Assembly (NCBI RefSeq): GCF_001528745.1 | Contig: NZ_BCNS01000002.1 | Coordinates: forward strand, 37,259 to 101,258 | Reading direction: 5' to 3' | DNA length: 64,000 nt | Source of the DNA: Marinobacterium profundum | GTDB taxonomy: Bacteria > Pseudomonadota > Gammaproteobacteria > Pseudomonadales > Balneatricaceae | Shown here: positions 1-64,000 of the stretch, in pieces | Layout: each line of letters begins with the position of its first letter | How positions within the stretch are numbered: the stretch's first letter is position 1 | Program-made: the position numbers and the translations under genes | Notes under the pieces: model-generated | Told to the model about the DNA's origin: nothing | The model's database searches: none | What the model saw: the letters and a program-made list of their open reading frames with translations, nothing else

Positions 1-1194
1 CGGGCGCAGTTCGAGAAAGCTGAGCGCGGGCTGAACCTGCGGGCGCAGGACTTTCGCTTTATGTGCGAATCGGCGCAGCAGGTTGAAGCGCTGCTGGGCA
101 TAAAGAGCAATGGCGGGACAGGAATGGAGCCCATCATGGAAGAGGTTGAACAACTGAAGGCTGAGCGTGATCGGCTGCTGGACGGCTACCCCGAAGGCAT
201 GACGCCCACCGATGTGCGCAAGCTGAAGGAGTACAACGCCGAGCTCGCACAGGAAAACGGCGAACTGAAAGTAGCCTGCGGCGGCCTTATGACCCAGCGG
301 GATGTGGCAAGAACCCAGCTGAGTCTTATTGAAAACACAAAGACAATGGCTAAACCGGCACTCGCGGAAAGCTATGAAGACCTGCGGCGACAGTTTAGTA
401 ATTTATGGACAGCCTACACCGCGCTAGCGAAGACCGTTAAGTTTTACCAAGATAGAGACTATGAGGTGAAGTGGGCTGAAATTGCAGTCTCTGCTGGTGA
501 GGTTGATGGCCTTCGCGCTGCCAATCAAACCCTTACCGAGCAGCTTTTGGCTGCTGAGGCGGGCGCTGGATTCAAAGCGCAACTTGATGCTCTGCAGAGA
601 AAGTCTGAACACCTGCAAAGCGAAGCCCAATGCCAGGCGAAGATGGCCAACACACTGCGCGCCACCGTATTTGAAATCTATAAAGCGGCTGGTGTGCAAA
701 AAGGCGACTGGAACGGCGGGCGGCCAATCATTGAAAAGCTGGCGTATCTGAATGCGAAGCTTATGGCTGAAAAGGACAAGCGAATCACTGCTGATTATGA
801 GAACAAGACACGCGAGAAAACTATTCGATCGCTGATTTCGCGTAATGTGCAGATGCGGCGGGATCTAAGAGCGCACGCGGAACAGCCTGAGCCTTGTAAG
901 GCAGTCAAATCAGAGGTGATTTCGGGCGTTCGCATGGATGAACTGGACGCCTCCCTAGAAGTGGAAGCCTGGTTTGCGGATGTTATAGAGCGGCGTAACT
1001 ATCGAGCTGAGTCCAGCTCATGTATGCGGCACCACGGGTTTGAGGCGGGCTGCGGGAAGGTGGCGGTCCTATGGGTTAATAACCGCCCCGTCGCCACTGC
1101 CGTATTGCTGCGCGACGAATTCAACTACACCACTTTCTTTGGATCAGAGCTTGACTGGCCAGCGGTGTCTGCCACCACGGAGCAGCAGCCATGA
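1..1194 (+). CDS. Coiled-coil island/prophage protein, 5' end outside window
   Basis: The frame is open from base 1, so the true start may lie outside the window. In-frame ATGs at 61 and 124 (the latter after GGACAGGA) are internal alternatives. From the codon at 124 the first ~280 residues are rich in Glu, Lys, Leu and Gln with heptad-like spacing, as in a long coiled coil. The last ~85 residues are different, with several Cys/His and a compact mixed pattern. The stop overlaps the next ATG by 4 nt (ATGA), so it heads a coupled string of small genes ending at the integrase. I do not recognise the family. The setting, small overlapping genes beside a tyrosine integrase, suggests a prophage or genomic-island accessory gene. 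Confidence 0.6.
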   Translation, partial: RAQFEKAERGLNLRAQDFRFMCESAQQVEALLGIKSNGGTGMEPIMEEVEQLKAERDRLLDGYPEGMTPTDVRKLKEYNAELAQENGELKVACGGLMTQRDVARTQLSLIENTKTMAKPALAESYEDLRRQFSNLWTAYTALAKTVKFYQDRDYEVKWAEIAVSAGEVDGLRAANQTLTEQLLAAEAGAGFKAQLDALQRKSEHLQSEAQCQAKMANTLRATVFEIYKAAGVQKGDWNGGRPIIEKLAYLNAKLMAEKDKRITADYENKTREKTIRSLISRNVQMRRDLRAHAEQPEPCKAVKSEVISGVRMDELDASLEVEAWFADVIERRNYRAESSSCMRHHGFEAGCGKVAVLWVNNRPVATAVLLRDEFNYTTFFGSELDWPAVSATTEQQP

Positions 1195-1388
1195 AAGCCC
1201 GCGGCGCTGAATCATTAAAGGCCATGGCCGAAAAGCGGCAACAGATATGCCGCAACGTACCCCCATGCCCCGAGTGCGCAACCAGGCAGGTACAGCTGGT
1301 AAACGTAAGCGATGACTTCCCGCTCTGGAAATGCAGGCACTGCGGGAACAAGTGGAATGGCAAGACAGCACAGGAGAGCAACCAATGA
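1191..1388 (+). CDS. Small zinc-ribbon-like protein
   Basis: A 65-residue protein whose second half holds two CxxC knuckles (CPEC and CRHC) about 26 residues apart, as in a zinc ribbon that binds nucleic acid or protein. It starts by a 4-nt ATGA overlap with the upstream coiled-coil gene and ends by another with the downstream HTH gene, so translation is probably coupled. The N-terminal ~25 residues are basic. Function is unknown; small zinc-ribbon proteins of this kind are common in phage early regions. Confidence 0.6.
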   Translation: MKARGAESLKAMAEKRQQICRNVPPCPECATRQVQLVNVSDDFPLWKCRHCGNKWNGKTAQESNQ

Positions 1389-1618
1389 CAATGCTTAACG
1401 CTCAAGGTCTGCTCGGCGAGCGCAAACTGTCACCCAAGGAAGTGGCCGAAATTCTGGACTCCACGGTGGCGACGCTGGCGGTGTGGCGCAGCACCGGCCG
1501 ACACAAAGAGAAACTGCCCTTTCTCAAGATCGGCGCAAAAGTGCGCTACCTGGAGCGGGATGTGGAAGCCTTCCTTGAAGGCTGCAGGCGCACCGAAACC
1601 GATACTAAAGCCAAATAG
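1385..1618 (+). CDS. AlpA/excisionase-like helix-turn-helix protein
   Basis: A 77-residue protein starting at the ATG that overlaps the upstream stop, preceded by AGGAG at good spacing. The segment KLSPKEVAEILDSTVATLAVW reads as a MerR/excisionase-type HTH, followed by the wing-like LPFLKIGAKVRYLERDVEAFL that is typical of AlpA/Xis small DNA-binding proteins. Such proteins direct excision or regulate the integrase of islands and prophages. The tyrosine integrase on the opposite strand 360 bp away fits a recombination directionality role, but that is inference. Confidence 0.7.
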   Translation: MTMLNAQGLLGERKLSPKEVAEILDSTVATLAVWRSTGRHKEKLPFLKIGAKVRYLERDVEAFLEGCRRTETDTKAK

Positions 1619-1626
1619 GATCTGCC

Positions 1627-1983
1627 GTGGCCAGTGTAAAGGAAAAAGTTATTAATCAGGCGCTGGCGCGCATCGAGCGCCGCCTGACTTCCATTCGTGG
1701 CGTCCTTGATGCTAATCCGCTGTCTGATCTGTGCGAGGTCAGGGAAAAGGCAGCGGCGTTGCACGACGCCTGTTTTGCGGGCGACAAGCGCGATCATGAC
1801 GGATTCATAAAGGGCCTGGATCCGCTGGTGAAAGAAGAAGCGCGGCTGCTGCGGCTGGCAAAGCGGCAGCTGCGCGACTCGATGAAATTGATAGATAAGC
1901 AGGTAGAGCTTGAGTTTGAACGGGGTGAACTCATCCGCGAGCTATCGATGATCGATTTCAGGAATAGCCTTCGCGGCAGTTAG
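1627..1983 (+). CDS. Hypothetical island protein (GTG start)
   Basis: 118 residues from a GTG start with AGGATCTGCC just upstream; no ATG lies near. The sequence is highly charged and mostly helical, with one Cys pair-like region near residues 37-55 and a Leu/Arg/Glu-rich C-terminus. No family is recognised. It ends 4 nt inside the convergent integrase gene (the stops overlap in TTAG), so the two genes were packed together as a unit. It probably belongs to the same island as its neighbours. Confidence 0.55.
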   Translation: MASVKEKVINQALARIERRLTSIRGVLDANPLSDLCEVREKAAALHDACFAGDKRDHDGFIKGLDPLVKEEARLLRLAKRQLRDSMKLIDKQVELEFERGELIRELSMIDFRNSLRGS

Positions 1984-3254
1984 CCCTTACCCGCCAGCCG
2001 CTCCAGCAGTTCCGCTTTTTCCGCCTCGCTCAGCCCATCCATAATAGCCCCCAGCTTATCCGTCTGCGACTCGCGCCCACTGGCGCGGGTGATGGCGGAT
2101 ACCGCCGTCTGAATCCCTACCCGTGTACTCTCTGCATCCAAGTGCGCATAGGTGCTGGCCGTGATGTTAATGTTCTTGTGCCCCAACACCTTGGCGATCT
2201 GCTGCAACCCCACCCCTTCGATCGCCTGCCAGCTGCCCAGGGTGCGGCGCAGGTCATGGATGGTCAGCCGTGCTTCAAGATCTGCAGGACGCAAGCCAGC
2301 GCGATGCGCGATGCGATTCCAGTAACGCTCGGTCTTAACCGGTATATGCGGCGAGCGCATGCCCGGGAATACATACCCAGTCTTGGCCTCAGCCTTGCGG
2401 CGGCGCAGGATCAGCACCGCATCTTCGATCAGCGGCACGCTATGGGCCCGCCGGCCCTTCATCTTGCGCCCCGGAATCGTCCAGGTGTTGCGCTCCAGGT
2501 CTACTTCGCTCCACTCCATTGTGTGCACCACCGCTTTACGCTGGGCAGTAAACAGCAGGATGAGCACCACATCCTGGTACAACTGATCTTCCTGCGCGAT
2601 TGAGTCAAACAGCGGCGCCACCTCATCCGGGCGCAGGTAGCGTTCGCGCTTGGGTTGCTCGCGCCGATGCACGCTGGTAACGGGCGGCGCAACATCGATG
2701 CCGAGCTCGTCACTCGCATAGCGGTAAACACCCCTTAATACCGCGATCCAGTGGTTGTGCAGGCTCTGGTTGTATTGTTCGGTGCGCATATGATCACGCA
2801 CTGCATCGGCGCTAATGTCCACCAGCTTGCGGCGGCCAAACACCGGCCGAATATGCAGCCGGTAATTGCGCTCATAGCTCACCCAGGTAAGGTGTCGCAG
2901 CTCTCCAGTGCTGACCTTATGTTTCAGATCAAACAGCCACTGCACCGCTACATGATCGAGCGTTGAGCTCTGCTGCGCCGTTCTGGCCGCGGCTTCATCC
3001 GGATCGATACCGGCGTTAAATGACGCCGCATATTCAGCGGCTTTGCGCCGGGCCTGGTCCACCGTCCACTGCCCGAAACGGCCGATACTGCGCTCGACCA
3101 CGCCGCGCTCTTTATGCCGGGCCCGATAGTAAAACGTCTTGCCACCGGTGGGGGTCACTCGCAGGGTCAGCGACGGCAAAACCTCGTCGGCATACCGAGT
3201 GCGCTTCTCGACCACCAGCTTCTCAGCCCAGCTTTTGGTGAACTTAATTCTCAT
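1980..3254 (-). CDS. Tyrosine-type site-specific integrase
   Basis: About 424 residues from the ATG at 3254. An upstream in-frame start at 3284 would add a Pro/Gly/Cys stretch unlike the family. The N-terminus (residues ~1-85) is the DUF4102 arm-binding domain, followed by a SAM-like core-binding domain (~90-190). The catalytic domain shows the Arg in TAQRKAVV, a beta-hairpin Lys in GRKMKG, the HDLRRTLGSW box, LGHKNINIT and the Tyr of STYAHLD. It catalyses integration and excision of the island to its left. It reads into the island and stops against the last island gene, so the element boundary must lie between this gene and dgt (3255-3377) or in the 3' end of dgt. No tRNA is present there. 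Confidence 0.93.
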   Translation of the reverse strand: MRIKFTKSWAEKLVVEKRTRYADEVLPSLTLRVTPTGGKTFYYRARHKERGVVERSIGRFGQWTVDQARRKAAEYAASFNAGIDPDEAAARTAQQSSTLDHVAVQWLFDLKHKVSTGELRHLTWVSYERNYRLHIRPVFGRRKLVDISADAVRDHMRTEQYNQSLHNHWIAVLRGVYRYASDELGIDVAPPVTSVHRREQPKRERYLRPDEVAPLFDSIAQEDQLYQDVVLILLFTAQRKAVVHTMEWSEVDLERNTWTIPGRKMKGRRAHSVPLIEDAVLILRRRKAEAKTGYVFPGMRSPHIPVKTERYWNRIAHRAGLRPADLEARLTIHDLRRTLGSWQAIEGVGLQQIAKVLGHKNINITASTYAHLDAESTRVGIQTAVSAITRASGRESQTDKLGAIMDGLSEAEKAELLERLAGKG

Positions 3255-3374
3255 ATTGAGCCCTGGCCCACACCGGGCCCACATTTCATATCAATTTTCA
3301 TTGTATTCGTCGCATTGCCATTAAACATCAACTTCCGCATATTTCGTAACAATATCAACTATATAGCATCTTTA

Positions 3375-4691
3375 TTAAGCTGAATATATCTTCCTAGATA
3401 AGTGCGTTGCGTAATTGTCCGTCATACCGCCGATGAAATCGAGCGCGCGGCGGTAGGCATCATAGAGCGGCAGCTGCGGCGAGGGCGCATGAATCCCCAT
3501 CAGGCTGATAATCTTCTCGCTGCGATAGCCCAGCCCGCTGGCGCCCTTGAGGTGCTGATCATGCACCGCCCGGCAGAAGGCTTCGAGCAGCACACCCAGG
3601 CTGCCATAGGCACCCACCTCAAGCTCCGTCTTGCGGGTATCGGGGAAGACCCGGGTTTTCGCCAGCTGCTTGGCCCGCAACAGTCCCTCCCGTACGCCGG
3701 TATCACCATCAGCCAGCAACTCGCCACCGTAGTTTCCGGCCATAATGGCGGCATAATTGCGGCTATAGGCACTCAGCGCCGAATCGATCATGTTTTCCAT
3801 CGCCGTACCGCGCAGCGCTGAAATCTTGCGCCGCGCCGACGCCTGGGTCGCAAACAGGGTATCGTCGTATTCCAGATCCCCGCACAGCTGCAGCAGGATC
3901 GGCTTGACCTCGTCGAAGCTAAGAATGTTCAGCTCTATGGCATCCTCCAGGTCGAGAATGGCGTAGCAGATATCATCCGCCGCCTCCATCAGCCAGGTCA
4001 GCGGATGGCGACTCCACCAGTGCTCACCCAGGGGTATCAGTCCCAGCGACTGCCCCAGCTTATCGAGGATCACCCGCTCGCTCTGAAAGCTGCTGAACTT
4101 GCCCTTGGCCGTGGCACGCTCCACCGTCCAGGGGTATTTCAGCAGGGTTCCAAGGGTCGGGTAGGTCAGACGCAGGCCGCCATCCAGCAGGTGATTTTCT
4201 ATCCGCGTGACCACCCGAAAGCCCTGGGCATTACCCTCAAAGGTTTCCAGATCGGCACGTTCCGCCGGCGCCAGGGACTGCGTCAGCTCACGGCTGGCCG
4301 GGCTGCGAAACCAGTCCCTAATGGCATATTCGCCAGCGTGGCCAAAGGGGGGATTGCCAATATCGTGGGCCAGGCAGGCCGATTGCACTATAGTGCCCAA
4401 GTCATGGGGGCTGATCCAGACAGGCAGTTGATCCGCAATCAGCTCGCCAACACGAATTCCCAGGGTGCGCCCCACGCTGCCGACTTCAATGGAGTGCGTC
4501 AGGCGGGTATGAATATGATCATTCAGCGCCAGCGGATGTACCTGTGTCTTGCGGCCCAGGCGACGAAAGGCACTGCAAAAAACAATGCGGTCATTATCCT
4601 TGTGAAAGTGACTGCGCCCGATCTCCTGCGGGCTGACCTGCTCATGGCCATAACGCTGCGCGGTCAAGAGCCTGTCCCATTGCATTGTCAT
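3375..4691 (-). CDS. dgt: Deoxyguanosinetriphosphate triphosphohydrolase (dGTPase)
   Basis: Hydrolyses dGTP (and often other dNTPs) to the nucleoside and triphosphate, adjusting nucleotide pools. HD-superfamily metal ligands are visible: RLTHSIEVGSVGR, ACLAHDIGNPPFGHAGE and a downstream EAADDICYAILDLEDA segment. Start chosen at the ATG at 4691, which has GGAG 9 nt upstream and precedes MQWDRLL; the open frame extends to 4811 but its extra residues look non-coding. About 438 residues is close to the dGTPase-like subfamily. The 3' end faces the island integrase only ~120 bp away, so the last codons could be the island's attachment site. Confidence 0.93.
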   Translation of the reverse strand: MTMQWDRLLTAQRYGHEQVSPQEIGRSHFHKDNDRIVFCSAFRRLGRKTQVHPLALNDHIHTRLTHSIEVGSVGRTLGIRVGELIADQLPVWISPHDLGTIVQSACLAHDIGNPPFGHAGEYAIRDWFRSPASRELTQSLAPAERADLETFEGNAQGFRVVTRIENHLLDGGLRLTYPTLGTLLKYPWTVERATAKGKFSSFQSERVILDKLGQSLGLIPLGEHWWSRHPLTWLMEAADDICYAILDLEDAIELNILSFDEVKPILLQLCGDLEYDDTLFATQASARRKISALRGTAMENMIDSALSAYSRNYAAIMAGNYGGELLADGDTGVREGLLRAKQLAKTRVFPDTRKTELEVGAYGSLGVLLEAFCRAVHDQHLKGASGLGYRSEKIISLMGIHAPSPQLPLYDAYRRALDFIGGMTDNYATHLSRKIYSA

Positions 4692-4912
4692 TACGCACGA
4701 CTCCAAAGATTGCATGATTCGCTGCCCCTGCGCCCTGCTCTTTTTCCCAATAGAGCCGCGGCCACGGGCAGGTGCGGCCTTTGGCCGCAAATATCGAGTA
4801 TACCCCGACACCCTGGCCTGCGCGTCCCGCGTGACCGACGGACCTATTCAAGACCTTGCACGGAACTAAATTCAAACAACAGTTTCAAAGAGCTGAACCT
4901 GAGATAAATCAG

Positions 4913-5011
4913 ATGATCGCCAGACCCAACATCCATAACGCCGATACCAGCACGGGTCTGCGAGGGCGCGGCTCAGGTTCAACATTCGAATGCCGCGCGG
5001 TAAAGAACTAA
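4913..5011 (+). CDS. Candidate 32-aa peptide ahead of the MNIO gene
   Basis: A short frame from ATG 4913 to TAA 5011. It begins MIARPNIHNADTSTG, continues with a Gly/Arg/Ser-rich stretch and ends in FECRAVKN, with a single Cys six residues from the C-terminus. It lies 55 nt upstream of the MNIO (DUF692) enzyme gene on the same strand. MNIO enzymes modify Cys or acidic residues of short precursor peptides, so a leader/core peptide here is plausible. Only a weak GAG sits before the ATG, and a 32-codon frame can occur by chance. Third-position GC is moderately high, compatible with coding. Treat as a hypothesis. Confidence 0.3.
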   Translation: MIARPNIHNADTSTGLRGRGSGSTFECRAVKN

Positions 5012-5066
5012 ACACAAACCGCTATTTTCCCAAGGACGGGCACCACAGCGCAGGGACAACAGCATT

Positions 5067-5915
5067 ATGCGTGAGACGATCCACTGGAGTCTTGCTGGCA
5101 CGGGAGTCGGCCTGAAAAGCTGCCATCTTGATGACATCATCAACGCAGGCGAGGATATTCGCTGGCTTGAAATCCTGCTGGATCAGCATTTGGTCAAGGG
5201 TGGCGCTGCACTGCACAGCCTTGAGCGGCTGCGCTGCAACTACCCACTCACCCTGCACGGTGCCGGTCTGGCTCTGGGATCCAGTGCCCCGCTGGACATG
5301 CACTACCTCGCCCGCATCAAGCACATGGCCAATCATCTGGATGCCAGCTGGATATCCGATCATGTCTCCTTCGGCACTCTGGGAAACTGCTTCAGCCATG
5401 AGCTTCTGCCCCTGCCCTACACCGAGGAAGCGCTGGATCACATCTGCGCGCGCATCCAGCAGGTGCAGGAATACCTCGGCCGGCGCATCCTGCTGGAAAA
5501 TCCCGCCTGCTACCTGGGCTATAATCACTCCACCATCTGCGAAGGCGAGTTTCTGGCCGAAATGGCGCAACGAGCGGATTGCTATCTGCTGCTGGATCTT
5601 AACAATTGCTATGTAACCCAGTACAACCTGGGAGTTGATGCCGAGCAAACCCTGGCGCGGCTGCCAGCCAGCCGGGTACGTGAAATTCACCTGGCGGGCT
5701 TCGATGACCAAGACACCTATCTGCTGGATGGCCACAACTGCGCGGTACATGAGCCGGTCTGGGCACTCTATGAACAGGCCCAGCAGCGGTTCACCGCCAC
5801 CCCGACACTAATTGAATGGGAGCACGATACCCCGCCGCTACCCGTCATTCTGAATGAGGTCAGCCGTGCCCGGCAGATCATGCAGCAACATATAGATGCC
5901 CGAAGGCGGTACTGA
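5067..5915 (+). CDS. MNIO-family (DUF692, BufB-like) iron enzyme
   Basis: 282 residues matching the DUF692 TIM-barrel family of multinuclear non-heme iron oxidative enzymes. These include MbnB of methanobactin synthesis and the bufferin maturases. Family landmarks are present: LTLHGAGLALGS, SDHVSFG, ILLENPACYLG with the metal-binding Glu, LLLDLNNCYVTQYNLG, REIHLAGF, VHEPVWALYE and IEWEHDTPPLPV. These enzymes oxidise Cys, Asn or Asp side chains of ribosomal peptides with O2. The next gene, DUF2063, starts in a 1-nt TGATG overlap, giving the usual enzyme plus partner pair. No classical Cys-rich BufA precursor is seen nearby; a 32-aa frame upstream is the only candidate. Confidence 0.88.
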   Translation: MRETIHWSLAGTGVGLKSCHLDDIINAGEDIRWLEILLDQHLVKGGAALHSLERLRCNYPLTLHGAGLALGSSAPLDMHYLARIKHMANHLDASWISDHVSFGTLGNCFSHELLPLPYTEEALDHICARIQQVQEYLGRRILLENPACYLGYNHSTICEGEFLAEMAQRADCYLLLDLNNCYVTQYNLGVDAEQTLARLPASRVREIHLAGFDDQDTYLLDGHNCAVHEPVWALYEQAQQRFTATPTLIEWEHDTPPLPVILNEVSRARQIMQQHIDARRRY

Positions 5916-6706
5916 TGCGGCTCGCCGATTTGCAGGCGGCGCTGCAGGCCGAAATGGAAGGCGAACCCAGTACCGAATTGCGTCAGCTCGTTACCAGCTC
6001 AAGCCTGGCACCCGAACAGTGCCTGCAGCTCTATCGGGATCTGCAGGCCCGGGCGCAAACCCAGGCGCTGCAGCAACTATACCCGGTCACCGCCCGACTG
6101 CTGGGGCCACAACTGTTTGCGGCCCTGAGTCAGCAGTACAGTCAGTCTTTGACCCGCCCTGATAATAACGGGGTGTACGGTGACGGCTTTGCGGAGCTGC
6201 TTGAACAGTGTACTGAACGACACGACAGCCTGCGACATCTGCAATTTCTGCCAGAGCTGGCCACACTGGAATGGACCCTGCACCTTGCCTGGTGCGCCGG
6301 TGATGATCCGCCGTTGAGTTTTGACTCCCTGATATACATCCCTGAGTCCGAGCAGTATCGCCTGCGTCTGGTACCCAGCCAGGCGCTGCAGCTATTGCAC
6401 TGCAGCTGGCCGGTGCTGGAAATCTGGCACAGCCATCAGCACGACAACAGCACTGAGCTGCATCTGAGTTATCGTCCACAATGGCTGTGCGTGTATAGAC
6501 AGCTCGACAGCCCCCAGGTCGAATCCCTCACTGAGGTACAGGCATCCTTACTGAACGGCATACTGCGCGGTGACACCCTGTATCAACTAGGGCGCGCCGT
6601 ACCGGACATCAATCAACACCTGAGCATGCTAATCTCTCGCCGCTGGATCACCCACTTCAAGCTGCCGCCCGATGTAACTGCTGCTGATAATTCGCGCAAG
6701 GGCTGA
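5915..6706 (+). CDS. DUF2063 (BufC/HvfC-like) partner of the MNIO enzyme
   Basis: 263 residues. The N-terminal ~95 residues (MRLADLQAALQAEM ... LYRDLQARAQTQALQQLYPVTARLLG) match the DUF2063 'putative DNA-binding' domain, which in MNIO systems acts as the substrate-peptide recruiting partner. The C-terminal half is a variable domain. It is translationally coupled to the MNIO gene (TGATG). The domain name is historical; a DNA-binding role is not indicated by context. It ends 28 bp from the convergent photolyase gene. Confidence 0.82.
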   Translation: MRLADLQAALQAEMEGEPSTELRQLVTSSSLAPEQCLQLYRDLQARAQTQALQQLYPVTARLLGPQLFAALSQQYSQSLTRPDNNGVYGDGFAELLEQCTERHDSLRHLQFLPELATLEWTLHLAWCAGDDPPLSFDSLIYIPESEQYRLRLVPSQALQLLHCSWPVLEIWHSHQHDNSTELHLSYRPQWLCVYRQLDSPQVESLTEVQASLLNGILRGDTLYQLGRAVPDINQHLSMLISRRWITHFKLPPDVTAADNSRKG

Positions 6707-6734
6707 TATACAGCCGCCAGCTCTGCCCGTTACA

Positions 6735-8111
6735 TCAGCCGGACGCCTTGTAGCTGGCAAGCGCCGCTGCACGAGCATCCGGATAGACGATAATCGGCTC
6801 TATCCCCCGCACAGCGCTGCTAGCCACCGGATCCTGGCGCTGACGCGCCGGCAGCTGTGAAAGCTCCGGCAGCCAGTGACACACGAACTCATCCCGTGAG
6901 TCGAAACGCTGTGCCTGGCGCAACGGACTGAAAATACGAAAATAGGGCGCAGCATCCGCCCCCACAGACGCACTCCACTGCCAGCCCCCAAGATTGGAGG
7001 CAAAATCACCGTCAATCAGCTGCTGCATAAAAAACGCAGCCCCCAGGCGCCAGTCCACGCCCAGCAGTTTGGTAAGAAAGGAGGCTGTCACCATGCGCAG
7101 GCGGTTATGCATCCAGCCGGTGGCGAGCAATTGGCGCATGGCGGCATCAACAATGGGAAAGCCGGTCTCGCCGCGACACCAGGCAGCAAAAAGTTCGGGC
7201 CTTTGCTGCCACTGAATACGTGCCTCGACCTCAGGCCGAAAAGGCGCCAATCGGTTCAGGTCGGTGAAGGCCACCAGCAGATGGCGATAAAATTCGCGCC
7301 AGATAAGTTCAGTCACCCACTGACTCTCGAGCCAGCTCTCGCCAAGTCGCTGCTGCGCTACATTCAGACACTGACGCACCGACAGCTGTCCGGTATTCAG
7401 ATAGGCCGACAGTGACGAAGTCGCCGCCAGCGCCGGAAAATCCCGCTGCTCGCCGTAGGCGCCCAGATCGACCTCGGCGAACCGGTACAGGCGGGCCGCT
7501 GCCTGCTCCTCACCTGGGGGCCAGAGCTGGCGATCGTAGGCTTCGCCCAACGGCGGAATCGGATCACTCACTATCGCCTGCGGCGGCTGGCGCAAGGGCG
7601 CCGGCAGGCACGCCAGGTCACGCCGCAGCATTTCCCTGCGCCAGACACGGCTAAAGGGCGTAAACACCTTGAAAGGCTCGTCCTTGGCACTCTGCACCGA
7701 GCCAGGCTCAAGCACCAGATCACCATGGCTGCCTTCGCAGCGCAGCCCCGCGCCGCGTAGTACACGTTTGACCTCGCGATCACGGCGGCGCTCATTGAGT
7801 GGATACTCGTAGTTAAAATAGAGCCCCTGTGCCTGCACCTCGTGACACAGTTTGAGCAAAGCCTCAGCGCAGTCGGCGTAGTCATCGACCTGCAGTATCC
7901 GCAGCGCAATATTACGTGACGCCAGATCATCGGCCAGGCATTGCAGCGAATCCCGCCAGAAGGCGAGTTTTCGCGGCGCATCACCGTGTTGTCGCCATTG
8001 CTCCGGAGTCAGTACCACCACCGCCAGCAGGGGCTGGCCCAGAGCTGCGGCGCCATGCAGTGCCGGATTGTCCGTCAGGCGCAGATCGTTGCGAAACCAG
8101 ACCAGATTCAT
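6735..8111 (-). CDS. phrB: Deoxyribodipyrimidine photolyase (class I)
   Basis: Light-driven repair of cyclobutane pyrimidine dimers using FADH- and an antenna chromophore. Start chosen at ATG 8111 (MNLVWFRNDLRLTDNP, the canonical photolyase N-terminus). The open frame upstream to 8282 only overlaps the neighbouring gene. About 458 residues is normal for the family. The N-terminal Rossmann antenna domain is followed by the FAD domain with TGWMHNRLRMVTASFLTK, GDFASNLGGWQWSASVG and DAAPYFRIFSP. The start overlaps the DUF523/DUF1722 stop by 4 nt (ATGA). This makes it the last gene of the sigma-anti-sigma operon, so photorepair is probably induced by the same photo-oxidative signal. Confidence 0.95.
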   Translation of the reverse strand: MNLVWFRNDLRLTDNPALHGAAALGQPLLAVVVLTPEQWRQHGDAPRKLAFWRDSLQCLADDLASRNIALRILQVDDYADCAEALLKLCHEVQAQGLYFNYEYPLNERRRDREVKRVLRGAGLRCEGSHGDLVLEPGSVQSAKDEPFKVFTPFSRVWRREMLRRDLACLPAPLRQPPQAIVSDPIPPLGEAYDRQLWPPGEEQAAARLYRFAEVDLGAYGEQRDFPALAATSSLSAYLNTGQLSVRQCLNVAQQRLGESWLESQWVTELIWREFYRHLLVAFTDLNRLAPFRPEVEARIQWQQRPELFAAWCRGETGFPIVDAAMRQLLATGWMHNRLRMVTASFLTKLLGVDWRLGAAFFMQQLIDGDFASNLGGWQWSASVGADAAPYFRIFSPLRQAQRFDSRDEFVCHWLPELSQLPARQRQDPVASSAVRGIEPIIVYPDARAAALASYKASG

Positions 8112-9082
8112 ATGTAGTTGCGCAGCCCCAGCTTGTAGGGATGTGGATCCAGGTAGGATTGCTGTTTGATGTAATCCGAGCCGTGGCGCTTGAGATAGTG
8201 GCGCAGCAGTGTGAGCGGCACGACCAGATGAACCTCGCCGCGGTGATACTCGGCCACGCTGTCGAGAATCTCCTGCTTGCACTCACTGTCGATGGCCTTT
8301 TTCAGATAGCCAAACACATGCATCAGCACATTGACGTGGCTGTTACGGGTGGCACAGTGGCTCATGTGCTCCATAAAGCCGCTGATATAGGTCTGCATGG
8401 CGACCTCGATGGGCTCGCTATGGGCTTGCGCCAGATAACGCCCCAGGATGCGGTAACCTTCATAGCTATGGGCCATAAGCAGATACTTGCTCTGGCTGTG
8501 GAATTGCAGCAGTTCATGATAGCTGGGCTGCGCTTCCACCTTCTGTTTCCAGCGGTGCAACGCAAACACCCTGGCAATGAAGTTCTCCCGCAGCACCGGG
8601 TCATTCAGTCGCCCCTCCTCCTCAACCGGCAGCAAAGGGTTGGCCCGCATCAGCGCTTCAATAAAAATACCGCGCCCGGCCCCGTTGGGCATGCCGTTGG
8701 GGTGATACACCTTGACCCTTTCCATGCCACAGCTGGGTGAGCCCTTGATGACGATATAGCCACAGATGTCCGGCAGTGCTGCTGCGACCGCCCGCCCCTG
8801 CTCGGCCAGCGCTTGTGTTACATCCAGCGACGGATCCTTTGTACCCAGAGCTCTAGGGCTGGCAGCATCGCCTACCAGTCGAATGGGTTCCCTCGGAACA
8901 CCCAAACCGACGGCAAGCTCGGGGCAGAACGGCTTGAAGTTGAAGCAGTCGGACAGCACATCCAGACAATATAGCGAGCGCTTGTGCCCACCGTTATAGC
9001 GCACCTTTTCACCCATAAGGCAGGCACTGATACCAATAGAAATGCGCTCTGCCTGCGTACTATCTGCCGTTATATCGTTCAT
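8108..9082 (-). CDS. DUF523 + DUF1722 (YbgA-like) protein
   Basis: 324 residues. Residues ~15-165 match DUF523, with conserved cysteines in SACLMGEKVRYNGGHKR, FKPFCPELAVGLGVPRE and IKGSPSCGMERV. Relatives such as TudS bind a 4Fe-4S cluster and remove sulfur from thiouracil. Residues ~190-310 match DUF1722, the domain of E. coli YbgA, whose gene likewise precedes phr. It sits 12 nt after chrR and overlaps phrB, so it is in the photo-oxidative stress operon. A role in handling photodamaged or thiolated nucleobases is inferred from the fold and operon, not shown. Confidence 0.9.
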   Translation of the reverse strand: MNDITADSTQAERISIGISACLMGEKVRYNGGHKRSLYCLDVLSDCFNFKPFCPELAVGLGVPREPIRLVGDAASPRALGTKDPSLDVTQALAEQGRAVAAALPDICGYIVIKGSPSCGMERVKVYHPNGMPNGAGRGIFIEALMRANPLLPVEEEGRLNDPVLRENFIARVFALHRWKQKVEAQPSYHELLQFHSQSKYLLMAHSYEGYRILGRYLAQAHSEPIEVAMQTYISGFMEHMSHCATRNSHVNVLMHVFGYLKKAIDSECKQEILDSVAEYHRGEVHLVVPLTLLRHYLKRHGSDYIKQQSYLDPHPYKLGLRNYI

Positions 9083-9094
9083 GCTTAGTCCCTT

Positions 9095-9751
9095 TTAAAG
9101 CCCAATAAACGGCTGTACCAGCCGGACCATCAAGCCACTGAAACGCAAAGGCGCATCCGTGGCGATCAGGCAGATACAATCCTCGCCGCTGTCGCTGATC
9201 GGCTGATGGGAGATCTGTTCATCCAGATCGGCCACATCACCAGCCTGAAAACGCCCTAGCTCGTCACTGTAGGAGCCGCGTAGTATCAATGTTAGTTCAT
9301 TGCCGCGGTGACTATGGTGTGGCACCGACAAGCCTGGCGCTATTCTCAGCAGTCGCGTGGCTCCGGGGCCACCCAGGCGCAGATCCAGTTGGCGCACACC
9401 CGGCACCAGAGTACGCCAATCCAGTTCATCAAGCGGCTTGTTCAGATACTGCGCCAGCGGCATCGGAATGTCTGCGTCCTGCGAGCGAACTCGCACTGGT
9501 GTCTGCATTTCTGGCGAACCGGCATTGGTTTCCAGCAATGCCAGCACCTGATCCAGCGCGTCCGGCGCCAGTGCAACCGGTGCAAGTTCCTCTAGCAAGG
9601 CCCCGCCAACAGCTTCCGCCTGGCGCATCCGTTGCTGACAATGAGCACAGCGATCTATATGACTGGCAACCAGCAGCGACATGCCTTCAGACAGCGAACC
9701 CGCCGCGTAAACCATCAGGGTCGCATCATCGAGATGGTGACGAATATTCAT
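9095..9751 (-). CDS. chrR: ChrR-family zinc/cupin anti-sigma factor
   Basis: About 218 residues from ATG 9751, which has GGAG 5 nt upstream and overlaps the sigma-factor stop (ATGA). The N-terminus MNIRHHLDDATLMVYAAGSL and the ASHIDRCAHC segment form the ZAS zinc-binding anti-sigma domain (His-x3-Cys-x2-Cys). The C-terminal half (~110-215) is a cupin with the metal-ligand pattern VPHHSHRGNE. In Rhodobacter sphaeroides ChrR holds the ECF sigma factor RpoE until singlet oxygen triggers release, the cupin being needed for that response. The same arrangement here implies singlet-oxygen or organic hydroperoxide sensing. Confidence 0.92.
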   Translation of the reverse strand: MNIRHHLDDATLMVYAAGSLSEGMSLLVASHIDRCAHCQQRMRQAEAVGGALLEELAPVALAPDALDQVLALLETNAGSPEMQTPVRVRSQDADIPMPLAQYLNKPLDELDWRTLVPGVRQLDLRLGGPGATRLLRIAPGLSVPHHSHRGNELTLILRGSYSDELGRFQAGDVADLDEQISHQPISDSGEDCICLIATDAPLRFSGLMVRLVQPFIGL

Positions 9752-10320
9752 GATGACTCCCCCCACACCTGTTTAAGTTTCTCGAATCCGAGGCGCAGCC
9801 GGCTCTTGACGCTACCCAAGGGTATCCCAATGGCCTGGGCAATTTCGGAATGGCTGCGCCCCTCGTAGTAAGACAAATACAGTACTTGGGCCTGAGCTTC
9901 CGGCAGGGTGCGAATGGACTCCGCCATGCGCGTTGCCAGCACGGCATGCTCTCCGGCATGATGATCATCCGGATCGGGCTCCTCTGCCTCCAGCTCATAG
10001 AACTGGATTTTTTCGCGACGCAGGCGGTCGATACACAGATTGCGTGCAAGACGGAAAATCCAGGTACTGGCATTTGCCTTGGCCGGATCAAACATGTGGG
10101 CCTTGCGCCACACCGACAGCAGCGCTTCCTGCGCCAGTTCCTCGGCGTTGGCAGGCGTCATGCCCATACGGATGATGTACGCTTTGACTCGCGGAGCAAA
10201 GTGCTGGAACAGCCGACCATACTCGGACTTGTCCCGCGACTGGCCAAGTCCCGCCAGGCAGGCGCTCCATTCCTCTTTCACAGGGGGAGCCTGTTTGAAT
10301 AAAGAGATGACTGCAGCCAC
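9748..10320 (-). CDS. rpoE: ECF sigma factor, ECF11 (RpoE/ChrR) type
   Basis: 190 residues from a GTG start with GGAGG upstream. Region 2 (YGRLFQHFAPRVKAYIIRMG ... EELAQEALLSVWRKAHMFDP) and region 4 (TLPEAQAQVLYLSYYEGRSHSEIAQAIG ... SVKSRLRLGFEKL) are complete and there is no extracytoplasmic part. Coupling to a ChrR-type anti-sigma factor places it in the ECF11 group, which responds to singlet oxygen. The symbol follows Rhodobacter usage and does not imply the envelope-stress RpoE of E. coli. A candidate self-activated promoter lies at 10357-10385. Confidence 0.92.
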   Translation of the reverse strand: MAAVISLFKQAPPVKEEWSACLAGLGQSRDKSEYGRLFQHFAPRVKAYIIRMGMTPANAEELAQEALLSVWRKAHMFDPAKANASTWIFRLARNLCIDRLRREKIQFYELEAEEPDPDDHHAGEHAVLATRMAESIRTLPEAQAQVLYLSYYEGRSHSEIAQAIGIPLGSVKSRLRLGFEKLKQVWGESS

Positions 10321-10356
10321 ATCGCCTCCGGACGTTTTTGTTTGTTCATTGTCCTG

Positions 10357-10385
10357 CTATACGTAAGTGCGGTATGGATGGATCA
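10357..10385 (-). promoter_or_regulatory. Candidate ECF11 promoter of the sigma-chrR-phrB operon
   Basis: On the minus strand TGATCC (10385-10380) is followed after 16 bp by CGTATAG. The sigma-factor GTG is about 35 nt downstream. TGATCC is the -35 element known for Rhodobacter RpoE. Near-copies with nearly the same spacing occur before two other operons in the locus, supporting autoregulation. Confidence 0.55.
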
Positions 10386-10419
10386 GTACGACAAAAGGAC
10401 ATTTAAAACACACAGCCGC

Positions 10420-10449
10420 TGATCTGAATGTATGGCCATCTTCGTACAG
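10420..10449 (+). promoter_or_regulatory. Candidate ECF11 promoter of the FAD oxidoreductase operon
   Basis: TGATCT (10420-10425), 17 bp, then CGTACAG (10443-10449). Transcription would begin near 10455, leaving a ~23-nt leader before the ATG at 10478. That rules out the longer open frame starting at 10367 as the natural start. Confidence 0.5.
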
Positions 10450-10477
10450 GGAGCTCAAAGATGCAAAGGAACAGGCC

Positions 10478-11833
10478 ATGAACATCCAGGCGATACGTCC
10501 ACTCAAAATCGCGGTCATTGGCTCGGGCATTTCAGGACTCTCCAGCGCCTGGCTGCTTAGCCAGCAACACCAGGTCACGCTGTTCGAAAAAGACGACCGC
10601 CTGGGCGGGCACTCCAATACGGTCGATGTGACCCACGGCACCAGCAGTGTTGCCGTGGATACCGGCTTTATCGTTTATAACCCAGTTAACTACCCCAACC
10701 TGGTGCGCTTTTTCGAGACGCTGGGTGTTCAAAGCCGCGAAACCGAAATGTCATTCGGGGTCTCGCTGGATGAAGGCCGACTCGAATACAGCGGTACCGG
10801 CCTGCCTGGCCTGCTGGCACAAAAGCGCAATATGCTGCGCCCGCGCTTCTGGTCCATGTTGCTGGATCTGTCACGTTTTTACCGCGAAGCGCCCCACTAC
10901 TGCGAAGACCCTGACACCGCCAGCCTGACCCTGGGTGAACTGCTGCAGCGCGAACACTATGGAACTGCCTTTATTCAGGATCACTTGCTGCCCATGGGCG
11001 CCGCCATCTGGTCGACGCCAGTGGACCTGATGCTGCAATACCCGGCGCTGGCCTTCCTGCGTTTTTGCCAGAACCATGGTCTGGTTCAGCTCAAAGACCG
11101 CCCACAGTGGCGCACCGTCAAAGGCGGCAGCCGCAGCTATGTGAACAAGATAGAGGCCGGCCTGCGCCGACGCGGTGAGGTGCGCCTCAACAGCCATATC
11201 CGCCGTATTGTGCGCAGTGAAGGTAAAATCGTGCTGGAATTCCTGCACGGTGAACGGGAAACCTTCGACCATGTCGTTCTGGCCTGCCATGCCAATCAGG
11301 CGCTGCAGCTGCTACACACGCCCAGCACATTGGAGCAGCAATTGCTGGGGGCATTCAGCTATCAGCGCAACCGCGCCGTGCTGCATTCAGACTCCAGCCT
11401 GATGCCCCGCAGCAAGTCTGCCTGGGCCAGCTGGAATTACCTGGCGGCACAGCAACACAGTGGTCAACGGGAAGTCTCCGTAAGCTACTGGATGAACCGC
11501 CTGCAGCACCTGCCCGATGCATTGCCGCTGTACGTGACGCTGAATCCGCTACGCGAACCCGAGTCCGGCACCGTGCACCGCAGCTTCCTGTATGATCATC
11601 CAACCTTTTCGCTGGCCGCCCTGGATGCACAAAAGCAGCTGTGGGACCTGCAAGGCCAGCAAAACACCTGGTTTTGCGGCGCCTACTTTGGCTACGGTTT
11701 TCATGAAGACGGCCTGCAGGCAGGCCTTGCCGTGGCGGAAGAGCTGGGCGGACGTCCGCGCCCCTGGACACTGGATACGCCCAATCACCGTATCCACGTG
11801 AACCTAAAAGCTCGCCTGGTCGTGCCTGCATGA
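10478..11833 (+). CDS. FAD-dependent amine-oxidase-like desaturase (UfaD-like)
   Basis: 451 residues from ATG 10478 (AAGGAACAGG upstream). The N-terminus KIAVIGSGISGLSSAWLL and LFEKDDRLGGHSNTV is the dinucleotide-binding fold of NAD(P)-binding amine oxidase-like flavoproteins; the C-terminal FCGAYFGYGFHEDGLQAG contacts the flavin. It is the first gene of an operon with a DUF1365 protein and a CFA-synthase homologue. In Rhodobacter the RpoE/ChrR regulon contains such a set making furan fatty acids: UfaD desaturates phospholipid acyl chains, UfaM methylates, UfaO adds oxygen. By position and family this is the UfaD candidate. Substrate is inferred. Confidence 0.82.
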   Translation: MNIQAIRPLKIAVIGSGISGLSSAWLLSQQHQVTLFEKDDRLGGHSNTVDVTHGTSSVAVDTGFIVYNPVNYPNLVRFFETLGVQSRETEMSFGVSLDEGRLEYSGTGLPGLLAQKRNMLRPRFWSMLLDLSRFYREAPHYCEDPDTASLTLGELLQREHYGTAFIQDHLLPMGAAIWSTPVDLMLQYPALAFLRFCQNHGLVQLKDRPQWRTVKGGSRSYVNKIEAGLRRRGEVRLNSHIRRIVRSEGKIVLEFLHGERETFDHVVLACHANQALQLLHTPSTLEQQLLGAFSYQRNRAVLHSDSSLMPRSKSAWASWNYLAAQQHSGQREVSVSYWMNRLQHLPDALPLYVTLNPLREPESGTVHRSFLYDHPTFSLAALDAQKQLWDLQGQQNTWFCGAYFGYGFHEDGLQAGLAVAEELGGRPRPWTLDTPNHRIHVNLKARLVVPA

Positions 11834-12672
11834 GCCTGTCGGCACTCTATTTCGGCCATGTTTTGCATCACCGCCTGCTGCCGCGCGTGCACCGGTTTCG
11901 CTATGGCGTGATGGCACTGCTGCTGGATCTGGACCAGGTTGACGCACTACACCGTCACCTGCGCCTGTTCGCCCACAACCGCTTTAACCTCTACGCCTTT
12001 TACGACCGCGATCACGGCAATGGCACCAACACGGACCTGAAAACGCAGATACAGCAGCAGCTCGCACACCAGGGCATCCATCTGGACAACGGCAAAATTA
12101 TACTGCTGTGCTATCCACGCATTCTGGGCTTCGTATTCAACCCGCTCAGTGTCTATTACTGCTACGACGCCAAGGCCAGCCTCAGGGCCATTCTGTACGA
12201 GGTCAGCAATACCTTTGGCGAACGCCACAGCTATCTGCTGCCCGTCAGCAACAGCGCCCAGGTTATGCACGAAGTCGACAAGTGCTTCTATGTGTCACCG
12301 TTCATGCCGCTGGACTGTCGTTACCGTTTCAGAATGCAAGCGCCCGACAATCGCATCGGTGTGCATATCGAACAACATCATGCCGATTCACTGATGTTTC
12401 GCGCCAGCTTCAGCGGCGTACGCCGCCCCCTGAATGACCGCAGCCTGCTGCAGGCGTGCTTTCGCTATCCGCTAATGACCCTGAAAGTCGTCGCCGGCAT
12501 CCACTGGGAGGCCCTGCGCCTGTGGTGCAAGGGCCTGCGCATTCAGCCCAAACCTGCGCCACCTTCCCACAGCCTTACGCTGGCGTGCGTGCCGAACAGT
12601 ACCGCCACGCACACCACAGCCACTGGCACAAAAAAGCGTAATGATGGAGAAAATGCCCATGAAACCCACTGA
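11830..12672 (+). CDS. DUF1365 protein (UfaO candidate)
   Basis: 280 residues. Its start overlaps the FAD oxidoreductase stop by 4 nt (ATGA). DUF1365 signatures are clear: LYFGHVLHHRLLPRVHRF, CYPRILGFVFNPLSVYYCYD, YEVSNTFGERHSYLLPV, HEVDKCFYVSPFMPLDCRY and the C-terminal YPLMTLKVVAGIHWEALRLW. The family occurs almost always between a flavin amine oxidase-like protein and a cyclopropane fatty acid synthase homologue. I recall its member in the furan fatty acid pathway as the oxygen-dependent step, but I am not sure of that assignment. It is probably membrane-associated, acting on phospholipid acyl chains. Confidence 0.85.
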   Translation: MSLSALYFGHVLHHRLLPRVHRFRYGVMALLLDLDQVDALHRHLRLFAHNRFNLYAFYDRDHGNGTNTDLKTQIQQQLAHQGIHLDNGKIILLCYPRILGFVFNPLSVYYCYDAKASLRAILYEVSNTFGERHSYLLPVSNSAQVMHEVDKCFYVSPFMPLDCRYRFRMQAPDNRIGVHIEQHHADSLMFRASFSGVRRPLNDRSLLQACFRYPLMTLKVVAGIHWEALRLWCKGLRIQPKPAPPSHSLTLACVPNSTATHTTATGTKKRNDGENAHETH

Positions 12673-13915
12673 ATTCCGCCTGGCGACTGAACTGCCCCAC
12701 CTGGCCGACTCCGTCAAGACGGGCTGGTTCAATCGGCTGTGCGTGCGCATTCTGGCACGCTGGCTGGCACGCATGGAGTTTGGCCATCTTGATCTGGTGC
12801 TACCCGACGGTCAGTGGATTCGCGTTGGCAACCAGGACAACCCTCAGGTGCGGGCCGAGGTTCGCCTGCACAGCCTGCGCCCCTTGCGCCGACTGCTGCG
12901 CGGCGGCCAGCTCGGCTGGGCCCAGGGCTACATGGCAGGCGAGTGGGACAGCCCGGATATCAGTGCCCTGATACTCTGGGCACTGGGCAACGAAGCCAAT
13001 TTTGGCCGACTTGACCAGGGTTTCGCCCTGAGCGCCGGGCTGCACCGCCTGTCTCACCTGGCAAGGCGTAACAGCCGTCGTGGCAGCCGACGCAACATCG
13101 CCTATCACTACGACCTGGGCAATGATTTCTATCGGCTCTGGCTCGACCCCGGCATGACCTACTCTTCGGCCCTGTTTGCCGACCCGCAGCAGAGCCTGGA
13201 ACAGGCTCAGCAAAACAAGTACCGCCGTATCTGTGACCTGCTCCAGCTTGAGCCCGGCCAGGAAGTACTGGAAATCGGCTGTGGCTGGGGCGGCTTTGCC
13301 GAAACCGCAGCTAAGGACTATGGCAGCCAGGTCAGTGGAATTACCCTGTCCCGGGAGCAACTGGCCTGGTCGCGGGAGCGCATCGCCAAACAAGGACTGG
13401 AGTCACAGTGCAGTTTCTCGCTTACCGATTATCGCGACCTCGATACCCAGGCTGACCGTATCGCGTCCATAGAAATGTTCGAGGCCGTGGGCGAGGAAAA
13501 CTGGCCCGAGTATTTCGCCCAGATAAAACGTTGCCTCAAACCGGGCGGCCTGGCGCTGCTGCAGATCATCAGCATCGAGGATGATCGCTTTGATGAGTAC
13601 AGGCGCAGCGCCGACTTTATCCAGCGTTACATATTCCCCGGCGGCCTGCTGCCAAGCCGCGCTCGGCTACAACAGGAGATCAGCCACGCCGGGCTCGAAC
13701 TGATCCAGCAGGAGCAGTTCGGCAAGGACTACGCCCTGACGCTGACGCTCTGGCGCGACGCTTTTTTGCAGCAGTGGCCGCAGATTGAAACCCAGGGGTT
13801 CGATGAGCGCTTCAAACGCATGTGGCTCTATTATCTGGGCTACTGCGAAGGTGGCTTTCGCCATGGCGCTGTTGATGTCGGCCTTTACCTGATTCGAGCA
13901 GAACAGGACGCATGA
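12659..13915 (+). CDS. CFA-synthase-family SAM methyltransferase (UfaM-like)
   Basis: About 418 residues, start at ATG 12659 (GGAG 9 nt upstream; earlier in-frame ATGs at 12641 and 12653 are worse spaced). It overlaps the DUF1365 gene by 14 nt. Core motifs of cyclopropane-fatty-acyl-phospholipid synthases are present: AYHYDLGNDFYRLWLD, MTYSSALF, VLEIGCGWGGFAETAA (SAM-binding), GITLSREQ and EMFEAVGEENWPEYF. Activity transfers a methyl or methylene group to an unsaturated acyl chain in the membrane. In this operon it is either a true Cfa or the UfaM type that methylates a conjugated diene; sequence alone does not decide. Confidence 0.88.
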   Translation: MKPTEFRLATELPHLADSVKTGWFNRLCVRILARWLARMEFGHLDLVLPDGQWIRVGNQDNPQVRAEVRLHSLRPLRRLLRGGQLGWAQGYMAGEWDSPDISALILWALGNEANFGRLDQGFALSAGLHRLSHLARRNSRRGSRRNIAYHYDLGNDFYRLWLDPGMTYSSALFADPQQSLEQAQQNKYRRICDLLQLEPGQEVLEIGCGWGGFAETAAKDYGSQVSGITLSREQLAWSRERIAKQGLESQCSFSLTDYRDLDTQADRIASIEMFEAVGEENWPEYFAQIKRCLKPGGLALLQIISIEDDRFDEYRRSADFIQRYIFPGGLLPSRARLQQEISHAGLELIQQEQFGKDYALTLTLWRDAFLQQWPQIETQGFDERFKRMWLYYLGYCEGGFRHGAVDVGLYLIRAEQDA

Positions 13916-13965
13916 GCGCCCGCCACAGACACTGGCGCCACCCTGGTTCTACCGACAGTCGCAGT

Positions 13966-14397
13966 CTAGCGGCCACTGGCTGAGATGCGCTTTTTAATCA
14001 GCCGTAACAGGCCCCCAAGCAATGGCAAGCGCTCATACAGGGCGCCTGCATCCCAGTAATCGATATGGCTGGCAATACGGCCATCCGTATCGAACACCAG
14101 GCGTGAAACCCCTTCCACCTGCCAGGGGCCCAGGCCCGCCAGGCCAGCGCTGAAGGTCCAGAGGATATAACCGCACCGCTCATCCACCGACCAGTGTTGC
14201 ACGCTAAAGCGCGGTTCGCTGGCGCGCCTGAACATGTCTTCAAGCACCTGCTTTACTCCAGCCACTCCACACACGTCATTAAAGGGATCCTGAAAGCGCA
14301 CCGATTCGCTGAGCAGGGGCTCCAGCTGGGCGATGGTATCAGGACTCAGGTGTTCGAACAGTGCCACATAACGGGCACAGGTCTGAGCAGGTGTCAT
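13966..14397 (-). CDS. SnoaL/NTF2-like protein
   Basis: About 143 residues, last gene of a three-gene minus-strand operon. The preferred start is ATG 14397, which overlaps the SDR stop in ATGA; another ATG is at 14412. The fold is a nuclear transport factor 2-like cone: an N-terminal helix pair (YVALFEHLSPDTIAQLEPLL), then SVRFQDPFNDVCGV, the strand WTFSAGLAGLGPWQVEG and HIDYWDAGALYERLP. These small proteins are hydrolases, isomerases or ligand binders. The neighbours (SDR, DUF6134, CFA operon) suggest lipid metabolism under photo-oxidative stress. The exact reaction is unknown. Confidence 0.78.
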   Translation of the reverse strand: MTPAQTCARYVALFEHLSPDTIAQLEPLLSESVRFQDPFNDVCGVAGVKQVLEDMFRRASEPRFSVQHWSVDERCGYILWTFSAGLAGLGPWQVEGVSRLVFDTDGRIASHIDYWDAGALYERLPLLGGLLRLIKKRISASGR

Positions 14398-15161
14398 GGG
14401 CGCGTAATCCATCTGACAAGTGGAAAGTAAACAGAGTATGGCAACAGGCGCAGCAGCTTGAGGCCGAACACAAAGCGCCAGGGGAAAGCGATCTCAAAAC
14501 GCCGTTTCTCGAGACCCTGGATAATGCGTCTGGCGGCATCATCCGCCTCAAGCAGAAACGGCATCTTAAACGTGTTTTGATCAGTCAAAGGGGTGCGTAC
14601 AAAGCCCGGGTTTATCATGCTCAGCGCTATGCCTGTGCCCTTGAGGTCCAGTTGCAGCGCCTCGGCGAAATTAATCAGCGCCGCCTTGCTGGCTCCATAG
14701 GCACTGGCTGTCGGCAGGCCCCGATAGCCCGCCACCGAGGCGGTAATCGCCAACTGACCCGATCTGCGCCTGCGCATGCGCTCAAGCAGGGGTACGACGA
14801 CATTCACCACACCCATGTAATTCAGCCGCACAAGGGAATCAAACGCCGACACCTCGAATTCCTCCAGCCCCAGGGCTTTGTGACTGCCGGCATTCAGCAC
14901 AGCCAAGCTGACAGCGCCGCGTTCGGCTTCAATCTGCACCAGAGTTGCTACACAGGCAGCGGAATCGGTGACATCCAGCGGATAGGACCAGATCTCGCCG
15001 CCAAGCCCCTTAGCCTGATGCACCAGTTCCTCCAGCGCTGCAGCACCGCGGGCGCTTATGGCAACGGTGCAGCCTCTGCGAGCCAATTCCAACGCCAACG
15101 CAGCGCCTATACCGGTGGAAGCGCCTGTTATCCAGACAACGGGCCAGTCAGTTTTTGACAT
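14394..15161 (-). CDS. Short-chain dehydrogenase/reductase
   Basis: About 255 residues from ATG 15161, preceded by AGGA at 8 nt. Classical SDR motifs: TGASTGIGAALALELA for cofactor binding, NAG in LAVLNAGSHKAL, the catalytic Ser in ITASVAGYRG and the YGASK Tyr/Lys pair. The C-terminus ends in a hydrophobic/basic stretch (FVFGLKLLRLLPYSVYFPLV) that may touch the membrane. It overlaps the upstream DUF6134 gene by 34 nt and the SnoaL gene by 4 nt. It probably reduces or oxidises a lipid-derived carbonyl; the substrate is inferred only. Confidence 0.88.
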   Translation of the reverse strand: MSKTDWPVVWITGASTGIGAALALELARRGCTVAISARGAAALEELVHQAKGLGGEIWSYPLDVTDSAACVATLVQIEAERGAVSLAVLNAGSHKALGLEEFEVSAFDSLVRLNYMGVVNVVVPLLERMRRRRSGQLAITASVAGYRGLPTASAYGASKAALINFAEALQLDLKGTGIALSMINPGFVRTPLTDQNTFKMPFLLEADDAARRIIQGLEKRRFEIAFPWRFVFGLKLLRLLPYSVYFPLVRWITRP

Positions 15162-15892
15162 ACGGCATTCCTGCTCCAAAGAGGTTCGGCGATAGCGGCT
15201 AGCGCTGCCGCAGGATCACGGGGATACAAGCGCACAACAGAACCATCGCGCGCCGAAAACTCCAGCCCACGCCAGAGGCCCTCGGCGTCATACCAGACCC
15301 TGGTGTCGGCCAGATCACCGCCCAGCAGGTAGCGATCAGCCTCAACCTCGCCGCCTGCCAGCGGGATTCTGTCACGACCCTCAAGGGTCACATCCAGCCT
15401 ACTGGTGCCACCGGTAAGAGTATTCAGCAGCTGTGATTCATCTAGCACCGCTGCATTCCAGTGATTGCTCGGCAGCAGGTTGCGGGTCAGGCGCAGCAAC
15501 CCCTGGGGACCATCGATTTCAAGCCGACCGTCCCTTGTATCACCATCAATGCGTAACTGATCGGTGCCATCCTCAATCTGCACCCGCAGCCCATCGAGCC
15601 TGCCGGCCTGCCACCATTCGGTGGCACTGTAGCTATAGCGGTAGTCAAACCAGAACGCGATGGGCACCTGCAAATCCATCATTATATCCACTCGCAGGCG
15701 CTCCGAATCCCGGGAAAAGACCACACAGTGCGTACCGATGGCAACATTATTGCGCTTTACTTCAAAGGCCAGCGACGCTGGCACCCCCGCTGCCTGGGTA
15801 GTTCTCGCCTGCGCCTGGGCCGCTACGCCCAGCAGCAATGTTGCCAGTAACCAGCCCGCTTTGTTCAACCACTGTACTGCACGCCCATTCAT
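15128..15892 (-). CDS. Exported DUF6134-like protein
   Basis: About 254 residues starting MNGRAVQWLNKAGWLLATLL with a signal peptide ending near AAQAQA. The mature part is beta-rich: LAFEVKRNNVAIGTH, VDIMMDLQVPIAFWFDYRYS, then ATEWWQAGRLDGL, RYLLGGDLADTRVWYDAEGLWRGLEF. This pattern matches DUF6134 periplasmic proteins, which often accompany SnoaL, SDR and CFA-like genes. First gene of the DUF6134-SDR-SnoaL operon, with a candidate ECF promoter 30 bp upstream. Molecular role unknown; a lipocalin/LolA-like lipid-binding role in the periplasm is a guess. Confidence 0.72.
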   Translation of the reverse strand: MNGRAVQWLNKAGWLLATLLLGVAAQAQARTTQAAGVPASLAFEVKRNNVAIGTHCVVFSRDSERLRVDIMMDLQVPIAFWFDYRYSYSATEWWQAGRLDGLRVQIEDGTDQLRIDGDTRDGRLEIDGPQGLLRLTRNLLPSNHWNAAVLDESQLLNTLTGGTSRLDVTLEGRDRIPLAGGEVEADRYLLGGDLADTRVWYDAEGLWRGLEFSARDGSVVRLYPRDPAAALAAIAEPLWSRNAVCQKLTGPLSG

Positions 15893-15921
15893 AACCTGTT
15901 CCATCTGTAAGTCAGATTGAA

Positions 15922-15950
15922 CATACGCAAAACAGGCACTATCAGATTCA
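15922..15950 (-). promoter_or_regulatory. Possible ECF promoter of the DUF6134-SDR-SnoaL operon
   Basis: Minus strand TGAATC (15950-15945), 17 bp, then CGTATG (15927-15922), about 30 nt before the ATG at 15892. It deviates from TGATCC in the -35, but spacing, CGTA element and leader length match the two other candidate sites at 10.4 kb. Confidence 0.35.
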
Positions 15951-16120
15951 TGCTTTGAATTTTGCTTCGGGACTCAAAAATAAGGCACCCTTGACGTTGC
16001 ACTGCAGCACAGGCTTCAATACGGTTGCTTAAACAGCGGCGTGACACAAGCACCGCCCCCATAGACACACCGGTACCGCAGCCCCGCCGTTGCCGTCCCG
16101 GCAACGGAAATATAGCCACC

Positions 16121-16738
16121 ATGAAACAGTTCTTGCGTAATACAGCATTGTGCTGCGGCCTGATCGCCGGCCTTAGTGTTCTGCCCGTACAGGCAGGTAC
16201 CCTGGTCCAGATGCAAACCAGTGCCGGTAACTTGGAAATCGAACTCTTTGACGACCAGGCCCCCAAAACCGTGGCCAACTTTCTGCAATACGTCAATGAG
16301 GGCTTTTACAACGGTTCCATCTTTCACCGCGTGATTCCAGGTTTCATGATTCAGGGTGGCGGCTTTACCCAGGACATGCAGAAAAAGCAGACACATGCCC
16401 CCGTCGAAAATGAGTCTAATAACGGCCTCAGTAATCTTGCCGGTACCCTCGCCATGGCCCGCACCAATGACCCACACAGCGCCACCGCGCAGTTTTTCAT
16501 TAACAGCGTCGACAACCCAAGGCTTGATGCACGGGGCAGCCAGCACGGCTATACGGTCTTTGCCCGGATCGTCAAGGGAATGGACGTGGTGAGCGATATC
16601 AGCGACACCCCTACCACAGTGCGTGCGCCGCACCGCGATGTGCCTACAACCCCCATCATTATCCTGGACATAAAGCCTCTTCCCGTAAAAAAAGAAGCAG
16701 AAACAGAAAGGCCCCGACAACAGGATGCCGGGGCCTAA
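16121..16738 (+). CDS. ppiA: Secreted cyclophilin-type peptidyl-prolyl isomerase
   Basis: About 205 residues from ATG 16121; the open frame runs upstream to 16025 without sense. Signal peptide MKQFLRNTALCCGLIAGLSV, cleavage after PVQA. Cyclophilin core: LEIELFDDQAPKTVANFL, GSIFHRVIPGFMIQGGGF, SATAQFFINSVDN, GYTVFARIVKGMDVV. It catalyses cis-trans isomerisation of prolyl bonds during folding in the periplasm. The PpiA assignment rests on the signal peptide. The C-terminal ~15 residues are charged and extra to the fold. An inverted repeat overlaps the stop. Confidence 0.92.
   Translation: MKQFLRNTALCCGLIAGLSVLPVQAGTLVQMQTSAGNLEIELFDDQAPKTVANFLQYVNEGFYNGSIFHRVIPGFMIQGGGFTQDMQKKQTHAPVENESNNGLSNLAGTLAMARTNDPHSATAQFFINSVDNPRLDARGSQHGYTVFARIVKGMDVVSDISDTPTTVRAPHRDVPTTPIIILDIKPLPVKKEAETERPRQQDAGA
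16712..16736. terminator. Inverted repeat at the end of the cyclophilin gene
   Basis: GGCCCCG and CGGGGCC are separated by ~12 nt and span the last codons and stop of ppiA. There is no strong T tract, so this is at best a weak terminator or mRNA-stabilising hairpin between convergent ppiA and copA. Confidence 0.35.
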
Positions 16739-16773
16739 TAGGCAGAGCTTGAAGAAACGGCTCGGTGAGGCCG

Positions 16774-19014
16774 TTAGTACAGCTTGATCCAGCGCAGCCG
16801 GTTGGCGTTGCTGACCACGGTCACCGATGACAGCGCCATGGCGGCACCGGCGATCGCTGGGTTGAGCAGCATTCCAGTAAAAGGGAACAGCAGCCCGGCG
16901 GCCACCGGAATGGCGACGCTGTTGTAAACAAAGGCGCCAAACAGGTTCTGCTTGATGTTACGCACGGTGGCACGGGACACCGCTATGGCTTCCACCACCC
17001 CGGACAGCGCCCCGCTCATGAGTGTGACATCCGCGGTGTCGATCGCAATGTCGGTACCCGTCCCTATGGCATAACCGATATCGGCCTGTGCCAGCGCCGG
17101 CGCATCATTGATACCGTCACCCACCATGGCGACGATCTCGCCGGCCGCCTGCAATTCGCTGATCTTGGCCTGCTTTTGCTCCGGCCTGACACCTGCGAAG
17201 ACCTCATCAATCCCCACCTCTAGCCCCACGGCCTCGGCACTGCGCTGGTTGTCTCCCGACAGCATTACGACCCGCAGCCCCATGGCGCGCAGCTGGGCAA
17301 TGGCCTCTGCCGACCCCGCCTTGACAGGATCAGCCACCGCAAACAGCGCCTGCGCCTGCCCATCCACCGCCATGAACACCAAAGAGCGGGCCTGGGCACT
17401 CCAGTACTCTGCTTTTTCTTCCAGCGCACTGTAATCAATACCCAGCTCTGCCAGCCAGGCGGCATTGCCCAGAAGTATGTCATGTCCGTCAAAGCGGGCC
17501 TGCACGCCTGCGCCTGAGATGGCTTCAAACGCATCAAGCTCCATCCCCTGCACCGCGCTACCGGCCTGCTCATGGGTATATCGAGCCATGGCCTGTGCCA
17601 GCGGGTGCTCGGAGCGCCGCTCGATCACATGGGCCCAGCGCAGCAGTTCATCTCGGCGCGACTCATCCAGCAGCTGTACATCTGTCACCGCCGGGTGGCC
17701 TTCGGTAATGGTACCAGTCTTGTCCAGCACCAGAGTGGTGATATCCTGGGCCCGCTGCAAGGCTTCACCGTTGCGGATCAGGATGCCTCGCCCGGCAGCA
17801 CGACCGACGCCGACCATCACCGACATGGGCGTTGCCAGACCCAGGGCACAGGGACAGGCGACGATCAGCACGGTCATCATGGTTACCAGGGCGTAGGTGT
17901 AGCGTGGTTCGGGTCCGAACCACCACCATACCAACCCGGTCACCAGCGCTAGCACAATCACCACCGGCACGAAGATGCCGGCGATGCGATCCGCCAGCCG
18001 ACCGAGTGCAGGCTTGCTGTTCTGCGCCTGGCGCACGGTATCGACAATCTGTGCCAGCACCGTCTGACGGCCGACATGGGTGACTTCCATCAGCAAGCTG
18101 CCATTGCCGTTGAGGGTGCTGCCCACCACCGTATCACCGGCGGCCTTGCTCACCGGTATCGGCTCGCCGGTCAGCATGGATTCGTCTATCCGGCTACTGC
18201 CATCGACGACCTTGCCATCCACCGGAATGCGCTCGCCAGGGTAAATCCGTACCTGATCACCCGGCACCAGCAGCGCCACGGGCACCTCGGCTTCCTCGCC
18301 ATCCCGCACACGCCGTGCGGTGCGGGGCTGCAAATCCAGCAGCTTGCGAATGGCATCCGAGGTTTGCCCCCGGGCACGGGATTCCAGCGCCTGCCCCAGC
18401 AGGATAAAGCCGAGAATCATCACCGCGGCCTCGTAATACAGATGCCGTGCCTCCGCCACCAGCAGCTCGGGCGCAACGACCGCCACCACCAGCAGGACGC
18501 TGGAGTAAAGCCAGGCAGCTCCGGTACCCAGGGCAATCAGCGTATCCATATTGAGATTGCGCTGTACGATGGAACGCCAGCCGCCACGATAAATATTGCC
18601 GGCGCAGAACACCATCACGGCCAGCGTCAGCAGCCCCATAAGAAGGGCTTCAATACGCCCGGCAGAAGTAGCGATATCCGGCATCCAGCCCAGCAGGCCC
18701 GCCACCATCATGGCGCTGCCCAGCGCCAGCGCGATCAGGCTGCGGCGCAACACCTTGCGATAATGTTGCTGCTCGGCCTGGCGCACCTGCTCCTGGTCGT
18801 TTTCGTCCTCGACCAGCATGGCGTCATAGCCAGCCGCACGTATTGAATCAATAATGCGGCCAGGCTCTATTTCAGCCTGAACCGTGGCGCTGCGATCGGC
18901 AAAATTGATAGCGAAGGCCTGAATTCCCTCTTCAGACTGCAGCGCCTTGTCGATGGTGCGCACACAGGCCGCGCAGGATACGCCCTGCAATGCGAACTGG
19001 TGAATGTTGCTCAT
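16774..19014 (-). CDS. copA: Copper-exporting P1B-type ATPase
   Basis: 746 residues; pumps Cu(I) from cytoplasm to periplasm. One N-terminal heavy-metal domain ([15 protein letters not shown], CxxC). Membrane helices follow, then the actuator TGEP loop, the CPC signature in [12 protein letters not shown], the phosphorylation site [18 protein letters not shown] (HP box) and [20 protein letters not shown]. The C-terminal helix pair carries [11 protein letters not shown] and [16 protein letters not shown], the group 1B Cu-transfer residues. It has a single HMD; a second, CopZ-like HMD is encoded 5 nt upstream as a separate gene, together giving the usual two-HMD dose. Confidence 0.96.
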
Positions 19015-19019
19015 GATTG

Positions 19020-19229
19020 CTATTCCTCCAGCGTGGCGTTGTAGCCCGCATCCTGAATCAGATCGATAATCACATCACTGCTGGCCGCTGTGCGCACGAT
19101 AACGGTTTTGCTCGGCAGATCAAACTCAGCCGAGGCGACCTCACCGGAGGCGGCAAAACGGGTTTCAATGGTTCTTACGCAACCGCCACAGGAAACGCCC
19201 ACCAGATTAAATTGATATTCGTGTGTCAT
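19020..19229 (-). CDS. copZ: CopZ-like heavy-metal chaperone (HMA domain)
   Basis: 69 residues, a complete ferredoxin-like HMA domain with the metal site [15 protein letters not shown] (CxxC) and the C-terminal [16 protein letters not shown]. Likely carries Cu(I) to the CopA pump, whose gene starts 5 nt downstream. The CGGC motif and a MerR-type promoter upstream support copper induction. Confidence 0.88.
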
Positions 19230-19271
19230 GGGAACCTCGCGTTATTAACAGTATGGATGACCTTCGACGAC

Positions 19272-19303
19272 ATCATAAACCCTAAACCCAACTACAGAGT
19301 CAA
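19272..19303 (-). promoter_or_regulatory. MerR/CueR-type promoter of copZ-copA
   Basis: Minus strand TTGACT (19303-19298) and TATGAT (19277-19272) are separated by 20 bp. Such an overlong spacer is the hallmark of promoters activated by MerR-family metal sensors. An imperfect dyad (ACTCTGTAG ... GTTTAGGGT) lies within it. No cueR gene is in the window, so the regulator would act in trans. Confidence 0.6.
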
Positions 19304-20189
19304 GACTCAAGACACACTTTTTTAATAACCACAGTCCAGCGGAAGAACACCGCGTCCGCGCCGGGGGTGCGTCATCACAATGATGAACAGCAAGACAGGC
19401 AAACATGCTCGCTCGGCGCGGAGCGAATGGCAGGAAAACCAGCAAAAAAGACTAAAAGCAGGAATATATCGACAGGATTGCCGATTTACACAGCGATAGC
19501 TGCCCACCGGGCAAGCTACAGGGATGTAGCTTGTGCATAGTGACTTACTGGTGTGCGTATAACGACCAATGAGACATGGCGGCGAACCGCCGCACGGTGT
19601 AATTGGCAGGCTCATTGACACCCTACACAGCCAGCCCCCGATGGGATATCAAACCATCAGACGTAAATTACGACCACCAAGACATCAGAACGGCTTACAT
19701 TCCCCCTTATGAAGCCCGCGAGCACTGAGGTCATGCGGCGAATTGGCCCGAAGGGGCGCAACAGGGACTGATGCGCCTGCGATGAGGTACATGGATGTAC
19801 CCGCAGGGGCTCAGAGCGCAGCGTAAAGGCTTCATTGGGGCGTATTCTTCAAGGTAAAAAGTCTTGCATACTTTCCTTGTCGCGTAACAAGGAAAGTAGG
19901 TCGCCGACAGGCGAAATACAGACTCGAAAAAATCAGCGGAGCTTCCGCCGACAAGCGCGATCCAGGAGACACAGGATTCCAGCTTTATTCACTTCTGCCA
20001 TCCGGCATGGCGGCATAGCGCCTTATGACGGAACGCCGCCCGGAACAATTCGCTTGGGTAAACGGTGCGATTCGCTTCGCTCATCAGCACCCTTCAAAAG
20101 CACGTGCCCCGCTACCCCAGTAGTGCGGATTCCGCCCCCTCCTGTTCGATGACCAAAATCAGGTAGGTTAAATATTGTCCGACAACCTC
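19304..20189. repeat. Gene-free ~890 bp with palindromes
   Basis: No convincing gene. Structured elements: AAGCTACA-GGGA-TGTAGCTT (19513-19532) and GGTACA-TGGA-TGTACC (19786-19801), two stem-loops sharing an ACAxGGATGT core. There is also a perfect 12-bp stem TACTTTCCTTGT/ACAAGGAAAGTA with a 6-nt loop (19869-19898). Such elements resemble dispersed extragenic repeats of gammaproteobacteria. Open frames here (for example 19322-19621 minus) have no start site or family support. Confidence 0.5.
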
Positions 20190-20645
20190 CTAACGCAGCA
20201 ACGCCACGTAGGCGCCGGTCATGCGCATGGCCACACGCTCACCCTGACAGATCTCAATCGTCAGATCCAGCCGCGCCCGGCGCCGTGCTTTGAGTTTGTC
20301 GAGAAAGGCACCAATGCCGGGTGAATCCGGCAATTGGGTGCGGGCAACAAAGTCCGCATCCACCGGTGACAGGTACTTCAGCTGACTGTCCGCGATCACC
20401 AGATCGCAGTCCAGCCCCTGCTCACTCAGCAGCAGCGTAACGAGTGACCAGCCACAGATGGTTGCCAGCGTCGCCTGGGAACCGCCAAAACCGGTGCCCT
20501 TGTCGTTGACATTGGGCCCCAGTGCCGCCGGAATCGAGAGCCGCTGACCATCATAATCGAACGACCCCAGCCCCATGTGATTGAGCAGCGGTATCTGGCC
20601 CAGCAGCCAGTGCTGAAAATCAGCAATGTCTACCGGACCCTTCAT
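20190..20645 (-). CDS. YiiD_C-type thioesterase domain protein
   Basis: About 151 residues from ATG 20645, immediately after the nitroreductase stop; the open frame to 20864 is antisense noise of that gene. The sequence follows the YiiD C-terminal hotdog thioesterase family: QIPLLNHMGLGSFDYDGQRLSIPAALGPNVNDKGTGFGGSQ and ICGWSLVTLLL, with VIADSQLKYLSPV. Hotdog enzymes cleave acyl-CoA or acyl-ACP thioesters. Co-transcribed with the upstream nitroreductase. Substrate unknown. Confidence 0.8.
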   Translation of the reverse strand: MKGPVDIADFQHWLLGQIPLLNHMGLGSFDYDGQRLSIPAALGPNVNDKGTGFGGSQATLATICGWSLVTLLLSEQGLDCDLVIADSQLKYLSPVDADFVARTQLPDSPGIGAFLDKLKARRRARLDLTIEICQGERVAMRMTGAYVALLR

Positions 20646-20646
20646 C

Positions 20647-21207
20647 TCAGGCACCATCCCAGCGACGGACAAAGTCGGCGGGGTCCAGTGCCTGGGTGGT
20701 GCGCTGACGGCTCGGTGTACCCAGGTAGACATAGCCGACCAGGGATTCGTGTTCGGCCAGCCCCAAACCCTGCAAGACCAGTGGATCATAGGCGGGGCTC
20801 CCGGTGCGCCACATGGCACCGACGCCCAGGGCATGGGCGGCCGTGACAATATTGTTGGCGGCACAGCCGGCGGATATCAGCTGTTCGATCTGCGGCACTT
20901 TGGGATGCTCACGCATGGCAGCAATAACCACCACCACCATGGGCGCGCGGCTCGGCGCCTTGAACAGTTTGTCGCCCCGCTCCGGTGCCAGCTGCGGATC
21001 TTTCGCCCGGGCACCCGCCAGAAACAGCTCACCCAGACGATCCAGACCCTCGCCTTCGATCACCAGGAAGCGCCAGGGCTGGATACCGCCGTGATCAGGC
21101 GCTCGCAGCGCGGCGCGAAACATCTGCTCCAGCTGCTCGGCAGTAGGGCCCGGCGCCTCAAGCAGCGGAATTGATACGCGGTTGATCAATGCATCCAGTG
21201 CATCCAT
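20647..21207 (-). CDS. YdjA-like NAD(P)H nitroreductase
   Basis: 186 residues of the FMN-dependent nitroreductase fold, closest in layout to E. coli YdjA. Landmarks: MDALDALINRVSIPLL, RAALRAPDHGGIQPWRF, APSRAPMVVVVIA, ISAGCAANNIVTAAHALGVG, AMWRTGSPAYDPLV and VGYVYLGTP. It reduces nitro compounds or quinone-like substrates. The thioesterase gene begins 1 nt after its stop, so the two form a pair. Natural substrate unknown. Confidence 0.9.
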   Translation of the reverse strand: MDALDALINRVSIPLLEAPGPTAEQLEQMFRAALRAPDHGGIQPWRFLVIEGEGLDRLGELFLAGARAKDPQLAPERGDKLFKAPSRAPMVVVVIAAMREHPKVPQIEQLISAGCAANNIVTAAHALGVGAMWRTGSPAYDPLVLQGLGLAEHESLVGYVYLGTPSRQRTTQALDPADFVRRWDGA

Positions 21208-21240
21208 GGAATAAGTTCTCCTAATAGGGGCGCGAGGGGG

Positions 21241-22068
21241 TTACTGCCGGTCCAGCCTCAAATTGGGGGCTTCGCCTGGCTGGCTGCTGCGATAGGGGTT
21301 GATATCCAGACCGCCGCGGCGCACATAGCGGGCGTAGACGCTGAGCGACTCGGGGCGACACTGTTGCCAGATATCCATAAAGATATTCTCGACGCACTGC
21401 TCGTGAAAATCACCGTGCTCACGGTACGACACCAGATAGCGCAACAGGCCTTCGCGATCAATCTGCGGGCCTGTGTAGCTCACCTGGATGCTGGCCCAGT
21501 CCGGCTGGCCCGTGACCGGGCAGTTGGACTTGAGCAAATGACTGTAGAGGCTCTCGGTGACGACATTTTCGCCGGCACCGAGCAGCTCGGGAGCCGGCTG
21601 ATAATGCTCAATTTCAACGTCCAGCTCATCAAGACAACTGCCTTCAAAGCTGCCTATGGGCGCACTGGCGTCGGGCGCAATGAGCCGAACCTGCACCTCG
21701 CCTCCAGCCACGGCGGACAGATCCTGCGTCATCAGCGCGCTAACCACAGCCTCGCTGTCAAAGCGACTCAGGTTGAAGGAGTTGAGATAGAGCTTGAACG
21801 ACTTGGATTCAATGATATGGCTGGAGCTGGCAGGAATGCGAAACTCCGCCAGCCGTACCACCGGCTTGCCGCGGCCATTAAGCCAGGACACCTCGTAGGC
21901 ATTCCAGATATCCTCACCGGCAAACGGCAGGCTGGCCTGGTCGATGCCCCGCTTTTGCCAGTTAAGATTGCGCGCGATCGGGTAGAGCTGACCGGCGTCG
22001 TAAGTATTCACATAGGCGGTGTCCTGTCCCAGCGGGGACTGGTGCAAAACCTGATCTTCATGACTCAA
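21241..22068 (-). CDS. queF: NADPH-dependent 7-cyano-7-deazaguanine reductase
   Basis: 275 residues, the long YqcD-type QueF with tandem tunnelling-fold halves. It reduces preQ0 to preQ1 in queuosine synthesis. The motif ESKSFKLYLNSFNLSRF binds substrate; the nucleophilic Cys lies in SNCPVTGQPDWASIQVSYTG. FHEQCVENIFMDI completes the active site. The start overlaps the ABC permease stop (ATGA), so expression is coupled to the exporter genes, an arrangement without obvious functional link. Confidence 0.96.
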   Translation of the reverse strand: MSHEDQVLHQSPLGQDTAYVNTYDAGQLYPIARNLNWQKRGIDQASLPFAGEDIWNAYEVSWLNGRGKPVVRLAEFRIPASSSHIIESKSFKLYLNSFNLSRFDSEAVVSALMTQDLSAVAGGEVQVRLIAPDASAPIGSFEGSCLDELDVEIEHYQPAPELLGAGENVVTESLYSHLLKSNCPVTGQPDWASIQVSYTGPQIDREGLLRYLVSYREHGDFHEQCVENIFMDIWQQCRPESLSVYARYVRRGGLDINPYRSSQPGEAPNLRLDRQ

Positions 22069-22838
22069 GAGCGGATCCCCTTGCCTTTTTGCAACAGGTA
22101 CAAAGAATAGCTGAACAGCACTGCGATGACGGCCAGCAGCATGCTGAAGGCGAAGACGATATTAATGTCACTGACCCCCAGAATGCCGTAGCGGAAGGTA
22201 TTCACCATATAGAGGATGGGGTTCAGCATAGACACACCCTGCCAGAATTCCGGCAGCAGCTGAATCGAATAGAAGACGCCACCCAGGTAGGTCAGGGGTG
22301 TCAGTATAAAAGTTGGCACTATGGAAATATCATCGAAGGAATTGGCGTAGATTGCATTGATAAAGCCACCCAGTGAAAACAGAACCGCAGTCATCAGCAC
22401 AATACTGATGGTCACAAAGAGGTGATGTACCTGCAGGTCAGTAAAGAATAGCGACAGCAGGGTCACAATCAGGCCCACGCCGACTCCACGCGCAACGCCA
22501 CCCACCACATAGCCACAGAGAATAATCCAGTTGGGAATGGGTGATACCAGCAATTCCTCGACATTGCGCTGGAACTTGGTGCCGTAAAAGGACGACACTA
22601 CATTGCCATAGGAGTTCGTGATCACGGACATCATGATCAGGCCTGGCACTATGTATTCCATGTAATCGAAGCCGCCCATCTCACCAATGCGACTGCCTAT
22701 CAGGTTGCCGAATATAATGAAATAGAGCGTCATGGTGATGGCTGGCGGCAACAGTGTCTGCGGCCAGATACGCATGAATCGGCGTATTTCCTTGACGACT
22801 ATCGTCCAGAAAGCAATTAATAGCTCCCGCGGTTTCAT
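22065..22838 (-). CDS. ABC-2 type exporter permease (YadH-like)
   Basis: 257 residues with about six membrane segments (around residues 25-45, 60-85, 105-130, 140-165, 170-190, 225-250). The ABC-2 pattern GGFDYMEYIVPGLIMMSVITNSYGNVVSSFYGTK and PLTYLGGVFYSIQLLP is clear. AGGAGA precedes the ATG. It pairs with the upstream ATPase gene, as in yadG-yadH. Substrate unknown. Confidence 0.9.
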   Translation of the reverse strand: MKPRELLIAFWTIVVKEIRRFMRIWPQTLLPPAITMTLYFIIFGNLIGSRIGEMGGFDYMEYIVPGLIMMSVITNSYGNVVSSFYGTKFQRNVEELLVSPIPNWIILCGYVVGGVARGVGVGLIVTLLSLFFTDLQVHHLFVTISIVLMTAVLFSLGGFINAIYANSFDDISIVPTFILTPLTYLGGVFYSIQLLPEFWQGVSMLNPILYMVNTFRYGILGVSDINIVFAFSMLLAVIAVLFSYSLYLLQKGKGIRS

Positions 22839-22916
22839 GCAGTCTCCTGGTTAAACGTGAATCGATTAGGTTACTAACAGCGCCCCAAGCCTTATGCGGC
22901 GGCGCTTCAAAAGAGC

Positions 22917-23852
22917 TCAGGCGCTTTTCTCGTCCTTGAGATTTTTATCCACCAGGCTGACGAACAGCTCTTCCAACCGGTTGGCCTTGTTGCGCATGCT
23001 TTGCACTTCAATGCGCTGTTGCGACAGCTCGGCAAAGAGCCCGCTCAAACCCTGATTTTTTTCCACATCCACCACCAGCGTATGATCGTCTTCGAGGCGC
23101 GCCTGGTAGCCGTTCAGTGCCGGCAAGGTACCCTGGGGCGGGTCTATGTCCAGAATGATCGTCTCGGTATTGAGCTGCTGCAACAGCGCCTTGATACTGG
23201 TGTTCTTGACGATGCGGCCATGGTCGATAATCGCAATATTGCGACACAGACTCTCGGCCTCTTCCAGGTAATGGGTAGTCAGAATAATGGTGGTGCCGGC
23301 ACGGTTAATGTCCTGCAGGAAGGCCCACATGGAACGTCGCAGTTCGATATCCACACCTGCCGTAGGTTCGTCCAGAATCAGCACCCGGGGCTCATGCACC
23401 AGCGCCCTGGCAATCATCAGGCGTCGCTTCATGCCACCGGAGAGCATGCGCGATACCTGGTTGCGCTTGTCCCAGAGACCCAGCTTTTTCAGATAGAACT
23501 CTGCCCGCTCCCGCGCGAGCCGCGGCCCTATGCCGTAATAACCCGCCTGGGTAGTGACTATATCCATCACCTTTTCAAACTGATTAAAATTGAATTCCTG
23601 CGGCACGACGCCAAGACACATCTTGGCCTGGGCGTGGGCCTTGTCCAGACTGTGGCCAAAGACCTCCACATCGCCGGAACTCTTGTTGACCAGTGAGGAG
23701 ACGATCCCCAGGGTGGTGGACTTGCCGGCACCATTGGGGCCCAGCAGCGCAAAAAAATCGCCCTGCTGCACTTCCAGCGAGATGCCTTTTAGCGCCTCAA
23801 AGCCGTTGCCGTAAGTTTTACAAAGATTGCGTATCGATAGCGCAGCGGTCAT
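22917..23852 (-). CDS. ABC transporter ATP-binding protein (YadG-like)
   Basis: 311 residues. Walker A GPNGAGKST, signature LSGGMKRRLMIARAL, Walker B VLILDEPTAGVD and the switch His in ILTTHYLEEAE are all intact. The C-terminal ~80 residues form the small extension usual in ABC-2 exporters of the DrrA/YadG group. It drives the permease encoded 78 bp downstream. Confidence 0.93.
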   Translation of the reverse strand: MTAALSIRNLCKTYGNGFEALKGISLEVQQGDFFALLGPNGAGKSTTLGIVSSLVNKSSGDVEVFGHSLDKAHAQAKMCLGVVPQEFNFNQFEKVMDIVTTQAGYYGIGPRLARERAEFYLKKLGLWDKRNQVSRMLSGGMKRRLMIARALVHEPRVLILDEPTAGVDIELRRSMWAFLQDINRAGTTIILTTHYLEEAESLCRNIAIIDHGRIVKNTSIKALLQQLNTETIILDIDPPQGTLPALNGYQARLEDDHTLVVDVEKNQGLSGLFAELSQQRIEVQSMRNKANRLEELFVSLVDKNLKDEKSA

Positions 23853-24112
23853 GTATTCATCCTGTCTGTTCGGCCCGCGGGAGCCGCTGAATGGGTGTCG
23901 ACAGGCCCGTAGGGCCCGGATGCGCCTTGCAGCTGCAGGGGCGACGGCTTCAGAGGCTCTCTATATGCGGTCGCAGGGGGGCAATTTCAACCTCGAACGA
24001 CCCCGCAGAGGTAGCCGCATCAAGCCCACGCCGCACAATTGGCGCTGAACAATGCTCGACCCGGCCCCATCCTTTGCTAAAATAGCGCCCCTTCAACCGA
24101 GGGTAGCCACCG

Positions 24113-24511
24113 ATGATTGCCGATTATTACCAGTTCCAGATCAATCTGCTTAAAGTTGCCAGTAACAATCTGCTGCGCCAGGCACCATTCAACCTGGAGG
24201 AGCTGGGTGAAAACGAGATCGAGTTTCAGCAGCAACTGATCGCCCTGGTGGAAGATCTTGAACATCAGCGCGGGGATTATATCGAATCCGGCCAGCAAAT
24301 TCTGTCCCGTCTGGTACGTCATTACCCGGATTTGGTGCCGTTGGTGCCCCGGGACCTGTTCTGGCTATTTGGTGGTGAGCTGCTGCATTTCATGCCGGAC
24401 GATGAAATTGAGATTTTCCAGCAGCTCGACGAGCAACGCTACGAAGCAGAGACCGCGGGCAAAGCCTTCAATTACGAAGAATCCCGTGCACGCCTGCTGG
24501 GCCTGAATTAA
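24113..24511 (+). CDS. PA2817-family protein
   Basis: 132 residues, acidic and helical, with the conserved HYPDLVPLVPRDLFWLFGGELLHFMPDDEIEIFQQLDE segment that marks the Pseudomonas PA2817 family of uncharacterised proteins. It has a GGGTAG-like site before the ATG. It stands alone, transcribed away from the ABC genes. No function is known; there are no membrane segments or metal motifs. Confidence 0.8.
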   Translation: MIADYYQFQINLLKVASNNLLRQAPFNLEELGENEIEFQQQLIALVEDLEHQRGDYIESGQQILSRLVRHYPDLVPLVPRDLFWLFGGELLHFMPDDEIEIFQQLDEQRYEAETAGKAFNYEESRARLLGLN

Positions 24512-24577
24512 CCAGGCGGCACCCGCGGGAAGAGCCGGACTCTGGAACCAGGGTGAATGCTGAAGCCGGATAGTTTT

Positions 24578-24784
24578 TCAGCGGCAGTCCGCTGGCGCAC
24601 TCTCATCGCACTTTTTGCACCTCAGTTCAGAGCCCAGTTTTGACGCCCGCCCCTGTTCGGTAATCACCCAGGGGCGATTTACCCAGGGCGGATTATGGCG
24701 CACATGCTGAAAATGCCCGCAGGCCAGTTGTGCCACCCAGTCACCGGCCTCATCCAGGTGATAGCCCGTAATAGGTTGCTTCAT
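24578..24784 (-). CDS. DUF3565 protein
   Basis: 68 residues with the DUF3565 pattern: ITGYHLDEAGDWVAQLACGH, QHVRHNPPWVNRPWV and a C-terminal CKKC knuckle. The CGH plus CKKC residues could bind a metal ion. It follows the histidine kinase by 10 nt and is probably co-transcribed with it. Function unknown. Confidence 0.85.
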   Translation of the reverse strand: MKQPITGYHLDEAGDWVAQLACGHFQHVRHNPPWVNRPWVITEQGRASKLGSELRCKKCDESAPADCR

Positions 24785-24794
24785 GCCAAGCGCT

Positions 24795-26759
24795 TCATGC
24801 AGGCTCAGTCGCTGGATTCAGCGGCAGCTCAAAGCTAAAGCAGGCGCCTTCCCCCGGTGTACTGTTGCAATTCAGGGTGCCACCATGCTTTTCCACGATC
24901 TCCTTTGTGATCGCAAGCCCAAGTCCGGTGCCGCCTTTTTCCCGCGTATCAGAGGAGTCCTCCTGGGAAAACTTCTCAAAGATGCGTTTCTGAAACTCCA
25001 GCGCGATTCCGGGGCCCTTGTCGGTCACACTGACCCGCACCCGTTCACCCAGCACACGGCTTTCAATCAACACCTCCCCTGCGCCCGGAGAGTACTTGAT
25101 GGCATTGGACAGCAGGTTCGACATCACCTGCATCAGCCTGCCCTCGACCCCGAGCACAGGAGTATTGGCACCCTCAGCAGGCTGCCAGACGATCTGCACG
25201 CCGTATTTGTCCGCATAGCCCTGCATTGAGGCCACGGCACTGTCGATCAGAGTTTCGATTGATATCGGATGTAACTGAAAGCTGTTATCGGTGAGTTGAA
25301 TCTTGTTGATGTCCAGCAAGTCATTGATCAGCTGCTCCAGCCGGTGGCTGTTGTCATAGGCAATCTTGAGCATATGCTGCGCCGGCGCCGGCACCTCACC
25401 CAGTTTGTTGCCGACAATCAGGCCAAGGGCGCCCTTGATCGATGTCAGCGGGGTACGCAGTTCATGACTGACCGTAGAGATAAATTCATCCTTCATGCGC
25501 TCGATTTTTTTGCGCTCACTGACATCATTGAAAACCACCACAGTACCCACCACAAGGCCGTCCTTTTTCAGCGGTGTGCGAGTGTACTCCACCGGATAAC
25601 TAGTACCGTCCCGATAGCTGAACTCTTGATCTGTCACCCGAAGAACCTCGTCCAGCCCTTCCGCCCCCGAGCCTTTAGATGCCATATCCTGCACGCCTGG
25701 CTGAATCAGCGCCCCCATATGAGCCCCCAGCAGCTCGTCGGCGCGGTAGCCGAGCAACTGACAGGCCGCCGGGTTCGAGAAGGTCACACGGCCATCCAGG
25801 TCCAGGCCATAAATACCTTCACCTACAGCATCCAGCAGCAGTCGGTTGTGCCGCTCGGATTCCTGCAGCGCCTTGGTGGACTCACTGATGCGCCAGGCCA
25901 GCAACATCACCAGCACCAGCAGCATGATCGAGGTAACAGATGATATGAGTGCCGCCGCATAGGCCCTGGGCAACCAGCCGGCCGAAATCGCGTAGACAGC
26001 CCCACCCACCAGCATAAAAGGCAACAGCAAAGCCCACGGAATGGCCCTGCGGACGATTACGCTACCAATCCCCTGCCCAATCAGCAGGGAAAAGAAACCC
26101 GAATCCGTGCGTCTGATGATCACCAGTGTCCCAAGCAACACAAAGCAGACCAGGGTTTGCAGCGAGGTCACGGTAAAAGATGACTGGCTAAACAGTTGCG
26201 ACGCCTTAAAGCTGTAGCCGGCAATAATGATCAGTATCATGGCGCCCATGGCAATACTCAGGCTATCGGCCAGCCGATTGCGCCATTTGCCCCGCAGGCT
26301 GGACTCGGCAACGAAAGCCAGCCCGATGACCAGGAACAGCAGCGCCGTTTGCAGAGACATGCGCCCCGGCAAGTCGGCCGCAGTATCTTCAGCCAACAGC
26401 GTATCGAGCCAGAATGCCCGCCCGCTGAGGTGACCCAGCAAGGCGGTACCGGACAGCAGCAGTACCAAAAGCGCACACAGGCAGGCCGCACCGCGTCGCA
26501 CGCCATGGCGTCGGGGCTCACAAAACTGGTAATTCCCCAGACACAGCAGAAAGGCCAGCGCCGTGTTGGCCTTCATCAGGAACCAGTCTCCAGGCAGCAG
26601 TGCACCCACCGACGGCAGCAGCCAGCCCAGCAGTACTGGCGTTGCTATCATCAGCATCAAAACAACACAGGCCGTCCTGACACCCTTTAGCACGCCGTAC
26701 TTTTTAACTTCAGACCGGGCCGAAGGCTGCGTGGAAGAATCTGACATATCCATTTTCAA
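24795..26759 (-). CDS. Membrane sensor histidine kinase with PAS domain
   Basis: 654 residues. The N-terminal ~300 residues contain about eight hydrophobic segments with short loops, an integral-membrane sensor rather than a periplasmic one. A PAS domain (~305-425, LLLDAVGEGIYGLDLDGRVTF) precedes HisKA with the phospho-His in FISTVSHELRTPLTS. HATPase_c follows, with N, G1 and G2 boxes (SNLLSNAIKYSP, DKGPGIA, GGTGLGLAITKEI). There is no receiver, and no response regulator is adjacent. Its HisKA region is strikingly similar to the two hybrid kinases at 37.9-44.4 kb, suggesting shared ancestry. Confidence 0.92.
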   Translation of the reverse strand: MKMDMSDSSTQPSARSEVKKYGVLKGVRTACVVLMLMIATPVLLGWLLPSVGALLPGDWFLMKANTALAFLLCLGNYQFCEPRRHGVRRGAACLCALLVLLLSGTALLGHLSGRAFWLDTLLAEDTAADLPGRMSLQTALLFLVIGLAFVAESSLRGKWRNRLADSLSIAMGAMILIIIAGYSFKASQLFSQSSFTVTSLQTLVCFVLLGTLVIIRRTDSGFFSLLIGQGIGSVIVRRAIPWALLLPFMLVGGAVYAISAGWLPRAYAAALISSVTSIMLLVLVMLLAWRISESTKALQESERHNRLLLDAVGEGIYGLDLDGRVTFSNPAACQLLGYRADELLGAHMGALIQPGVQDMASKGSGAEGLDEVLRVTDQEFSYRDGTSYPVEYTRTPLKKDGLVVGTVVVFNDVSERKKIERMKDEFISTVSHELRTPLTSIKGALGLIVGNKLGEVPAPAQHMLKIAYDNSHRLEQLINDLLDINKIQLTDNSFQLHPISIETLIDSAVASMQGYADKYGVQIVWQPAEGANTPVLGVEGRLMQVMSNLLSNAIKYSPGAGEVLIESRVLGERVRVSVTDKGPGIALEFQKRIFEKFSQEDSSDTREKGGTGLGLAITKEIVEKHGGTLNCNSTPGEGACFSFELPLNPATEPA

Positions 26760-26869
26760 AGTCCCTTCTATTCAGCGCCAGATTTCATGCAGCTTTACAG
26801 AGCAAAAGCGCGCATCAGCGGCGCCTTCTGCAAGATGCTTCCCAACGAAGAGCCCTGGCCCAGCCACCG

Positions 26870-28648
26870 CTAGAGCGGCCAGACCAGCAGAATCAGCGGC
26901 ACTGCCAGTAACACAATCAGAATTTCAAGCGGCAATCCCATGCGCCAGTAGTCCCCGAAGGCATATCCGCCCGGGCCCAGCACCAGGGTGTTGGACTGAT
27001 GCCCGATAGGGGTCAAAAAAGCACAGGATGCACCCACGGCAACGGCCATGAAAAACGGATCCGGGCTCACACCCAGCCCCATGGCGATACCGTAGGCCAG
27101 CGGCGCCATGATCACAGCCGTGGCCGCATTATTGATAATGTCAGACAGGAACATGGTCACCACCAGCACCAGACCGATCACCAGATACAGCGGCATACCC
27201 TCGGTCAGCGCCAGTACCTGGGTAGCCAGCAGCTGCGTGAGACCCGTGCTCTGCAGCGCAGATCCAACTGGGATCATGGCCGAAAGCAGGATGATAACCG
27301 GCCAGTCGATGGCATCGTAAAGATTGCGTACCGGCAATATTTCGAGCAGCAGGTAAACCAAAACGGCGATAAAAAATACCACCGCCAGCGGCAACACCTT
27401 GGCAACGCCCAGCGCAATCGCGACAGCAAAGATTGTCAGCGCTATGGCAATTTTTTTCGGCTGCCCAAGGCTGAGGTTGCGCTCGGCAAGCGGAATCATG
27501 CCCAGCTCGCCAAGTTGCTCGTCCACATCATCGACAGCGCCCTGCAACAGCAGAATATCGCCGGCCTGAAACTGCTCGCGCCTCAGCCGCCTGCGAATCT
27601 GCTGCCCTTCCCGCGCCAGGCCAACCAGCGCCAGGGAACTGCCACTGCGCCTGCGCAGAAAGGGCACATCACGTCCTTCCAGTACCGAGCCTTTCTTGAC
27701 AACCCCCTCAACCAGGGTAAGGTCGCCCTGGGTCAGCTCGGCGAATTTTTTATCGGCACTGGTAATCAGCTCCAGGTCATTCTTGTCGAGCAAGGGCTGA
27801 ATTTCCGACGGATCGGCCTGCAGAATCAGAATATCGCCGGCATTGAGCACCTGACCCGGGCGCAATGACAGCGTCTTGCCATGGCGATGTGCCACACCCA
27901 CCACCTCGATACTGCCATCATCAAGGCCATCGATATCTTCGACCGGCCGACCAACCAGAGTGGAATCAGCGGTCACTATTACTTCTGTCAGATAATCATC
28001 TATGGCAAACAGTTGCTCGGGCGAGCTGCGATTGAGGCGTGCCGCCGGAATAAAACGCCAGCCCAGCAGTGTGACGAAGAGCACGCCCATTAAGGCAATG
28101 GCCACTCCCACTGGCGAAAAATCAAACATGTTGAATGATTCTCCGCTCACCTCGGCGCGCATCATGGCAATGATAATATTGGGCGGTGTACCTATGGCCG
28201 TCGTCATGCCTCCCAAAATACTGCCAAAGGCCAGCGGCATCAGTATCAGCGCGGGCGAGCGCTGGTGCTTGCTGCAGGTCGCCAGCGCAACCGGCAGCAT
28301 CAGCGCCAGGGCTCCTACGTTATTCATAAAGGCAGATGCCACCGTTACGACTGTGGTCATGATCAGAATATGGCTAAGCGGATTTTCAGTGTAGGGCAGG
28401 ATTTTCTGCACGATCATGTCCACCACCCCGGAGCGGCGCAGCGCATCGGAGATCACCAGCACCGCCGCCACCGTTACGACCGCAGGATGGCCAAAGCCTG
28501 CAAAGGCATCCTCAGCCGACACCAGACCTGCCAGTACACAGAGCCCCAATGCGATTGCAGCTACAACATCATGGCGATACTTTCCCCAGACAAAGAGCAC
28601 CAGCGTCAGCAGCAAAACTGCGGTAATCAGCCATTGATCAGTATTCAA
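26870..28648 (-). CDS. SLC13/DASS-family transporter with two RCK_C domains
   Basis: About 592 residues. Start chosen at TTG 28648, which has AGGGAG at 8 nt; a TTG at 28669 lacks a site. Hydrophobic helices at both ends carry the CitMHS/SLC13 repeats (NNVGALALMLPVAL, GGMTTAIGTPPNIIIAM and SDIINNAATAVIMAPLAYG, TPIGHQSNTLVLGPGGY). Between them (~210-380) lie two TrkA-C/RCK_C modules. Members move sulfate, dicarboxylates or other anions with Na+. The paired RCK_C insertion is typical of bacterial sulfate-type members, but substrate cannot be read from sequence. Confidence 0.88.
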   Translation of the reverse strand: MNTDQWLITAVLLLTLVLFVWGKYRHDVVAAIALGLCVLAGLVSAEDAFAGFGHPAVVTVAAVLVISDALRRSGVVDMIVQKILPYTENPLSHILIMTTVVTVASAFMNNVGALALMLPVALATCSKHQRSPALILMPLAFGSILGGMTTAIGTPPNIIIAMMRAEVSGESFNMFDFSPVGVAIALMGVLFVTLLGWRFIPAARLNRSSPEQLFAIDDYLTEVIVTADSTLVGRPVEDIDGLDDGSIEVVGVAHRHGKTLSLRPGQVLNAGDILILQADPSEIQPLLDKNDLELITSADKKFAELTQGDLTLVEGVVKKGSVLEGRDVPFLRRRSGSSLALVGLAREGQQIRRRLRREQFQAGDILLLQGAVDDVDEQLGELGMIPLAERNLSLGQPKKIAIALTIFAVAIALGVAKVLPLAVVFFIAVLVYLLLEILPVRNLYDAIDWPVIILLSAMIPVGSALQSTGLTQLLATQVLALTEGMPLYLVIGLVLVVTMFLSDIINNAATAVIMAPLAYGIAMGLGVSPDPFFMAVAVGASCAFLTPIGHQSNTLVLGPGGYAFGDYWRMGLPLEILIVLLAVPLILLVWPL

Positions 28649-28669
28649 GAACGAGCTCCCTGTTCGCAA

Positions 28670-29004
28670 GCCCTTGATAATAGAGCACCGCAGGGGGAAT
28701 AAACAGACGAAGGCCTATTCTGATCCTCCATCGGGTACCGCCCCGGACTCACAGCAGGTCCCGGCATGAATAATTCCGACGCTGCGACAAGACTCAGTCG
28801 ACAGGCAAAGGCGCCTGGGCAAGTTCACAGGCATTGAAGGATCAGGCGGGGAAATCGTAGGTTACAGCGAACACTGGGGCGGAAAACCCAGCAGCCGGCC
28901 AAGCCCTCAGCACCCACCTGATCGCCCTGAGTGACGACGGCAGAGTCCGAGCCGACAAAGATATCCATGGATATGATTCTGCTCAAAGGCTGGCAAGACA
29001 GACC
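28670..29004. other. Intergenic stretch, no feature seen
   Basis: 335 bp between the SLC13 gene and the DUF1127 gene. I see no supported gene, no strong hairpin and no clear promoter. A plus-strand frame starting at 28931 is antisense to the DUF1127 gene and not credible. Confidence 0.5.
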
Positions 29005-29181
29005 TCATGACGCCAGATCCCGCCACAGCCGCTCATTGCGCCGCAGCTCAGCCGCCATGGGGTCTACACCAATATCCTTCAATGTATGCCGATCCAGTGA
29101 CCGTAGCGTCCTGTGGTCTGTCCGATACTGAGACTGATACCAGGATTTCAGGTTTTGGATAACAGAGTTGAGTGATTTCAT
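29005..29181 (-). CDS. DUF1127 (YjiS-like) small protein
   Basis: 58 residues. The C-terminal half RTLRSLDRHTLKDIGVDPMA is the DUF1127 motif (LxxLxxHxLxDIGl), followed by a short basic tail. The ATG at 29181 has GGGAGGTCGTT upstream and overlaps the stop of the preceding small gene (ATGA). DUF1127 proteins bind RNA or regulate phosphate and carbon metabolism in some proteobacteria; here the role is open. Confidence 0.82.
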   Translation of the reverse strand: MKSLNSVIQNLKSWYQSQYRTDHRTLRSLDRHTLKDIGVDPMAAELRRNERLWRDLAS

Positions 29182-29387
29182 AACGACCTCCCCATAGCCT
29201 GTGAACCTATAGCCAGATGCTGGCTCTTCTCCTGCAACTGTGGGACTAAAATCAGGCTATTGATCATCATGCCCCTGGGTTGCTTATCAAAGCTGGTGAC
29301 TGCCACTGCCGATATGCCGGCCTGACAGGTGCTCAATATCTTGCGCAATTCGGTCCTATCGATATAACTTTTTATTATTCGGCACAT
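29178..29387 (-). CDS. Small hypothetical protein coupled to DUF1127
   Basis: 69 residues with an excellent ribosome site (GGAGGAGCATT before ATG 29387) and a 4-nt overlap with the DUF1127 gene. The N-terminal helix MCRIIKSYIDRTELRKIL is basic; no family is recognised. The divergent neighbour is an HxlR regulator, and CTAC/GTAG palindromes lie between them, so it may be an HxlR target. Confidence 0.6.
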   Translation of the reverse strand: MCRIIKSYIDRTELRKILSTCQAGISAVAVTSFDKQPRGMMINSLILVPQLQEKSQHLAIGSQAMGRSL

Positions 29388-29477
29388 AATGCTCCTCCGG
29401 CTTATTCCGTAACTTGCATGTTGTTCAGGTTAATCCACCGGGGATTTTTATAATGCTTCAAAATCAGCAGGAACCAG

Positions 29478-29508
29478 CTACAGTTTTTGTAGTAACTAAC
29501 TACTGTAG
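29478..29508. promoter_or_regulatory. Operator-like cluster of CTAC/GTAG half-sites
   Basis: Three overlapping inverted repeats: CTAC-N7-GTAG (29478-29492), GTAGT-N5-ACTAC (29489-29503) and CTAC-T-GTAG (29500-29508). HxlR/YodB-family regulators bind TAC...GTA-type dyads. The cluster sits between the divergent small-gene operon and hxlR, so it is a candidate autoregulatory operator. Confidence 0.45.
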
Positions 29509-29551
29509 ATAAAGCTGACTATCGGAAAACGTGACCTGCCATGCTTTTTAG

Positions 29552-29718
29552 CTAGGAGGCTGTCCTAGAATGCTGGCCGTAGCGAGAGCCGACTGATTTG
29601 AGCGGGTTTTTGCGGTGTTTTAAGGCGAATAGTGGTTCTATTTAACGCAAAACAGCACAAAAAACAGCCAAACTCAGGTGGCTCGCAGTAGGTTGAGTAT
29701 TCTCGGACAGCCTCCTAG
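29552..29718. mobile_element. MITE-like element, 167 bp with terminal inverted repeats
   Basis: Perfect 14-bp ends (CTAGGAGGCTGTCC at 29552-29565 and its complement at 29705-29718). Imperfect inverted symmetry continues through almost the whole element, with no coding capacity. If CTAG is counted as target duplication, the element is GAGGCTGTCC...GGACAGCCTC flanked by CTAG. It ends 9 nt before the hxlR ATG, so it separates the operator cluster from the gene. Confidence 0.8.
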
Positions 29719-29727
29719 AGGTACAGC

Positions 29728-30423
29728 ATGAGCTATTACCAATTTTGCCCCATTGCCAAAGCCATGGAAGTGCTGGGCGAGCGCTGGACGCTGCTATTGG
29801 TAAGGGAACTGCTGATGGGCTCTACCCGGTTCAACGTCTTTCAGCGCGGACTCTGTCAGATGTCACCGAGTCTGCTGACCAAACGCCTGGGCAGTCTTGA
29901 GGAAGCTGGACTGATTGTGCGTAAACGCATTCCGGGTCAGCGGGGGTTCGAGTATTTTCCGACCCAGGCCTGCAAAGACCTGATGCCCGTTATCGAACAG
30001 ATCGGTCACTGGGGCATGCGCTGGGCGCGGAATCAACTCATCGAAGATGATTATGACCTCGAACTTCTGATGCTCTACCTGCAACGCAGCATCTGCCCGG
30101 ACAAGCTGATCGGTAATGAAACCGTGATTCGCTTCAACTTCAAAGACGTCAAGGAGCATCCCAGCTGGTGGATCGTCGTGAAGGGGGCGGATGTGGATGT
30201 CTGCATCCATGACCCAGGCAAAGAGGTGGATGTGTATTTCAACGTCGGTCTTAAAACCATGTGCCAGCTGTGGATGGGCGACATCAGCTACAAAAAGGCC
30301 ATTTCAGCAGGGCAGCTACAGCTGGTCGGGCATTGCGAGCTGACCAAGAGCGTCGAGCACTGGCTCAAACCCAGCATTTTCGCCGACATCCCAACCGCCC
30401 GGGAGATCATGGAGCCCGCTTGA
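29728..30423 (+). CDS. HxlR-family transcriptional regulator
   Basis: 231 residues. The N-terminal ~100 residues are the HxlR winged helix (YQFCPIAKAMEVLGERWTLLLVRELLMGSTRFNVFQRGL ... LLTKRLGSLEEAGLIVRK) with the conserved CPIAKAMEVLGERW start. The C-terminal ~110 residues form an additional SCP2-like ligand domain (VIRFNFKDVKEHPSWWIVVKG), seen in the longer HxlR subgroup. A Cys at position 7 could sense thiol-reactive compounds. A MITE lies directly upstream, its edge contributing to the AGAGG ribosome site, so transcription must cross or start within the MITE. Confidence 0.92.
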   Translation: MSYYQFCPIAKAMEVLGERWTLLLVRELLMGSTRFNVFQRGLCQMSPSLLTKRLGSLEEAGLIVRKRIPGQRGFEYFPTQACKDLMPVIEQIGHWGMRWARNQLIEDDYDLELLMLYLQRSICPDKLIGNETVIRFNFKDVKEHPSWWIVVKGADVDVCIHDPGKEVDVYFNVGLKTMCQLWMGDISYKKAISAGQLQLVGHCELTKSVEHWLKPSIFADIPTAREIMEPA

Positions 30424-30500
30424 TATATGGGAAAACCTGCAGGTGATTGTCGGGCTTGTATTGGCCTGCAGCGCAGAGTGATGAACCCAGGCATCAGCAA

Positions 30501-33356
30501 CTATTCCGGGCTCCCATGTTGCTCCACGAAGTCCCACAGAGGCCCAGGATCCAGTGGACGGCTGTAGTAGTAGCCCTGGATATGGCTGCAGCCATGTTTA
30601 AGCAGAAACTCGAGCTGCTCACTGGTTTCCACACCTTCGGCCAGCACCCCAATGCCCAGGCTGCGGCACATGACAATAATTGCCTTGACAATCGACTCGT
30701 CATCCCGATCCTGACCTATGTCGCGTATAAAGCTCTGATCTATTTTCAGGGTATTAATGGGCAAGCGCTTCAGGTAACTCAGTGATGAGTAACCGGTGCC
30801 GAAATCATCCATCGACAGGCTGATACCCCGCTCACGTAACTGATTCAGCTTGCTTATGGTCAACTCCGGTTGGCGGATCACAAAGTTTTCGGTGATTTCC
30901 AGATCCAGCAGGGTCGCTGGCAAGCCAGCATTCGCCAGCGCATCGTCCACCTCCTGCAAAAGACCCTCGTGGGCTATCTGTTGACCGGCAAGATTCACGC
31001 CCAGGCGAATCGGAATCATACCCTCGCGTTGCCACTGCGCCATTTGCCGGCAGGCCTCGTACAAGACCCAGCGCCCCAGCGGCACGATCAGCCCCATTTC
31101 TTCAGCCAACGGAATAAAGCGCCCGGGCGACACAGCACCAAGCTCGGGGTGCTGCCAGCGCACCAAGGCCTCCATACCGCAGACAAGGCCGCTGCGTGCA
31201 TCCACCTTGGGCTGATACTGCAGCGTAAAATCGCCTCTGTCGGTTGCCCGGCGCAGATCGTTGGCCAGCGCAAAGCGCTCTACCCGCACACTGCCCTGCG
31301 CCCGATGGTACACACGGTAGCGCCCCAGCCCCTGCTCCTTCGCCTCTATCATCGCCAGATCGGCACTTTTCACCAGGTCGCTGGCATCCTGGCCATGCTC
31401 AGGGAACAGGCTAATACCAATACTGACAGTGCTGTAAATTTCGTATCCCCCAAGACTAAAGGGCTCGACAAAAGCACTAATCAGGCACTGAGCCAAACCG
31501 GTGGCCGCCGACTCGATATCCCGTTCGGCTTCCAGCATGAGTACAAATTCATCAGCACCCAGACGTGCCAGATGATGCTCTTCAGCAGTGATTGCGCTGA
31601 TACGCAGCGCCGCAGCCTCGAGCAGCTGATCGCCCAGAAGATGCCCAAGACTGTCATTTACGCCTTTGAAGTCATCAATGTCGCAACAGAGCATGGCCAG
31701 CTCCCGGCCCGCTTGTGCGGCACTCTGCAACCGCTGCACCAGCGCTTCGAAAAACAGCTGACGGTTAGGCAGGCGGGTCAGCGGGTCATGATTGGCTAGC
31801 CAGTAGAGGCGACTTTCGGCATGCCGCCGCTCGGTCATGTCCAGCCCGATGGAAAGAATATAGGCATCGCGATCACCAGCGTCACGCAGCCGCGAATGCT
31901 GCCACGAGAGATGCAGCTCGCGTCCGTCGTCAGACATAAAGCGCGTATCCAGCTGCAGCCGCGGACTGCGGCCGTGATAAAGCGACTGCAGCTGCACCTG
32001 GGCATCATCGCCTTCTGCCAGCAACCCTATATCATCGAAGCGATAACCTGGTTGCAACGGCAGATCAAGCCCCAACAGACGACTGCCGTACTGGTTCAGG
32101 GACTGAATAACCCCGGCGCGGCTTTGTGTCAGAATCACGGCCTCCGCCGTATCAAACAGGCTGGTGACAAAGTCACGCTCGCGTTGCAATGCCGCGCTGC
32201 GCCGCTCCAGATGCAGAGTATTGTCGGCCACAGCGTCCTCCAGCTCATCCAGCCGGCTGGCAAGCTCGCCGGCGCTGTCCGCCAGTACATCGAGCTCGTC
32301 ACTAAAGAGCCTGGAACCAAGGCTTGCCGGCAATGGCTGCAGCTCCTGCTTGCGCAGTCCACCGACCCTGGCCAGCTGAGGCAACTGTTCGGCCAGGCGC
32401 CCAAGATAGCCCAGCGGACGACGCAATATCAGCGTTAGCAGGACCAGCGCCAGTACTATGCCGCAAAGCGCGAGGACCATGTCAAACAAACGGCGGCTCT
32501 GCATCGCCTGCAGCGGGGATGTAATATCGCTGATAATCAGCCAGTAGGCGCGGCTGTCGGACAGGTCCTGAACCAGGGGTGACAGCAATAGCTCCAGCTC
32601 GCGCCCGTCGAATTGCAACCTGAAGGTGGAACCGGGATTTTGCAGCCACGTCGCCAGATTCGCCTGCCTGAGCATGGGTTCATAGCGGTCACGGTTAGTC
32701 AGTGCCATCAGGCGCGGCGCGCCATCGCTGCCCTGCTCTGCAGGCGCCAGCAACAGCCCGATATCCACGGCACTCTGTCGATGGTATTCCAGCACTACAT
32801 CATGCATCAGGCTGCCCACCAGCATGACCGCCGTAGTGCCGCCGCCAAACATAACCGGTATGGCCAGATAACGCAGGCAATTCTGGCGGCACGAAATACT
32901 CTGTTGCGGCTTTTCAAGCTCAAGCACTCGCCGAACAACCTCTGGCTTGATATCCAGCGGCGCCCCCCAGGCCCGCTGTAACTGACCATCAGCACTGTAC
33001 AGCTGTACCAGATCTACCACCCCCAACATCAAGGCATTTTCTACTCGACTATCCAGGTCCCAGGCCGGTTGCGACCATGGCTCAGTGGCCATTGCGGCCA
33101 TTGTATCTTTGGGAGGCAATAGCATGATCTGGGCGATATCCAGCAAACGTCTATAACTTGTTTCCACCGTGGCATTGAGCATGCCTAGCTGCTGCTGACT
33201 GCGCGCACTAAGGTCGGCCGCCAATTCCTGCTGCTGGCGCGAATAGGACAGGGTTTGAGCCAGCCCATACACCAGGGACAGCGTCATCAGCAGAATCAGC
33301 GTCAGTTTCCACTTCAGGCTGATAAAGGTACTGCGTCTTTCCGCCCGGAGACTCAT
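30501..33356 (-). CDS. Membrane GGDEF-EAL c-di-GMP protein
   Basis: 951 residues. Transmembrane helices at ~17-37 and ~291-311 enclose a periplasmic sensor domain. Then comes a linker, a PAS domain (~395-515), GGDEF (~525-685) and EAL (~700-945). The cyclase motif reads GADEF rather than GGDEF, so cyclase activity is doubtful. The EAL domain has EALVRW, DDFGTGYSSLSYL, LKIDQSFIRDI and AEGVETSEQLEFL, consistent with an active phosphodiesterase. Third gene of an operon with a substrate-binding-like protein and a porin, 8 nt after the porin stop. The periplasmic ligand may therefore be linked to that binding protein. Confidence 0.92.
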   Translation of the reverse strand: MSLRAERRSTFISLKWKLTLILLMTLSLVYGLAQTLSYSRQQQELAADLSARSQQQLGMLNATVETSYRRLLDIAQIMLLPPKDTMAAMATEPWSQPAWDLDSRVENALMLGVVDLVQLYSADGQLQRAWGAPLDIKPEVVRRVLELEKPQQSISCRQNCLRYLAIPVMFGGGTTAVMLVGSLMHDVVLEYHRQSAVDIGLLLAPAEQGSDGAPRLMALTNRDRYEPMLRQANLATWLQNPGSTFRLQFDGRELELLLSPLVQDLSDSRAYWLIISDITSPLQAMQSRRLFDMVLALCGIVLALVLLTLILRRPLGYLGRLAEQLPQLARVGGLRKQELQPLPASLGSRLFSDELDVLADSAGELASRLDELEDAVADNTLHLERRSAALQRERDFVTSLFDTAEAVILTQSRAGVIQSLNQYGSRLLGLDLPLQPGYRFDDIGLLAEGDDAQVQLQSLYHGRSPRLQLDTRFMSDDGRELHLSWQHSRLRDAGDRDAYILSIGLDMTERRHAESRLYWLANHDPLTRLPNRQLFFEALVQRLQSAAQAGRELAMLCCDIDDFKGVNDSLGHLLGDQLLEAAALRISAITAEEHHLARLGADEFVLMLEAERDIESAATGLAQCLISAFVEPFSLGGYEIYSTVSIGISLFPEHGQDASDLVKSADLAMIEAKEQGLGRYRVYHRAQGSVRVERFALANDLRRATDRGDFTLQYQPKVDARSGLVCGMEALVRWQHPELGAVSPGRFIPLAEEMGLIVPLGRWVLYEACRQMAQWQREGMIPIRLGVNLAGQQIAHEGLLQEVDDALANAGLPATLLDLEITENFVIRQPELTISKLNQLRERGISLSMDDFGTGYSSLSYLKRLPINTLKIDQSFIRDIGQDRDDESIVKAIIVMCRSLGIGVLAEGVETSEQLEFLLKHGCSHIQGYYYSRPLDPGPLWDFVEQHGSPE

Positions 33357-33364
33357 AGCGCTCC

Positions 33365-34585
33365 CTAAAACCGGTAGGTGGCTTGCAGCGCAAAGAGATT
33401 CCAGTTGCGCTCCAGCTGCAGATCGTCCGGATTATCCTGCCTTGGTAGCCAGAGAGCGCCCCGCACACGGTGCCATTCCGCCCGCAACAGCCAGTCCGGC
33501 GACGGCTGCCAGCCAACCCCCAGGGTCAAGTCCCTGGCGTAGCGCGCTGCAGGCTGCGATGCTATGCCCAGCTCAGCCAGGCGCGCCTGATAATCCAGCC
33601 CCCCCCGGTCGTCTCGATCAAGATAAGCTTCGCCATAGCGCAGGACGAGGTCCCATTGCGAAGAAAAACGATACTGCGCCTGAAGGTAAAAGGCCTCCAG
33701 ATCGACCTCTGGTTTCAGTGCAACAACCCCGCCGAGTTCACTCCAGTCAATATGCTGCAGTATGTATTCGGCCGTGAATACCCAGCTCCGATATCCCGCC
33801 TGCGCCGACAAAACCGCAATATCCACATGCAACTGGCCATCCCCCGGCAACAGCTCGGGAACCGGATCATCGAAAGCGTCGTAATCCAGGTCAAAGCTCG
33901 ACAACGAGATCGCGGCACGCCAGCGCGCCTGCGGGTCCGAAAGCATCAGACGACCAACCACAGCCATGCCTGAGTCAAACTTGCCAGGCATATCCCCCCC
34001 GAGATAGGTATATTCGACCGCCACATTCCGTTTAGGGGCACCCAGCACGAGGTCCAGATCCAGGTTTAAGCCAGCCGCAGTCCCCTGACGATAGAACCCT
34101 GCACCATCAACCGACAGCGTTAAGTCACGTAACATGTCGTAATAGATTTCCTGGGCGAGCAGAATTGAAGGCCGCGTAAAAGCCACATCCCGAGTGTCAT
34201 TGTAAAAGCCATAAGGCACCTTCAGTCGACCCAGTCGCAGACCGCTCTGTGTCTCGAGACCGTCCTGCGCGCGCCAGTCCAGCAGCAGATAATCCACCTG
34301 CGGTGAACCGTCATTCACGTTACCTGCGCGCCTAGACATCAGCTGGCCGGCCACCAGCAAGTCTGACCGGGGTCGCCAGGACGCATTGATCGCCAGCTCA
34401 CGAAAGTCAAAGCTGCCACTTTCGCTATTGCCATAAATATTATTGTGATCGGAAAGGAAGTAACCCTGGGTGACAAAGCCGTTCATGCGCAAGTTAGCTG
34501 GTAACTCAGCGGCGCCGGCGGGGGCCACCAAAGCGGCAAATAGCACCGCAATCCCCATCAGACAGGCCAGGCTATTTGATTTCAA
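33365..34585 (-). CDS. Outer-membrane porin-like beta-barrel protein
   Basis: About 406 residues. Start proposed at TTG 34585 (AGGGAG at 9 nt); GTG 34591 and an ATG further in are alternatives. A signal peptide (KSNSLACLMGIAVLFAALV, cleavage after AGA) precedes alternating strands throughout, ending in the outer-membrane C-terminal Phe (FALQATYRF). The layout NGFVTQGYFLSDHNN, FDFRELAINASW and GRLKVPYGFYNDTRDV is that of porins found with PstS-like proteins and GGDEF-EAL sensors. It overlaps the upstream gene by 14 nt. Confidence 0.85.
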   Translation of the reverse strand: MKSNSLACLMGIAVLFAALVAPAGAAELPANLRMNGFVTQGYFLSDHNNIYGNSESGSFDFRELAINASWRPRSDLLVAGQLMSRRAGNVNDGSPQVDYLLLDWRAQDGLETQSGLRLGRLKVPYGFYNDTRDVAFTRPSILLAQEIYYDMLRDLTLSVDGAGFYRQGTAAGLNLDLDLVLGAPKRNVAVEYTYLGGDMPGKFDSGMAVVGRLMLSDPQARWRAAISLSSFDLDYDAFDDPVPELLPGDGQLHVDIAVLSAQAGYRSWVFTAEYILQHIDWSELGGVVALKPEVDLEAFYLQAQYRFSSQWDLVLRYGEAYLDRDDRGGLDYQARLAELGIASQPAARYARDLTLGVGWQPSPDWLLRAEWHRVRGALWLPRQDNPDDLQLERNWNLFALQATYRF

Positions 34586-35000
34586 TGACACGCACTCCCT
34601 GTATGTCGCCAACGTCCGACTCAAGATAGCCAATGCCGCCCTCGGTATGACTTACCCAATAGAGCATATCTTGCACACTGTCGACGACTCTGGGTGCCTG
34701 CACGGCACCTGAAAAAATATAGCGGTCCCAGATTCCGCGCAGCTGATAGGGATAGACACCCAGATCCTGCTTGACGAAGTTAATGTGGGCGGGATGCTGA
34801 TCCTCAAAAACGATCAGCGAGACGGGCTGTCCCAAGGGCCAGTGACGAGCACGCAGAGAAAACAGCGAAAAAAGATAGGCAGGGCTAAGGGAGTCGGCTT
34901 GCACCCCGGGATGGGCAATCACAACCTGGGACCACAGGCTTTGCGTCGGCAATACGCCAAGCACTATTGCCAGCACTCCATAACGCAGAAAATATCCCAC
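34572..35000 (-). CDS. Periplasmic phosphate-binding-like (PBP) protein
   Basis: 142 residues from a GTG start. Signal peptide MGYFLRYGVLAIVLGVLPTQ with cleavage after SLWS. The mature part (VVIAHPGVQADSLSPAYLFSLFSLRARHW ... YLESDVGDIQGVRVIEI) follows the short PstS-like PBP domain proteins. It lacks the full two-lobe length of a transporter-binding protein and has no ABC partner nearby. It probably serves the adjacent porin and GGDEF-EAL protein as a sensor component. Confidence 0.78.
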   Translation of the reverse strand: MGYFLRYGVLAIVLGVLPTQSLWSQVVIAHPGVQADSLSPAYLFSLFSLRARHWPLGQPVSLIVFEDQHPAHINFVKQDLGVYPYQLRGIWDRYIFSGAVQAPRVVDSVQDMLYWVSHTEGGIGYLESDVGDIQGVRVIEIK

Positions 35001-35096
35001 AATCCCTTGCTACCCCTCTGATATTCCTATCAATCTGATTGAATAGTATAGGAAAGAATAAGCTTTGGGTGAGATGAAAGCAGAGCCTGATGGAAA

Positions 35097-35172
35097 TGGC
35101 GTCCCATAGGGGGTTCGAACCCCTGTTACCGCCGTGAAAGGGCGGTGTCCTGGACCACTAGACGAATGGGAC
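35097..35172 (-). tRNA. tRNA-Glu (anticodon UUC)
   Basis: 76 nt including an encoded CCA. Acceptor GTCCCAT/ATGGGAC, anticodon loop CTTTCAC giving UUC, T-loop GGTTCGAACC. Last of five tRNAs transcribed from the promoter at 35651-35679. Confidence 0.97.
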
Positions 35173-35195
35173 TGACTGAATCCCCGGATGAGGAT

Positions 35196-35271
<76 letters not shown>

Positions 35272-35304
35272 TGATTTTCTGTTAGCCGAACGGCTGTCAG
35301 AAAG

Positions 35305-35380
35305 TGGCGTCCCATAGGGGGTTCGAACCCCTGTTACCGCCGTGAAAGGGCGGTGTCCTGGACCACTAGACGAATGGGAC
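35305..35380 (-). tRNA. tRNA-Glu (anticodon UUC)
   Basis: 76 nt, identical in sequence to the Glu copies at 35097 and 35547. The array repeats a Glu-Gly pair, implying tandem duplication. Confidence 0.97.
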
Positions 35381-35420
35381 TTACAAACTCCTCTTGCGAG
35401 GAATGTCCTCTTTCGAGGAT

Positions 35421-35496
<76 letters not shown>

Positions 35497-35546
35497 TGAA
35501 CGCTTGCGCGCTTACCGTATTTCTGCAGGCTGTACCTGGCATGAAA

Positions 35547-35622
35547 TGGCGTCCCATAGGGGGTTCGAACCCCTGTTACCGCCGTGAAAGGGCGGTGTCC
35601 TGGACCACTAGACGAATGGGAC
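35547..35622 (-). tRNA. tRNA-Glu (anticodon UUC)
   Basis: 76 nt including CCA; first tRNA of the five-gene array, 29 nt downstream of the promoter -10 element. Confidence 0.97.
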
Positions 35623-35650
35623 GCTGCGGCCTCTTCACCAGAAGAGGCGC

Positions 35651-35679
35651 GTATTCTAAGCGCAGGATTAGGAGCTGTA
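35651..35679 (-). promoter_or_regulatory. Sigma-70 promoter of the tRNA array
   Basis: Minus strand TTTACA (35679-35674), 17 bp, TAGAAT (35656-35651), then a GC-rich ACGCGCC discriminator typical of stringently controlled stable RNA promoters. A 7-bp hairpin CCTCTTC-TGGT-GAAGAGG follows in the leader. Confidence 0.8.
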
Positions 35680-35699
35680 AAGCCCCGCGTGGAATTTTA

Positions 35700-37364
35700 T
35701 TAGCGCGCAGTCCCGAGCCGGGCGTCACTTCGCAGCGGCAGGTTCCTGTGCCAGCCAATAACGTAGTTACGCCCGGCCCCCTTGGCTGCATAAAGCGCCT
35801 GGTCCGCGCATTCGATAAACTGATCGGCATGCAGCCGTTCAAAGTCTTCGCTGCTGGCGATACCCGCACTCAATGTGCAGGAAAAGACTTCTCCCTCGTG
35901 CTCAAATTCAAGCGCCGCGAAGGCCTCACGCAACCAGTTGCACTGGCGCTCGGCACCCTCTTTCTGGCAACCCGGCAATATGGCAAAAAACTCCTCACCA
36001 CCATAACGCCCCACCTTGTCCGTGCCGCGCAAACGGGTTTTCAGCAGGTGCGCCAGGGCCCGAATAACGGTATCTCCCCGGGCATGACCATAGGTATCGT
36101 TTACCTGCTTGAAATAATCGATATCCAGCATCACCGCGCTGAAGCTCGACTTTTCACGCTCAGCCCGCAAGCACTCGGCGGCAAGAGCCTCCTTGATGCT
36201 GACATGGTTCAGCAAGCCCGTCAGGCCATCACAGGCCCGCAGGTTGGCAAGACGGCGCATGCGCTCTGCCCGCACCCGTACAACCGACACCAGATATTTT
36301 TCGGAAATGGGTTTGGTAATGAAATCATCACCGCCCTGATCCAGTGCATGCAACTGTCGATCCCGGTTGGCTTCGGCCGACAGGTACACAATGGGCAAAC
36401 CGGTCCATTCATCGTAATAACGCAGCGCCGCCGCCAGCTCGACACCGTTGTAACCCGGCATGTGAATATCGAGCAACAGCAGATCCGGGCGAAACTCCTC
36501 CAACCGCAGCAGCAGGTTAACCGGATTCATTTCAACCTCGACCCGCATACCGGCCTCAATCAGCGCCTGCTGGTAGCGCAGTGACAGCATCTCGTCGTCA
36601 TCGACAATGAGAATGCGATAAGCTTCTTCGGTATGATCACCCACCAGAGCATCAATCAACTCAACCAGCTTCATAACATTCAGCGGCCGCACGAAAAAGG
36701 CAGCGGCACCAAGCCGTGCCGCCTCAAGCCTGGATGTGAAGTCATCCTGCAGCGAAATAAACACCACCGGAACACCGGCCGTCGACAAGCTCTCTGCGAG
36801 TGCCACGCTCAGCTTTACACGCTCATTATCCAGCACCAGTACGCCTTGCCTGGCCTCGGTAAACACCAGCGCTTCTTCGGCGGCTTTAAGCCCATCCAGG
36901 CGTTTCACGATGAAGCCGTACTGGCGTAGCGAACGCAATAAATTCTGCTCACTGGCACCCGCGTCTGTTAGCAGCCAGATGGTCGGCATAATACCCTGCG
37001 CCGGAGTGTCCAGCGTTCGAACCGACGCCGCCAGATGCTCGGTGGAATTGAGCCAGCGCTCGGCCAGCGCCAGAACATCCTGCACCAGCACCGTGCGAGC
37101 ATCGTCATCCAGCGCCTGACCGCCACGAATTGCCTCTTCCAGTCGACTGGCTTCGTGCCCCAAATCCTCAAGCCCGAAAATGCCGGCGGAGCCAGAAATT
37201 CGATGCAACCCCTGCTTCAGGGCCTCAAAACGCTCCGAATCCAGTCGCTCCCGCCCCCATGCCCGGGCCAATTCACCAAGATAGGCAACGGTCGCCGGCA
37301 AGCGTTCGAGATAGCGCTGACGTTGTAGTTTTAATGTTTCAACTACACGATCCTTAGCCGTCAT
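35700..37364 (-). CDS. Hpt-receiver-receiver-GGDEF diguanylate cyclase
   Basis: About 554 residues from ATG 37364 (GGAG at 8 nt). Residues ~1-110 form an Hpt domain with the phospho-His in LHRISGSAGIFG. Next is a receiver-like domain (~120-235) with poor acidic residues. A full receiver follows (~248-365, ILIVDDDEM, LLLLDIHMPGYNG). The GGDEF domain (~380-545) has the active motif RYGGEEFFAIL. The Hpt plus receiver arrangement fits reception of phosphate from the hybrid kinases upstream to control c-di-GMP synthesis. It overlaps the CheY-like gene by 11 nt. Confidence 0.92.
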   Translation of the reverse strand: MTAKDRVVETLKLQRQRYLERLPATVAYLGELARAWGRERLDSERFEALKQGLHRISGSAGIFGLEDLGHEASRLEEAIRGGQALDDDARTVLVQDVLALAERWLNSTEHLAASVRTLDTPAQGIMPTIWLLTDAGASEQNLLRSLRQYGFIVKRLDGLKAAEEALVFTEARQGVLVLDNERVKLSVALAESLSTAGVPVVFISLQDDFTSRLEAARLGAAAFFVRPLNVMKLVELIDALVGDHTEEAYRILIVDDDEMLSLRYQQALIEAGMRVEVEMNPVNLLLRLEEFRPDLLLLDIHMPGYNGVELAAALRYYDEWTGLPIVYLSAEANRDRQLHALDQGGDDFITKPISEKYLVSVVRVRAERMRRLANLRACDGLTGLLNHVSIKEALAAECLRAEREKSSFSAVMLDIDYFKQVNDTYGHARGDTVIRALAHLLKTRLRGTDKVGRYGGEEFFAILPGCQKEGAERQCNWLREAFAALEFEHEGEVFSCTLSAGIASSEDFERLHADQFIECADQALYAAKGAGRNYVIGWHRNLPLRSDARLGTAR

Positions 37365-37743
37365 GCAGCCCACTCCAGATCGACTTTAGCTGATCAGCCA
37401 GGCACATCGGATCAAACGGCTTGCTCAATACATCCACGGCACCTAGAGACTTGTAGTGCGCAACTTCCGAGGGCTGCACCTTGGCCGTCATAAACAGCAC
37501 GGGTGTGTTAGCCAATGCGGGTATCTTGCGCAGTCCTGCCAGGGTCATGGGACCATCCAGTCCAGGCATCATGACATCTAGCAAAATAAGGTGAGGAGCA
37601 AACGCCTGCGCCTCCGCCAACGCCTGGTCACCGGACGAACACACCTTTACATTGAGCCCGCCAACCATTTCGAGCGCCACCTGGGCGACGACTCGGATAT
37701 CCTCGTCGTCTTCGACATAAAGCACTCGCTCCAATTCCATCAT
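37354..37743 (-). CDS. CheY-like single-domain response regulator
   Basis: 129 residues, a complete receiver: acidic pair in LYVEDDEDIRV, phospho-Asp in LILLDVMMPGLDG, Thr/Ser switch in LFMTAK and Lys in LSKPFDP. No output domain. It starts inside the fossil kinase tail upstream (ATG overlaps the fossil TGA) and overlaps the GGDEF gene downstream, so it acts in the same relay, perhaps as a phosphate sink or shuttle. Confidence 0.92.
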   Translation of the reverse strand: MMELERVLYVEDDEDIRVVAQVALEMVGGLNVKVCSSGDQALAEAQAFAPHLILLDVMMPGLDGPMTLAGLRKIPALANTPVLFMTAKVQPSEVAHYKSLGAVDVLSKPFDPMCLADQLKSIWSGLHDG

Positions 37744-37852
37744 TCTGATTTTTCTCCGTGGCTACTTTGTGCCAAATGCAGCAAGTTTTTAACGCTTTGG
37801 CTGAGATCCTGTGCAGATATGCGTGGTTTAACCAGCGCACTGTCGACGTCAT
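37740..37852 (-). pseudogene. Fossil 3' end of a second hybrid-kinase gene
   Basis: Reads VDSALVKPRISAQDLSQSV then KNLLHLAQSSHGEKSE and a stop, nearly identical to the end of the intact kinase at 37878 (VDSALVKSRISEQDLSQSV, LLHLAQNSHGEKTE). The rest of the gene is missing. Just after the intact kinase stop is a degenerate copy of the CheY gene start (ATGACGGAATTAATC). A tandem kinase-regulator unit was evidently duplicated and then mostly deleted. Confidence 0.85.
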
Positions 37853-37877
37853 CCAGCTTCTGGGCTGATTAATTCCG

Positions 37878-40856
37878 TCATTCTGTTTTTTCTCCGTGAC
37901 TATTTTGTGCCAAATGCAACAAGCTTTTAACACTTTGGCTCAGGTCCTGCTCCGATATGCGCGATTTGACCAGCGCACTGTCGACTTCGGTCAGCCACTG
38001 CTCTGAGGCATCTTCCACCGTCAGCACAAGCACCCGGGGCGAATCCCTGAGCCCCTGAATATGCGGTAACAAAGTACGGGTGCGGTTATCCGACATACCA
38101 ATATCCAGTATGACCAGATCGTAGGGGCGATTGTCGAGCCTGGCCCTGGCATCTTCAATGCTATAGGCCTGCTCTACATCCACCGCCAGGCGCTCAGCCA
38201 GACGGTGCAGGGTCTGATCCTGTGCATCACGTACATGCAGCACTCGACCATTGCCGACAGCAGCGGCATCCAGCGCCATCTGGCTACGACTGGCCAAGAC
38301 ACTGCGGCGACGCTCAACAAAGGGCCTCCCCTGCTCATCCTGACGTACATTGACCGATCCCACGCCATCGCGATTGGCTTTGGGGAACTCCACATAAAAC
38401 AGGCTACCGCTGCCGGGCTCAGACTCAAAACCGACTCGCCCGCCCATGTGCTCCGTCAATTCCTTGCAGATCGCCAGACCAAGCCCGGTGCCGGCTGTCT
38501 TCTTGGTATCAGATCCATCCGCCTGGGCAAATTTCTCGAACACATAGGGCCGAAATTCAGCGGAAATACCGATACCGCAGTCCTCCACCGACACCCGCAC
38601 CCAGGCTCCCAGCACATCAACATGTACGCGGACCTCCGCCCCCAGGGGCGAAAATTTTACCGCGTTGGAGAAGTAGTTTGCCAAAATCTGCTGCACACGC
38701 TGCTCATCCACCCAGATACGCGGCGGCTCATCAGGCACCCTGCCCGGAACAACCCTTACATCATAGGTCTTGGAGTAACCAGCAATACCCTCCAGCGACT
38801 TGTTCACCAGCTCGGCAACATCCTGGGTACGCAAATCAAACTGCATCTTGCCGGCGGTGATTTTTTCAATATCCAGCAAATCATTGATCAGGTGGATCAG
38901 GCGTTCGCTATTCTTAAGGGCGATGTGCAGCAAAGGCTCGGCACTTTCGGGCAATGTGCCCATCACACCACCGCAGATCAAGCCCAGAGATCCGGCAATG
39001 GAAGTAAGGGGGGTACGCAGCTCGTGGCTCACAGTGGCGATAAACTCGCTCTTCATTTCCTCAATGCGCTTGCGCTCGCTGATATCGGCGCCAATACACA
39101 CATAGCCACTGATCCGGCCGCGTTCGTCCCGCACCGAGGTGATAGACACCTGGGCCGGAAAGCGCGAGCCATCCTTGCGCACATAGGTCCACTCGTGCTC
39201 GTCGGCAGAGCCGCTGCGTGAACGGCCAACCAGTACTTCGACACCGCATGCACCGGCAAACTCCAGCCCCTGGGCCACGGCACCGGCAGTCAGCTCCTCC
39301 TCGTCATGTACGAAGGTCAGCAGTTGCTGGTTCACGACCTCCTTCGAATGGTAACCCAGCATATGCTGAGCGCCACTGTTAAAGGATCGCACCACACCCT
39401 CCAGATCGCAAAACATAATACTGAAGTTGGCGCTGTCCAGAATGGCGGTCCGGTGGGCAATTTCACGCTGCAGCACCAGCTGAGTTGCGTGACGACTAAT
39501 TTCATTACCCACCCAGCGACTGAACAGCTGAATCAGATTAAAGTCGATCTTGCCAAAGGGTTGCGCACGGGCATCCGGGCCGGAAAAATTGAGCGTGCCG
39601 TAACGCAGGCCATCCACCAGCAGCGGAGCACCGATGTAGGCCTCAAGACCAAAATTCTGATAACAGGGGTGTTCACTGATATCGCTTTCACCGGCATGGT
39701 GAAACCCCAGCGGTGAGTCGGCCTGCAGGCAGTGTACGCAGTAAGTGCCACTCAGTGAAAAACGAGTCCCCGGCTCAGGCGCACCCTCAGGACCGCTAAT
39801 AAATTCAACCAGGTAATCATCCGCCTCGATACAGCTGACAATAGCGAGCGGCAGCTCGAACACATCCTTGCCCAGTTGTAGCAGCTGCTCTACCTTGCGT
39901 TCGAACGGCCAGGACGAGGTCGTAATGGTATGCAGACGCTCCAGCGCAACGGAGTACTTTTTTTGCTCCAGATCGGCGGCGTGACGCAAGGTGATATCCC
40001 GCAGTACAAGCACAAACTGCCGACCGGCATTGCGCTCCACCGCCGAAAGCCCCACCTCCAGTGGAAAAACATGACCATCGCGGCGGCGCCCCCGCAGCAC
40101 TATGTCGCTCCCATCAGCCCGCAGCATAAACGCCTCGAACTCTGCAGCCGCCCCCAGACAGTCCTGCTCACTGCCTGGTGCTAGCAACAGCGAGTCCATG
40201 CGCCTGCCCAGCAAGTCATCGCGGTCGTAACCAAATAGCTGTGTTACTGCCGGATTCAGCTCACAGATAACGCCCTTGGCGTCCAGCGTCATGATGCCAT
40301 CGACAACATGGTCCATGACGGCACGGCTGTAAGACTCAGCCTCACTGAGCCGCAGCATCAGGGTTTCACACTCGGCCTGCGCCAGTTCGCGCTCGACGCA
40401 ATCGGCCAGGTCCCGCAATGCACTTAATTGCGTCTGATCCAGCAGGCGCGGCTTGTCGTCGATAATGCACAAGGTGCCAATTCGCAGCCCATCAAGGGTG
40501 CGCAAAGGCGCGCCAGTATACATGCGGATTTTCGGCGCCTGCACAACCAGGGGATTGTCGACAAAACGAGGGTCAGCATGCGTATCGGACACATGAAAAA
40601 CGTCGTCATGCAAAATGGCATGGCCGCAGAAGGATATGTCGCGGGGTGTTTCGCAGGCATCCAGGCCCTGGCGCGACTTGAACCATTGACGGTCGGCATC
40701 CACCAGACTGACAAGCGCGATCGGCACCTGAAACATGGCCTTTGCCAGCCGGGTCAGGCGATCGAATCGCTCCTCTGCCGAGGAGTCCAGAATATGTAGC
40801 CGCTGAAGCGCTAGCAGTCGCTTTGCTTCATTATCTGGAATTTCAGGAGCCTGCAT
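37878..40856 (-). CDS. Cytoplasmic hybrid histidine kinase (GAF-PAS-GAF-PAS-HisKA-HATPase-REC)
   Basis: 992 residues, no membrane segments. GAF (~10-160, RLHILDSSAEERFDRLTRLA), PAS (~170-290), GAF (~310-465), PAS (~470-595), HisKA with SEFIATVSHELRTPLTS, HATPase_c (NYFSNAVKFSP, DCGIGIS, TGLGLAICKEL). A C-terminal receiver (~865-985) has DLVILDIGM but only a weak acidic pocket (VLHVRDAQDQ). Such kinases read soluble or redox/light cues and feed a phosphorelay. Its ATG overlaps the preceding kinase stop by 1 nt (TGATG), so the two kinases are co-translated. Confidence 0.93.
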   Translation of the reverse strand: MQAPEIPDNEAKRLLALQRLHILDSSAEERFDRLTRLAKAMFQVPIALVSLVDADRQWFKSRQGLDACETPRDISFCGHAILHDDVFHVSDTHADPRFVDNPLVVQAPKIRMYTGAPLRTLDGLRIGTLCIIDDKPRLLDQTQLSALRDLADCVERELAQAECETLMLRLSEAESYSRAVMDHVVDGIMTLDAKGVICELNPAVTQLFGYDRDDLLGRRMDSLLLAPGSEQDCLGAAAEFEAFMLRADGSDIVLRGRRRDGHVFPLEVGLSAVERNAGRQFVLVLRDITLRHAADLEQKKYSVALERLHTITTSSWPFERKVEQLLQLGKDVFELPLAIVSCIEADDYLVEFISGPEGAPEPGTRFSLSGTYCVHCLQADSPLGFHHAGESDISEHPCYQNFGLEAYIGAPLLVDGLRYGTLNFSGPDARAQPFGKIDFNLIQLFSRWVGNEISRHATQLVLQREIAHRTAILDSANFSIMFCDLEGVVRSFNSGAQHMLGYHSKEVVNQQLLTFVHDEEELTAGAVAQGLEFAGACGVEVLVGRSRSGSADEHEWTYVRKDGSRFPAQVSITSVRDERGRISGYVCIGADISERKRIEEMKSEFIATVSHELRTPLTSIAGSLGLICGGVMGTLPESAEPLLHIALKNSERLIHLINDLLDIEKITAGKMQFDLRTQDVAELVNKSLEGIAGYSKTYDVRVVPGRVPDEPPRIWVDEQRVQQILANYFSNAVKFSPLGAEVRVHVDVLGAWVRVSVEDCGIGISAEFRPYVFEKFAQADGSDTKKTAGTGLGLAICKELTEHMGGRVGFESEPGSGSLFYVEFPKANRDGVGSVNVRQDEQGRPFVERRRSVLASRSQMALDAAAVGNGRVLHVRDAQDQTLHRLAERLAVDVEQAYSIEDARARLDNRPYDLVILDIGMSDNRTRTLLPHIQGLRDSPRVLVLTVEDASEQWLTEVDSALVKSRISEQDLSQSVKSLLHLAQNSHGEKTE

Positions 40857-43800
40857 CAGTTAGAACCCGCATCCAAAGAAATTTCAGTTTCGCATTCAAT
40901 AGCCGTGGCTGTCACGCGCTGCGCCCGGGTCTGCTCCAGCAGAGCGCGTAATTGTTCCAGTAAATCCTGTTGCGACACGCGGGATTTGAGCAGAACTGCA
41001 TCAACTTGCTGTGCTTCGGCAAAGCTGACCTCGGTTGCCGACAACAGCATAATTTGTGGCCGCCGGGTCAACTGTTTCAGCTCCGGCAACAAAGACCAGC
41101 CAGACCCATCCGGCAGCCCCAAATCCAGAATCACCAGATCATAGGTTTCCTGCGCCAGCTTGCGCCTGGCACTGGCAAGGGACCCGGCCCGGTCGATGGA
41201 GGCTAGCTCGCTGACCATAACGGTAACAACTTCGCTCAAATCCTCGTCGTCTTCGACATGCAGAATCCGTGGCAGGACTGCGGGCAGCCCTTTGGGCAGC
41301 ATATGCTTAAGGCTTGCCAACAAGCGTGTTTCATCAATCGGCTTGGCCATCCAGTCGACCACCGGGAAATTGCCACCAATCTCGAGACGCCCTTCTTCAG
41401 CAATCACCGACACCACCAGAATCGGCAGTGGCAGACGCCCTTCTTCCTGCTCCCACTCACGCACTTTGTGGATAATCTTGCTGCCGGCAATATCAGGTAA
41501 AATCAGATCCAGCGTCATGGCATCGTAGGTTTCTTCCCGCAGCTGCACCATTGCCTGCGCGCCATTGAATACCACATCATTGGCCACCCCTCCGCGCTTG
41601 AGCATCAGACTGATAAGACGGGCAATATCAGGCTCATCCTCCACCACCAGCACCCGCGGCGCGCCCGCGGGCAAAGGCGCATCCGAGTCCGGCTCACTGC
41701 TCTCAACCTTCAAATCATCAAACTCGACGTAGAAACAGCTGCCCACTCCATCTACCGAGTCAAAGCCTACACAGCCACCCATACACTCGGCCAGCTCCTT
41801 GCAAATCGACAAACCAAGGCCTGTACCTTCCGTCGACTTGGTATCAGACGCATCCGCCTGAGCAAATTTCTGGAAGATGCGCGAGCGGAAAGAAGCCGGA
41901 ATGCCGTGGCCCTGATCCCGCACATCAACTCGAACACGCCCGTCCAGCTCCCGCACCGCCAACTCAACCTTCCCACCCGAGGGCGAGAACTTGATGGCAT
42001 TGGAGATGAAGTTGGCCAAAATTTGCTGCAAACGCTGCTCATCCGCCCGCACAAGCGCGTGCCCTGCACCGTAGTCAGCCAGCTTCAGCTCCACATTATG
42101 GGCCTCGGCATAGCCCTGATTGACTTCACAGGCGCGCTCAAGCTGGAACGACATATCCAGCGTCTGGAAATTGAATGTCATCTTGCCCGCGGTGATTTTT
42201 TCGATGTCCAGCAGGTCGTTAATCAGATGTATCAGCCGCAGACTGTTCTTCTGGGCGATATCCAGCAACGGCTTCGCCTTGAGCGGCAGTTCTCCCAGAG
42301 CGCCGCCGGCCAGCAGGCCCAGCGAGCCCGAAATGGATGTCAATGGTGTACGTAACTCATGGCTAACCGTCGAAATGAACTCATTTTTCATCTGTTCATT
42401 ATGCTTGGTCTGGGATATATCCCAGTTGGTACCGGTCATGCGCAGTGGACGCCCGGACTCATCGCGACTCAGGATCGCAAACGCCTTTAACCAGCGAATA
42501 TCTCCATCGGGCAGGATAATGCGCAGTTCGCACTCAACTGGATCGCTCTTTCGCAACAAACCATCCAGGGTCTGCTGCACCCGCTGCTGATCATCAGGGT
42601 GCACCTGGTTTATCCAGCTGCGGTAATGGCCATCAAACTCACCCTCGGCATAGCCGTATAGCGCATGCATATTGGCATCCCAAACCAATTCCCTGGAATC
42701 AAAGGCATAATCCCAGATACCGACCTGTGCCGCCTGAGTGGCCAGTTCGAGACGTGTATTCAACTGCTGTACCTGCCGCTCTGCCTGCTTGCGTTCACTC
42801 ACATCGTGCATCACAACCACAGCGCCAAGCTGCTGTCCATCGGGGCTCAATATTGGCTGACCACTGCACAGCACTGTGCGCAGGGGCAAGCCGACCGGTG
42901 CTATAACAACCTCAATATCGCTTACCCGCTCGCCCTTCTGCGCTCTGAACAGCGGGATATCATCGTGCTTAAGCGTATTCTTCCCGTCTGCGGCATAAAG
43001 GCTGTAATACCGCCCCCAGTCCTCAGGCGCCAAAGGCTCAGGTGGCAGACCATGAAACTCAAACGCGGCATTGTTAAACAGAGTCAGGGTGCCCATCTCG
43101 TCGCAGGCAACAACACCGTCGGTCAGGTTGTCCAGCACCGTTTTGAGAAACTCCCGATCCTTCACCAGCGCCTGCTCGGCCTGTTTGCGCGTGCTTATAT
43201 CCTGCACGATTAACCAGATCACTTCCCGCCCGGAGTCATCCGTCAGTTTTACACCACTGAGCAGAACGGCAAAGCGACTGCCACCCTTGTGAATAAAGGC
43301 CGCCTCAAAGGGACCATACCGACCCGTTTCATCCAGGCTGAGCTGAATATCAAGTTCAGTCTGGGCGCCTGGCTTTGCAGCCACAGCCTCGTAGTCCAGC
43401 TGCAGAAATGCCTCACGGGTGTAACCGGTTGCCGCGAGCAGGGAGTCGTTAACTTCAAGAAAACGCCTACTGTCAACATCCGCCATGGCAATACCCACGG
43501 GTGACAGATCAAACAACAACTGCAGTCGAGACTCGGTTGCACCCAGCTGAGTTTCAACCTGACGCCGCCGGACCGTTTCCTGTTCCTTCTGTTTAAACGT
43601 CTGATACATGCTGCAGAACAGGCCCGCCATCAACGCCAGGTAGCTGAAAATCTTGACCAGGTGAGCGCTGACAAAGGAGACGTCGAACAGTGCCGCCGAG
43701 AATGGCATCACCAACCACTGCGCAAGACTGCTCAGCAACAGCGTAATAACAAGCCAGTATTCGAAACGATCAGTCGCCCAGCGCCTATCGCGCCATAGAC

Positions 43801-44404
43801 CCACCAGCACCAAGAGGAAGAAAGCGCCGGGTATAAATTCTTCAGGGCGGGACACCAGGACAAAATCAAAATGCGCCTGGGGCAAGGGTGCCAGGGCGAA
43901 GAACAGGAAACAGCCCACAGTCACCACAGCGGTCATGATGAATACCGGCGATGCCAACTGTTTCGAGTCTATCTGCACAGCCCAGGGGGCTTTGCGCAAC
44001 CACCACCACATAAACAGCAACACCGCCAGATAAAAGCGAGAGGCAAACCAGCTCCAGGGCGCCAGACGCTCCAGGGTGGAGGGTGCGTCTGACGCAAAGC
44101 CTGTGGCACTGAGCAGGCAATGAGAGCCATCCAGCAGACCCGCGCCCACCAGGCCCGCGCCCAGCACCAGAAAGCCTATTTCTGGGCGGCTGTAGAAACG
44201 CACCAGCGCAATGCCTCCGGCCACCAGTGCCAGCACCGTCGCCGCCAGCTCCATCAGAGTATGTGTCGCTGCGCTGCCAATACCCCAGCTACCGGACAGT
44301 ATGAGCCCCAGATAGCCGCCAAGTACCGCCACCGTCAAAAACACGAACCAGACAGGGCTCCAGCGAGCCACAGCCCCGGCATCATCCCTGTAGGGCTGAA
44401 CCAT
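40856..44404 (-). CDS. Membrane hybrid histidine kinase with three PAS and two receivers
   Basis: 1182 residues. About eight membrane helices (~15-275) resemble a MASE3-type integral sensor (HTLMELAATVLALVAGG, GLLDGSHCLLSATGF). Three PAS domains (~290-660) precede HisKA (NEFISTVSHELRTPLTS) and HATPase_c (NFISNAIKFSP, TGLGLSICKEL). Two complete receivers follow (~915-1035, MTLDLILPD; ~1045-1160, LVILDLGLPDGSG). The last receiver ends in LLKSRVSQQDL, the motif shared with the neighbouring kinase and its fossil, so these tails are paralogous. Confidence 0.93.
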   Translation of the reverse strand: MVQPYRDDAGAVARWSPVWFVFLTVAVLGGYLGLILSGSWGIGSAATHTLMELAATVLALVAGGIALVRFYSRPEIGFLVLGAGLVGAGLLDGSHCLLSATGFASDAPSTLERLAPWSWFASRFYLAVLLFMWWWLRKAPWAVQIDSKQLASPVFIMTAVVTVGCFLFFALAPLPQAHFDFVLVSRPEEFIPGAFFLLVLVGLWRDRRWATDRFEYWLVITLLLSSLAQWLVMPFSAALFDVSFVSAHLVKIFSYLALMAGLFCSMYQTFKQKEQETVRRRQVETQLGATESRLQLLFDLSPVGIAMADVDSRRFLEVNDSLLAATGYTREAFLQLDYEAVAAKPGAQTELDIQLSLDETGRYGPFEAAFIHKGGSRFAVLLSGVKLTDDSGREVIWLIVQDISTRKQAEQALVKDREFLKTVLDNLTDGVVACDEMGTLTLFNNAAFEFHGLPPEPLAPEDWGRYYSLYAADGKNTLKHDDIPLFRAQKGERVSDIEVVIAPVGLPLRTVLCSGQPILSPDGQQLGAVVVMHDVSERKQAERQVQQLNTRLELATQAAQVGIWDYAFDSRELVWDANMHALYGYAEGEFDGHYRSWINQVHPDDQQRVQQTLDGLLRKSDPVECELRIILPDGDIRWLKAFAILSRDESGRPLRMTGTNWDISQTKHNEQMKNEFISTVSHELRTPLTSISGSLGLLAGGALGELPLKAKPLLDIAQKNSLRLIHLINDLLDIEKITAGKMTFNFQTLDMSFQLERACEVNQGYAEAHNVELKLADYGAGHALVRADEQRLQQILANFISNAIKFSPSGGKVELAVRELDGRVRVDVRDQGHGIPASFRSRIFQKFAQADASDTKSTEGTGLGLSICKELAECMGGCVGFDSVDGVGSCFYVEFDDLKVESSEPDSDAPLPAGAPRVLVVEDEPDIARLISLMLKRGGVANDVVFNGAQAMVQLREETYDAMTLDLILPDIAGSKIIHKVREWEQEEGRLPLPILVVSVIAEEGRLEIGGNFPVVDWMAKPIDETRLLASLKHMLPKGLPAVLPRILHVEDDEDLSEVVTVMVSELASIDRAGSLASARRKLAQETYDLVILDLGLPDGSGWSLLPELKQLTRRPQIMLLSATEVSFAEAQQVDAVLLKSRVSQQDLLEQLRALLEQTRAQRVTATAIECETEISLDAGSN

Positions 44405-44440
44405 TGCATTACACCTCAGAACTTGCTTGATAAATCACAC

Positions 44441-45961
44441 TCACATGGGCTGAACGAATACGAATGCCTTGCAGGAGCTCCCGCCCGCATCCAAAAATGG
44501 CGTAATGGTACTTTCTACAGCAATGCCCTGGCCATTGCGATGCTGCAATGTCATTTCCCCCTGCCAGGTTTCACCCACCGCCAGGCACATGACAATAAGA
44601 TCCTGCAATTGCTGCGACAGCACCGGCATACCCTCCTGGCGCCAGGACTCCGCATCCTCGTACCCAAGCAAACCGTGCAACCGATCATTCACGGATGTCA
44701 GGCTACCCGTGGCATCAGCCAGCGCCAGGGGGACACTCCTGGTAACGCCATCCAGCAGGCTGTCATATTCATGCGACAGCGCCTGATAACGCGTCCCCAG
44801 CAAACGCATACGGCGAGCTCGCCAGGCCCTGGCACGCACCGCGGCGAGTAATGCAACAGAGCGTATCGGTTTGAGCAGAAAGTCATCTCCCCCCAAACCC
44901 AGCGCCATCAACTGCGTTGCCTCACTCTTTTCCGCGGAAATAAACAGAATGGGGAGAAAGGCAAACTGATCTTCTTCCCGCAGAATCGCCGCAATCTCCG
45001 GACCACTAACCTGCTTCATCGATATATTGAGCAACAGCAGGTCCGGCCCGAAGCTGCGTAGCACATCCAGCGTTTCGAGCGGTTTGTTCAGCACTTGCAC
45101 ACTCATGCCGGCATCGAGCAGAGGCCTGGCCGTCAGGTCGGCCTGGCGGCAATCATCATCCACCACCATCACACGATAGGGCGCAGCCGGGCGACGCAGC
45201 GAAAGCTCGTCCACCAACTCGAACAGCCGGGTCGGCTGCACCGGCTTGGTCAGATAGCGGGAAGCTCCGGCACGAAATGCCGCCAGGCGCGCTGACACAT
45301 CATCGCGGGCAGACAGAAACACCACCGGTGGCGGGTTTTCTACCGTGGCCAGTACCTCTACCACAACTTCGGCACCGGCCTGCACCCGCTCGGCGAATAC
45401 CATGTCGGCCAGTACCAGGTCGGCCCTGTGCCCGGTCAGCCAGGCGCTTCTGAAGCCAGAGGTCGCCTTGTACACACTCACATCGTAGCCATGGGATTCA
45501 AGCAGCTTGCACAACACCTCGGCCTGCTCTGGGTCATCTTCCAGTACATCGATGGAGGGCCTTGGTGAACCCGCCGCGCCCCGCGTCTGGGCCGTACCGG
45601 CATCAACCACAGCACTATCGTACCAGCGCCGCTGCTGCGGGCTCGCCAGCGGCACGTTTTTCATGGCCTCCAGCAACCCCGTCCAAACAGCCCACTCCGT
45701 CTCTGTCGGCCCCGTATTCTCCGCACTCCAGCCTTCAATAAAATCAAGCAGGCAGCGCGCCTTGTCGCCAATCCCCGGCTGACTAAAGGTACTCGCTGCA
45801 CCCACCAGACTATGCACCAACCGACACAGCTCCTGCACCGCAGGCGCGGGCCAGCATCCTGGCCCTACACGCCCGGCCTGTGCGCTGATTGCCTGTATGC
45901 GTGCCGGCAGCTTTTCAAGAAATGCCAGTGCGAGAACATCCATCGTCTTTTCGCTATCCAT
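44441..45961 (-). CDS. Hpt-receiver-receiver-PAS regulatory protein
   Basis: About 506 residues from ATG 45961 (TTG 45976 and GTG 45967 also possible). An N-terminal Hpt domain (~25-105) has phospho-His in LVHSLVGAASTF. A first receiver (~135-250, LVLADMVFAERV) and a second (~262-380) follow, then a PAS domain. In the second receiver the phospho-acceptor Asp is replaced by Asn (LLLLNISMKQVSG), where the paralogous GGDEF protein has LLLLDIHMPGYNG. It therefore cannot be phosphorylated normally and may signal constitutively or by binding. There is no enzymatic output domain. Confidence 0.88.
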   Translation of the reverse strand: MDSEKTMDVLALAFLEKLPARIQAISAQAGRVGPGCWPAPAVQELCRLVHSLVGAASTFSQPGIGDKARCLLDFIEGWSAENTGPTETEWAVWTGLLEAMKNVPLASPQQRRWYDSAVVDAGTAQTRGAAGSPRPSIDVLEDDPEQAEVLCKLLESHGYDVSVYKATSGFRSAWLTGHRADLVLADMVFAERVQAGAEVVVEVLATVENPPPVVFLSARDDVSARLAAFRAGASRYLTKPVQPTRLFELVDELSLRRPAAPYRVMVVDDDCRQADLTARPLLDAGMSVQVLNKPLETLDVLRSFGPDLLLLNISMKQVSGPEIAAILREEDQFAFLPILFISAEKSEATQLMALGLGGDDFLLKPIRSVALLAAVRARAWRARRMRLLGTRYQALSHEYDSLLDGVTRSVPLALADATGSLTSVNDRLHGLLGYEDAESWRQEGMPVLSQQLQDLIVMCLAVGETWQGEMTLQHRNGQGIAVESTITPFLDAGGSSCKAFVFVQPM

Positions 45962-45972
45962 ATACACACCAC

Positions 45973-48564
45973 TCAATGAAGCTTGGACTCGGCGCGCAAT
46001 GCGTCACCGGCTGCAACTACAGGCTCGAGCCACGGTCTGAGAACCGCCTCGGCGGGCTCGGGTCGCGCGAAAAGATATCCCTGCATCCGATCACAGCCTC
46101 TAGCGCGCAAGAAGTCAGCCTGGGCTCTGGTTTCAACCCCTTCAGCCACAACCGACAGCTGCAGACTCTTGGCAATACCCAGTATCGCCTCAACAATAGC
46201 GGCATCATTGTTGCCTTCCGCCAGATCCTGCACGAAGCTCTTGTCGATCTTGAGTTCGCGCAGCGGCATTTGCTTGAGGCGGGCAAGATTGGAAAAACCG
46301 GTGCCAAAGTCATCAATCGAAAACTGCAAGCCCAGACCCGCCAGCTCCGCCATAACCCCCACAGCGTCACCCATTTCGTCACCCAGCAGACTCTCGGTAA
46401 TTTCCAGCACAAGGTTCTCAGGGTTTGCTCCGGTCTGATCCAGAATATCCTTGATGCTCTGTACGAAACCCGCTTGCTGGAACTGCCGCAAACTGACGTT
46501 GATTGACATGGGCAGCATTTGATTGGCAGCACTAACCCGCACGCTTAACTTGCACACTTCGGCAAATATCCAGGCTCCCAGCTCTACAATAAGCCCGGAC
46601 TCCTCGGCCACCGGGATAAAATTCACCGGCGAAATAAAACCCCGCGCTGGATGACACCACCTTGTCAACGCTTCAACCGCAACCGTGCGCCCATCAACAT
46701 CTACCTGCGGCTGCAGGAATATAAAGAGTTCACCATGCGCGAGCGCGTGGCGCAGGTCACGCTCCAGATCAGCAAACTCCTGCACCTGCAGCTGCATGCC
46801 CGCCTCGAAAAAGGTCACTTCCCCCAACCCCGCAGCCTTGCTGCGATAGAGCGCTATGTCAGCCTCTCGCAGCAGGTCTTCAGCCGTTTCCAGCCCCTTG
46901 GGCAAGAGCGTAATGCCCATGGATGCCTGCAGATGATGCTGATGATCGCCTATTTCAAATGGCTCGCGCAGCGACAGCGTCAATTTGCTTGCAACTCGGC
47001 GAACCGTGCGTGAAACATCGGCCGATACACTGGCCCCCACATCCGGCAGTAGTATCACAAACTCGTCACCACCAAGCCGTGCCACCGTATCCTGTTCACG
47101 CACCAGAGTTTCCAGGCGCTGCGACAGCAATTTCAATGCGGTATCACCTACACTGTGGCCAAAGACATCATTAATACGCTTGAACTGATCCAGATCGACA
47201 AAAATCAGCGCTGATACCCGGCGATGACGACGCCCGGACGCCAGCACCATCTCCAGTCTATCAAGCAACAAGCGGCGATTTGGCAACCCCGTCATCGGGT
47301 CGAAAAAGGCCAACTGATGCAGCAAGGCTTCACTTTCCCGACGCTCGGTCACATCTTTGAGCACAGACACGTAATGGCTAATATCCCCCCGCGAATCCCG
47401 CAACACCGTCGAGGTCACTTCCGCCTGGTAACTGCCGCCGCTCTTGCGCCTTAGCGCCAACTCACCATCAAAGCCACTGGAGGACAGCAACGCCTGACAC
47501 CAGGAGCCCCAGCCCTGTTCGTCTTCATCACTGCAATTGAGTACAGACAGATGCCGCCCCACTAAATCGGCCCGCCCAAAACCTGTCTGGGCTTCAAAAC
47601 AGTCATTTATCTCCGCCACCTGGCCGCGCGCGTCCAGAATGGCCATGGCGAGGTTTGCCTGTTTCATCCCGCAACTCAGCGCTCGCAGCCGATCCCGATC
47701 ACCGCGCAGCTGCAACGTAATAGCCGCAATGCTTGCCGCCACCGCGGCGACCTCATCGACAGCGTTCGGCGAAATTGCACCCGGCCGGTGATAGATTTCG
47801 ATGCACCCCAACATCTTGCCGGCGCTGACCACCGGGTGCGACAGACTCGCCGAAAACTCCAGCGCCTCAAGCACATCCCCATGCAGACTCCAGCTTGAAC
47901 AGCTCGCCAAATCATCCACCCGAACAGGCTCGGCCCGACTGATCGCAAGGGACGCCAGCCCAGGCAAAGCCCCCGGCACTGCACCCTCTATAGCATCCAG
48001 GTAACACTGGGGAAGCCCGATAGAGGCACCACAGCTAAGTCGCTCGCCATTGTGCAGCAGCAGAATAACGACACCCGACCCCGGCAACAGCGCCATAACG
48101 CCCTGCGCCAATGACTGCAGCTGATCTGCCAGCGGCCTGATCAGAGCCACTGGTTCCAGCAGTGAAGCACGCAACTGCGCCAGACCGCGCCTGTGCCGCT
48201 CATCCGTCACATCAGTGCAAAACCACGCCAGCGCCTCCAGCGGCTTTTCGCTCTCGCACAAAGACTGACTTCTAAGGCGCACCCAGCGCATAACCCCCGT
48301 TGCCGGATAAAAAGGAACTTCAACATCAAGAGGGTCACCGGCGGATTGTGCCGGATCGATTTGTTGCAGCAGCTGCGGATCCGAGGATGCTCCCTCGAAA
48401 TAGGACAACGACGCGCGGTGCAAGGCTTCCTGCGCCTGACACCCGGACAAGGCACAGAATGCCTCATTGACCCACAGGGTCTCACCCTGGGGCGACACAA
48501 TCATCACCGCACAGGGCGCCAGCGCCAATGCACGACAAAATGAATTCGTTTCAGAATGCAGCAA
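45973..48564 (-). CDS. PAS-GAF-PAS-GGDEF-EAL c-di-GMP protein
   Basis: About 863 residues from TTG 48564, which has AGGGAG at 8 nt; ATG 48588 is the alternative. PAS (~5-120), GAF (~135-290), PAS (~295-415), GGDEF (~420-590) with intact ARLGGDEFVILL, and EAL (~600-850) with VEALTRW, DDFGTGFSNLARL, LKIDKSFVQDL and AEGVETRAQADFL. Both enzymatic sites look competent, so it may switch between c-di-GMP synthesis and breakdown. First gene of the same-strand signalling cluster; its stop overlaps the downstream frame. Confidence 0.92.
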   Translation of the reverse strand: MLHSETNSFCRALALAPCAVMIVSPQGETLWVNEAFCALSGCQAQEALHRASLSYFEGASSDPQLLQQIDPAQSAGDPLDVEVPFYPATGVMRWVRLRSQSLCESEKPLEALAWFCTDVTDERHRRGLAQLRASLLEPVALIRPLADQLQSLAQGVMALLPGSGVVILLLHNGERLSCGASIGLPQCYLDAIEGAVPGALPGLASLAISRAEPVRVDDLASCSSWSLHGDVLEALEFSASLSHPVVSAGKMLGCIEIYHRPGAISPNAVDEVAAVAASIAAITLQLRGDRDRLRALSCGMKQANLAMAILDARGQVAEINDCFEAQTGFGRADLVGRHLSVLNCSDEDEQGWGSWCQALLSSSGFDGELALRRKSGGSYQAEVTSTVLRDSRGDISHYVSVLKDVTERRESEALLHQLAFFDPMTGLPNRRLLLDRLEMVLASGRRHRRVSALIFVDLDQFKRINDVFGHSVGDTALKLLSQRLETLVREQDTVARLGGDEFVILLPDVGASVSADVSRTVRRVASKLTLSLREPFEIGDHQHHLQASMGITLLPKGLETAEDLLREADIALYRSKAAGLGEVTFFEAGMQLQVQEFADLERDLRHALAHGELFIFLQPQVDVDGRTVAVEALTRWCHPARGFISPVNFIPVAEESGLIVELGAWIFAEVCKLSVRVSAANQMLPMSINVSLRQFQQAGFVQSIKDILDQTGANPENLVLEITESLLGDEMGDAVGVMAELAGLGLQFSIDDFGTGFSNLARLKQMPLRELKIDKSFVQDLAEGNNDAAIVEAILGIAKSLQLSVVAEGVETRAQADFLRARGCDRMQGYLFARPEPAEAVLRPWLEPVVAAGDALRAESKLH

Positions 48565-48599
48565 TGTGAACTCTCCCTGTAACCCCATTTCCAACCGAA

Positions 48600-49087
48600 A
48601 TGAAGAACGCCCGCCTTGGTACTAACACTGCATCATCTTGTGAATAATGCAGTTGTTGGTACCCATTATCCATAACAGGCACGTAGCGCCCATTGTGCAA
48701 ATAAACGCACTCCTGCACAACGCAGATCTTACAATCCGAAAACGATTTCACTTACAGATGACAGCGAGTAAAGATTAGCAGTTCCGTTACGCACAAGCCT
48801 GCGCCTCAGATCACTTCCTGCCTATTTTGAACGGCACTCACTCGCAGCAGAACATTTAGATCCAGAAACCAACGACCAGCGACGGACTGTAAAAAAACGA
48901 AGTCGAGCCCAAAGCAGCCCTTTTATCGGCTAACTATAGTACCCAGCGTCGCATAATGAAGACGTTAGCGAAAAATGATGCACGAAAAGTGCACAATCCA
49001 TAGGCGTGACAAGATGCGGAGCAGAACAGAACAGAACAGAACAGAACAGAGAATATAAAGAGAAGTAAAACCAAGTACGGAATGATC
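48600..49087. other. Chromosomal flank of the ICE, gene-free
   Basis: Upstream region of the signalling cluster. It holds a (CAGAA) tandem repeat, five full copies plus four bases at 49022-49050, 37 bp from the att site. A minus-strand frame at 48551-48751 overlaps the start of the GGDEF-EAL gene and has no ribosome site; I do not call it. Confidence 0.5.
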
Positions 49088-49105
49088 TGGAGCGGGAAAC
49101 GAGAC
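49088..49105. other. ICE attachment site: 18-bp tRNA-Gly 3' end copy
   Basis: TGGAGCGGGAAACGAGAC is identical to the first 18 bases (3' end on the minus strand) of both tRNA-Gly genes at 35196 and 35421; flanking bases differ on both sides. It is the 18-bp att sequence I know from ICEclc-family elements. Orientation means the element lies to the right, with the intact target tRNA-Gly and integrase expected at its far end. Confidence 0.88.
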
Positions 49106-50093
49106 AAACATTAGAGCTCTAAATCGTTAATTTATAAGACTTATTTCCCTACCTTCATTAGAAGGTGGCCACAATATTAGCCTTGTTTTTTGGACCCGTC
49201 AAACAGACGAATCCAACAAAATCTACGGCAATCCATTAAGGTCACCGTATAGCACCTTGAGCGGTCATTACCATGCAGCACCAACGGACGAGCAATGATG
49301 ACGCTCTCTCCCAGGTTCAGCCGAAAGACAACGTCCCTACCCTGCCGTCGGTGCTATCTGGATGATTTCGAAGTCGAGATGACGAGATTATTTTGGTTTC
49401 CGGCGATACCAACGACGAATAGGCTTGAGCCGCCACTGGAACTGTTTGCCCAGTAAGCAGGCTTCGGTGACGCCAATTTCCTCAGCCAGCCAATTCGGGC
49501 TGTGTTCCGAACTCTGCAATTGCTGCTGCCTCATCTCCTGTCAGCGAGTCTAGGCCAGAACGCCGAAGCAAACGCTGAATCGTCATTTCCACTAACGCCG
49601 ACCAAGGCGGGCCGCCAGTCCGTCAATGAACCGTTCTTTTCGCACAGACGGGACTGGATCACACCGCCCTAATAGCTACCGCGGGAGTGACGATGATTTA
49701 ATACTTAGCTATAAATAGCTCCGCAGTGTATCTGAGCATAAAGAAAGGGTCATCGACACATAAACGTACAAGGAAGGAGAGAAAAAGTCAGAACTAGCAC
49801 ACCCAACTGTCATTTTTAACCGTCTTATCAATGCGTCATTCTAGACAGCAATTTCGCATCATCCAGATACTAAAAACACCAGTTCACATACCCCTCTGCC
49901 AATAGCCTTCGTATTTTACAGCTTTTTCAGAATAGATTACTGATTATTCCGTTTAAAGTTGATCAACTGTGCATATAAAATCGTAAAAAACCTCATTTAA
50001 CGTTGAATTCAACCCCTTTATTATCATGACCCCAAGGAATGCAAATGACATTTAGACGTTAGCTATCAGACGCGAATCCAAGGAGATGGATGT
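49106..50093. other. ICE terminal region without an intact gene
   Basis: About 990 bp. The part from 49.7 kb on is AT-rich. Between 49.2 and 49.65 kb short minus-strand frames look like decayed coding sequence. One reads IQRLLRRSGLDSLTGDEAAA, then shifts to a frame containing SPNWLAEEIGVTEACLLGKQ. None is long enough to assign. Promoters of the divergent or rightward ICE genes are expected in the AT-rich half. Confidence 0.45.
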
Positions 50094-50840
50094 ATGCACG
50101 GAAGCAAATCGCTATCGCAGGTTTACTATCGCCCCATTGAGGCTGCGATCCGTTGGGCAGGGTTATTGGCGTACGAGAACGACATTCTATCTACGATGTC
50201 GCCGCCTCGACATTTACCCGAGAAGCTTTACTGCCCGAGAAGTAACGAGCTCCGCCTGTGCACGGACCGAATCTACGATGCCATCGTCAATGGCGAATTA
50301 CCGTACGGCCTGGATGGCATCACCCTGAACGACCCATCGCTCTGGGATTCTTCCGATCTGACCATCCGCCATGTCGATCTCAAGCGCTGGATGCGTGACC
50401 ACTACCCTGAGCAGCGTCCGCGCTTTCTGTTCAGTCGCCGAGAGCGGATCACTCATCCGGTCATAACGCTGGAAGCAGGCCAAGCAATGCTGATTGAGCG
50501 CCAGGCTTTGAAAGCACAACTTAAACACTGCCGCCGTGAGTTTGTCGCTCTCCAGGAGCAGTATGACGGACTATCGAAACAGAGCAAAACAAGTCCGGCC
50601 TGCGACCAGTATTCCATCAGCGATCGCGCCGAGTGCACTTATCTGCACATTATCGGCAGTCTTCTCGAGTTGATGCTGGGCCATTCCCCCTCGGGTATGC
50701 CTTATTCCAGTTTTAAAACGCAGGACGCCATCGTCAGCGCACTGATCGCCAACCACAGCGGCATCATGGGAATTACCGAACGTACCTTGAACGGCAAGTT
50801 TGCCAGCGCCCGACGCAAACTGCGTAATACGATTTGCTGA
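50094..50840 (+). CDS. ICE leader-region hypothetical protein
   Basis: 248 residues, ATG 50094 with AAGGAG at 8 nt. No enzyme motif is recognised. The N-terminus (QVYYRPIEAAIRWAGLLAYE) and a C-terminal helical segment (GITERTLNGKFASARRKLRN) look like a regulatory protein; the latter resembles helices found in small DNA-interacting ICE and island proteins. It precedes alpA-parA at the end of the element. Lower GC and distinct codon use compared with the flanking chromosome agree with transfer. Confidence 0.7.
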   Translation: MHGSKSLSQVYYRPIEAAIRWAGLLAYENDILSTMSPPRHLPEKLYCPRSNELRLCTDRIYDAIVNGELPYGLDGITLNDPSLWDSSDLTIRHVDLKRWMRDHYPEQRPRFLFSRRERITHPVITLEAGQAMLIERQALKAQLKHCRREFVALQEQYDGLSKQSKTSPACDQYSISDRAECTYLHIIGSLLELMLGHSPSGMPYSSFKTQDAIVSALIANHSGIMGITERTLNGKFASARRKLRNTIC

Positions 50841-50871
50841 AGAATACCAGCTTGTAGCTGCAGTCCCGTAA

Positions 50872-50885
50872 ATTGCATATGCAAT
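50872..50885. promoter_or_regulatory. Palindrome upstream of alpA
   Basis: ATTGCATATGCAAT, a perfect 14-bp palindrome 75 bp before the alpA start, plus a hairpin AACGCT-GCTA-AGCGTT (50929-50944) abutting the AAGGAG ribosome site. Candidate operator and translational control element for the alpA-parA-parB operon. Confidence 0.4.
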
Positions 50886-50958
50886 GTACTTCGGTAGCCG
50901 CGCCTATTTAATGAGGGTCACGCCAACGAACGCTGCTAAGCGTTAAGGAGTGTCCCTC

Positions 50959-51171
50959 ATGTCTCAATCACCCTCAATGGCTCCCGGCGAGCGCCGTATT
51001 CTTCGGCGCGAGGAAGTGGAAGCCAAGACTGGTTTCAAACGCGCCCATATTTATAACCTGATGAAGAAAGGCGACTTCCCCAAGGCGCTGCGTATTGGAG
51101 TTCGCGCTGTCGGCTGGGATTCAGACGAGATCGACCAATGGATTGCCGACCGGCTCAATAACCGGGCCTGA
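50959..51171 (+). CDS. alpA: AlpA-family transcriptional regulator
   Basis: 70 residues from ATG 50959 (AAGGAG at 8 nt; the GTG at 50950 falls in the ribosome site). The AlpA pattern is clear: RRILRREEVEAKTGFKRAHIYNLMKKGDFPKALRIG and VGWDSDEIDQWIADRL. AlpA proteins are small MerR-like HTH regulators that head the parA-parB operon of ICEclc-type elements. It is first of the plus-strand core operon. Confidence 0.93.
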   Translation: MSQSPSMAPGERRILRREEVEAKTGFKRAHIYNLMKKGDFPKALRIGVRAVGWDSDEIDQWIADRLNNRA

Positions 51172-51214
51172 TTCGGCACCTATGAACGCCTTTTCTATCC
51201 ACAAGGAGAACGCC

Positions 51215-52093
51215 ATGCAGGTGGTATCCATTATCTCGACCAAAGGTGGTGTGGGTAAAACCACCACCGCCGCCAATCTGGGTGGTCTCGCCGCCGATGC
51301 TGGCCTGCGCGTGTTGTTACTCGACCTGGACGTGCAGCCGACACTGTCATCCTACTTCGAGCTGACCCACCGCGCGCAGGGCGGCATTTATGAGCTATTG
51401 GCGTTCAACGAACAAAGCCTCGAGCAGCTGGTGTCCCGCACGGCGGTCACGGGCCTGGATGTGGTGCTATCCAACGACGACAGAGGTGATCTGAATACGT
51501 TGCTGCTGCATGCCCCCGATGGGCGCCTGCGGTTGCGCCATCTGTTACCCATGCTGGCGTCGCGCTATGACCTGGTACTGATCGACACCCAGGGCGCACG
51601 CAGCGTGCTCCTGGAAATGGCGGTACTGGCCTCCAATTTGGCACTGTCACCTGTCACGCCGGAGATTCTGGCGGCGCGCGAGCTACGCCGCGGTACACTG
51701 CAGCTGATCGACGACCTTGCCCCTTACCGTCACCTGGGCATTAACCCACCGCCTTTGCACCTGCTTATCAATCGGGTGCACCCCGTTTCAACCAATGCAA
51801 GGCTGATCCACCAGTCACTGCGACACGTGTTCCAGGCGCGCAGCGGTGTGCAGGTTCTGACTGCCATCGTCCCGGCCATTGAAACCTACCCCCGGGCATC
51901 GACCAGGCGTTTACCGGTACACCGTATCGAGCAGCGCGCACCCACCGGTCGCGTGGCGCCGGCCGCACTCGATACCATGCGCACGCTGGCCTGCGAGCTG
52001 TTCCCGGCCTGGTGCGACAAGTTCGCGTCCGTGACCGGTAAACCCCAGACAAACGGCGAGACGCGGAGTGACGATAATGGCCCGCGCCTATAA
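51215..52093 (+). CDS. parA: ParA-type partition ATPase
   Basis: 292 residues from ATG 51215 (AAGGAG at 6 nt). Deviant Walker A STKGGVGKTTTAANLGGLAA, Walker A' LLLDLDVQPTLSSYF and LVLIDTQGARSVLLEMA. With ParB it maintains the excised or replicating ICE in growing cells, as studied for the ICEclc family. The 3' end overlaps shi. Confidence 0.94.
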   Translation: MQVVSIISTKGGVGKTTTAANLGGLAADAGLRVLLLDLDVQPTLSSYFELTHRAQGGIYELLAFNEQSLEQLVSRTAVTGLDVVLSNDDRGDLNTLLLHAPDGRLRLRHLLPMLASRYDLVLIDTQGARSVLLEMAVLASNLALSPVTPEILAARELRRGTLQLIDDLAPYRHLGINPPPLHLLINRVHPVSTNARLIHQSLRHVFQARSGVQVLTAIVPAIETYPRASTRRLPVHRIEQRAPTGRVAPAALDTMRTLACELFPAWCDKFASVTGKPQTNGETRSDDNGPRL

Positions 52094-52328
52094 AGTCGCG
52101 CGCGGCCACAAGCGGCTGCGCGCACTGATCGCATTTGCCCTGAACGAAGGTTGGTGCATCAAACGCACACCGGGCGGCCATCTGAAATTTAGCAAGCCCG
52201 GCCACGCCTCGATCTACACCAGTTCCACCGCCAGCGACCACCGCGCCAGCTTGAACGCCCGCGCCCAGCTTCGCCGCGCGGCCAGACAGGCAACGGGCAG
52301 TACTTCTGATGAGTGCAGGCATGAATGA
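52077..52328 (+). CDS. shi: Shi-position small protein, HicA-like
   Basis: 83 residues from ATG 52077 (GGAG at 8 nt), overlapping both parA and parB. In ICEclc the small gene shi lies between parA and parB. The sequence RGHKRLRALIAFALNEGW, IKRTPGGHLKFSKPG and IYTSSTASDHRA resembles the HicA mRNA-interferase fold (dsRBD-like), with GGH at the position of the catalytic His. No HicB is adjacent, so toxicity is uncertain; an RNA-binding role is inferred. Confidence 0.75.
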   Translation: MARAYKVARGHKRLRALIAFALNEGWCIKRTPGGHLKFSKPGHASIYTSSTASDHRASLNARAQLRRAARQATGSTSDECRHE

Positions 52329-53982
52329 GCTAACGCCAGAACAGATGGCGACTGAGCTGCTGGCCGAAAGCTTCGAACGCAACGGCCCTGCTGCCAACAC
52401 CTTGAGTGATCCGATCGCCGACACCCCAATGGTGGTGACACTCGACCAGTTGCGTCCCTATGACCATGATCCGCGCGTCAAGCGCAATCCGGTCTACAAC
52501 GAGATCAAGGCTTCGATCCGCGAGCGGGGCCTGGATGCGCCGCCAGCAATCACGCGACGCCCCGGTGGCGAGCATTTTATCATCCGCAACGGCGGCAACA
52601 CCCGACTGGCGATCCTGCGAGAGCTTTGGGCTGAGACCCGGGAGGAACGCTTCTTTCGGATTGCCTGCCTATTCCGCCCCTGGCCGGAGCGCGGCGAGAT
52701 CGTCGCCTTGACAGGCCACCTGGCCGAGAATGAACTGCGCGGCGGCCTGACCTTCATCGAGCGGGCTCTGGGGGTGGAAAAAGCCCGCGAGCTCTATGAG
52801 CAGGAGCGCGATGGCACGCTGTCCCAGTCCGAATTGGCCCGTCGCCTGAGTGCAGATGGCTATCCGGTGCAGCAATCGCATATCAGCCGCATGCATGACG
52901 CCGTGCGCTACCTGCTGCCGGCGATTCCGAACCTTCTCTACGGCGGGCTGGGCCGGCATCAAGTCGAACGGCTCGCTGTGATGCGCAACGCCTGCAAAAG
53001 GATCTGGGAACACCACACCGCCAAGCGTGACGTGGGAATGGAGTTCGAATCGCTGTTCCAGGACGCGCTGGCACAGTTCGATACCGAGCCGGATGGCTTC
53101 TCCGCCCAGCGGGTACAGGACGAAATGATCGGTCAGATGGCCGAACGACTGGATGTCGACTACGACGCCCTGAGCCTGGATCTGAATGAAAGCGAACACC
53201 GGCAACGCGTGTTAACCCGCGAGCCGTCTCCTATCGAACCCGAACTTTCGATGCATCCTTCGCCTCCCTTCACACCACACCCGAGGGTCGAATCCCCCAC
53301 GACCGCATCGGCCCAGCCAGATAAAACACCCGTCACACAGCCTTCGACTTCAACGCCACAAGGCGGCACGGCCGAACTCGGGAACGTAGCACAAGACGAT
53401 ACCTCGCTGACAGGTAGCCTCGTGCAGGAGCATATAGTGTCCGAGGCGCCCACGACCAACCGGCTCCAGTCCATTCAACGCCTGATGGCCGAGCAAATAG
53501 GCGACGAGGCGTCGCCCGACTTCGAGTCCAGGGTGCTGCAGGCGATCCCGATCCAGGCCGGTGGGCTGTATCCCATTTCAGATGTCTGGTACATCGAGCC
53601 AGGTCTTAACGTACCGGACAGACTACGGGCACACATCGCACAGTTCGCGCGGGAAATTGCCAGCGAAGCGTCGATCGCCGACTACATCGTGCCTCGTGAT
53701 GGCGGCATCGGTTTTACCTGTGTACTACCGCCCACGAGTGAACTGCAGGCGTTGCCGCCCTTTCCCGGTACGGTTCTGGTCCTGCTGCTGTCGCTGAACG
53801 GTGAAGCAGCGGCGGCCGTTACAGGCCTGGAGCGAGGATTGCTGTCCAACGAATTGGCAACCCTGCTGTACGGCCAGGGCGATCCGGACCGACGGCTGAG
53901 CGACACGGCGCTCGTCAAACTGTTCCGTCTATTGCGCCTGGCGCGACGACTGTTTGATCTTGAGGCCGGCAATGCAGATTGA
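52309..53982 (+). CDS. parB: ICE-class ParB partition protein
   Basis: 557 residues, long for ParB but typical of the PFGI-1/ICEclc class. An N-terminal ParB/Srx domain (~38-120) has VVTLDQLRPYDHDPRV and FIIRNGGNTRLAILREL. An HTH-containing central domain (LSQSELARRLSADGYPVQQSHISRM) follows, then a Pro/Ser/Thr-rich linker (~295-395) and a C-terminal domain (~400-555) of unknown role. It starts within shi, so parA-shi-parB are translationally coupled. Confidence 0.9.
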   Translation: MSAGMNELTPEQMATELLAESFERNGPAANTLSDPIADTPMVVTLDQLRPYDHDPRVKRNPVYNEIKASIRERGLDAPPAITRRPGGEHFIIRNGGNTRLAILRELWAETREERFFRIACLFRPWPERGEIVALTGHLAENELRGGLTFIERALGVEKARELYEQERDGTLSQSELARRLSADGYPVQQSHISRMHDAVRYLLPAIPNLLYGGLGRHQVERLAVMRNACKRIWEHHTAKRDVGMEFESLFQDALAQFDTEPDGFSAQRVQDEMIGQMAERLDVDYDALSLDLNESEHRQRVLTREPSPIEPELSMHPSPPFTPHPRVESPTTASAQPDKTPVTQPSTSTPQGGTAELGNVAQDDTSLTGSLVQEHIVSEAPTTNRLQSIQRLMAEQIGDEASPDFESRVLQAIPIQAGGLYPISDVWYIEPGLNVPDRLRAHIAQFAREIASEASIADYIVPRDGGIGFTCVLPPTSELQALPPFPGTVLVLLLSLNGEAAAAVTGLERGLLSNELATLLYGQGDPDRRLSDTALVKLFRLLRLARRLFDLEAGNAD

Positions 53983-54006
53983 GGATTCTGAGCCAGGGAG
54001 GCCACC

Positions 54007-54567
54007 ATGTCGTCACCACATCCGCTCAACCAGGCCGTGATCGCCCAGGCATTGCACGACCTGCGCAACGGCCAGCTACGCCGCTGCAAAACGATGGGCT
54101 TCGGTGAAACGGAGCTCGAAGCGCTGAAGCATCCGGCCATGGTGAGTGTGCTTGTGAATGCGACTGTGTCCTGGTGTTCAGTTTCGATCAACCGCGATGT
54201 TCTCAAAAGATTACTGAACCAGGCGCAAGACGTGGAACAGGAAATAGCCAAGGTGGATCGCATGTTGCGGCTCGGCGCCAGTACCGAAATGGTCAGTGGG
54301 TTTTACGGCCTCACCCACCAGGAAATCGCCTTGCGACGAGACGTGCTCGGCCTGCCGAAACGCAAGGGGCGTCACCCGGTGCTCGACGAGCAACAGGATA
54401 CGGCGCTGTGGCAGCGCTGGAGACAACTCACTACGCAAAGGGGCGTTGAAGCGGACGATGCCGCGTCCATGCTGGATGTCGCCATGGATCTGTCGGAAAG
54501 CATGACACTGCCCTTGTCAGTGGTCTGGGCGGCCATACGAAACTGGATTGACCAGGCATTGGAATAG
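54007..54567 (+). CDS. DUF2857 ICE protein
   Basis: 186 residues matching DUF2857, a family confined to SPI-7/PFGI-1-type islands directly after parB. Conserved parts: AVIAQALHDLRNGQLRRCKTMGF, RLGASTEMVSGFYGLTHQEIALRRDVLGL (a likely HTH) and a helical C-terminus. It may act as a FlhC-like regulator or DNA-binding accessory; in ICEclc-type elements genes near here influence transfer activation. The exact role is not readable. Confidence 0.85.
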   Translation: MSSPHPLNQAVIAQALHDLRNGQLRRCKTMGFGETELEALKHPAMVSVLVNATVSWCSVSINRDVLKRLLNQAQDVEQEIAKVDRMLRLGASTEMVSGFYGLTHQEIALRRDVLGLPKRKGRHPVLDEQQDTALWQRWRQLTTQRGVEADDAASMLDVAMDLSESMTLPLSVVWAAIRNWIDQALE

Positions 54568-54570
54568 GCC

Positions 54571-55803
54571 ATGGCGGCGGATGATCCATCCCGGCATTTA
54601 AGCCCCGTCCCGCTCTCCGACCTCTTTGATGGCGTCCTGAAACAGCTGGCACCCACAGAGCAAGACGCCACCGCGCACGGCGACGGCATTCTCTACAGTG
54701 GCAACCGTCACGAGAGCGTGCCTCGAGCGCTGTTTCTCGACACCCGCCTGACTCCGCTGGAGCGCAATGCCTGGCAGGTATTCCGGCTGCTGCTTAACGA
54801 CCATGGCGTCACCACCCTGCCCACCTACGATCAGCTGCGGCCCTATCTGGCCTCCATGCCCTGCGGTGCCCGCGCCTCTCATGAAACCGTGGCCCGCGCC
54901 CTGACGCTGCTGCGGCTAACGCGCTGGCTCAGCCTGGTGCGTCGGCGCCGCGACCCGAGATCGGGACGTATCCTGGGCAATTTATATGTACTGCATGACG
55001 AGCCTTTGACCCCGTTTGAGGCGATGCAGCTCGATGCGGACTACCTCGGTCTGGTCAGCCAAGCGCTCGATCACGCCGCCAAAGCAGTCCGGACCGTCGG
55101 CCTGAACGCCCTGAAAGAGATCGCCGATGATCCGCTGCTCAGTGGCCGCACCTTGCCAACCCGCCTGCAGGTTTTGGCGCAGCGAATGACTGACCACGAC
55201 ATGGATTCAAAACACCATCAACAGGACGGGGCGATGCGTGATTCCGAAGAAGGCTCCACCACCCTTCTTCGGAATCAGGAACCCCGTCTTCGGAATCAGA
55301 AAGGCCTCGCTTCGGAATCCGAACCAGGGTCGAAAGCCCCAGCTGACGGCAGGCTTCGGAATCCGAAGGAGGACCGTACTGTAAGTAATAGTAATAATAA
55401 AATACGTATACCGCGCGCACGTGCGCACGAGGGGCTGCAATTGCCCGAACGCTTCACGCGCCTGAAAGACGAGCAGCAGGCCGGCGTCCTGGTGGCGCTG
55501 CAACAGCTGGACGAGACACTGCAGCAGGCCGTGCTTGACGAATGGGACGCCCGCTGCCTGGCTGACACCATCCGTAATCCCGCCGGTTACCTGTTCGGCA
55601 TCATCCAACGTGCCCTTCAAGGCGAATTCAACGCCTGGCTCGGTCCGGCGGTGGCCGCCTCGCCCACCGCAAAGCCACAATCGCCGTCACCACGACCACC
55701 GCCAGCATCATCAACGCCATCAAGGTCGAAACCGAAAGTCGCCCCGCCTGAGGTCGCCCTGGAATACCTCGCGAGGTTGCGTGAGTTTCTGCGCGATAGC
55801 TAG
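54571..55803 (+). CDS. STY4528-family island replication protein
   Basis: 410 residues, start 3 nt after the DUF2857 stop. An N-terminal winged-helix region (~45-135: LTPLERNAWQVFRLLL, THETVARALTLLRLTRWL-like segment, LVRRRRDPRSGRILGNLYVL) resembles plasmid replication initiators. A low-complexity middle (~220-285) carries repeated LRNQ/LRNP, and a conserved C-terminal domain (~290-345) has VLDEWDARC and NPAGYLFGIIQRALQGEF. The repeat segment coincides with DNA iterons and an AT-rich tract, as in initiator genes that contain their own origin. Probable initiator of ICE replication after excision. Confidence 0.82.
   Translation: MAADDPSRHLSPVPLSDLFDGVLKQLAPTEQDATAHGDGILYSGNRHESVPRALFLDTRLTPLERNAWQVFRLLLNDHGVTTLPTYDQLRPYLASMPCGARASHETVARALTLLRLTRWLSLVRRRRDPRSGRILGNLYVLHDEPLTPFEAMQLDADYLGLVSQALDHAAKAVRTVGLNALKEIADDPLLSGRTLPTRLQVLAQRMTDHDMDSKHHQQDGAMRDSEEGSTTLLRNQEPRLRNQKGLASESEPGSKAPADGRLRNPKEDRTVSNSNNKIRIPRARAHEGLQLPERFTRLKDEQQAGVLVALQQLDETLQQAVLDEWDARCLADTIRNPAGYLFGIIQRALQGEFNAWLGPAVAASPTAKPQSPSPRPPPASSTPSRSKPKVAPPEVALEYLARLREFLRDS
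55240..55410. repeat. Iteron array plus AT-rich tract (candidate origin)
   Basis: Five copies of the 10-mer CTTCGGAATC: one inverted at 55240-55249, then direct copies starting at 55267, 55288, 55310 and 55354, i.e. spacings of 21, 22 and 44 bp. The last forms a dyad CTTCGG-AAT-CCGAAG. Directly after, 55381-55410 is ~83% A+T in an otherwise GC-rich gene. Iterons in helical phase followed by an AT-rich element is the layout of lambda and plasmid origins. Confidence 0.5.
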
Positions 55804-56016
55804 ACGGTCATCAGAGTGCTGACGCTGGCAACGTAACCCTCAGTGGAACGCCCTGGCGTTATCCCCAGGGGATAGCTCGCGCCAGCCATGCCTTCAGCCA
55901 TACCTTCAGCCATACCTTCGACAAATCCGGGAACGCTTCAGGTTCCTTTAGTTGACTGACAGCCTTCCGGTTGATGGCGATGCTATCGACTCGTTACTCA
56001 ACCGCGAGTCCTCACC
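55804..56016. repeat. Spacer with DnaA-box-like palindrome and 12-bp repeats
   Basis: Contains TATCCCCAGGGGATA at 55860-55874, the same 15-bp palindrome as in the 116-bp repeats at 57.9-58.3 kb. Three tandem 12-mers follow (AGCCATACCTTC, the first with one change) at 55884-55919. No gene. Confidence 0.7.
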
Positions 56017-56838
56017 ATGGCAAACACAGGACCACTACAACTCAACCTCGGGTCACTGCGCAGCGCGATGTCGCTGACGCTGCATACCCATCATGCGTCG
56101 CGCATCTGGCACGGCCGGGCCGCTGCCGAGGGCAAGCCTGCGATCGTCGGCCTCAACGGTTTCATCGCCGTGATGAACAAGATGAAACGGGGTGCCGAGC
56201 AGGACGACCCCTACAGCGATTGGTGGATGCTTCGCATCGAGGAGAAGCTGGAGCAGACCAAAGCGACCCTGCAGTCGCTGCGTGAACAGGTGGACCAGGC
56301 GCTCGCGACGGTACCGTCCGCCCTCAGCCTGGGGGAAAACCTCAACGTTCAACCCGTCAAGCTGCCGCTGTTCGTCAATGCCCAGCTGGGCTTTGCGGCG
56401 GTCTACCTCCTGGCGGACTACGACGATCTCGCACGCAAGCTCATCCTGGCCCACCACACCGCACTGATCGACCGTAGCACACTCGAACGCTGGCTCAATG
56501 ACGGCGCCCATGCGCTGCGCAGCTTGTTCTCGCTGGCCCAGCAATACCGCTACTCCGGTTGCTGCCGTGACGATTTCGCGGCCAACAATGCAGCAGCCCG
56601 GGCGGCGCTGGAAAAGTTTGGAGCGCTGCCGCAGGACGTATTGGAGGGAACGCAGCGATCAGGCTTCGCACCACCGATCATGCGGCGGGCAAACCAGCAC
56701 CATGTCGATGCCGATGCCGATGCCGATGCCGATGCCGATGCCGATGCCGATGCCAGCAAGTCTGAGCCTGACGATACGCAGGGCGATACCTCGACATCGG
56801 TCGACGCCACTGGCACCAACGGGGAGGACTCAGCATGA
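56017..56838 (+). CDS. PFL_4669-family ICE protein (TIGR03761-like)
   Basis: 273 residues. The first ~215 residues follow the PFL_4669 integrating-element family: GSLRSAMSLTLHTHHASRIWHGR, GLNGFIAVMNKMKRGAEQDDPYSDWWMLRIEEKL and LPLFVNAQLGFAAVYLLADYDDLARK. The C-terminus is a (Asp-Ala)8 run and an acidic tail specific to this copy. The stop overlaps the DUF3158 start (ATGA). Function unknown; in this cluster it belongs to the replication/maintenance set. Confidence 0.88.
   Translation: MANTGPLQLNLGSLRSAMSLTLHTHHASRIWHGRAAAEGKPAIVGLNGFIAVMNKMKRGAEQDDPYSDWWMLRIEEKLEQTKATLQSLREQVDQALATVPSALSLGENLNVQPVKLPLFVNAQLGFAAVYLLADYDDLARKLILAHHTALIDRSTLERWLNDGAHALRSLFSLAQQYRYSGCCRDDFAANNAAARAALEKFGALPQDVLEGTQRSGFAPPIMRRANQHHVDADADADADADADADASKSEPDDTQGDTSTSVDATGTNGEDSA
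56707..56754 (+). repeat. In-frame hexanucleotide repeat (GATGCC)8
   Basis: Eight perfect GATGCC units coding for (Asp-Ala)8 near the end of the PFL_4669-family gene. Such repeats slip during replication, changing length by two residues per step without frameshift. Confidence 0.9.
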
Positions 56839-57377
56839 CGGAACAGGCTCAACATCAACGGCGGTATTTCCAGCCGTTGCAACAGGAAGACTTCCTGCGC
56901 CTGGAACACGCAGCCTATCTAAAAGGCCTTTTAAAGCCTTTTAAAGGTAACGGGAGTCTGGAGGACTGGGCCAACCAATGCCACGCGCTGCGAGACAGTT
57001 TGATTGCATTGGCGCAACGGCGCGTACTGCCACAAGTGAGCGGTTATCCGTTCCGGCTGCTACCCGTCGAACTGGCCCAGCAGACCACTGGCGCAGGCAC
57101 TACCTTTCTGCGCTGGCGCAAACCCGACCGTTCCGCGATGGGCGTAGCGCTGTGGCAGGCGATGATGGACAGGCCCGGCACGCCGGTCCATTTGCTCGCT
57201 GACCTGCTAGCGCTCGAGCACCAGCGCATCACGCTGAACATGCAGATCAGCCTGCTGCACAGCCTCGGGCGTCAAGCCCATGACTGCGCCAACAAGATGG
57301 CCGCGGCTGATGCCGCGTACCAGCAGCGCCTGGCGGTACCTTCCATCACTGCGTCAGCGGATCGGCTGCCACCCTAG
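56835..57377 (+). CDS. DUF3158 ICE protein (InrR position)
   Basis: 180 residues in the DUF3158 family: FLRLEHAAYLKGLLKPFKGN, SLEDWANQCHALRDSL, TTFLRWRKPDRSAMGVALW and LHSLGRQAHDCANKMAAA. It is directly upstream of ssb, the position where ICEclc carries the integrase regulator inrR, so it may be the counterpart; I cannot confirm identity by sequence. The basic, Trp/Arg-rich centre suggests nucleic acid contact. Confidence 0.83.
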   Translation: MTEQAQHQRRYFQPLQQEDFLRLEHAAYLKGLLKPFKGNGSLEDWANQCHALRDSLIALAQRRVLPQVSGYPFRLLPVELAQQTTGAGTTFLRWRKPDRSAMGVALWQAMMDRPGTPVHLLADLLALEHQRITLNMQISLLHSLGRQAHDCANKMAAADAAYQQRLAVPSITASADRLPP

Positions 57378-57448
57378 TTCACCGGCATCCCTTTTTTCTG
57401 CACTGCCCCTGCCAACAAAGAGCGACCAACCACCTCGGAGAATTCACC

Positions 57449-57850
57449 ATGAGCACCCATTTCTACGGCGAAGGAAACATCGGTTCGGCACCGGAATACC
57501 GCGAGTTTGCCAACGGCAACGACCAGCCAAACCGGTTGCTGCGCCTCAATGTCTACTTCGACAACCCCATTCCGAAGCGGGATGGCAGCTACGAGGACCG
57601 CGGTGGCTTCTGGGCGCCTGTCGAGATCTGGCATCGCGACGCGGAGCAATGGGCCGGCCTCTACCAGAAAGGCATGCGCGTGCTGATCGAAGGCCGGGCC
57701 GTACGTGACGAATGGGAGGATGCCGACGAGAACGAGCGCGTTACGTTCAAGATCGAGGCTCGCCGTGTTGGCATCCTGCCGTTCCGGCTGGCGTCGGTGA
57801 CACTCAGCGAGAAGCCGGCCAGCGGTGAGCAGGCCCCCGCACCGGTGTAA
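57449..57850 (+). CDS. ssb: ICE single-stranded DNA-binding protein
   Basis: 133 residues, one OB fold (HFYGEGNIGSAPEYREFANG, RLNVYFDNPIP, FWAPVEIWHR, AGLYQKGMRVLIEGRA, FKIEARRVGILPF). It is shorter than chromosomal SSB and ends EQAPAPV, lacking the acidic DDDIPF tip that recruits repair proteins. ICE SSBs cover single strands during element replication or transfer. Followed by 116-bp repeats. Confidence 0.88.
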   Translation: MSTHFYGEGNIGSAPEYREFANGNDQPNRLLRLNVYFDNPIPKRDGSYEDRGGFWAPVEIWHRDAEQWAGLYQKGMRVLIEGRAVRDEWEDADENERVTFKIEARRVGILPFRLASVTLSEKPASGEQAPAPV

Positions 57851-57914
57851 ATCCGCCCCCCACAGGGAGCAGCCGCCAACCCGGCAGCTGTTCCCTGCGC
57901 CTCCCCCGCACCAC

Positions 57915-58271
57915 GACCTTGCCACGTTATCCCCAGGGGATAATTCCACCGACGTCCACTGCAATCCGCGCGCTCCGAGCAGGAGGCTTGCGTACAACAT
58001 ACCGCTGCGTACCGAACAAACCCGCTCTGCTACCTTGCCACGCTATCCCCAGGGGATAATTCCACTGACGTCCACTGCAGTCCGCGCGCTCCGAGCAGGA
58101 CACTTGCGTACCAAAATCCGCTGCGCACCGTGCAAACTCACTCTGCTACCTCGCCACGTTATCCCCAGGGGATAGTTCCACTGACGTCCACTGAAATCCG
58201 CGCGCTCCGGGCAGGAGGCTTTCGTACCAAAATCCGCTGCACACCGAGCAAACTCACTCTGCTACCCTGCC
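57915..58271. repeat. Three 116-bp tandem repeats with palindromic cores
   Basis: The palindrome TATCCCCAGGGGATA occurs at 57928-57942, 58044-58058 and 58160-58174, exactly 116 bp apart. The rest of each unit is also conserved (GACGTCCACTG, TCCGCGCGCTCC, CGTACCAAAATCCGCTGC-like parts), and a truncated fourth unit starts near 58259. TTATCCCCA is one base off the DnaA box TTATCCACA. The repeats lie between ssb and topB and hold no gene. Confidence 0.92.
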
Positions 58272-58381
58272 CGACCACGAGTAACCGGTTGACCTCGCAG
58301 TCCGCTTTTTTGCGGTAGGCGTTTGGCGCCCGGGGCATGCTGCTGTACACCGAATGAACTCAATGATGCAGACGAGGCCGC

Positions 58382-60391
58382 ATGCGACTCTACCTGTGCG
58401 AAAAGCCGTCCCAGGGCAAAGACATTGGACGGGTACTGGGTGCGACGCAGCGCGGTAATGGCTGCTTCAAGGGCCCTGACACCGTCGTCACCTGGTGCAT
58501 CGGTCACCTGATCGAGGCCGCACCGCCCGAGGCTTATGGCGAGCAGTACAAACGCTGGTCCCTCGAGCAGTTACCCATTATTCCTAAGCACTGGCGCGTT
58601 GAGGTCAAGGCCAAGACCGCCGCGCAATTCAACGTCGTCAAACAGCTGATGGCACAGGCCACCGAGCTGGTGATCGCTACCGATGCCGACCGTGAGGGCG
58701 AACTGATCGCCCGCGAGCTCATCGACCTCTGCGGCTACCGCGGTCCACTCCAGCGACTCTGGCTGTCCGCACTGAACGACGCCTCGATCCGCACGGCACT
58801 GGCCGCACTCCGGCCAGCGGCCGAGACGCTGCCGCTGTACTACTCCGCGCTGGCCCGCGCCCGGGCCGACTGGCTGATCGGGATGAACCTCAGTCGTTTA
58901 TTCACCCTGCTGGGCCGGCAAGCGGGCTACGACGGCGTACTGTCGGTGGGCCGTGTGCAGACGCCGACCTTGCGCCTGGTCGTCGATCGCGATCGCGACA
59001 TAGCGCAATTCGTTTCAACGCCGTTTTGGACCATCGATGTCGCGCTGACCCACGCCGGCCAAACCTTCATCGCCAACTGGCTCGCACCCCAGGCATGCGC
59101 GGACGACAAGGGCCGCTGCCTGCAGGAAGCGATTGCCCAGCAGGCCACGCAGCTCCTGCGCGCCGCAAATATCGCCCAGGTGGTCACGGTCGAGACCGAA
59201 CGGGTACGCGAAGCGCCTCCGCTCCCGTTCGATCTGGGGACGCTGCAGGAAGTCTGTTCCAAGCAGATGGGACTGGATGTGCAGGAGACGCTGAACATCG
59301 CGCAATCCCTGTACGAGACGCACAAGGCCACCACCTACCCACGCTCGGACTCGGGCTACCTTCCCGAGTCCATGCTGGCCGAGGTGCCAGGCGTGCTCGC
59401 CAGTCTGCTCAAGACGGATCCTGCGCTAGGACCCGTGATCGACCAGCTGGACCCAACCCGGTGCTCGCGCGCCTGGAACGACGGCAAGGTGACGGCGCAC
59501 CACGGCATCATTCCCACACTGGAGCCTGTCGATCTTGCCAAAATGAGTGACAAGGAACTGGCCGTCTATCGACGCATCCGGGCCCACTACCTGGCGCAGT
59601 TTCTGCCGGATCACGCATTCGATCGCACCACCGCCACACTGTCGTGCGGCCGCGAGACGCTCCAGGCGGTTGGCAAGCAGATCGTGACACCGGGCTGGCG
59701 CCGGGTACTCACAGAGCCTGAGCCAGAGGATGCCGACACGGAATCCACCACTCGTAGCCAGACGCTCCCGCCACTGCAGAAAGGACGCTCATGCCCCGTC
59801 ACCGGCGTCGAGTTGAAGACCCGCAAGACGCTGCCCCCACGGCCGTTCACCCAGGGAGAGCTGGTCAAGGCGATGAAGGGGGTCGCCAGGCTGGTGTCTG
59901 ATCCGCGGCTGCAGCAAAAGCTCAAGGACACCGTGGGCATCGGTACCGAAGCGACACGGGCCAGCATCATCAACGGCCTGCTCGCCCGCGGCTATCTGGT
60001 AAAAAAGGGACGCGCCATCCGCGCATCCGATGCGGCTGTCACGCTCATTGATACGGTTCCGGCAGCAATCGCCGATCCCGGTACCACGGCGGTGTGGGAG
60101 CAGGCGCTGGATATGATCGAAGCCGGTCAGATCACTCTGGAGACGTTCATCGAGAAACAGTCGGCCTGGATCGCACAACTGGTTACGCAGTACCGCGGCA
60201 CGACCCTGGCCATCAAGGTCCCCGAGGGGCCAGCCTGTCCGCAGTGCGGTGCAGCCACGCGCCAACGTACCGGCAGAACAGGCGCATTCTGGTCCTGCAG
60301 CCGCTATCCAGAATGTACAGGCACACTGCCGGTCCCATCCGCCAAGCGCGGCACCCAACGCAAGCGCCGTGGTAAACCCAAAGCCTCTTGA
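58382..60391 (+). CDS. topB: DNA topoisomerase III, ICE-encoded
   Basis: 669 residues. The Toprim domain has LYLCEKPSQGKDIG and IATDADREGELIARELI. The active-site Tyr is in ATTYPRSDSGYLPES, and GRVQTPTLRLVVDRD is present. The C-terminus keeps a zinc-finger (CPQCGAATRQRTGRTGAFWSC ... YPEC) and a basic tail. It decatenates and relaxes single-stranded-containing intermediates; elements of this class carry it with ssb, supporting element replication and transfer. Confidence 0.95.
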   Translation: MRLYLCEKPSQGKDIGRVLGATQRGNGCFKGPDTVVTWCIGHLIEAAPPEAYGEQYKRWSLEQLPIIPKHWRVEVKAKTAAQFNVVKQLMAQATELVIATDADREGELIARELIDLCGYRGPLQRLWLSALNDASIRTALAALRPAAETLPLYYSALARARADWLIGMNLSRLFTLLGRQAGYDGVLSVGRVQTPTLRLVVDRDRDIAQFVSTPFWTIDVALTHAGQTFIANWLAPQACADDKGRCLQEAIAQQATQLLRAANIAQVVTVETERVREAPPLPFDLGTLQEVCSKQMGLDVQETLNIAQSLYETHKATTYPRSDSGYLPESMLAEVPGVLASLLKTDPALGPVIDQLDPTRCSRAWNDGKVTAHHGIIPTLEPVDLAKMSDKELAVYRRIRAHYLAQFLPDHAFDRTTATLSCGRETLQAVGKQIVTPGWRRVLTEPEPEDADTESTTRSQTLPPLQKGRSCPVTGVELKTRKTLPPRPFTQGELVKAMKGVARLVSDPRLQQKLKDTVGIGTEATRASIINGLLARGYLVKKGRAIRASDAAVTLIDTVPAAIADPGTTAVWEQALDMIEAGQITLETFIEKQSAWIAQLVTQYRGTTLAIKVPEGPACPQCGAATRQRTGRTGAFWSCSRYPECTGTLPVPSAKRGTQRKRRGKPKAS

Positions 60392-61028
60392 TCCCGTCTG
60401 TCGCAATGGCCGACACTGTCAACGTGACAAGCGTCCCGCCTCCCTGCGGGACTCCCAGCACGCGACCCCTTCTGCGACGGTGTGCGCGTCCCGCCAGATC
60501 CGCAATGGTCACGGGGCGAGAAGGTCGTTTTTCCTCGAATCGCGCGTCGCGCATTCTATTGATCAGTGCGGTTTGCGTCCGCCGCGACGGGTCCCCTGAT
60601 ACCTTGCCAGGCTGTTTCGATTGAATCTGCCACCACGCGGACTATCAGGAGACCCGTCGGGTCGACGGTATTCGGTGCCGGTGCCCACCGGTGAAACAAC
60701 GGGCGCCTTTTGTGCGCGGATGTGTGCCAGTAAATACCGGCTCCAGCCACGATACGAGCCGGGTGAGCATGCGGTGACAGCGAACGGCTTTAGCGACGGC
60801 TGAACCCTGCGCCAGCCCACAGGTGGTGTGTTCCTCCCTAGCCGAATGTCGTTCCGGCCTTCGGCGCTTTCTCCCGTTTTCCCGTCCGTTAACCCTGTAT
60901 CGGCCACCATCGCCTGCCGGCCGATCAATCCGAGAAGTGCCCGCGCCCCATTGCCACATGACGTCAACCTACTGCCGGGTCAATGCTTGGCGCCGACCTG
61001 TGACTAAAAACGATTAAGGAGTAGTGCC
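60392..61028. other. Intergenic ~640 bp in the ICE
   Basis: No supported gene. Several GC-rich dyads are visible, for example GACCCGTCGGGTC near 60654-60665. The following gene has AAGGAG before its ATG. The region may be a long leader like those before DUF3577 and DUF932. Confidence 0.4.
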
Positions 61029-61421
61029 ATGCATCACCCCCTGCCTCGAGACGTGATTGACCGGATCGCCAAGGAAGAACAGCATTTTGCCCACGCTCCC
61101 GAAGCGTTTTTCCAGGCCTGGAAGCGTGGCGTCGTGCTCGCCGGGCCGCAATGGTTTGGCGATGGCACCCATGAGGGCCTGCAGCGCGCGACCAGCGAGT
61201 GGGAGCTACGTCCCAACATCCAGGCCCTCATCGACGCCCTCAGCGTATTGAATCATGGGCAGCGCCTGTTCCTGTCGGCCATGGTCAGTTTCTACAATAC
61301 CACCGAGGGGAACGCCATGCTCCGCCGCTGCGGGTTCCAAGGCCTGCCTGCTCTGGGTGGCCTGGATCTGCAGCAGCGTCAGGTTCTTGCCGATCTGTTG
61401 CTGAATTATCGCGGCGGGTGA
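61029..61421 (+). CDS. Hypothetical ICE core protein
   Basis: 130 residues with AAGGAGTAGTGCC before the ATG. Helical, with VLAGPQWFGDGTHEGLQRATSEW, IDALSVLNHGQRLFLSAMVSFYN and LGGLDLQQRQVLADLLLNYRGG. I recognise it only as a conserved gene of this ICE class between topB and DUF3577. No motif indicates activity. Confidence 0.75.
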   Translation: MHHPLPRDVIDRIAKEEQHFAHAPEAFFQAWKRGVVLAGPQWFGDGTHEGLQRATSEWELRPNIQALIDALSVLNHGQRLFLSAMVSFYNTTEGNAMLRRCGFQGLPALGGLDLQQRQVLADLLLNYRGG

Positions 61422-61800
61422 GCCCATCCGTCGCAGCGCCTCAGTGCCTCAACGCCCATGATCCGCTGCATCCTCAGTGCACGCAGGCCGAGAGGCTTTA
61501 CCTTCAATAATGAGGTCGGTCCCCGATATCCATTTTCCATCGCGCACCCCGCGTGCTGCTGGCAGGCTGGTCCCATGTTCCGCTGACGCCGTCAGCGACA
61601 TGCCAGGCAACCGTCGGTCTTCGAGGTTGCGGCGCGGTTTCTGCCGCGTGACCGAGCCAGTTCGCACCGGCATCGATACGCGAACGACCGTCATTGCGAC
61701 GGCGATGCCAAGACGCTGTTCCACCAACCCGCGCGGGGGTTCCACACCTCCCCGTCGGGTCGGGTGTGTCTCCGCACTCTGATCCATCAGGAGATTCACC
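61422..61800. promoter_or_regulatory. Leader of DUF3577 gene with nested hairpin
   Basis: 380 bp without a gene. At 61743-61768 an outer stem CACACC/GGTGTG encloses an inner CCC/GGG stem, 32 nt before the ATG at 61801. The same two-stem design precedes the next genes. Confidence 0.5.
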
Positions 61801-62352
61801 ATGACCACATCCAACGAAAAGTCGTACTTCGACCTGCACATCACCGGGCTCGGCTATCTGAACCGCATCCGCGAGGTCAGGCCCAAGAAAGGCGATGCCT
61901 TCCTGGCCTGCGATATCGCGGCGCTCAATGGTCCCAGCGACGCTGTGTCCTATGTCCGCTTCGACACCCGTGTATCGGGCTCGGAAGCACAGCACCTGGT
62001 CCGTCGCTGCCTTGAAGCGGTCGACGCCGAAAAGAAAGTAATGATCGGCTTTCGCCTGGGCGATCTCTGGGCCGACACCTTCACCTACACCAAGGGCAAG
62101 CGTGCCGGCGAACAGGGCGTGAGCCTCAAAGCCCGCCTGCTGTTCATCAGCTGGATCAAGGTCGAGGGGCAGCAGGTTTACAAGGCCGAGCCCCGCCCGG
62201 TCGAAACTGACGCGCAAAGCTCCCAAGAGCCAACGCTCGCGCCTATCCAGGAGCAAGCTCCGGTTCAAGATGCATCCCCGGCTCCCGCAGCGGAGCCTGT
62301 CGGTGAAGCCGCCGTCCAGGCACACGCACCGGCGGTAGCCGAGTCGTTCTGA
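61801..62352 (+). CDS. DUF3577 (STY4534-family) ICE protein
   Basis: 183 residues. The N-terminal ~130 residues match DUF3577: SYFDLHITGLGYLNRIREVRP, KGDAFLACDIAALNGPSD, YVRFDTRVSG and VMIGFRLGDLWADTF. It resembles an OB-like single-stranded DNA-binding fold. The C-terminal ~50 residues are Pro/Ala/Glu/Gln-rich and disordered. The family is annotated as an ICE replication protein. Confidence 0.9.
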   Translation: MTTSNEKSYFDLHITGLGYLNRIREVRPKKGDAFLACDIAALNGPSDAVSYVRFDTRVSGSEAQHLVRRCLEAVDAEKKVMIGFRLGDLWADTFTYTKGKRAGEQGVSLKARLLFISWIKVEGQQVYKAEPRPVETDAQSSQEPTLAPIQEQAPVQDASPAPAAEPVGEAAVQAHAPAVAESF

Positions 62353-62490
62353 CCTTGACTTAATTTTTCAACTACCCCCTCACAGCGGCCGCCGCCATGC
62401 CCGATGCCGGTGGCCGCTTATGTTCCAGGACTGGCATCTCGCCATGGCCTGATTCCAACCGCCGCGTCAGCGGCACTCCATCACCCGCCA

Positions 62491-62517
62491 GGGTTCCTAC
62501 CCAGAGGGGCGGAACTC
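62491..62517 (+). promoter_or_regulatory. Nested hairpin leader of the DUF932 gene
   Basis: Outer stem GGGTTCC/GGAACTC (one G-U pair) around inner CCC-AGA-GGG, 25 nt before ATG 62543, with AAGGAG between. Confidence 0.5.
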
Positions 62518-62542
62518 CGGTATTTCATCCAAGGAGATCATC

Positions 62543-63370
62543 ATGCAACTTGCATCCCGCTTCGCTTATCGTTCCCCGGTGCTGCGCTCGAATCATCCCC
62601 TGTCCGATGACCAGATTCGCACCGTCGCGCCCTCCATCTTCGCAGACACCCCGCACGCAAGCCGCTCCGAACGTTACAGCTACATCCCCACAGCGGCTGT
62701 GCTGACCGAACTGCGCAGGGAAGGCTTCCAGCCATTTATGGTGTGTCAAACCCGCGTGCGCAAGGAAGACCGCCGCGACTACACCAAGCACATGCTACGC
62801 CTTCGCCATGCGAGCCAGATCAACGGCACCGAGGCGAACGAGATCATCCTGCTCAATTCGCACGATGGCACCAGCAGCTACCAGATGCTGGCGGGCATGT
62901 TCCGCTTCGTCTGTCAGAACGGCCTGGTGTGCGGCGACATGTTTGCCGACGTGCGCGTGCCTCACAAGGGCAACGTCACCGATCGCGTGATCGAGGGCGC
63001 CTACGAGGTGCTGCATGGGTTCGAGCAGGTGCAGGACTCGCGCGACGCCATGCGTGCCATCACGCTCGACGACGGCGAGGCCGAGGTCTTCGCCAGATCG
63101 GCTCTGGCCCTCAAATACGGTGAACCCGGCAAGACCCTGCCGGTCACCGAAAACCAGATCCTGCAGCCCCGTCGCTTCGACGACAATCATGCGGACCTAT
63201 GGTCCGCGTTCAACAGGGTTCAGGAGAACCTCATCAAAGGCGGCCTGACCGGCCGCAGCGCCAACGGCCGCCAACAGCGCACACGGCCTGTCCAGGGCAT
63301 CGACCAGAATATGCGGCTCAACCGCGCACTCTGGCTGCTCGCGGATGGCCTGCGCAAGCTAAAAGCCTGA
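62543..63370 (+). CDS. DUF932 (phage/plasmid-like) protein
   Basis: 275 residues, AAGGAGATCATC before the ATG. DUF932 pattern: SRSERYSYIPTAAVLTELRR, KHMLRLRHAS, EIILLNSHDGTSSYQMLAGMFRFVCQNGLV and NRALWLLADGLRKL. The family is widespread on phages, plasmids and ICEs and is often near anti-restriction functions. Its activity is not known; there are no catalytic motifs I trust. Confidence 0.9.
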   Translation: MQLASRFAYRSPVLRSNHPLSDDQIRTVAPSIFADTPHASRSERYSYIPTAAVLTELRREGFQPFMVCQTRVRKEDRRDYTKHMLRLRHASQINGTEANEIILLNSHDGTSSYQMLAGMFRFVCQNGLVCGDMFADVRVPHKGNVTDRVIEGAYEVLHGFEQVQDSRDAMRAITLDDGEAEVFARSALALKYGEPGKTLPVTENQILQPRRFDDNHADLWSAFNRVQENLIKGGLTGRSANGRQQRTRPVQGIDQNMRLNRALWLLADGLRKLKA

Positions 63371-63443
63371 CACAGGGCTAGGTCCTGACCATTCCCTGTT
63401 CCTGTCGCCCAGACGGCTTGCCGTCTCCTTCATCCACCCACCG

Positions 63444-63475
63444 GGGCCAGTCATCCCCTTGGGGTGCCGTGGCCC
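63444..63475 (+). promoter_or_regulatory. Nested hairpin leader of the next small gene
   Basis: Outer stem GGGCCA/TGGCCC and inner CCCC-TT-GGGG (63455-63464), 23 nt before ATG 63499. The clearest example of the two-stem leader. Confidence 0.6.
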
Positions 63476-63498
63476 TTTATCTTCGAGAGGTAATCACC

Positions 63499-63792
63499 AT
63501 GGCACAGGCCATTTCCTATCAACCACGCGTGCAGCTCGGCCAGGTCGTTATGACCACGGGCATTAGCGATCTGATACAACGCGGCGTCTTCGATGCCGTG
63601 CCCTTTCTCCAGCGCCACCTCAACGGTGACTGGGGCGATCTCAGCGACGACGACCGGCACCAAAACGATGCCGCACTCAAGCACGGGGAGCGATTATTGT
63701 CGTCCTACCAGGTCACACCGACCTTGAAACTCTGGATCATAACCGAACGGGATCGCAGCGTAACCACACTGCTATTGCCCAACGAGTATTGA
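63499..63792 (+). CDS. Small hypothetical ICE protein
   Basis: 97 residues from ATG 63499 (GAGAGG upstream). Reads AISYQPRVQLGQVVMTTGIS, then LSDDDRHQNDAALKHGERLL, LKLWIITERDRSVTTLLLPN, ending EY. It matches a small protein I recall from plasmids and ICEs downstream of DUF932; function unknown. The upstream frame to 63418 is leader, not coding. Confidence 0.8.
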   Translation: MAQAISYQPRVQLGQVVMTTGISDLIQRGVFDAVPFLQRHLNGDWGDLSDDDRHQNDAALKHGERLLSSYQVTPTLKLWIITERDRSVTTLLLPNEY

Positions 63793-63809
63793 TCCGATTT
63801 CCCAATCCA

Positions 63810-63896
63810 GGGGCCTGACACCACCCCCTCCAGGGGAGGTGCATGCCCCGCCTTTTCTGGAGCATCATCATGTCCCTGTGGCTACCTCGCAGATGA
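63810..63896 (+). pseudogene. Leader and broken start of a further ICE gene
   Basis: A nested hairpin (GGGGC/GCCCC outside, CCCCT-CC-AGGGG inside, 63810-63849) and a good ribosome site (GGAG) precede ATG 63870. The frame stops after MSLWLPRR. The pattern predicts a gene here, so the coding part seems truncated or frameshifted. No other start with a site follows before the window ends. Confidence 0.4.
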
Positions 63897-63979
63897 CCTG
63901 CCTGGGGCTGATGGCCAGAAAGTTACTATCGCTGAGTACTCTGGGGGGACGTGTCGGAGTCCGGGTTCAATGTCCTCAA

Positions 63980-64000
63980 CTAGCAGGCTGTTGAAAATCT
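63980..64000. mobile_element. Possible insertion-sequence end at window edge
   Basis: CTAG followed by CAGGCTGTTGAAAAT, which resembles the terminal inverted repeat of DDE insertion sequences that target CTAG. Only ~20 bp are visible. It may explain the broken gene immediately to the left. Confidence 0.3.

What the first reader, a model, noticed from the sequence alone, without database searches (positions are those of the whole stretch)
55240..55410. Origin-like iterons and AT-rich tract inside the ICE replication gene
Seen: five copies of CTTCGGAATC, four direct with spacings 21, 22 and 44 bp (two helical turns or a multiple) and one inverted, followed 17 bp later by a 30-bp tract of ~83% A+T in a GC-rich gene. 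Known: phage lambda's O gene and several plasmids hold iterons plus an AT-rich unwinding element within or next to the initiator gene. Inference: the STY4528-type protein is the initiator and its gene carries oriV, explaining how the excised ICE replicates.
Basis: partly seen in the sequence, partly recalled or inferred. Interest (0 to 1): 0.75.

Follow-up and report, generated by a model that had tools for sequence, protein, structure and literature searches.

The report
Replication origin inside an initiator gene
A mobile DNA element in this bacterium carries, inside the gene of one of its own predicted replication proteins, repeated DNA words and an A+T-rich stretch that close relatives preserve at the DNA level beyond what the protein needs; it is likely the start point from which that protein would copy the element once it leaves the chromosome.

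Summary
In detail: five exact CTTCGGAATC copies (one inverted, one in another reading frame) and an 83% A+T 30-mer lie inside the STY4528-family gene at 54571-55803. The repeat is part of an odd palindrome, TTCGGNNNCCGAA. 67 of 70 near relatives keep its layout (centres 32, 22, 44 bp apart). In 49 near genes synonymous diversity is 0.01 in motif codons and 0.14 in A+T-dyad codons, against 0.47 elsewhere; the 15 most constrained windows all fall in 55198-55414. Distant homologues (22-47% identity) hold the same or other palindromes in this linker, spaced in helical phase, and an A+T rise follows in 41 of 42 genes. The protein is predicted as a winged helix, a disordered linker encoded by this DNA, and a helical C-domain. 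pSK41 RepA and RepC (repABC) likewise carry their origins inside their genes. Most likely this is an in-gene oriV bound by STY4528. Binding and replication are untested, and ICEclc also needs its relaxase and oriT1. The palindrome core was printed in 2009 as a putative oriV repeat of PFGI-1, whose authors saw no Rep protein. A second palindrome downstream is a candidate parS.

The parts
51095..52093 (+). ParA-type ATPase gene (partition), upstream in the same module
   Evidence: Pfam AAA_31 E 2.5e-26; ParA-like NCBIfam hits below their cut-offs
52309..53982 (+). ParB-family gene (ICE_PFGI_1_parB)
   Evidence: TIGR03764, 395.5 bits against cut-off 143.75
54007..54567 (+). DUF2857 gene
   Evidence: PF11198 E 2.5e-61
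54571..55803 (+). STY4528-family gene, proposed initiator: predicted winged helix (about residues 45-147), helix 158-186, disordered linker about 210-285, C-terminal helical domain about 293-350
   Evidence: NF040582, 395.4 bits against cut-off 130; AlphaFold2 model, mean pLDDT 65.9
55198..55414 (.). Block of lowest synonymous diversity in the gene: proposed minimal oriV
   Evidence: The 15 lowest 10-codon windows lie here
55240..55249 (-). Iteron site I (inverted half-palindrome)
55267..55276 (+). Iteron site IIa (half-palindrome); near relatives have at most one site II
55288..55297 (+). Iteron site IIb (half-palindrome), 21 bp from IIa
55310..55323 (+). Iteron site III: full palindrome TTCGGAATCCGAA at 55311-55323, in another codon phase
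55354..55367 (+). Iteron site IV: full palindrome TTCGGAATCCGAA at 55355-55367
55378..55410 (+). A+T-rich tract with TAA/TAG triplets; in many relatives an A+T core inside a GTA-rich dyad; proposed unwinding element
   Evidence: 82% A+T; A+T rise in 41 of 42 genes, but the window's own dyad is no better than chance; low synonymous diversity in near relatives
55860..55874 (.). Perfect palindrome TATCCCCAGGGGATA just after the gene: candidate parS or other partition/regulatory site
57928..58174 (.). Three more exact TATCCCCAGGGGATA (57928, 58044, 58160; 116 bp apart) between the SSB and TopB genes: candidate parS array

Best explanation
The segment 55198-55414 is likely the vegetative replication origin of the integrative element, lying inside the gene of its own predicted initiator. 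Shown here: repeated palindromes in helical phase followed by an A+T-rich tract, kept at DNA level across near relatives, in the stretch that encodes the predicted disordered linker of the STY4528-family protein. Inferred: dimers of the N-terminal winged helix bind the palindromes and bend or stack the DNA; the neighbouring A+T core melts; the C-terminal domain, with the element's own DnaB where one is encoded or the host helicase otherwise, loads the replisome. Because the linker is predicted to be disordered, the protein can tolerate the DNA words that the origin needs. Several subgroups have changed their palindrome, as would be expected if binding domain and site change together and set compatibility.
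For: Synonymous diversity 0.01 in motif codons (n=15) and 0.14 in dyad codons (n=15) against 0.47 in the rest (n=281); Mann-Whitney p 1e-10 and 4e-6; 49 genes left after collapsing 71. Scan of 311 informative codons: the 15 lowest windows all fall in 55198-55414. Layout 32/22/44 in 67 of 70 distinct near proteins. Palindromes (up to 2 mismatches) in 11 of 12 fetched plasmid/phage records, including pKLC102. Repeat pairs exceed all 500 synonymous shuffles in 19 of 32 distant genes; palindrome families exceed all 200 in 14 of 32. Control, same repeat test with 300 shuffles: STY4528 35 of 92; neighbour genes 14 of 234 (ParB 2 of 71, DUF2857 0 of 36, TopB 0 of 24, PFL4669 6 of 50, DUF3158 5 of 34, SSB 1 of 19). 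Spacings in phase, R 0.74 at 11 bp. A+T rise after the iterons in 41 of 42. Winged-helix model; rows to initiator N-domains; HTH_36 in 13 of 52 family members. Precedents: pSK41 RepA (PMC5703833, passages), RepC (PMC3155836 and PMC6090056, passages). pZDHY95-VIM-2 shows no other annotated initiator, in a gene table that the tool calls incomplete.
Against: No binding, unwinding or replication data. The window's own dyad is not better than chance (144 of 200 synonymous draws reach it) and 21 of 42 genes miss the 10/200 level. In the near clade the repeat-pair statistic exceeds all shuffles in only 23 of 84 genes and the palindrome statistic in none of the 25 tested; the case there rests on layout and synonymous constraint, which shared ancestry inflates. 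In one search the median observed/expected ratio of DUF3158 (2.41) is as high as that of STY4528 (2.19), and the window's PFL4669 also exceeds all shuffles. L006, L008 and L154 gave no palindrome family and L011 only a spurious one. No DnaA box, with up to 1 mismatch, in the gene. ParB occurs in 35 of 37 carriers, so parS is not excluded. The structural rows barely pass the level that the tool calls common, and Foldseek gave none at E <= 0.001. ICEclc replication depends on TraI/oriT1. Earlier authors' putative oriV of about 1.1 kb also takes in the downstream intergenic repeats. pPant4 carries another replication initiation protein.
Confidence: 0.8

Rival explanations
1. The in-gene palindromes are the centromere (parS) of the linked ParB, not the initiator's sites.
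For: Clustered palindromes next to parA-parB; TIGR03764 ParB is found in 35 of the 37 genomes or records given, within about 6 kb and on the same strand in 34 of those 35; repABC parS sites are GTT...AAC palindromes and can lie in genes (PMC9040568, passages).
Against: A second palindrome family sits downstream, where Rhodobacterales repABC replicons often keep parS: TATCCCCNGGGGATA (up to 1 mismatch) in 78 of 80 near loci, other palindromes, repeated in part, after the gene in most of 17 further loci looked at. An A+T-rich tract follows the in-gene sites. Iteron distance follows the initiator's N-domain after ParB is held fixed (partial 0.24, p 0.008), not the reverse (0.07, p 0.25); but the two protein distances correlate at 0.94 (n=33), so this is weak.
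Confidence: 0.1
2. They are operators through which STY4528 or another protein controls transcription, not an origin.
For: Helically phased palindromes suit cooperative repressors; initiators often autoregulate (recalled).
Against: The sites start about 670 bp into the gene; no sigma-70-like promoter was found in 53900-56100 (0 found, 0.6 expected); an A+T rise next to the last site is the rule (41 of 42).
Confidence: 0.05
3. The true oriV is the downstream intergenic palindrome array, which the PFGI-1 authors counted into their putative oriV (for pKLC102 the location is recalled only), or replication runs from oriT by the relaxase; the in-gene sites only assist or regulate. Not exclusive of the main reading.
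For: PFGI-1: a putative oriV of about 1,100 bp immediately upstream of PFL_4669 with palindromes in both halves (PMC2647930, passages); ICEclc amplification needs TraI and oriT1.
Against: The pKLC102 array is only 31% A+T and the window's STY4528-PFL_4669 intergenic DNA holds one such palindrome. The A+T-rich half of the PFGI-1 oriV has the same palindrome core as the in-gene sites, so the published region may include the in-gene origin. ICEclc mutants still showed a few cells with 4 copies.
Confidence: 0.15
4. It is a peptide repeat in a low-complexity linker with no DNA role.
For: The linker is predicted disordered and three of the five copies encode LRN.
Against: One copy out of frame, one inverted; synonymous diversity close to zero in motif codons; different peptides and codon phases over the same DNA word in relatives.
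Confidence: 0.01

Closest known systems
RepA_N initiators (staphylococcal pSK41 RepA)
   Different: No Pfam family matches the window protein. The C-terminal domain shows a RepC-like motif and no DnaD match among its rows. Proteobacterial ICEs; par genes upstream of the initiator.
RepC of repABC replicons
   Same: Gene order parA-parB-rep; origin inside the rep gene with an A+T-rich region and an imperfect dyad (PMC6090056, PMC3155836, passages); weak profile matches, in the same order along both proteins but found in separate comparisons, of the HTH (E 5e-4, probability 32) and of a C-terminal NPxGYL..GEF motif (E 5e-6, probability 86, 28 columns); palindromes downstream as with Rhodobacterales parS.
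   Different: RepC origins lack iterons; the ICE genes have clear ones. Similarity is below family level. DUF2857 lies between parB and the rep gene.
Putative oriV of PFGI-1 and related islands
   Same: Four direct repeats of a palindrome with the same TTCGGAATCCGAA core in an A+T-rich half upstream of PFL_4669 (PMC2647930, passages). pKLC102 has four such sites inside its STY4528 gene.
   Different: In the passages seen, that paper does not say that the repeats lie in a rep gene and states that PFGI-1 encodes no Rep protein.
Phage lambda O / ori-lambda
   Same: Initiator bound to four iterons (PMC10797057, passages); that they lie inside the O gene is recalled.
   Different: No homology shown; other gene context.
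DnaA-trio elements of chromosome origins
   Same: TAG/TAA triplets beside initiator sites (definition: PMC10797057, passages).
   Different: No DnaA box here; in many relatives the triplets form a dyad; no function shown.

Membership tests
STY4528_fam (NF040582) | Profile match over the curated cut-off | tested here: met
   395.4 bits against 130, residues 38-355
STY4528_fam (NF040582) | ICE module context (ParB, DUF2857, PFL_4669, TopB, STY4534) | tested here: met
RepA_N initiators | Pfam/NCBIfam profile match | tested here: not met
   0 Pfam families for the window protein at E up to 0.1 and up to 1; only STY4528_fam in NCBIfam
RepA_N initiators | Winged-helix N-domain of this fold | tested here: inconclusive
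RepA_N initiators | Iterons inside the gene between N- and C-domains | tested here: met
   (sequence only; binding untested)
RepA_N initiators | DnaD-like C-terminal domain | tested here: inconclusive
RepC / repABC | RP-C profile match | tested here: not met
   RP-C_C weak in 10 of 52 family members (best E 0.024), none for the window protein
RepC / repABC | parA-parB-rep gene order | tested here: met
   (DUF2857 intervenes)
RepC / repABC | Origin inside the gene without iterons | tested here: not met
   Iterons present
RepC / repABC | Initiator acts only in cis | not testable with these tools
   needs mini-replicons
Iteron-type oriV | Phased repeats beside an A+T-rich tract | tested here: met
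Iteron-type oriV | DnaA box near the iterons | tested here: not met
   No match with up to 1 mismatch inside the gene; nearest at 55859; many but not all such origins have one (recalled)
Iteron-type oriV | Initiator binds the repeats; autonomous replication | not testable with these tools
   bench work

The most novel reading that the evidence does not exclude
STY4528 proteins are a family of RepC/RepA_N-like initiators that carry their origin inside their own linker-coding sequence in the SPI-7 / pKLC102 / ICEclc-type mobile elements of Proteobacteria. Lineages have their own palindromic iterons, which change together with the winged helix and set compatibility. The GTA-rich dyad around the A+T core, with TAG/TAA triplets, is a strand-loading element of the DnaA-trio kind used in both directions. 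The downstream arrays that were counted into a published oriV are the centromere. These ICEs are thus repABC-like replicons that can also live integrated.
Probability: 0.35. Interest if true: 0.85.

Novelty: new variant of a known kind. Interest (0 to 1): 0.72.

Why it matters
This large ICE family spreads catabolic and resistance genes across Proteobacteria, yet in the papers I could see its vegetative origin is only postulated, and one says that no Rep is encoded. A 217-bp interval, a named protein and silent-mutation tests make the question directly answerable. It may also give a way to type compatibility of these elements by iteron, and it is a clear case of one DNA stretch that looks to be under two selections: a disordered linker and an origin.

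Tried and rejected

The 10 paper searches, seen as listings, showed no paper reporting iterons inside STY4528 genes or STY4528 binding; two papers that mention STY4528 were not opened, many papers are not held, among them the pKLC102 sequence paper. Of all papers cited I saw passages, none in full.

Full report
What is there. The window holds an integrative element module in the order ParA (51095), ParB (52309), DUF2857 (54007), STY4528 family (54571-55803), PFL_4669 (56017), DUF3158 (56835), SSB (57449), TopB (58382), STY4534 (61801). Inside the STY4528 gene lie five exact CTTCGGAATC and, starting 17 bp after the last one ends, a 30-mer of 83% A+T. The copies are not a peptide repeat: one is inverted and one lies in another codon phase. 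Two belong to complete odd palindromes TTCGGAATCCGAA, found at no third place in the 5.64-Mb assembly.

Near relatives. In 70 distinct near proteins the palindrome centres are 32, 22 and 44 bp apart in 67 (4 of these with a further chance match 355 bp on); 3 lack site II. The window has an extra 21-bp stretch with one more site. In 71 near genes, collapsed to 49, normalised synonymous diversity was 0.01 in 15 motif codons, 0.14 in 15 dyad codons and 0.47 in 281 others (motif columns set from L031). A scan of 311 informative codons put the 15 lowest windows in 55198-55414. Columns share ancestry, so the p values are indicative, but the contrast is within the same genes.

Distant relatives. The 13-mer with free centre occurs, with up to 2 mismatches, in 11 of 12 plasmid or phage records fetched; ICEhin1056 lacks it. 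Genes without it often have other palindromes in the same linker, for example AGTTCC-N5-GGAACT in ICEhin1056. In 41 genes that I chose by hand, 37 gave at least two similar palindromes, 3 gave none (L006, L008, L154) and 1 a spurious pair (L011) (no null was run for that step); many fit a 23-bp frame CCnAGTTC-N7-GAACTnGG with a changing core. Against synonymous shuffles, 19 of 32 distant genes exceed all 500 for repeat pairs and 14 of 32 exceed all 200 for palindrome families. In the same loci, neighbour genes exceed all 300 in 14 of 234 cases against 35 of 92 for STY4528; PFL4669 (6 of 50) and DUF3158 (5 of 34, with a median ratio as high as STY4528) are the noisiest. In the near clade these whole-gene statistics are weak (23 of 84; none of the 25 tested).

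Spacing. 66 spacings under 90 bp (near clade collapsed to the window, L118 and L011 dropped, some doubtful sites of L016 left in) are in phase with R = 0.74 at 11 bp, phase 0.03; a null with only 20 independent spacings reached this in 0 of 2000 draws. Periods from 10 to 11.5 are not resolved. 59% of spacings are multiples of 3, so part is shaped by the frame; the commonest, 44, is not.

A+T tract. The 60 bp after the last iteron is more A+T-rich than the gene in 41 of 42 genes (start set by hand in eight; L018 is the exception). In many it is a core inside GTA-rich inverted arms (GTACAGTACGTA ... TACGTACAGTAC, or GTAGTAGTAG ... CTACTACTAC). 21 of 42 are better than chance at 10/200 or less, 16 at 2/200 or less; the window itself is not (144/200). 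The triplets recall DnaA-trios, a lead only.

Mechanism. pSK41 RepA binds Rep boxes inside its own gene and the linker they encode is dispensable (PMC5703833, passages). RepC replicons have their origin inside repC, abolished by silent mutations of the A+T region (PMC3155836, passages). The ICE gene combines both: RepA_N-like iterons and repABC-like gene order. I infer that STY4528 dimers bind the palindromes and open the adjacent A+T core.

Rivals. parS: ParB is found in 35 of the 37 genomes or records I gave to (within about 6 kb in 34), and partial Mantel tests favour the initiator only modestly (0.24, p 0.008 against 0.07, p 0.25; n=33; L016, L155, L144, L011 and L013 left out). But a second palindrome family lies downstream: TATCCCCNGGGGATA in 78 of 80 near loci and a 57-bp array in pKLC102, with arrays or single palindromes in most of 17 others looked at; Rhodobacterales repABC replicons often keep parS there (PMC9040568, passages). 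Relaxase: ICEclc amplification needs TraI and oriT1, with a few cells still amplified without them (PMC6561031, passages). Both routes may exist.

Prior work. Mavrodi and colleagues (author name recalled; PMC2647930, passages) printed the same palindrome core as four direct repeats in the A+T-rich half of a putative oriV of PFGI-1 and stated that no Rep protein is encoded. ICEHin1056 also has a postulated iteron-like oriV (PMC2258188, passages). New here, as far as the searches go: the location inside the STY4528 gene, the DNA-level constraint, the lineage-specific iterons across the family, and the link to RepA_N and RepC architecture.

I corrected the number of sites in near relatives (67 of 70, not all), the identity range (22-47%), the hand-set starts (eight), the wording on neighbour controls and on the published oriV.

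Noticed in passing
55860, 57928, 58044, 58160: Four exact copies of the palindrome TATCCCCAGGGGATA in intergenic DNA, three of them 116 bp apart; at least one copy (up to 1 mismatch) in 78 of 80 near loci. Candidate parS or regulator site.
   Followed up: partly
L111 about 5368-6130; L120, L122, L126 downstream of the STY4528 gene: Arrays of 17-23 bp palindromes in repeats of 36-72 bp after the initiator gene; in pKLC102 (L111) the repeats are 57 bp.
   Followed up: partly
56707-56754: A run of GATGCC repeats in the PFL_4669 gene encoding an Asp-Ala tract; the gene's 9-mer repeats exceed all 500 synonymous shuffles.
   Followed up: no
56922-56947: Repetitive AAAGGCCTTTTAAAGCCTTTTAAAGG near the start of the DUF3158 gene; 5 of 34 DUF3158 homologues exceed all shuffles for repeats.
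   Followed up: no
L020, L022 (and L028, possibly a gene cut by a contig end): Replication-like proteins matched only over the C-terminal domain also carry GTAG/CTAC dyads in their genes, so the dyad may be wider than this family.
   Followed up: no
L131 and L144 (overlapping stretches of one genome): A second, short STY4528-like frame of 172 aa follows the full-length gene.
   Followed up: no
35097-35622: Cluster of five tRNA genes (Glu, Gly) upstream of the module; element ends were not mapped.
   Followed up: no
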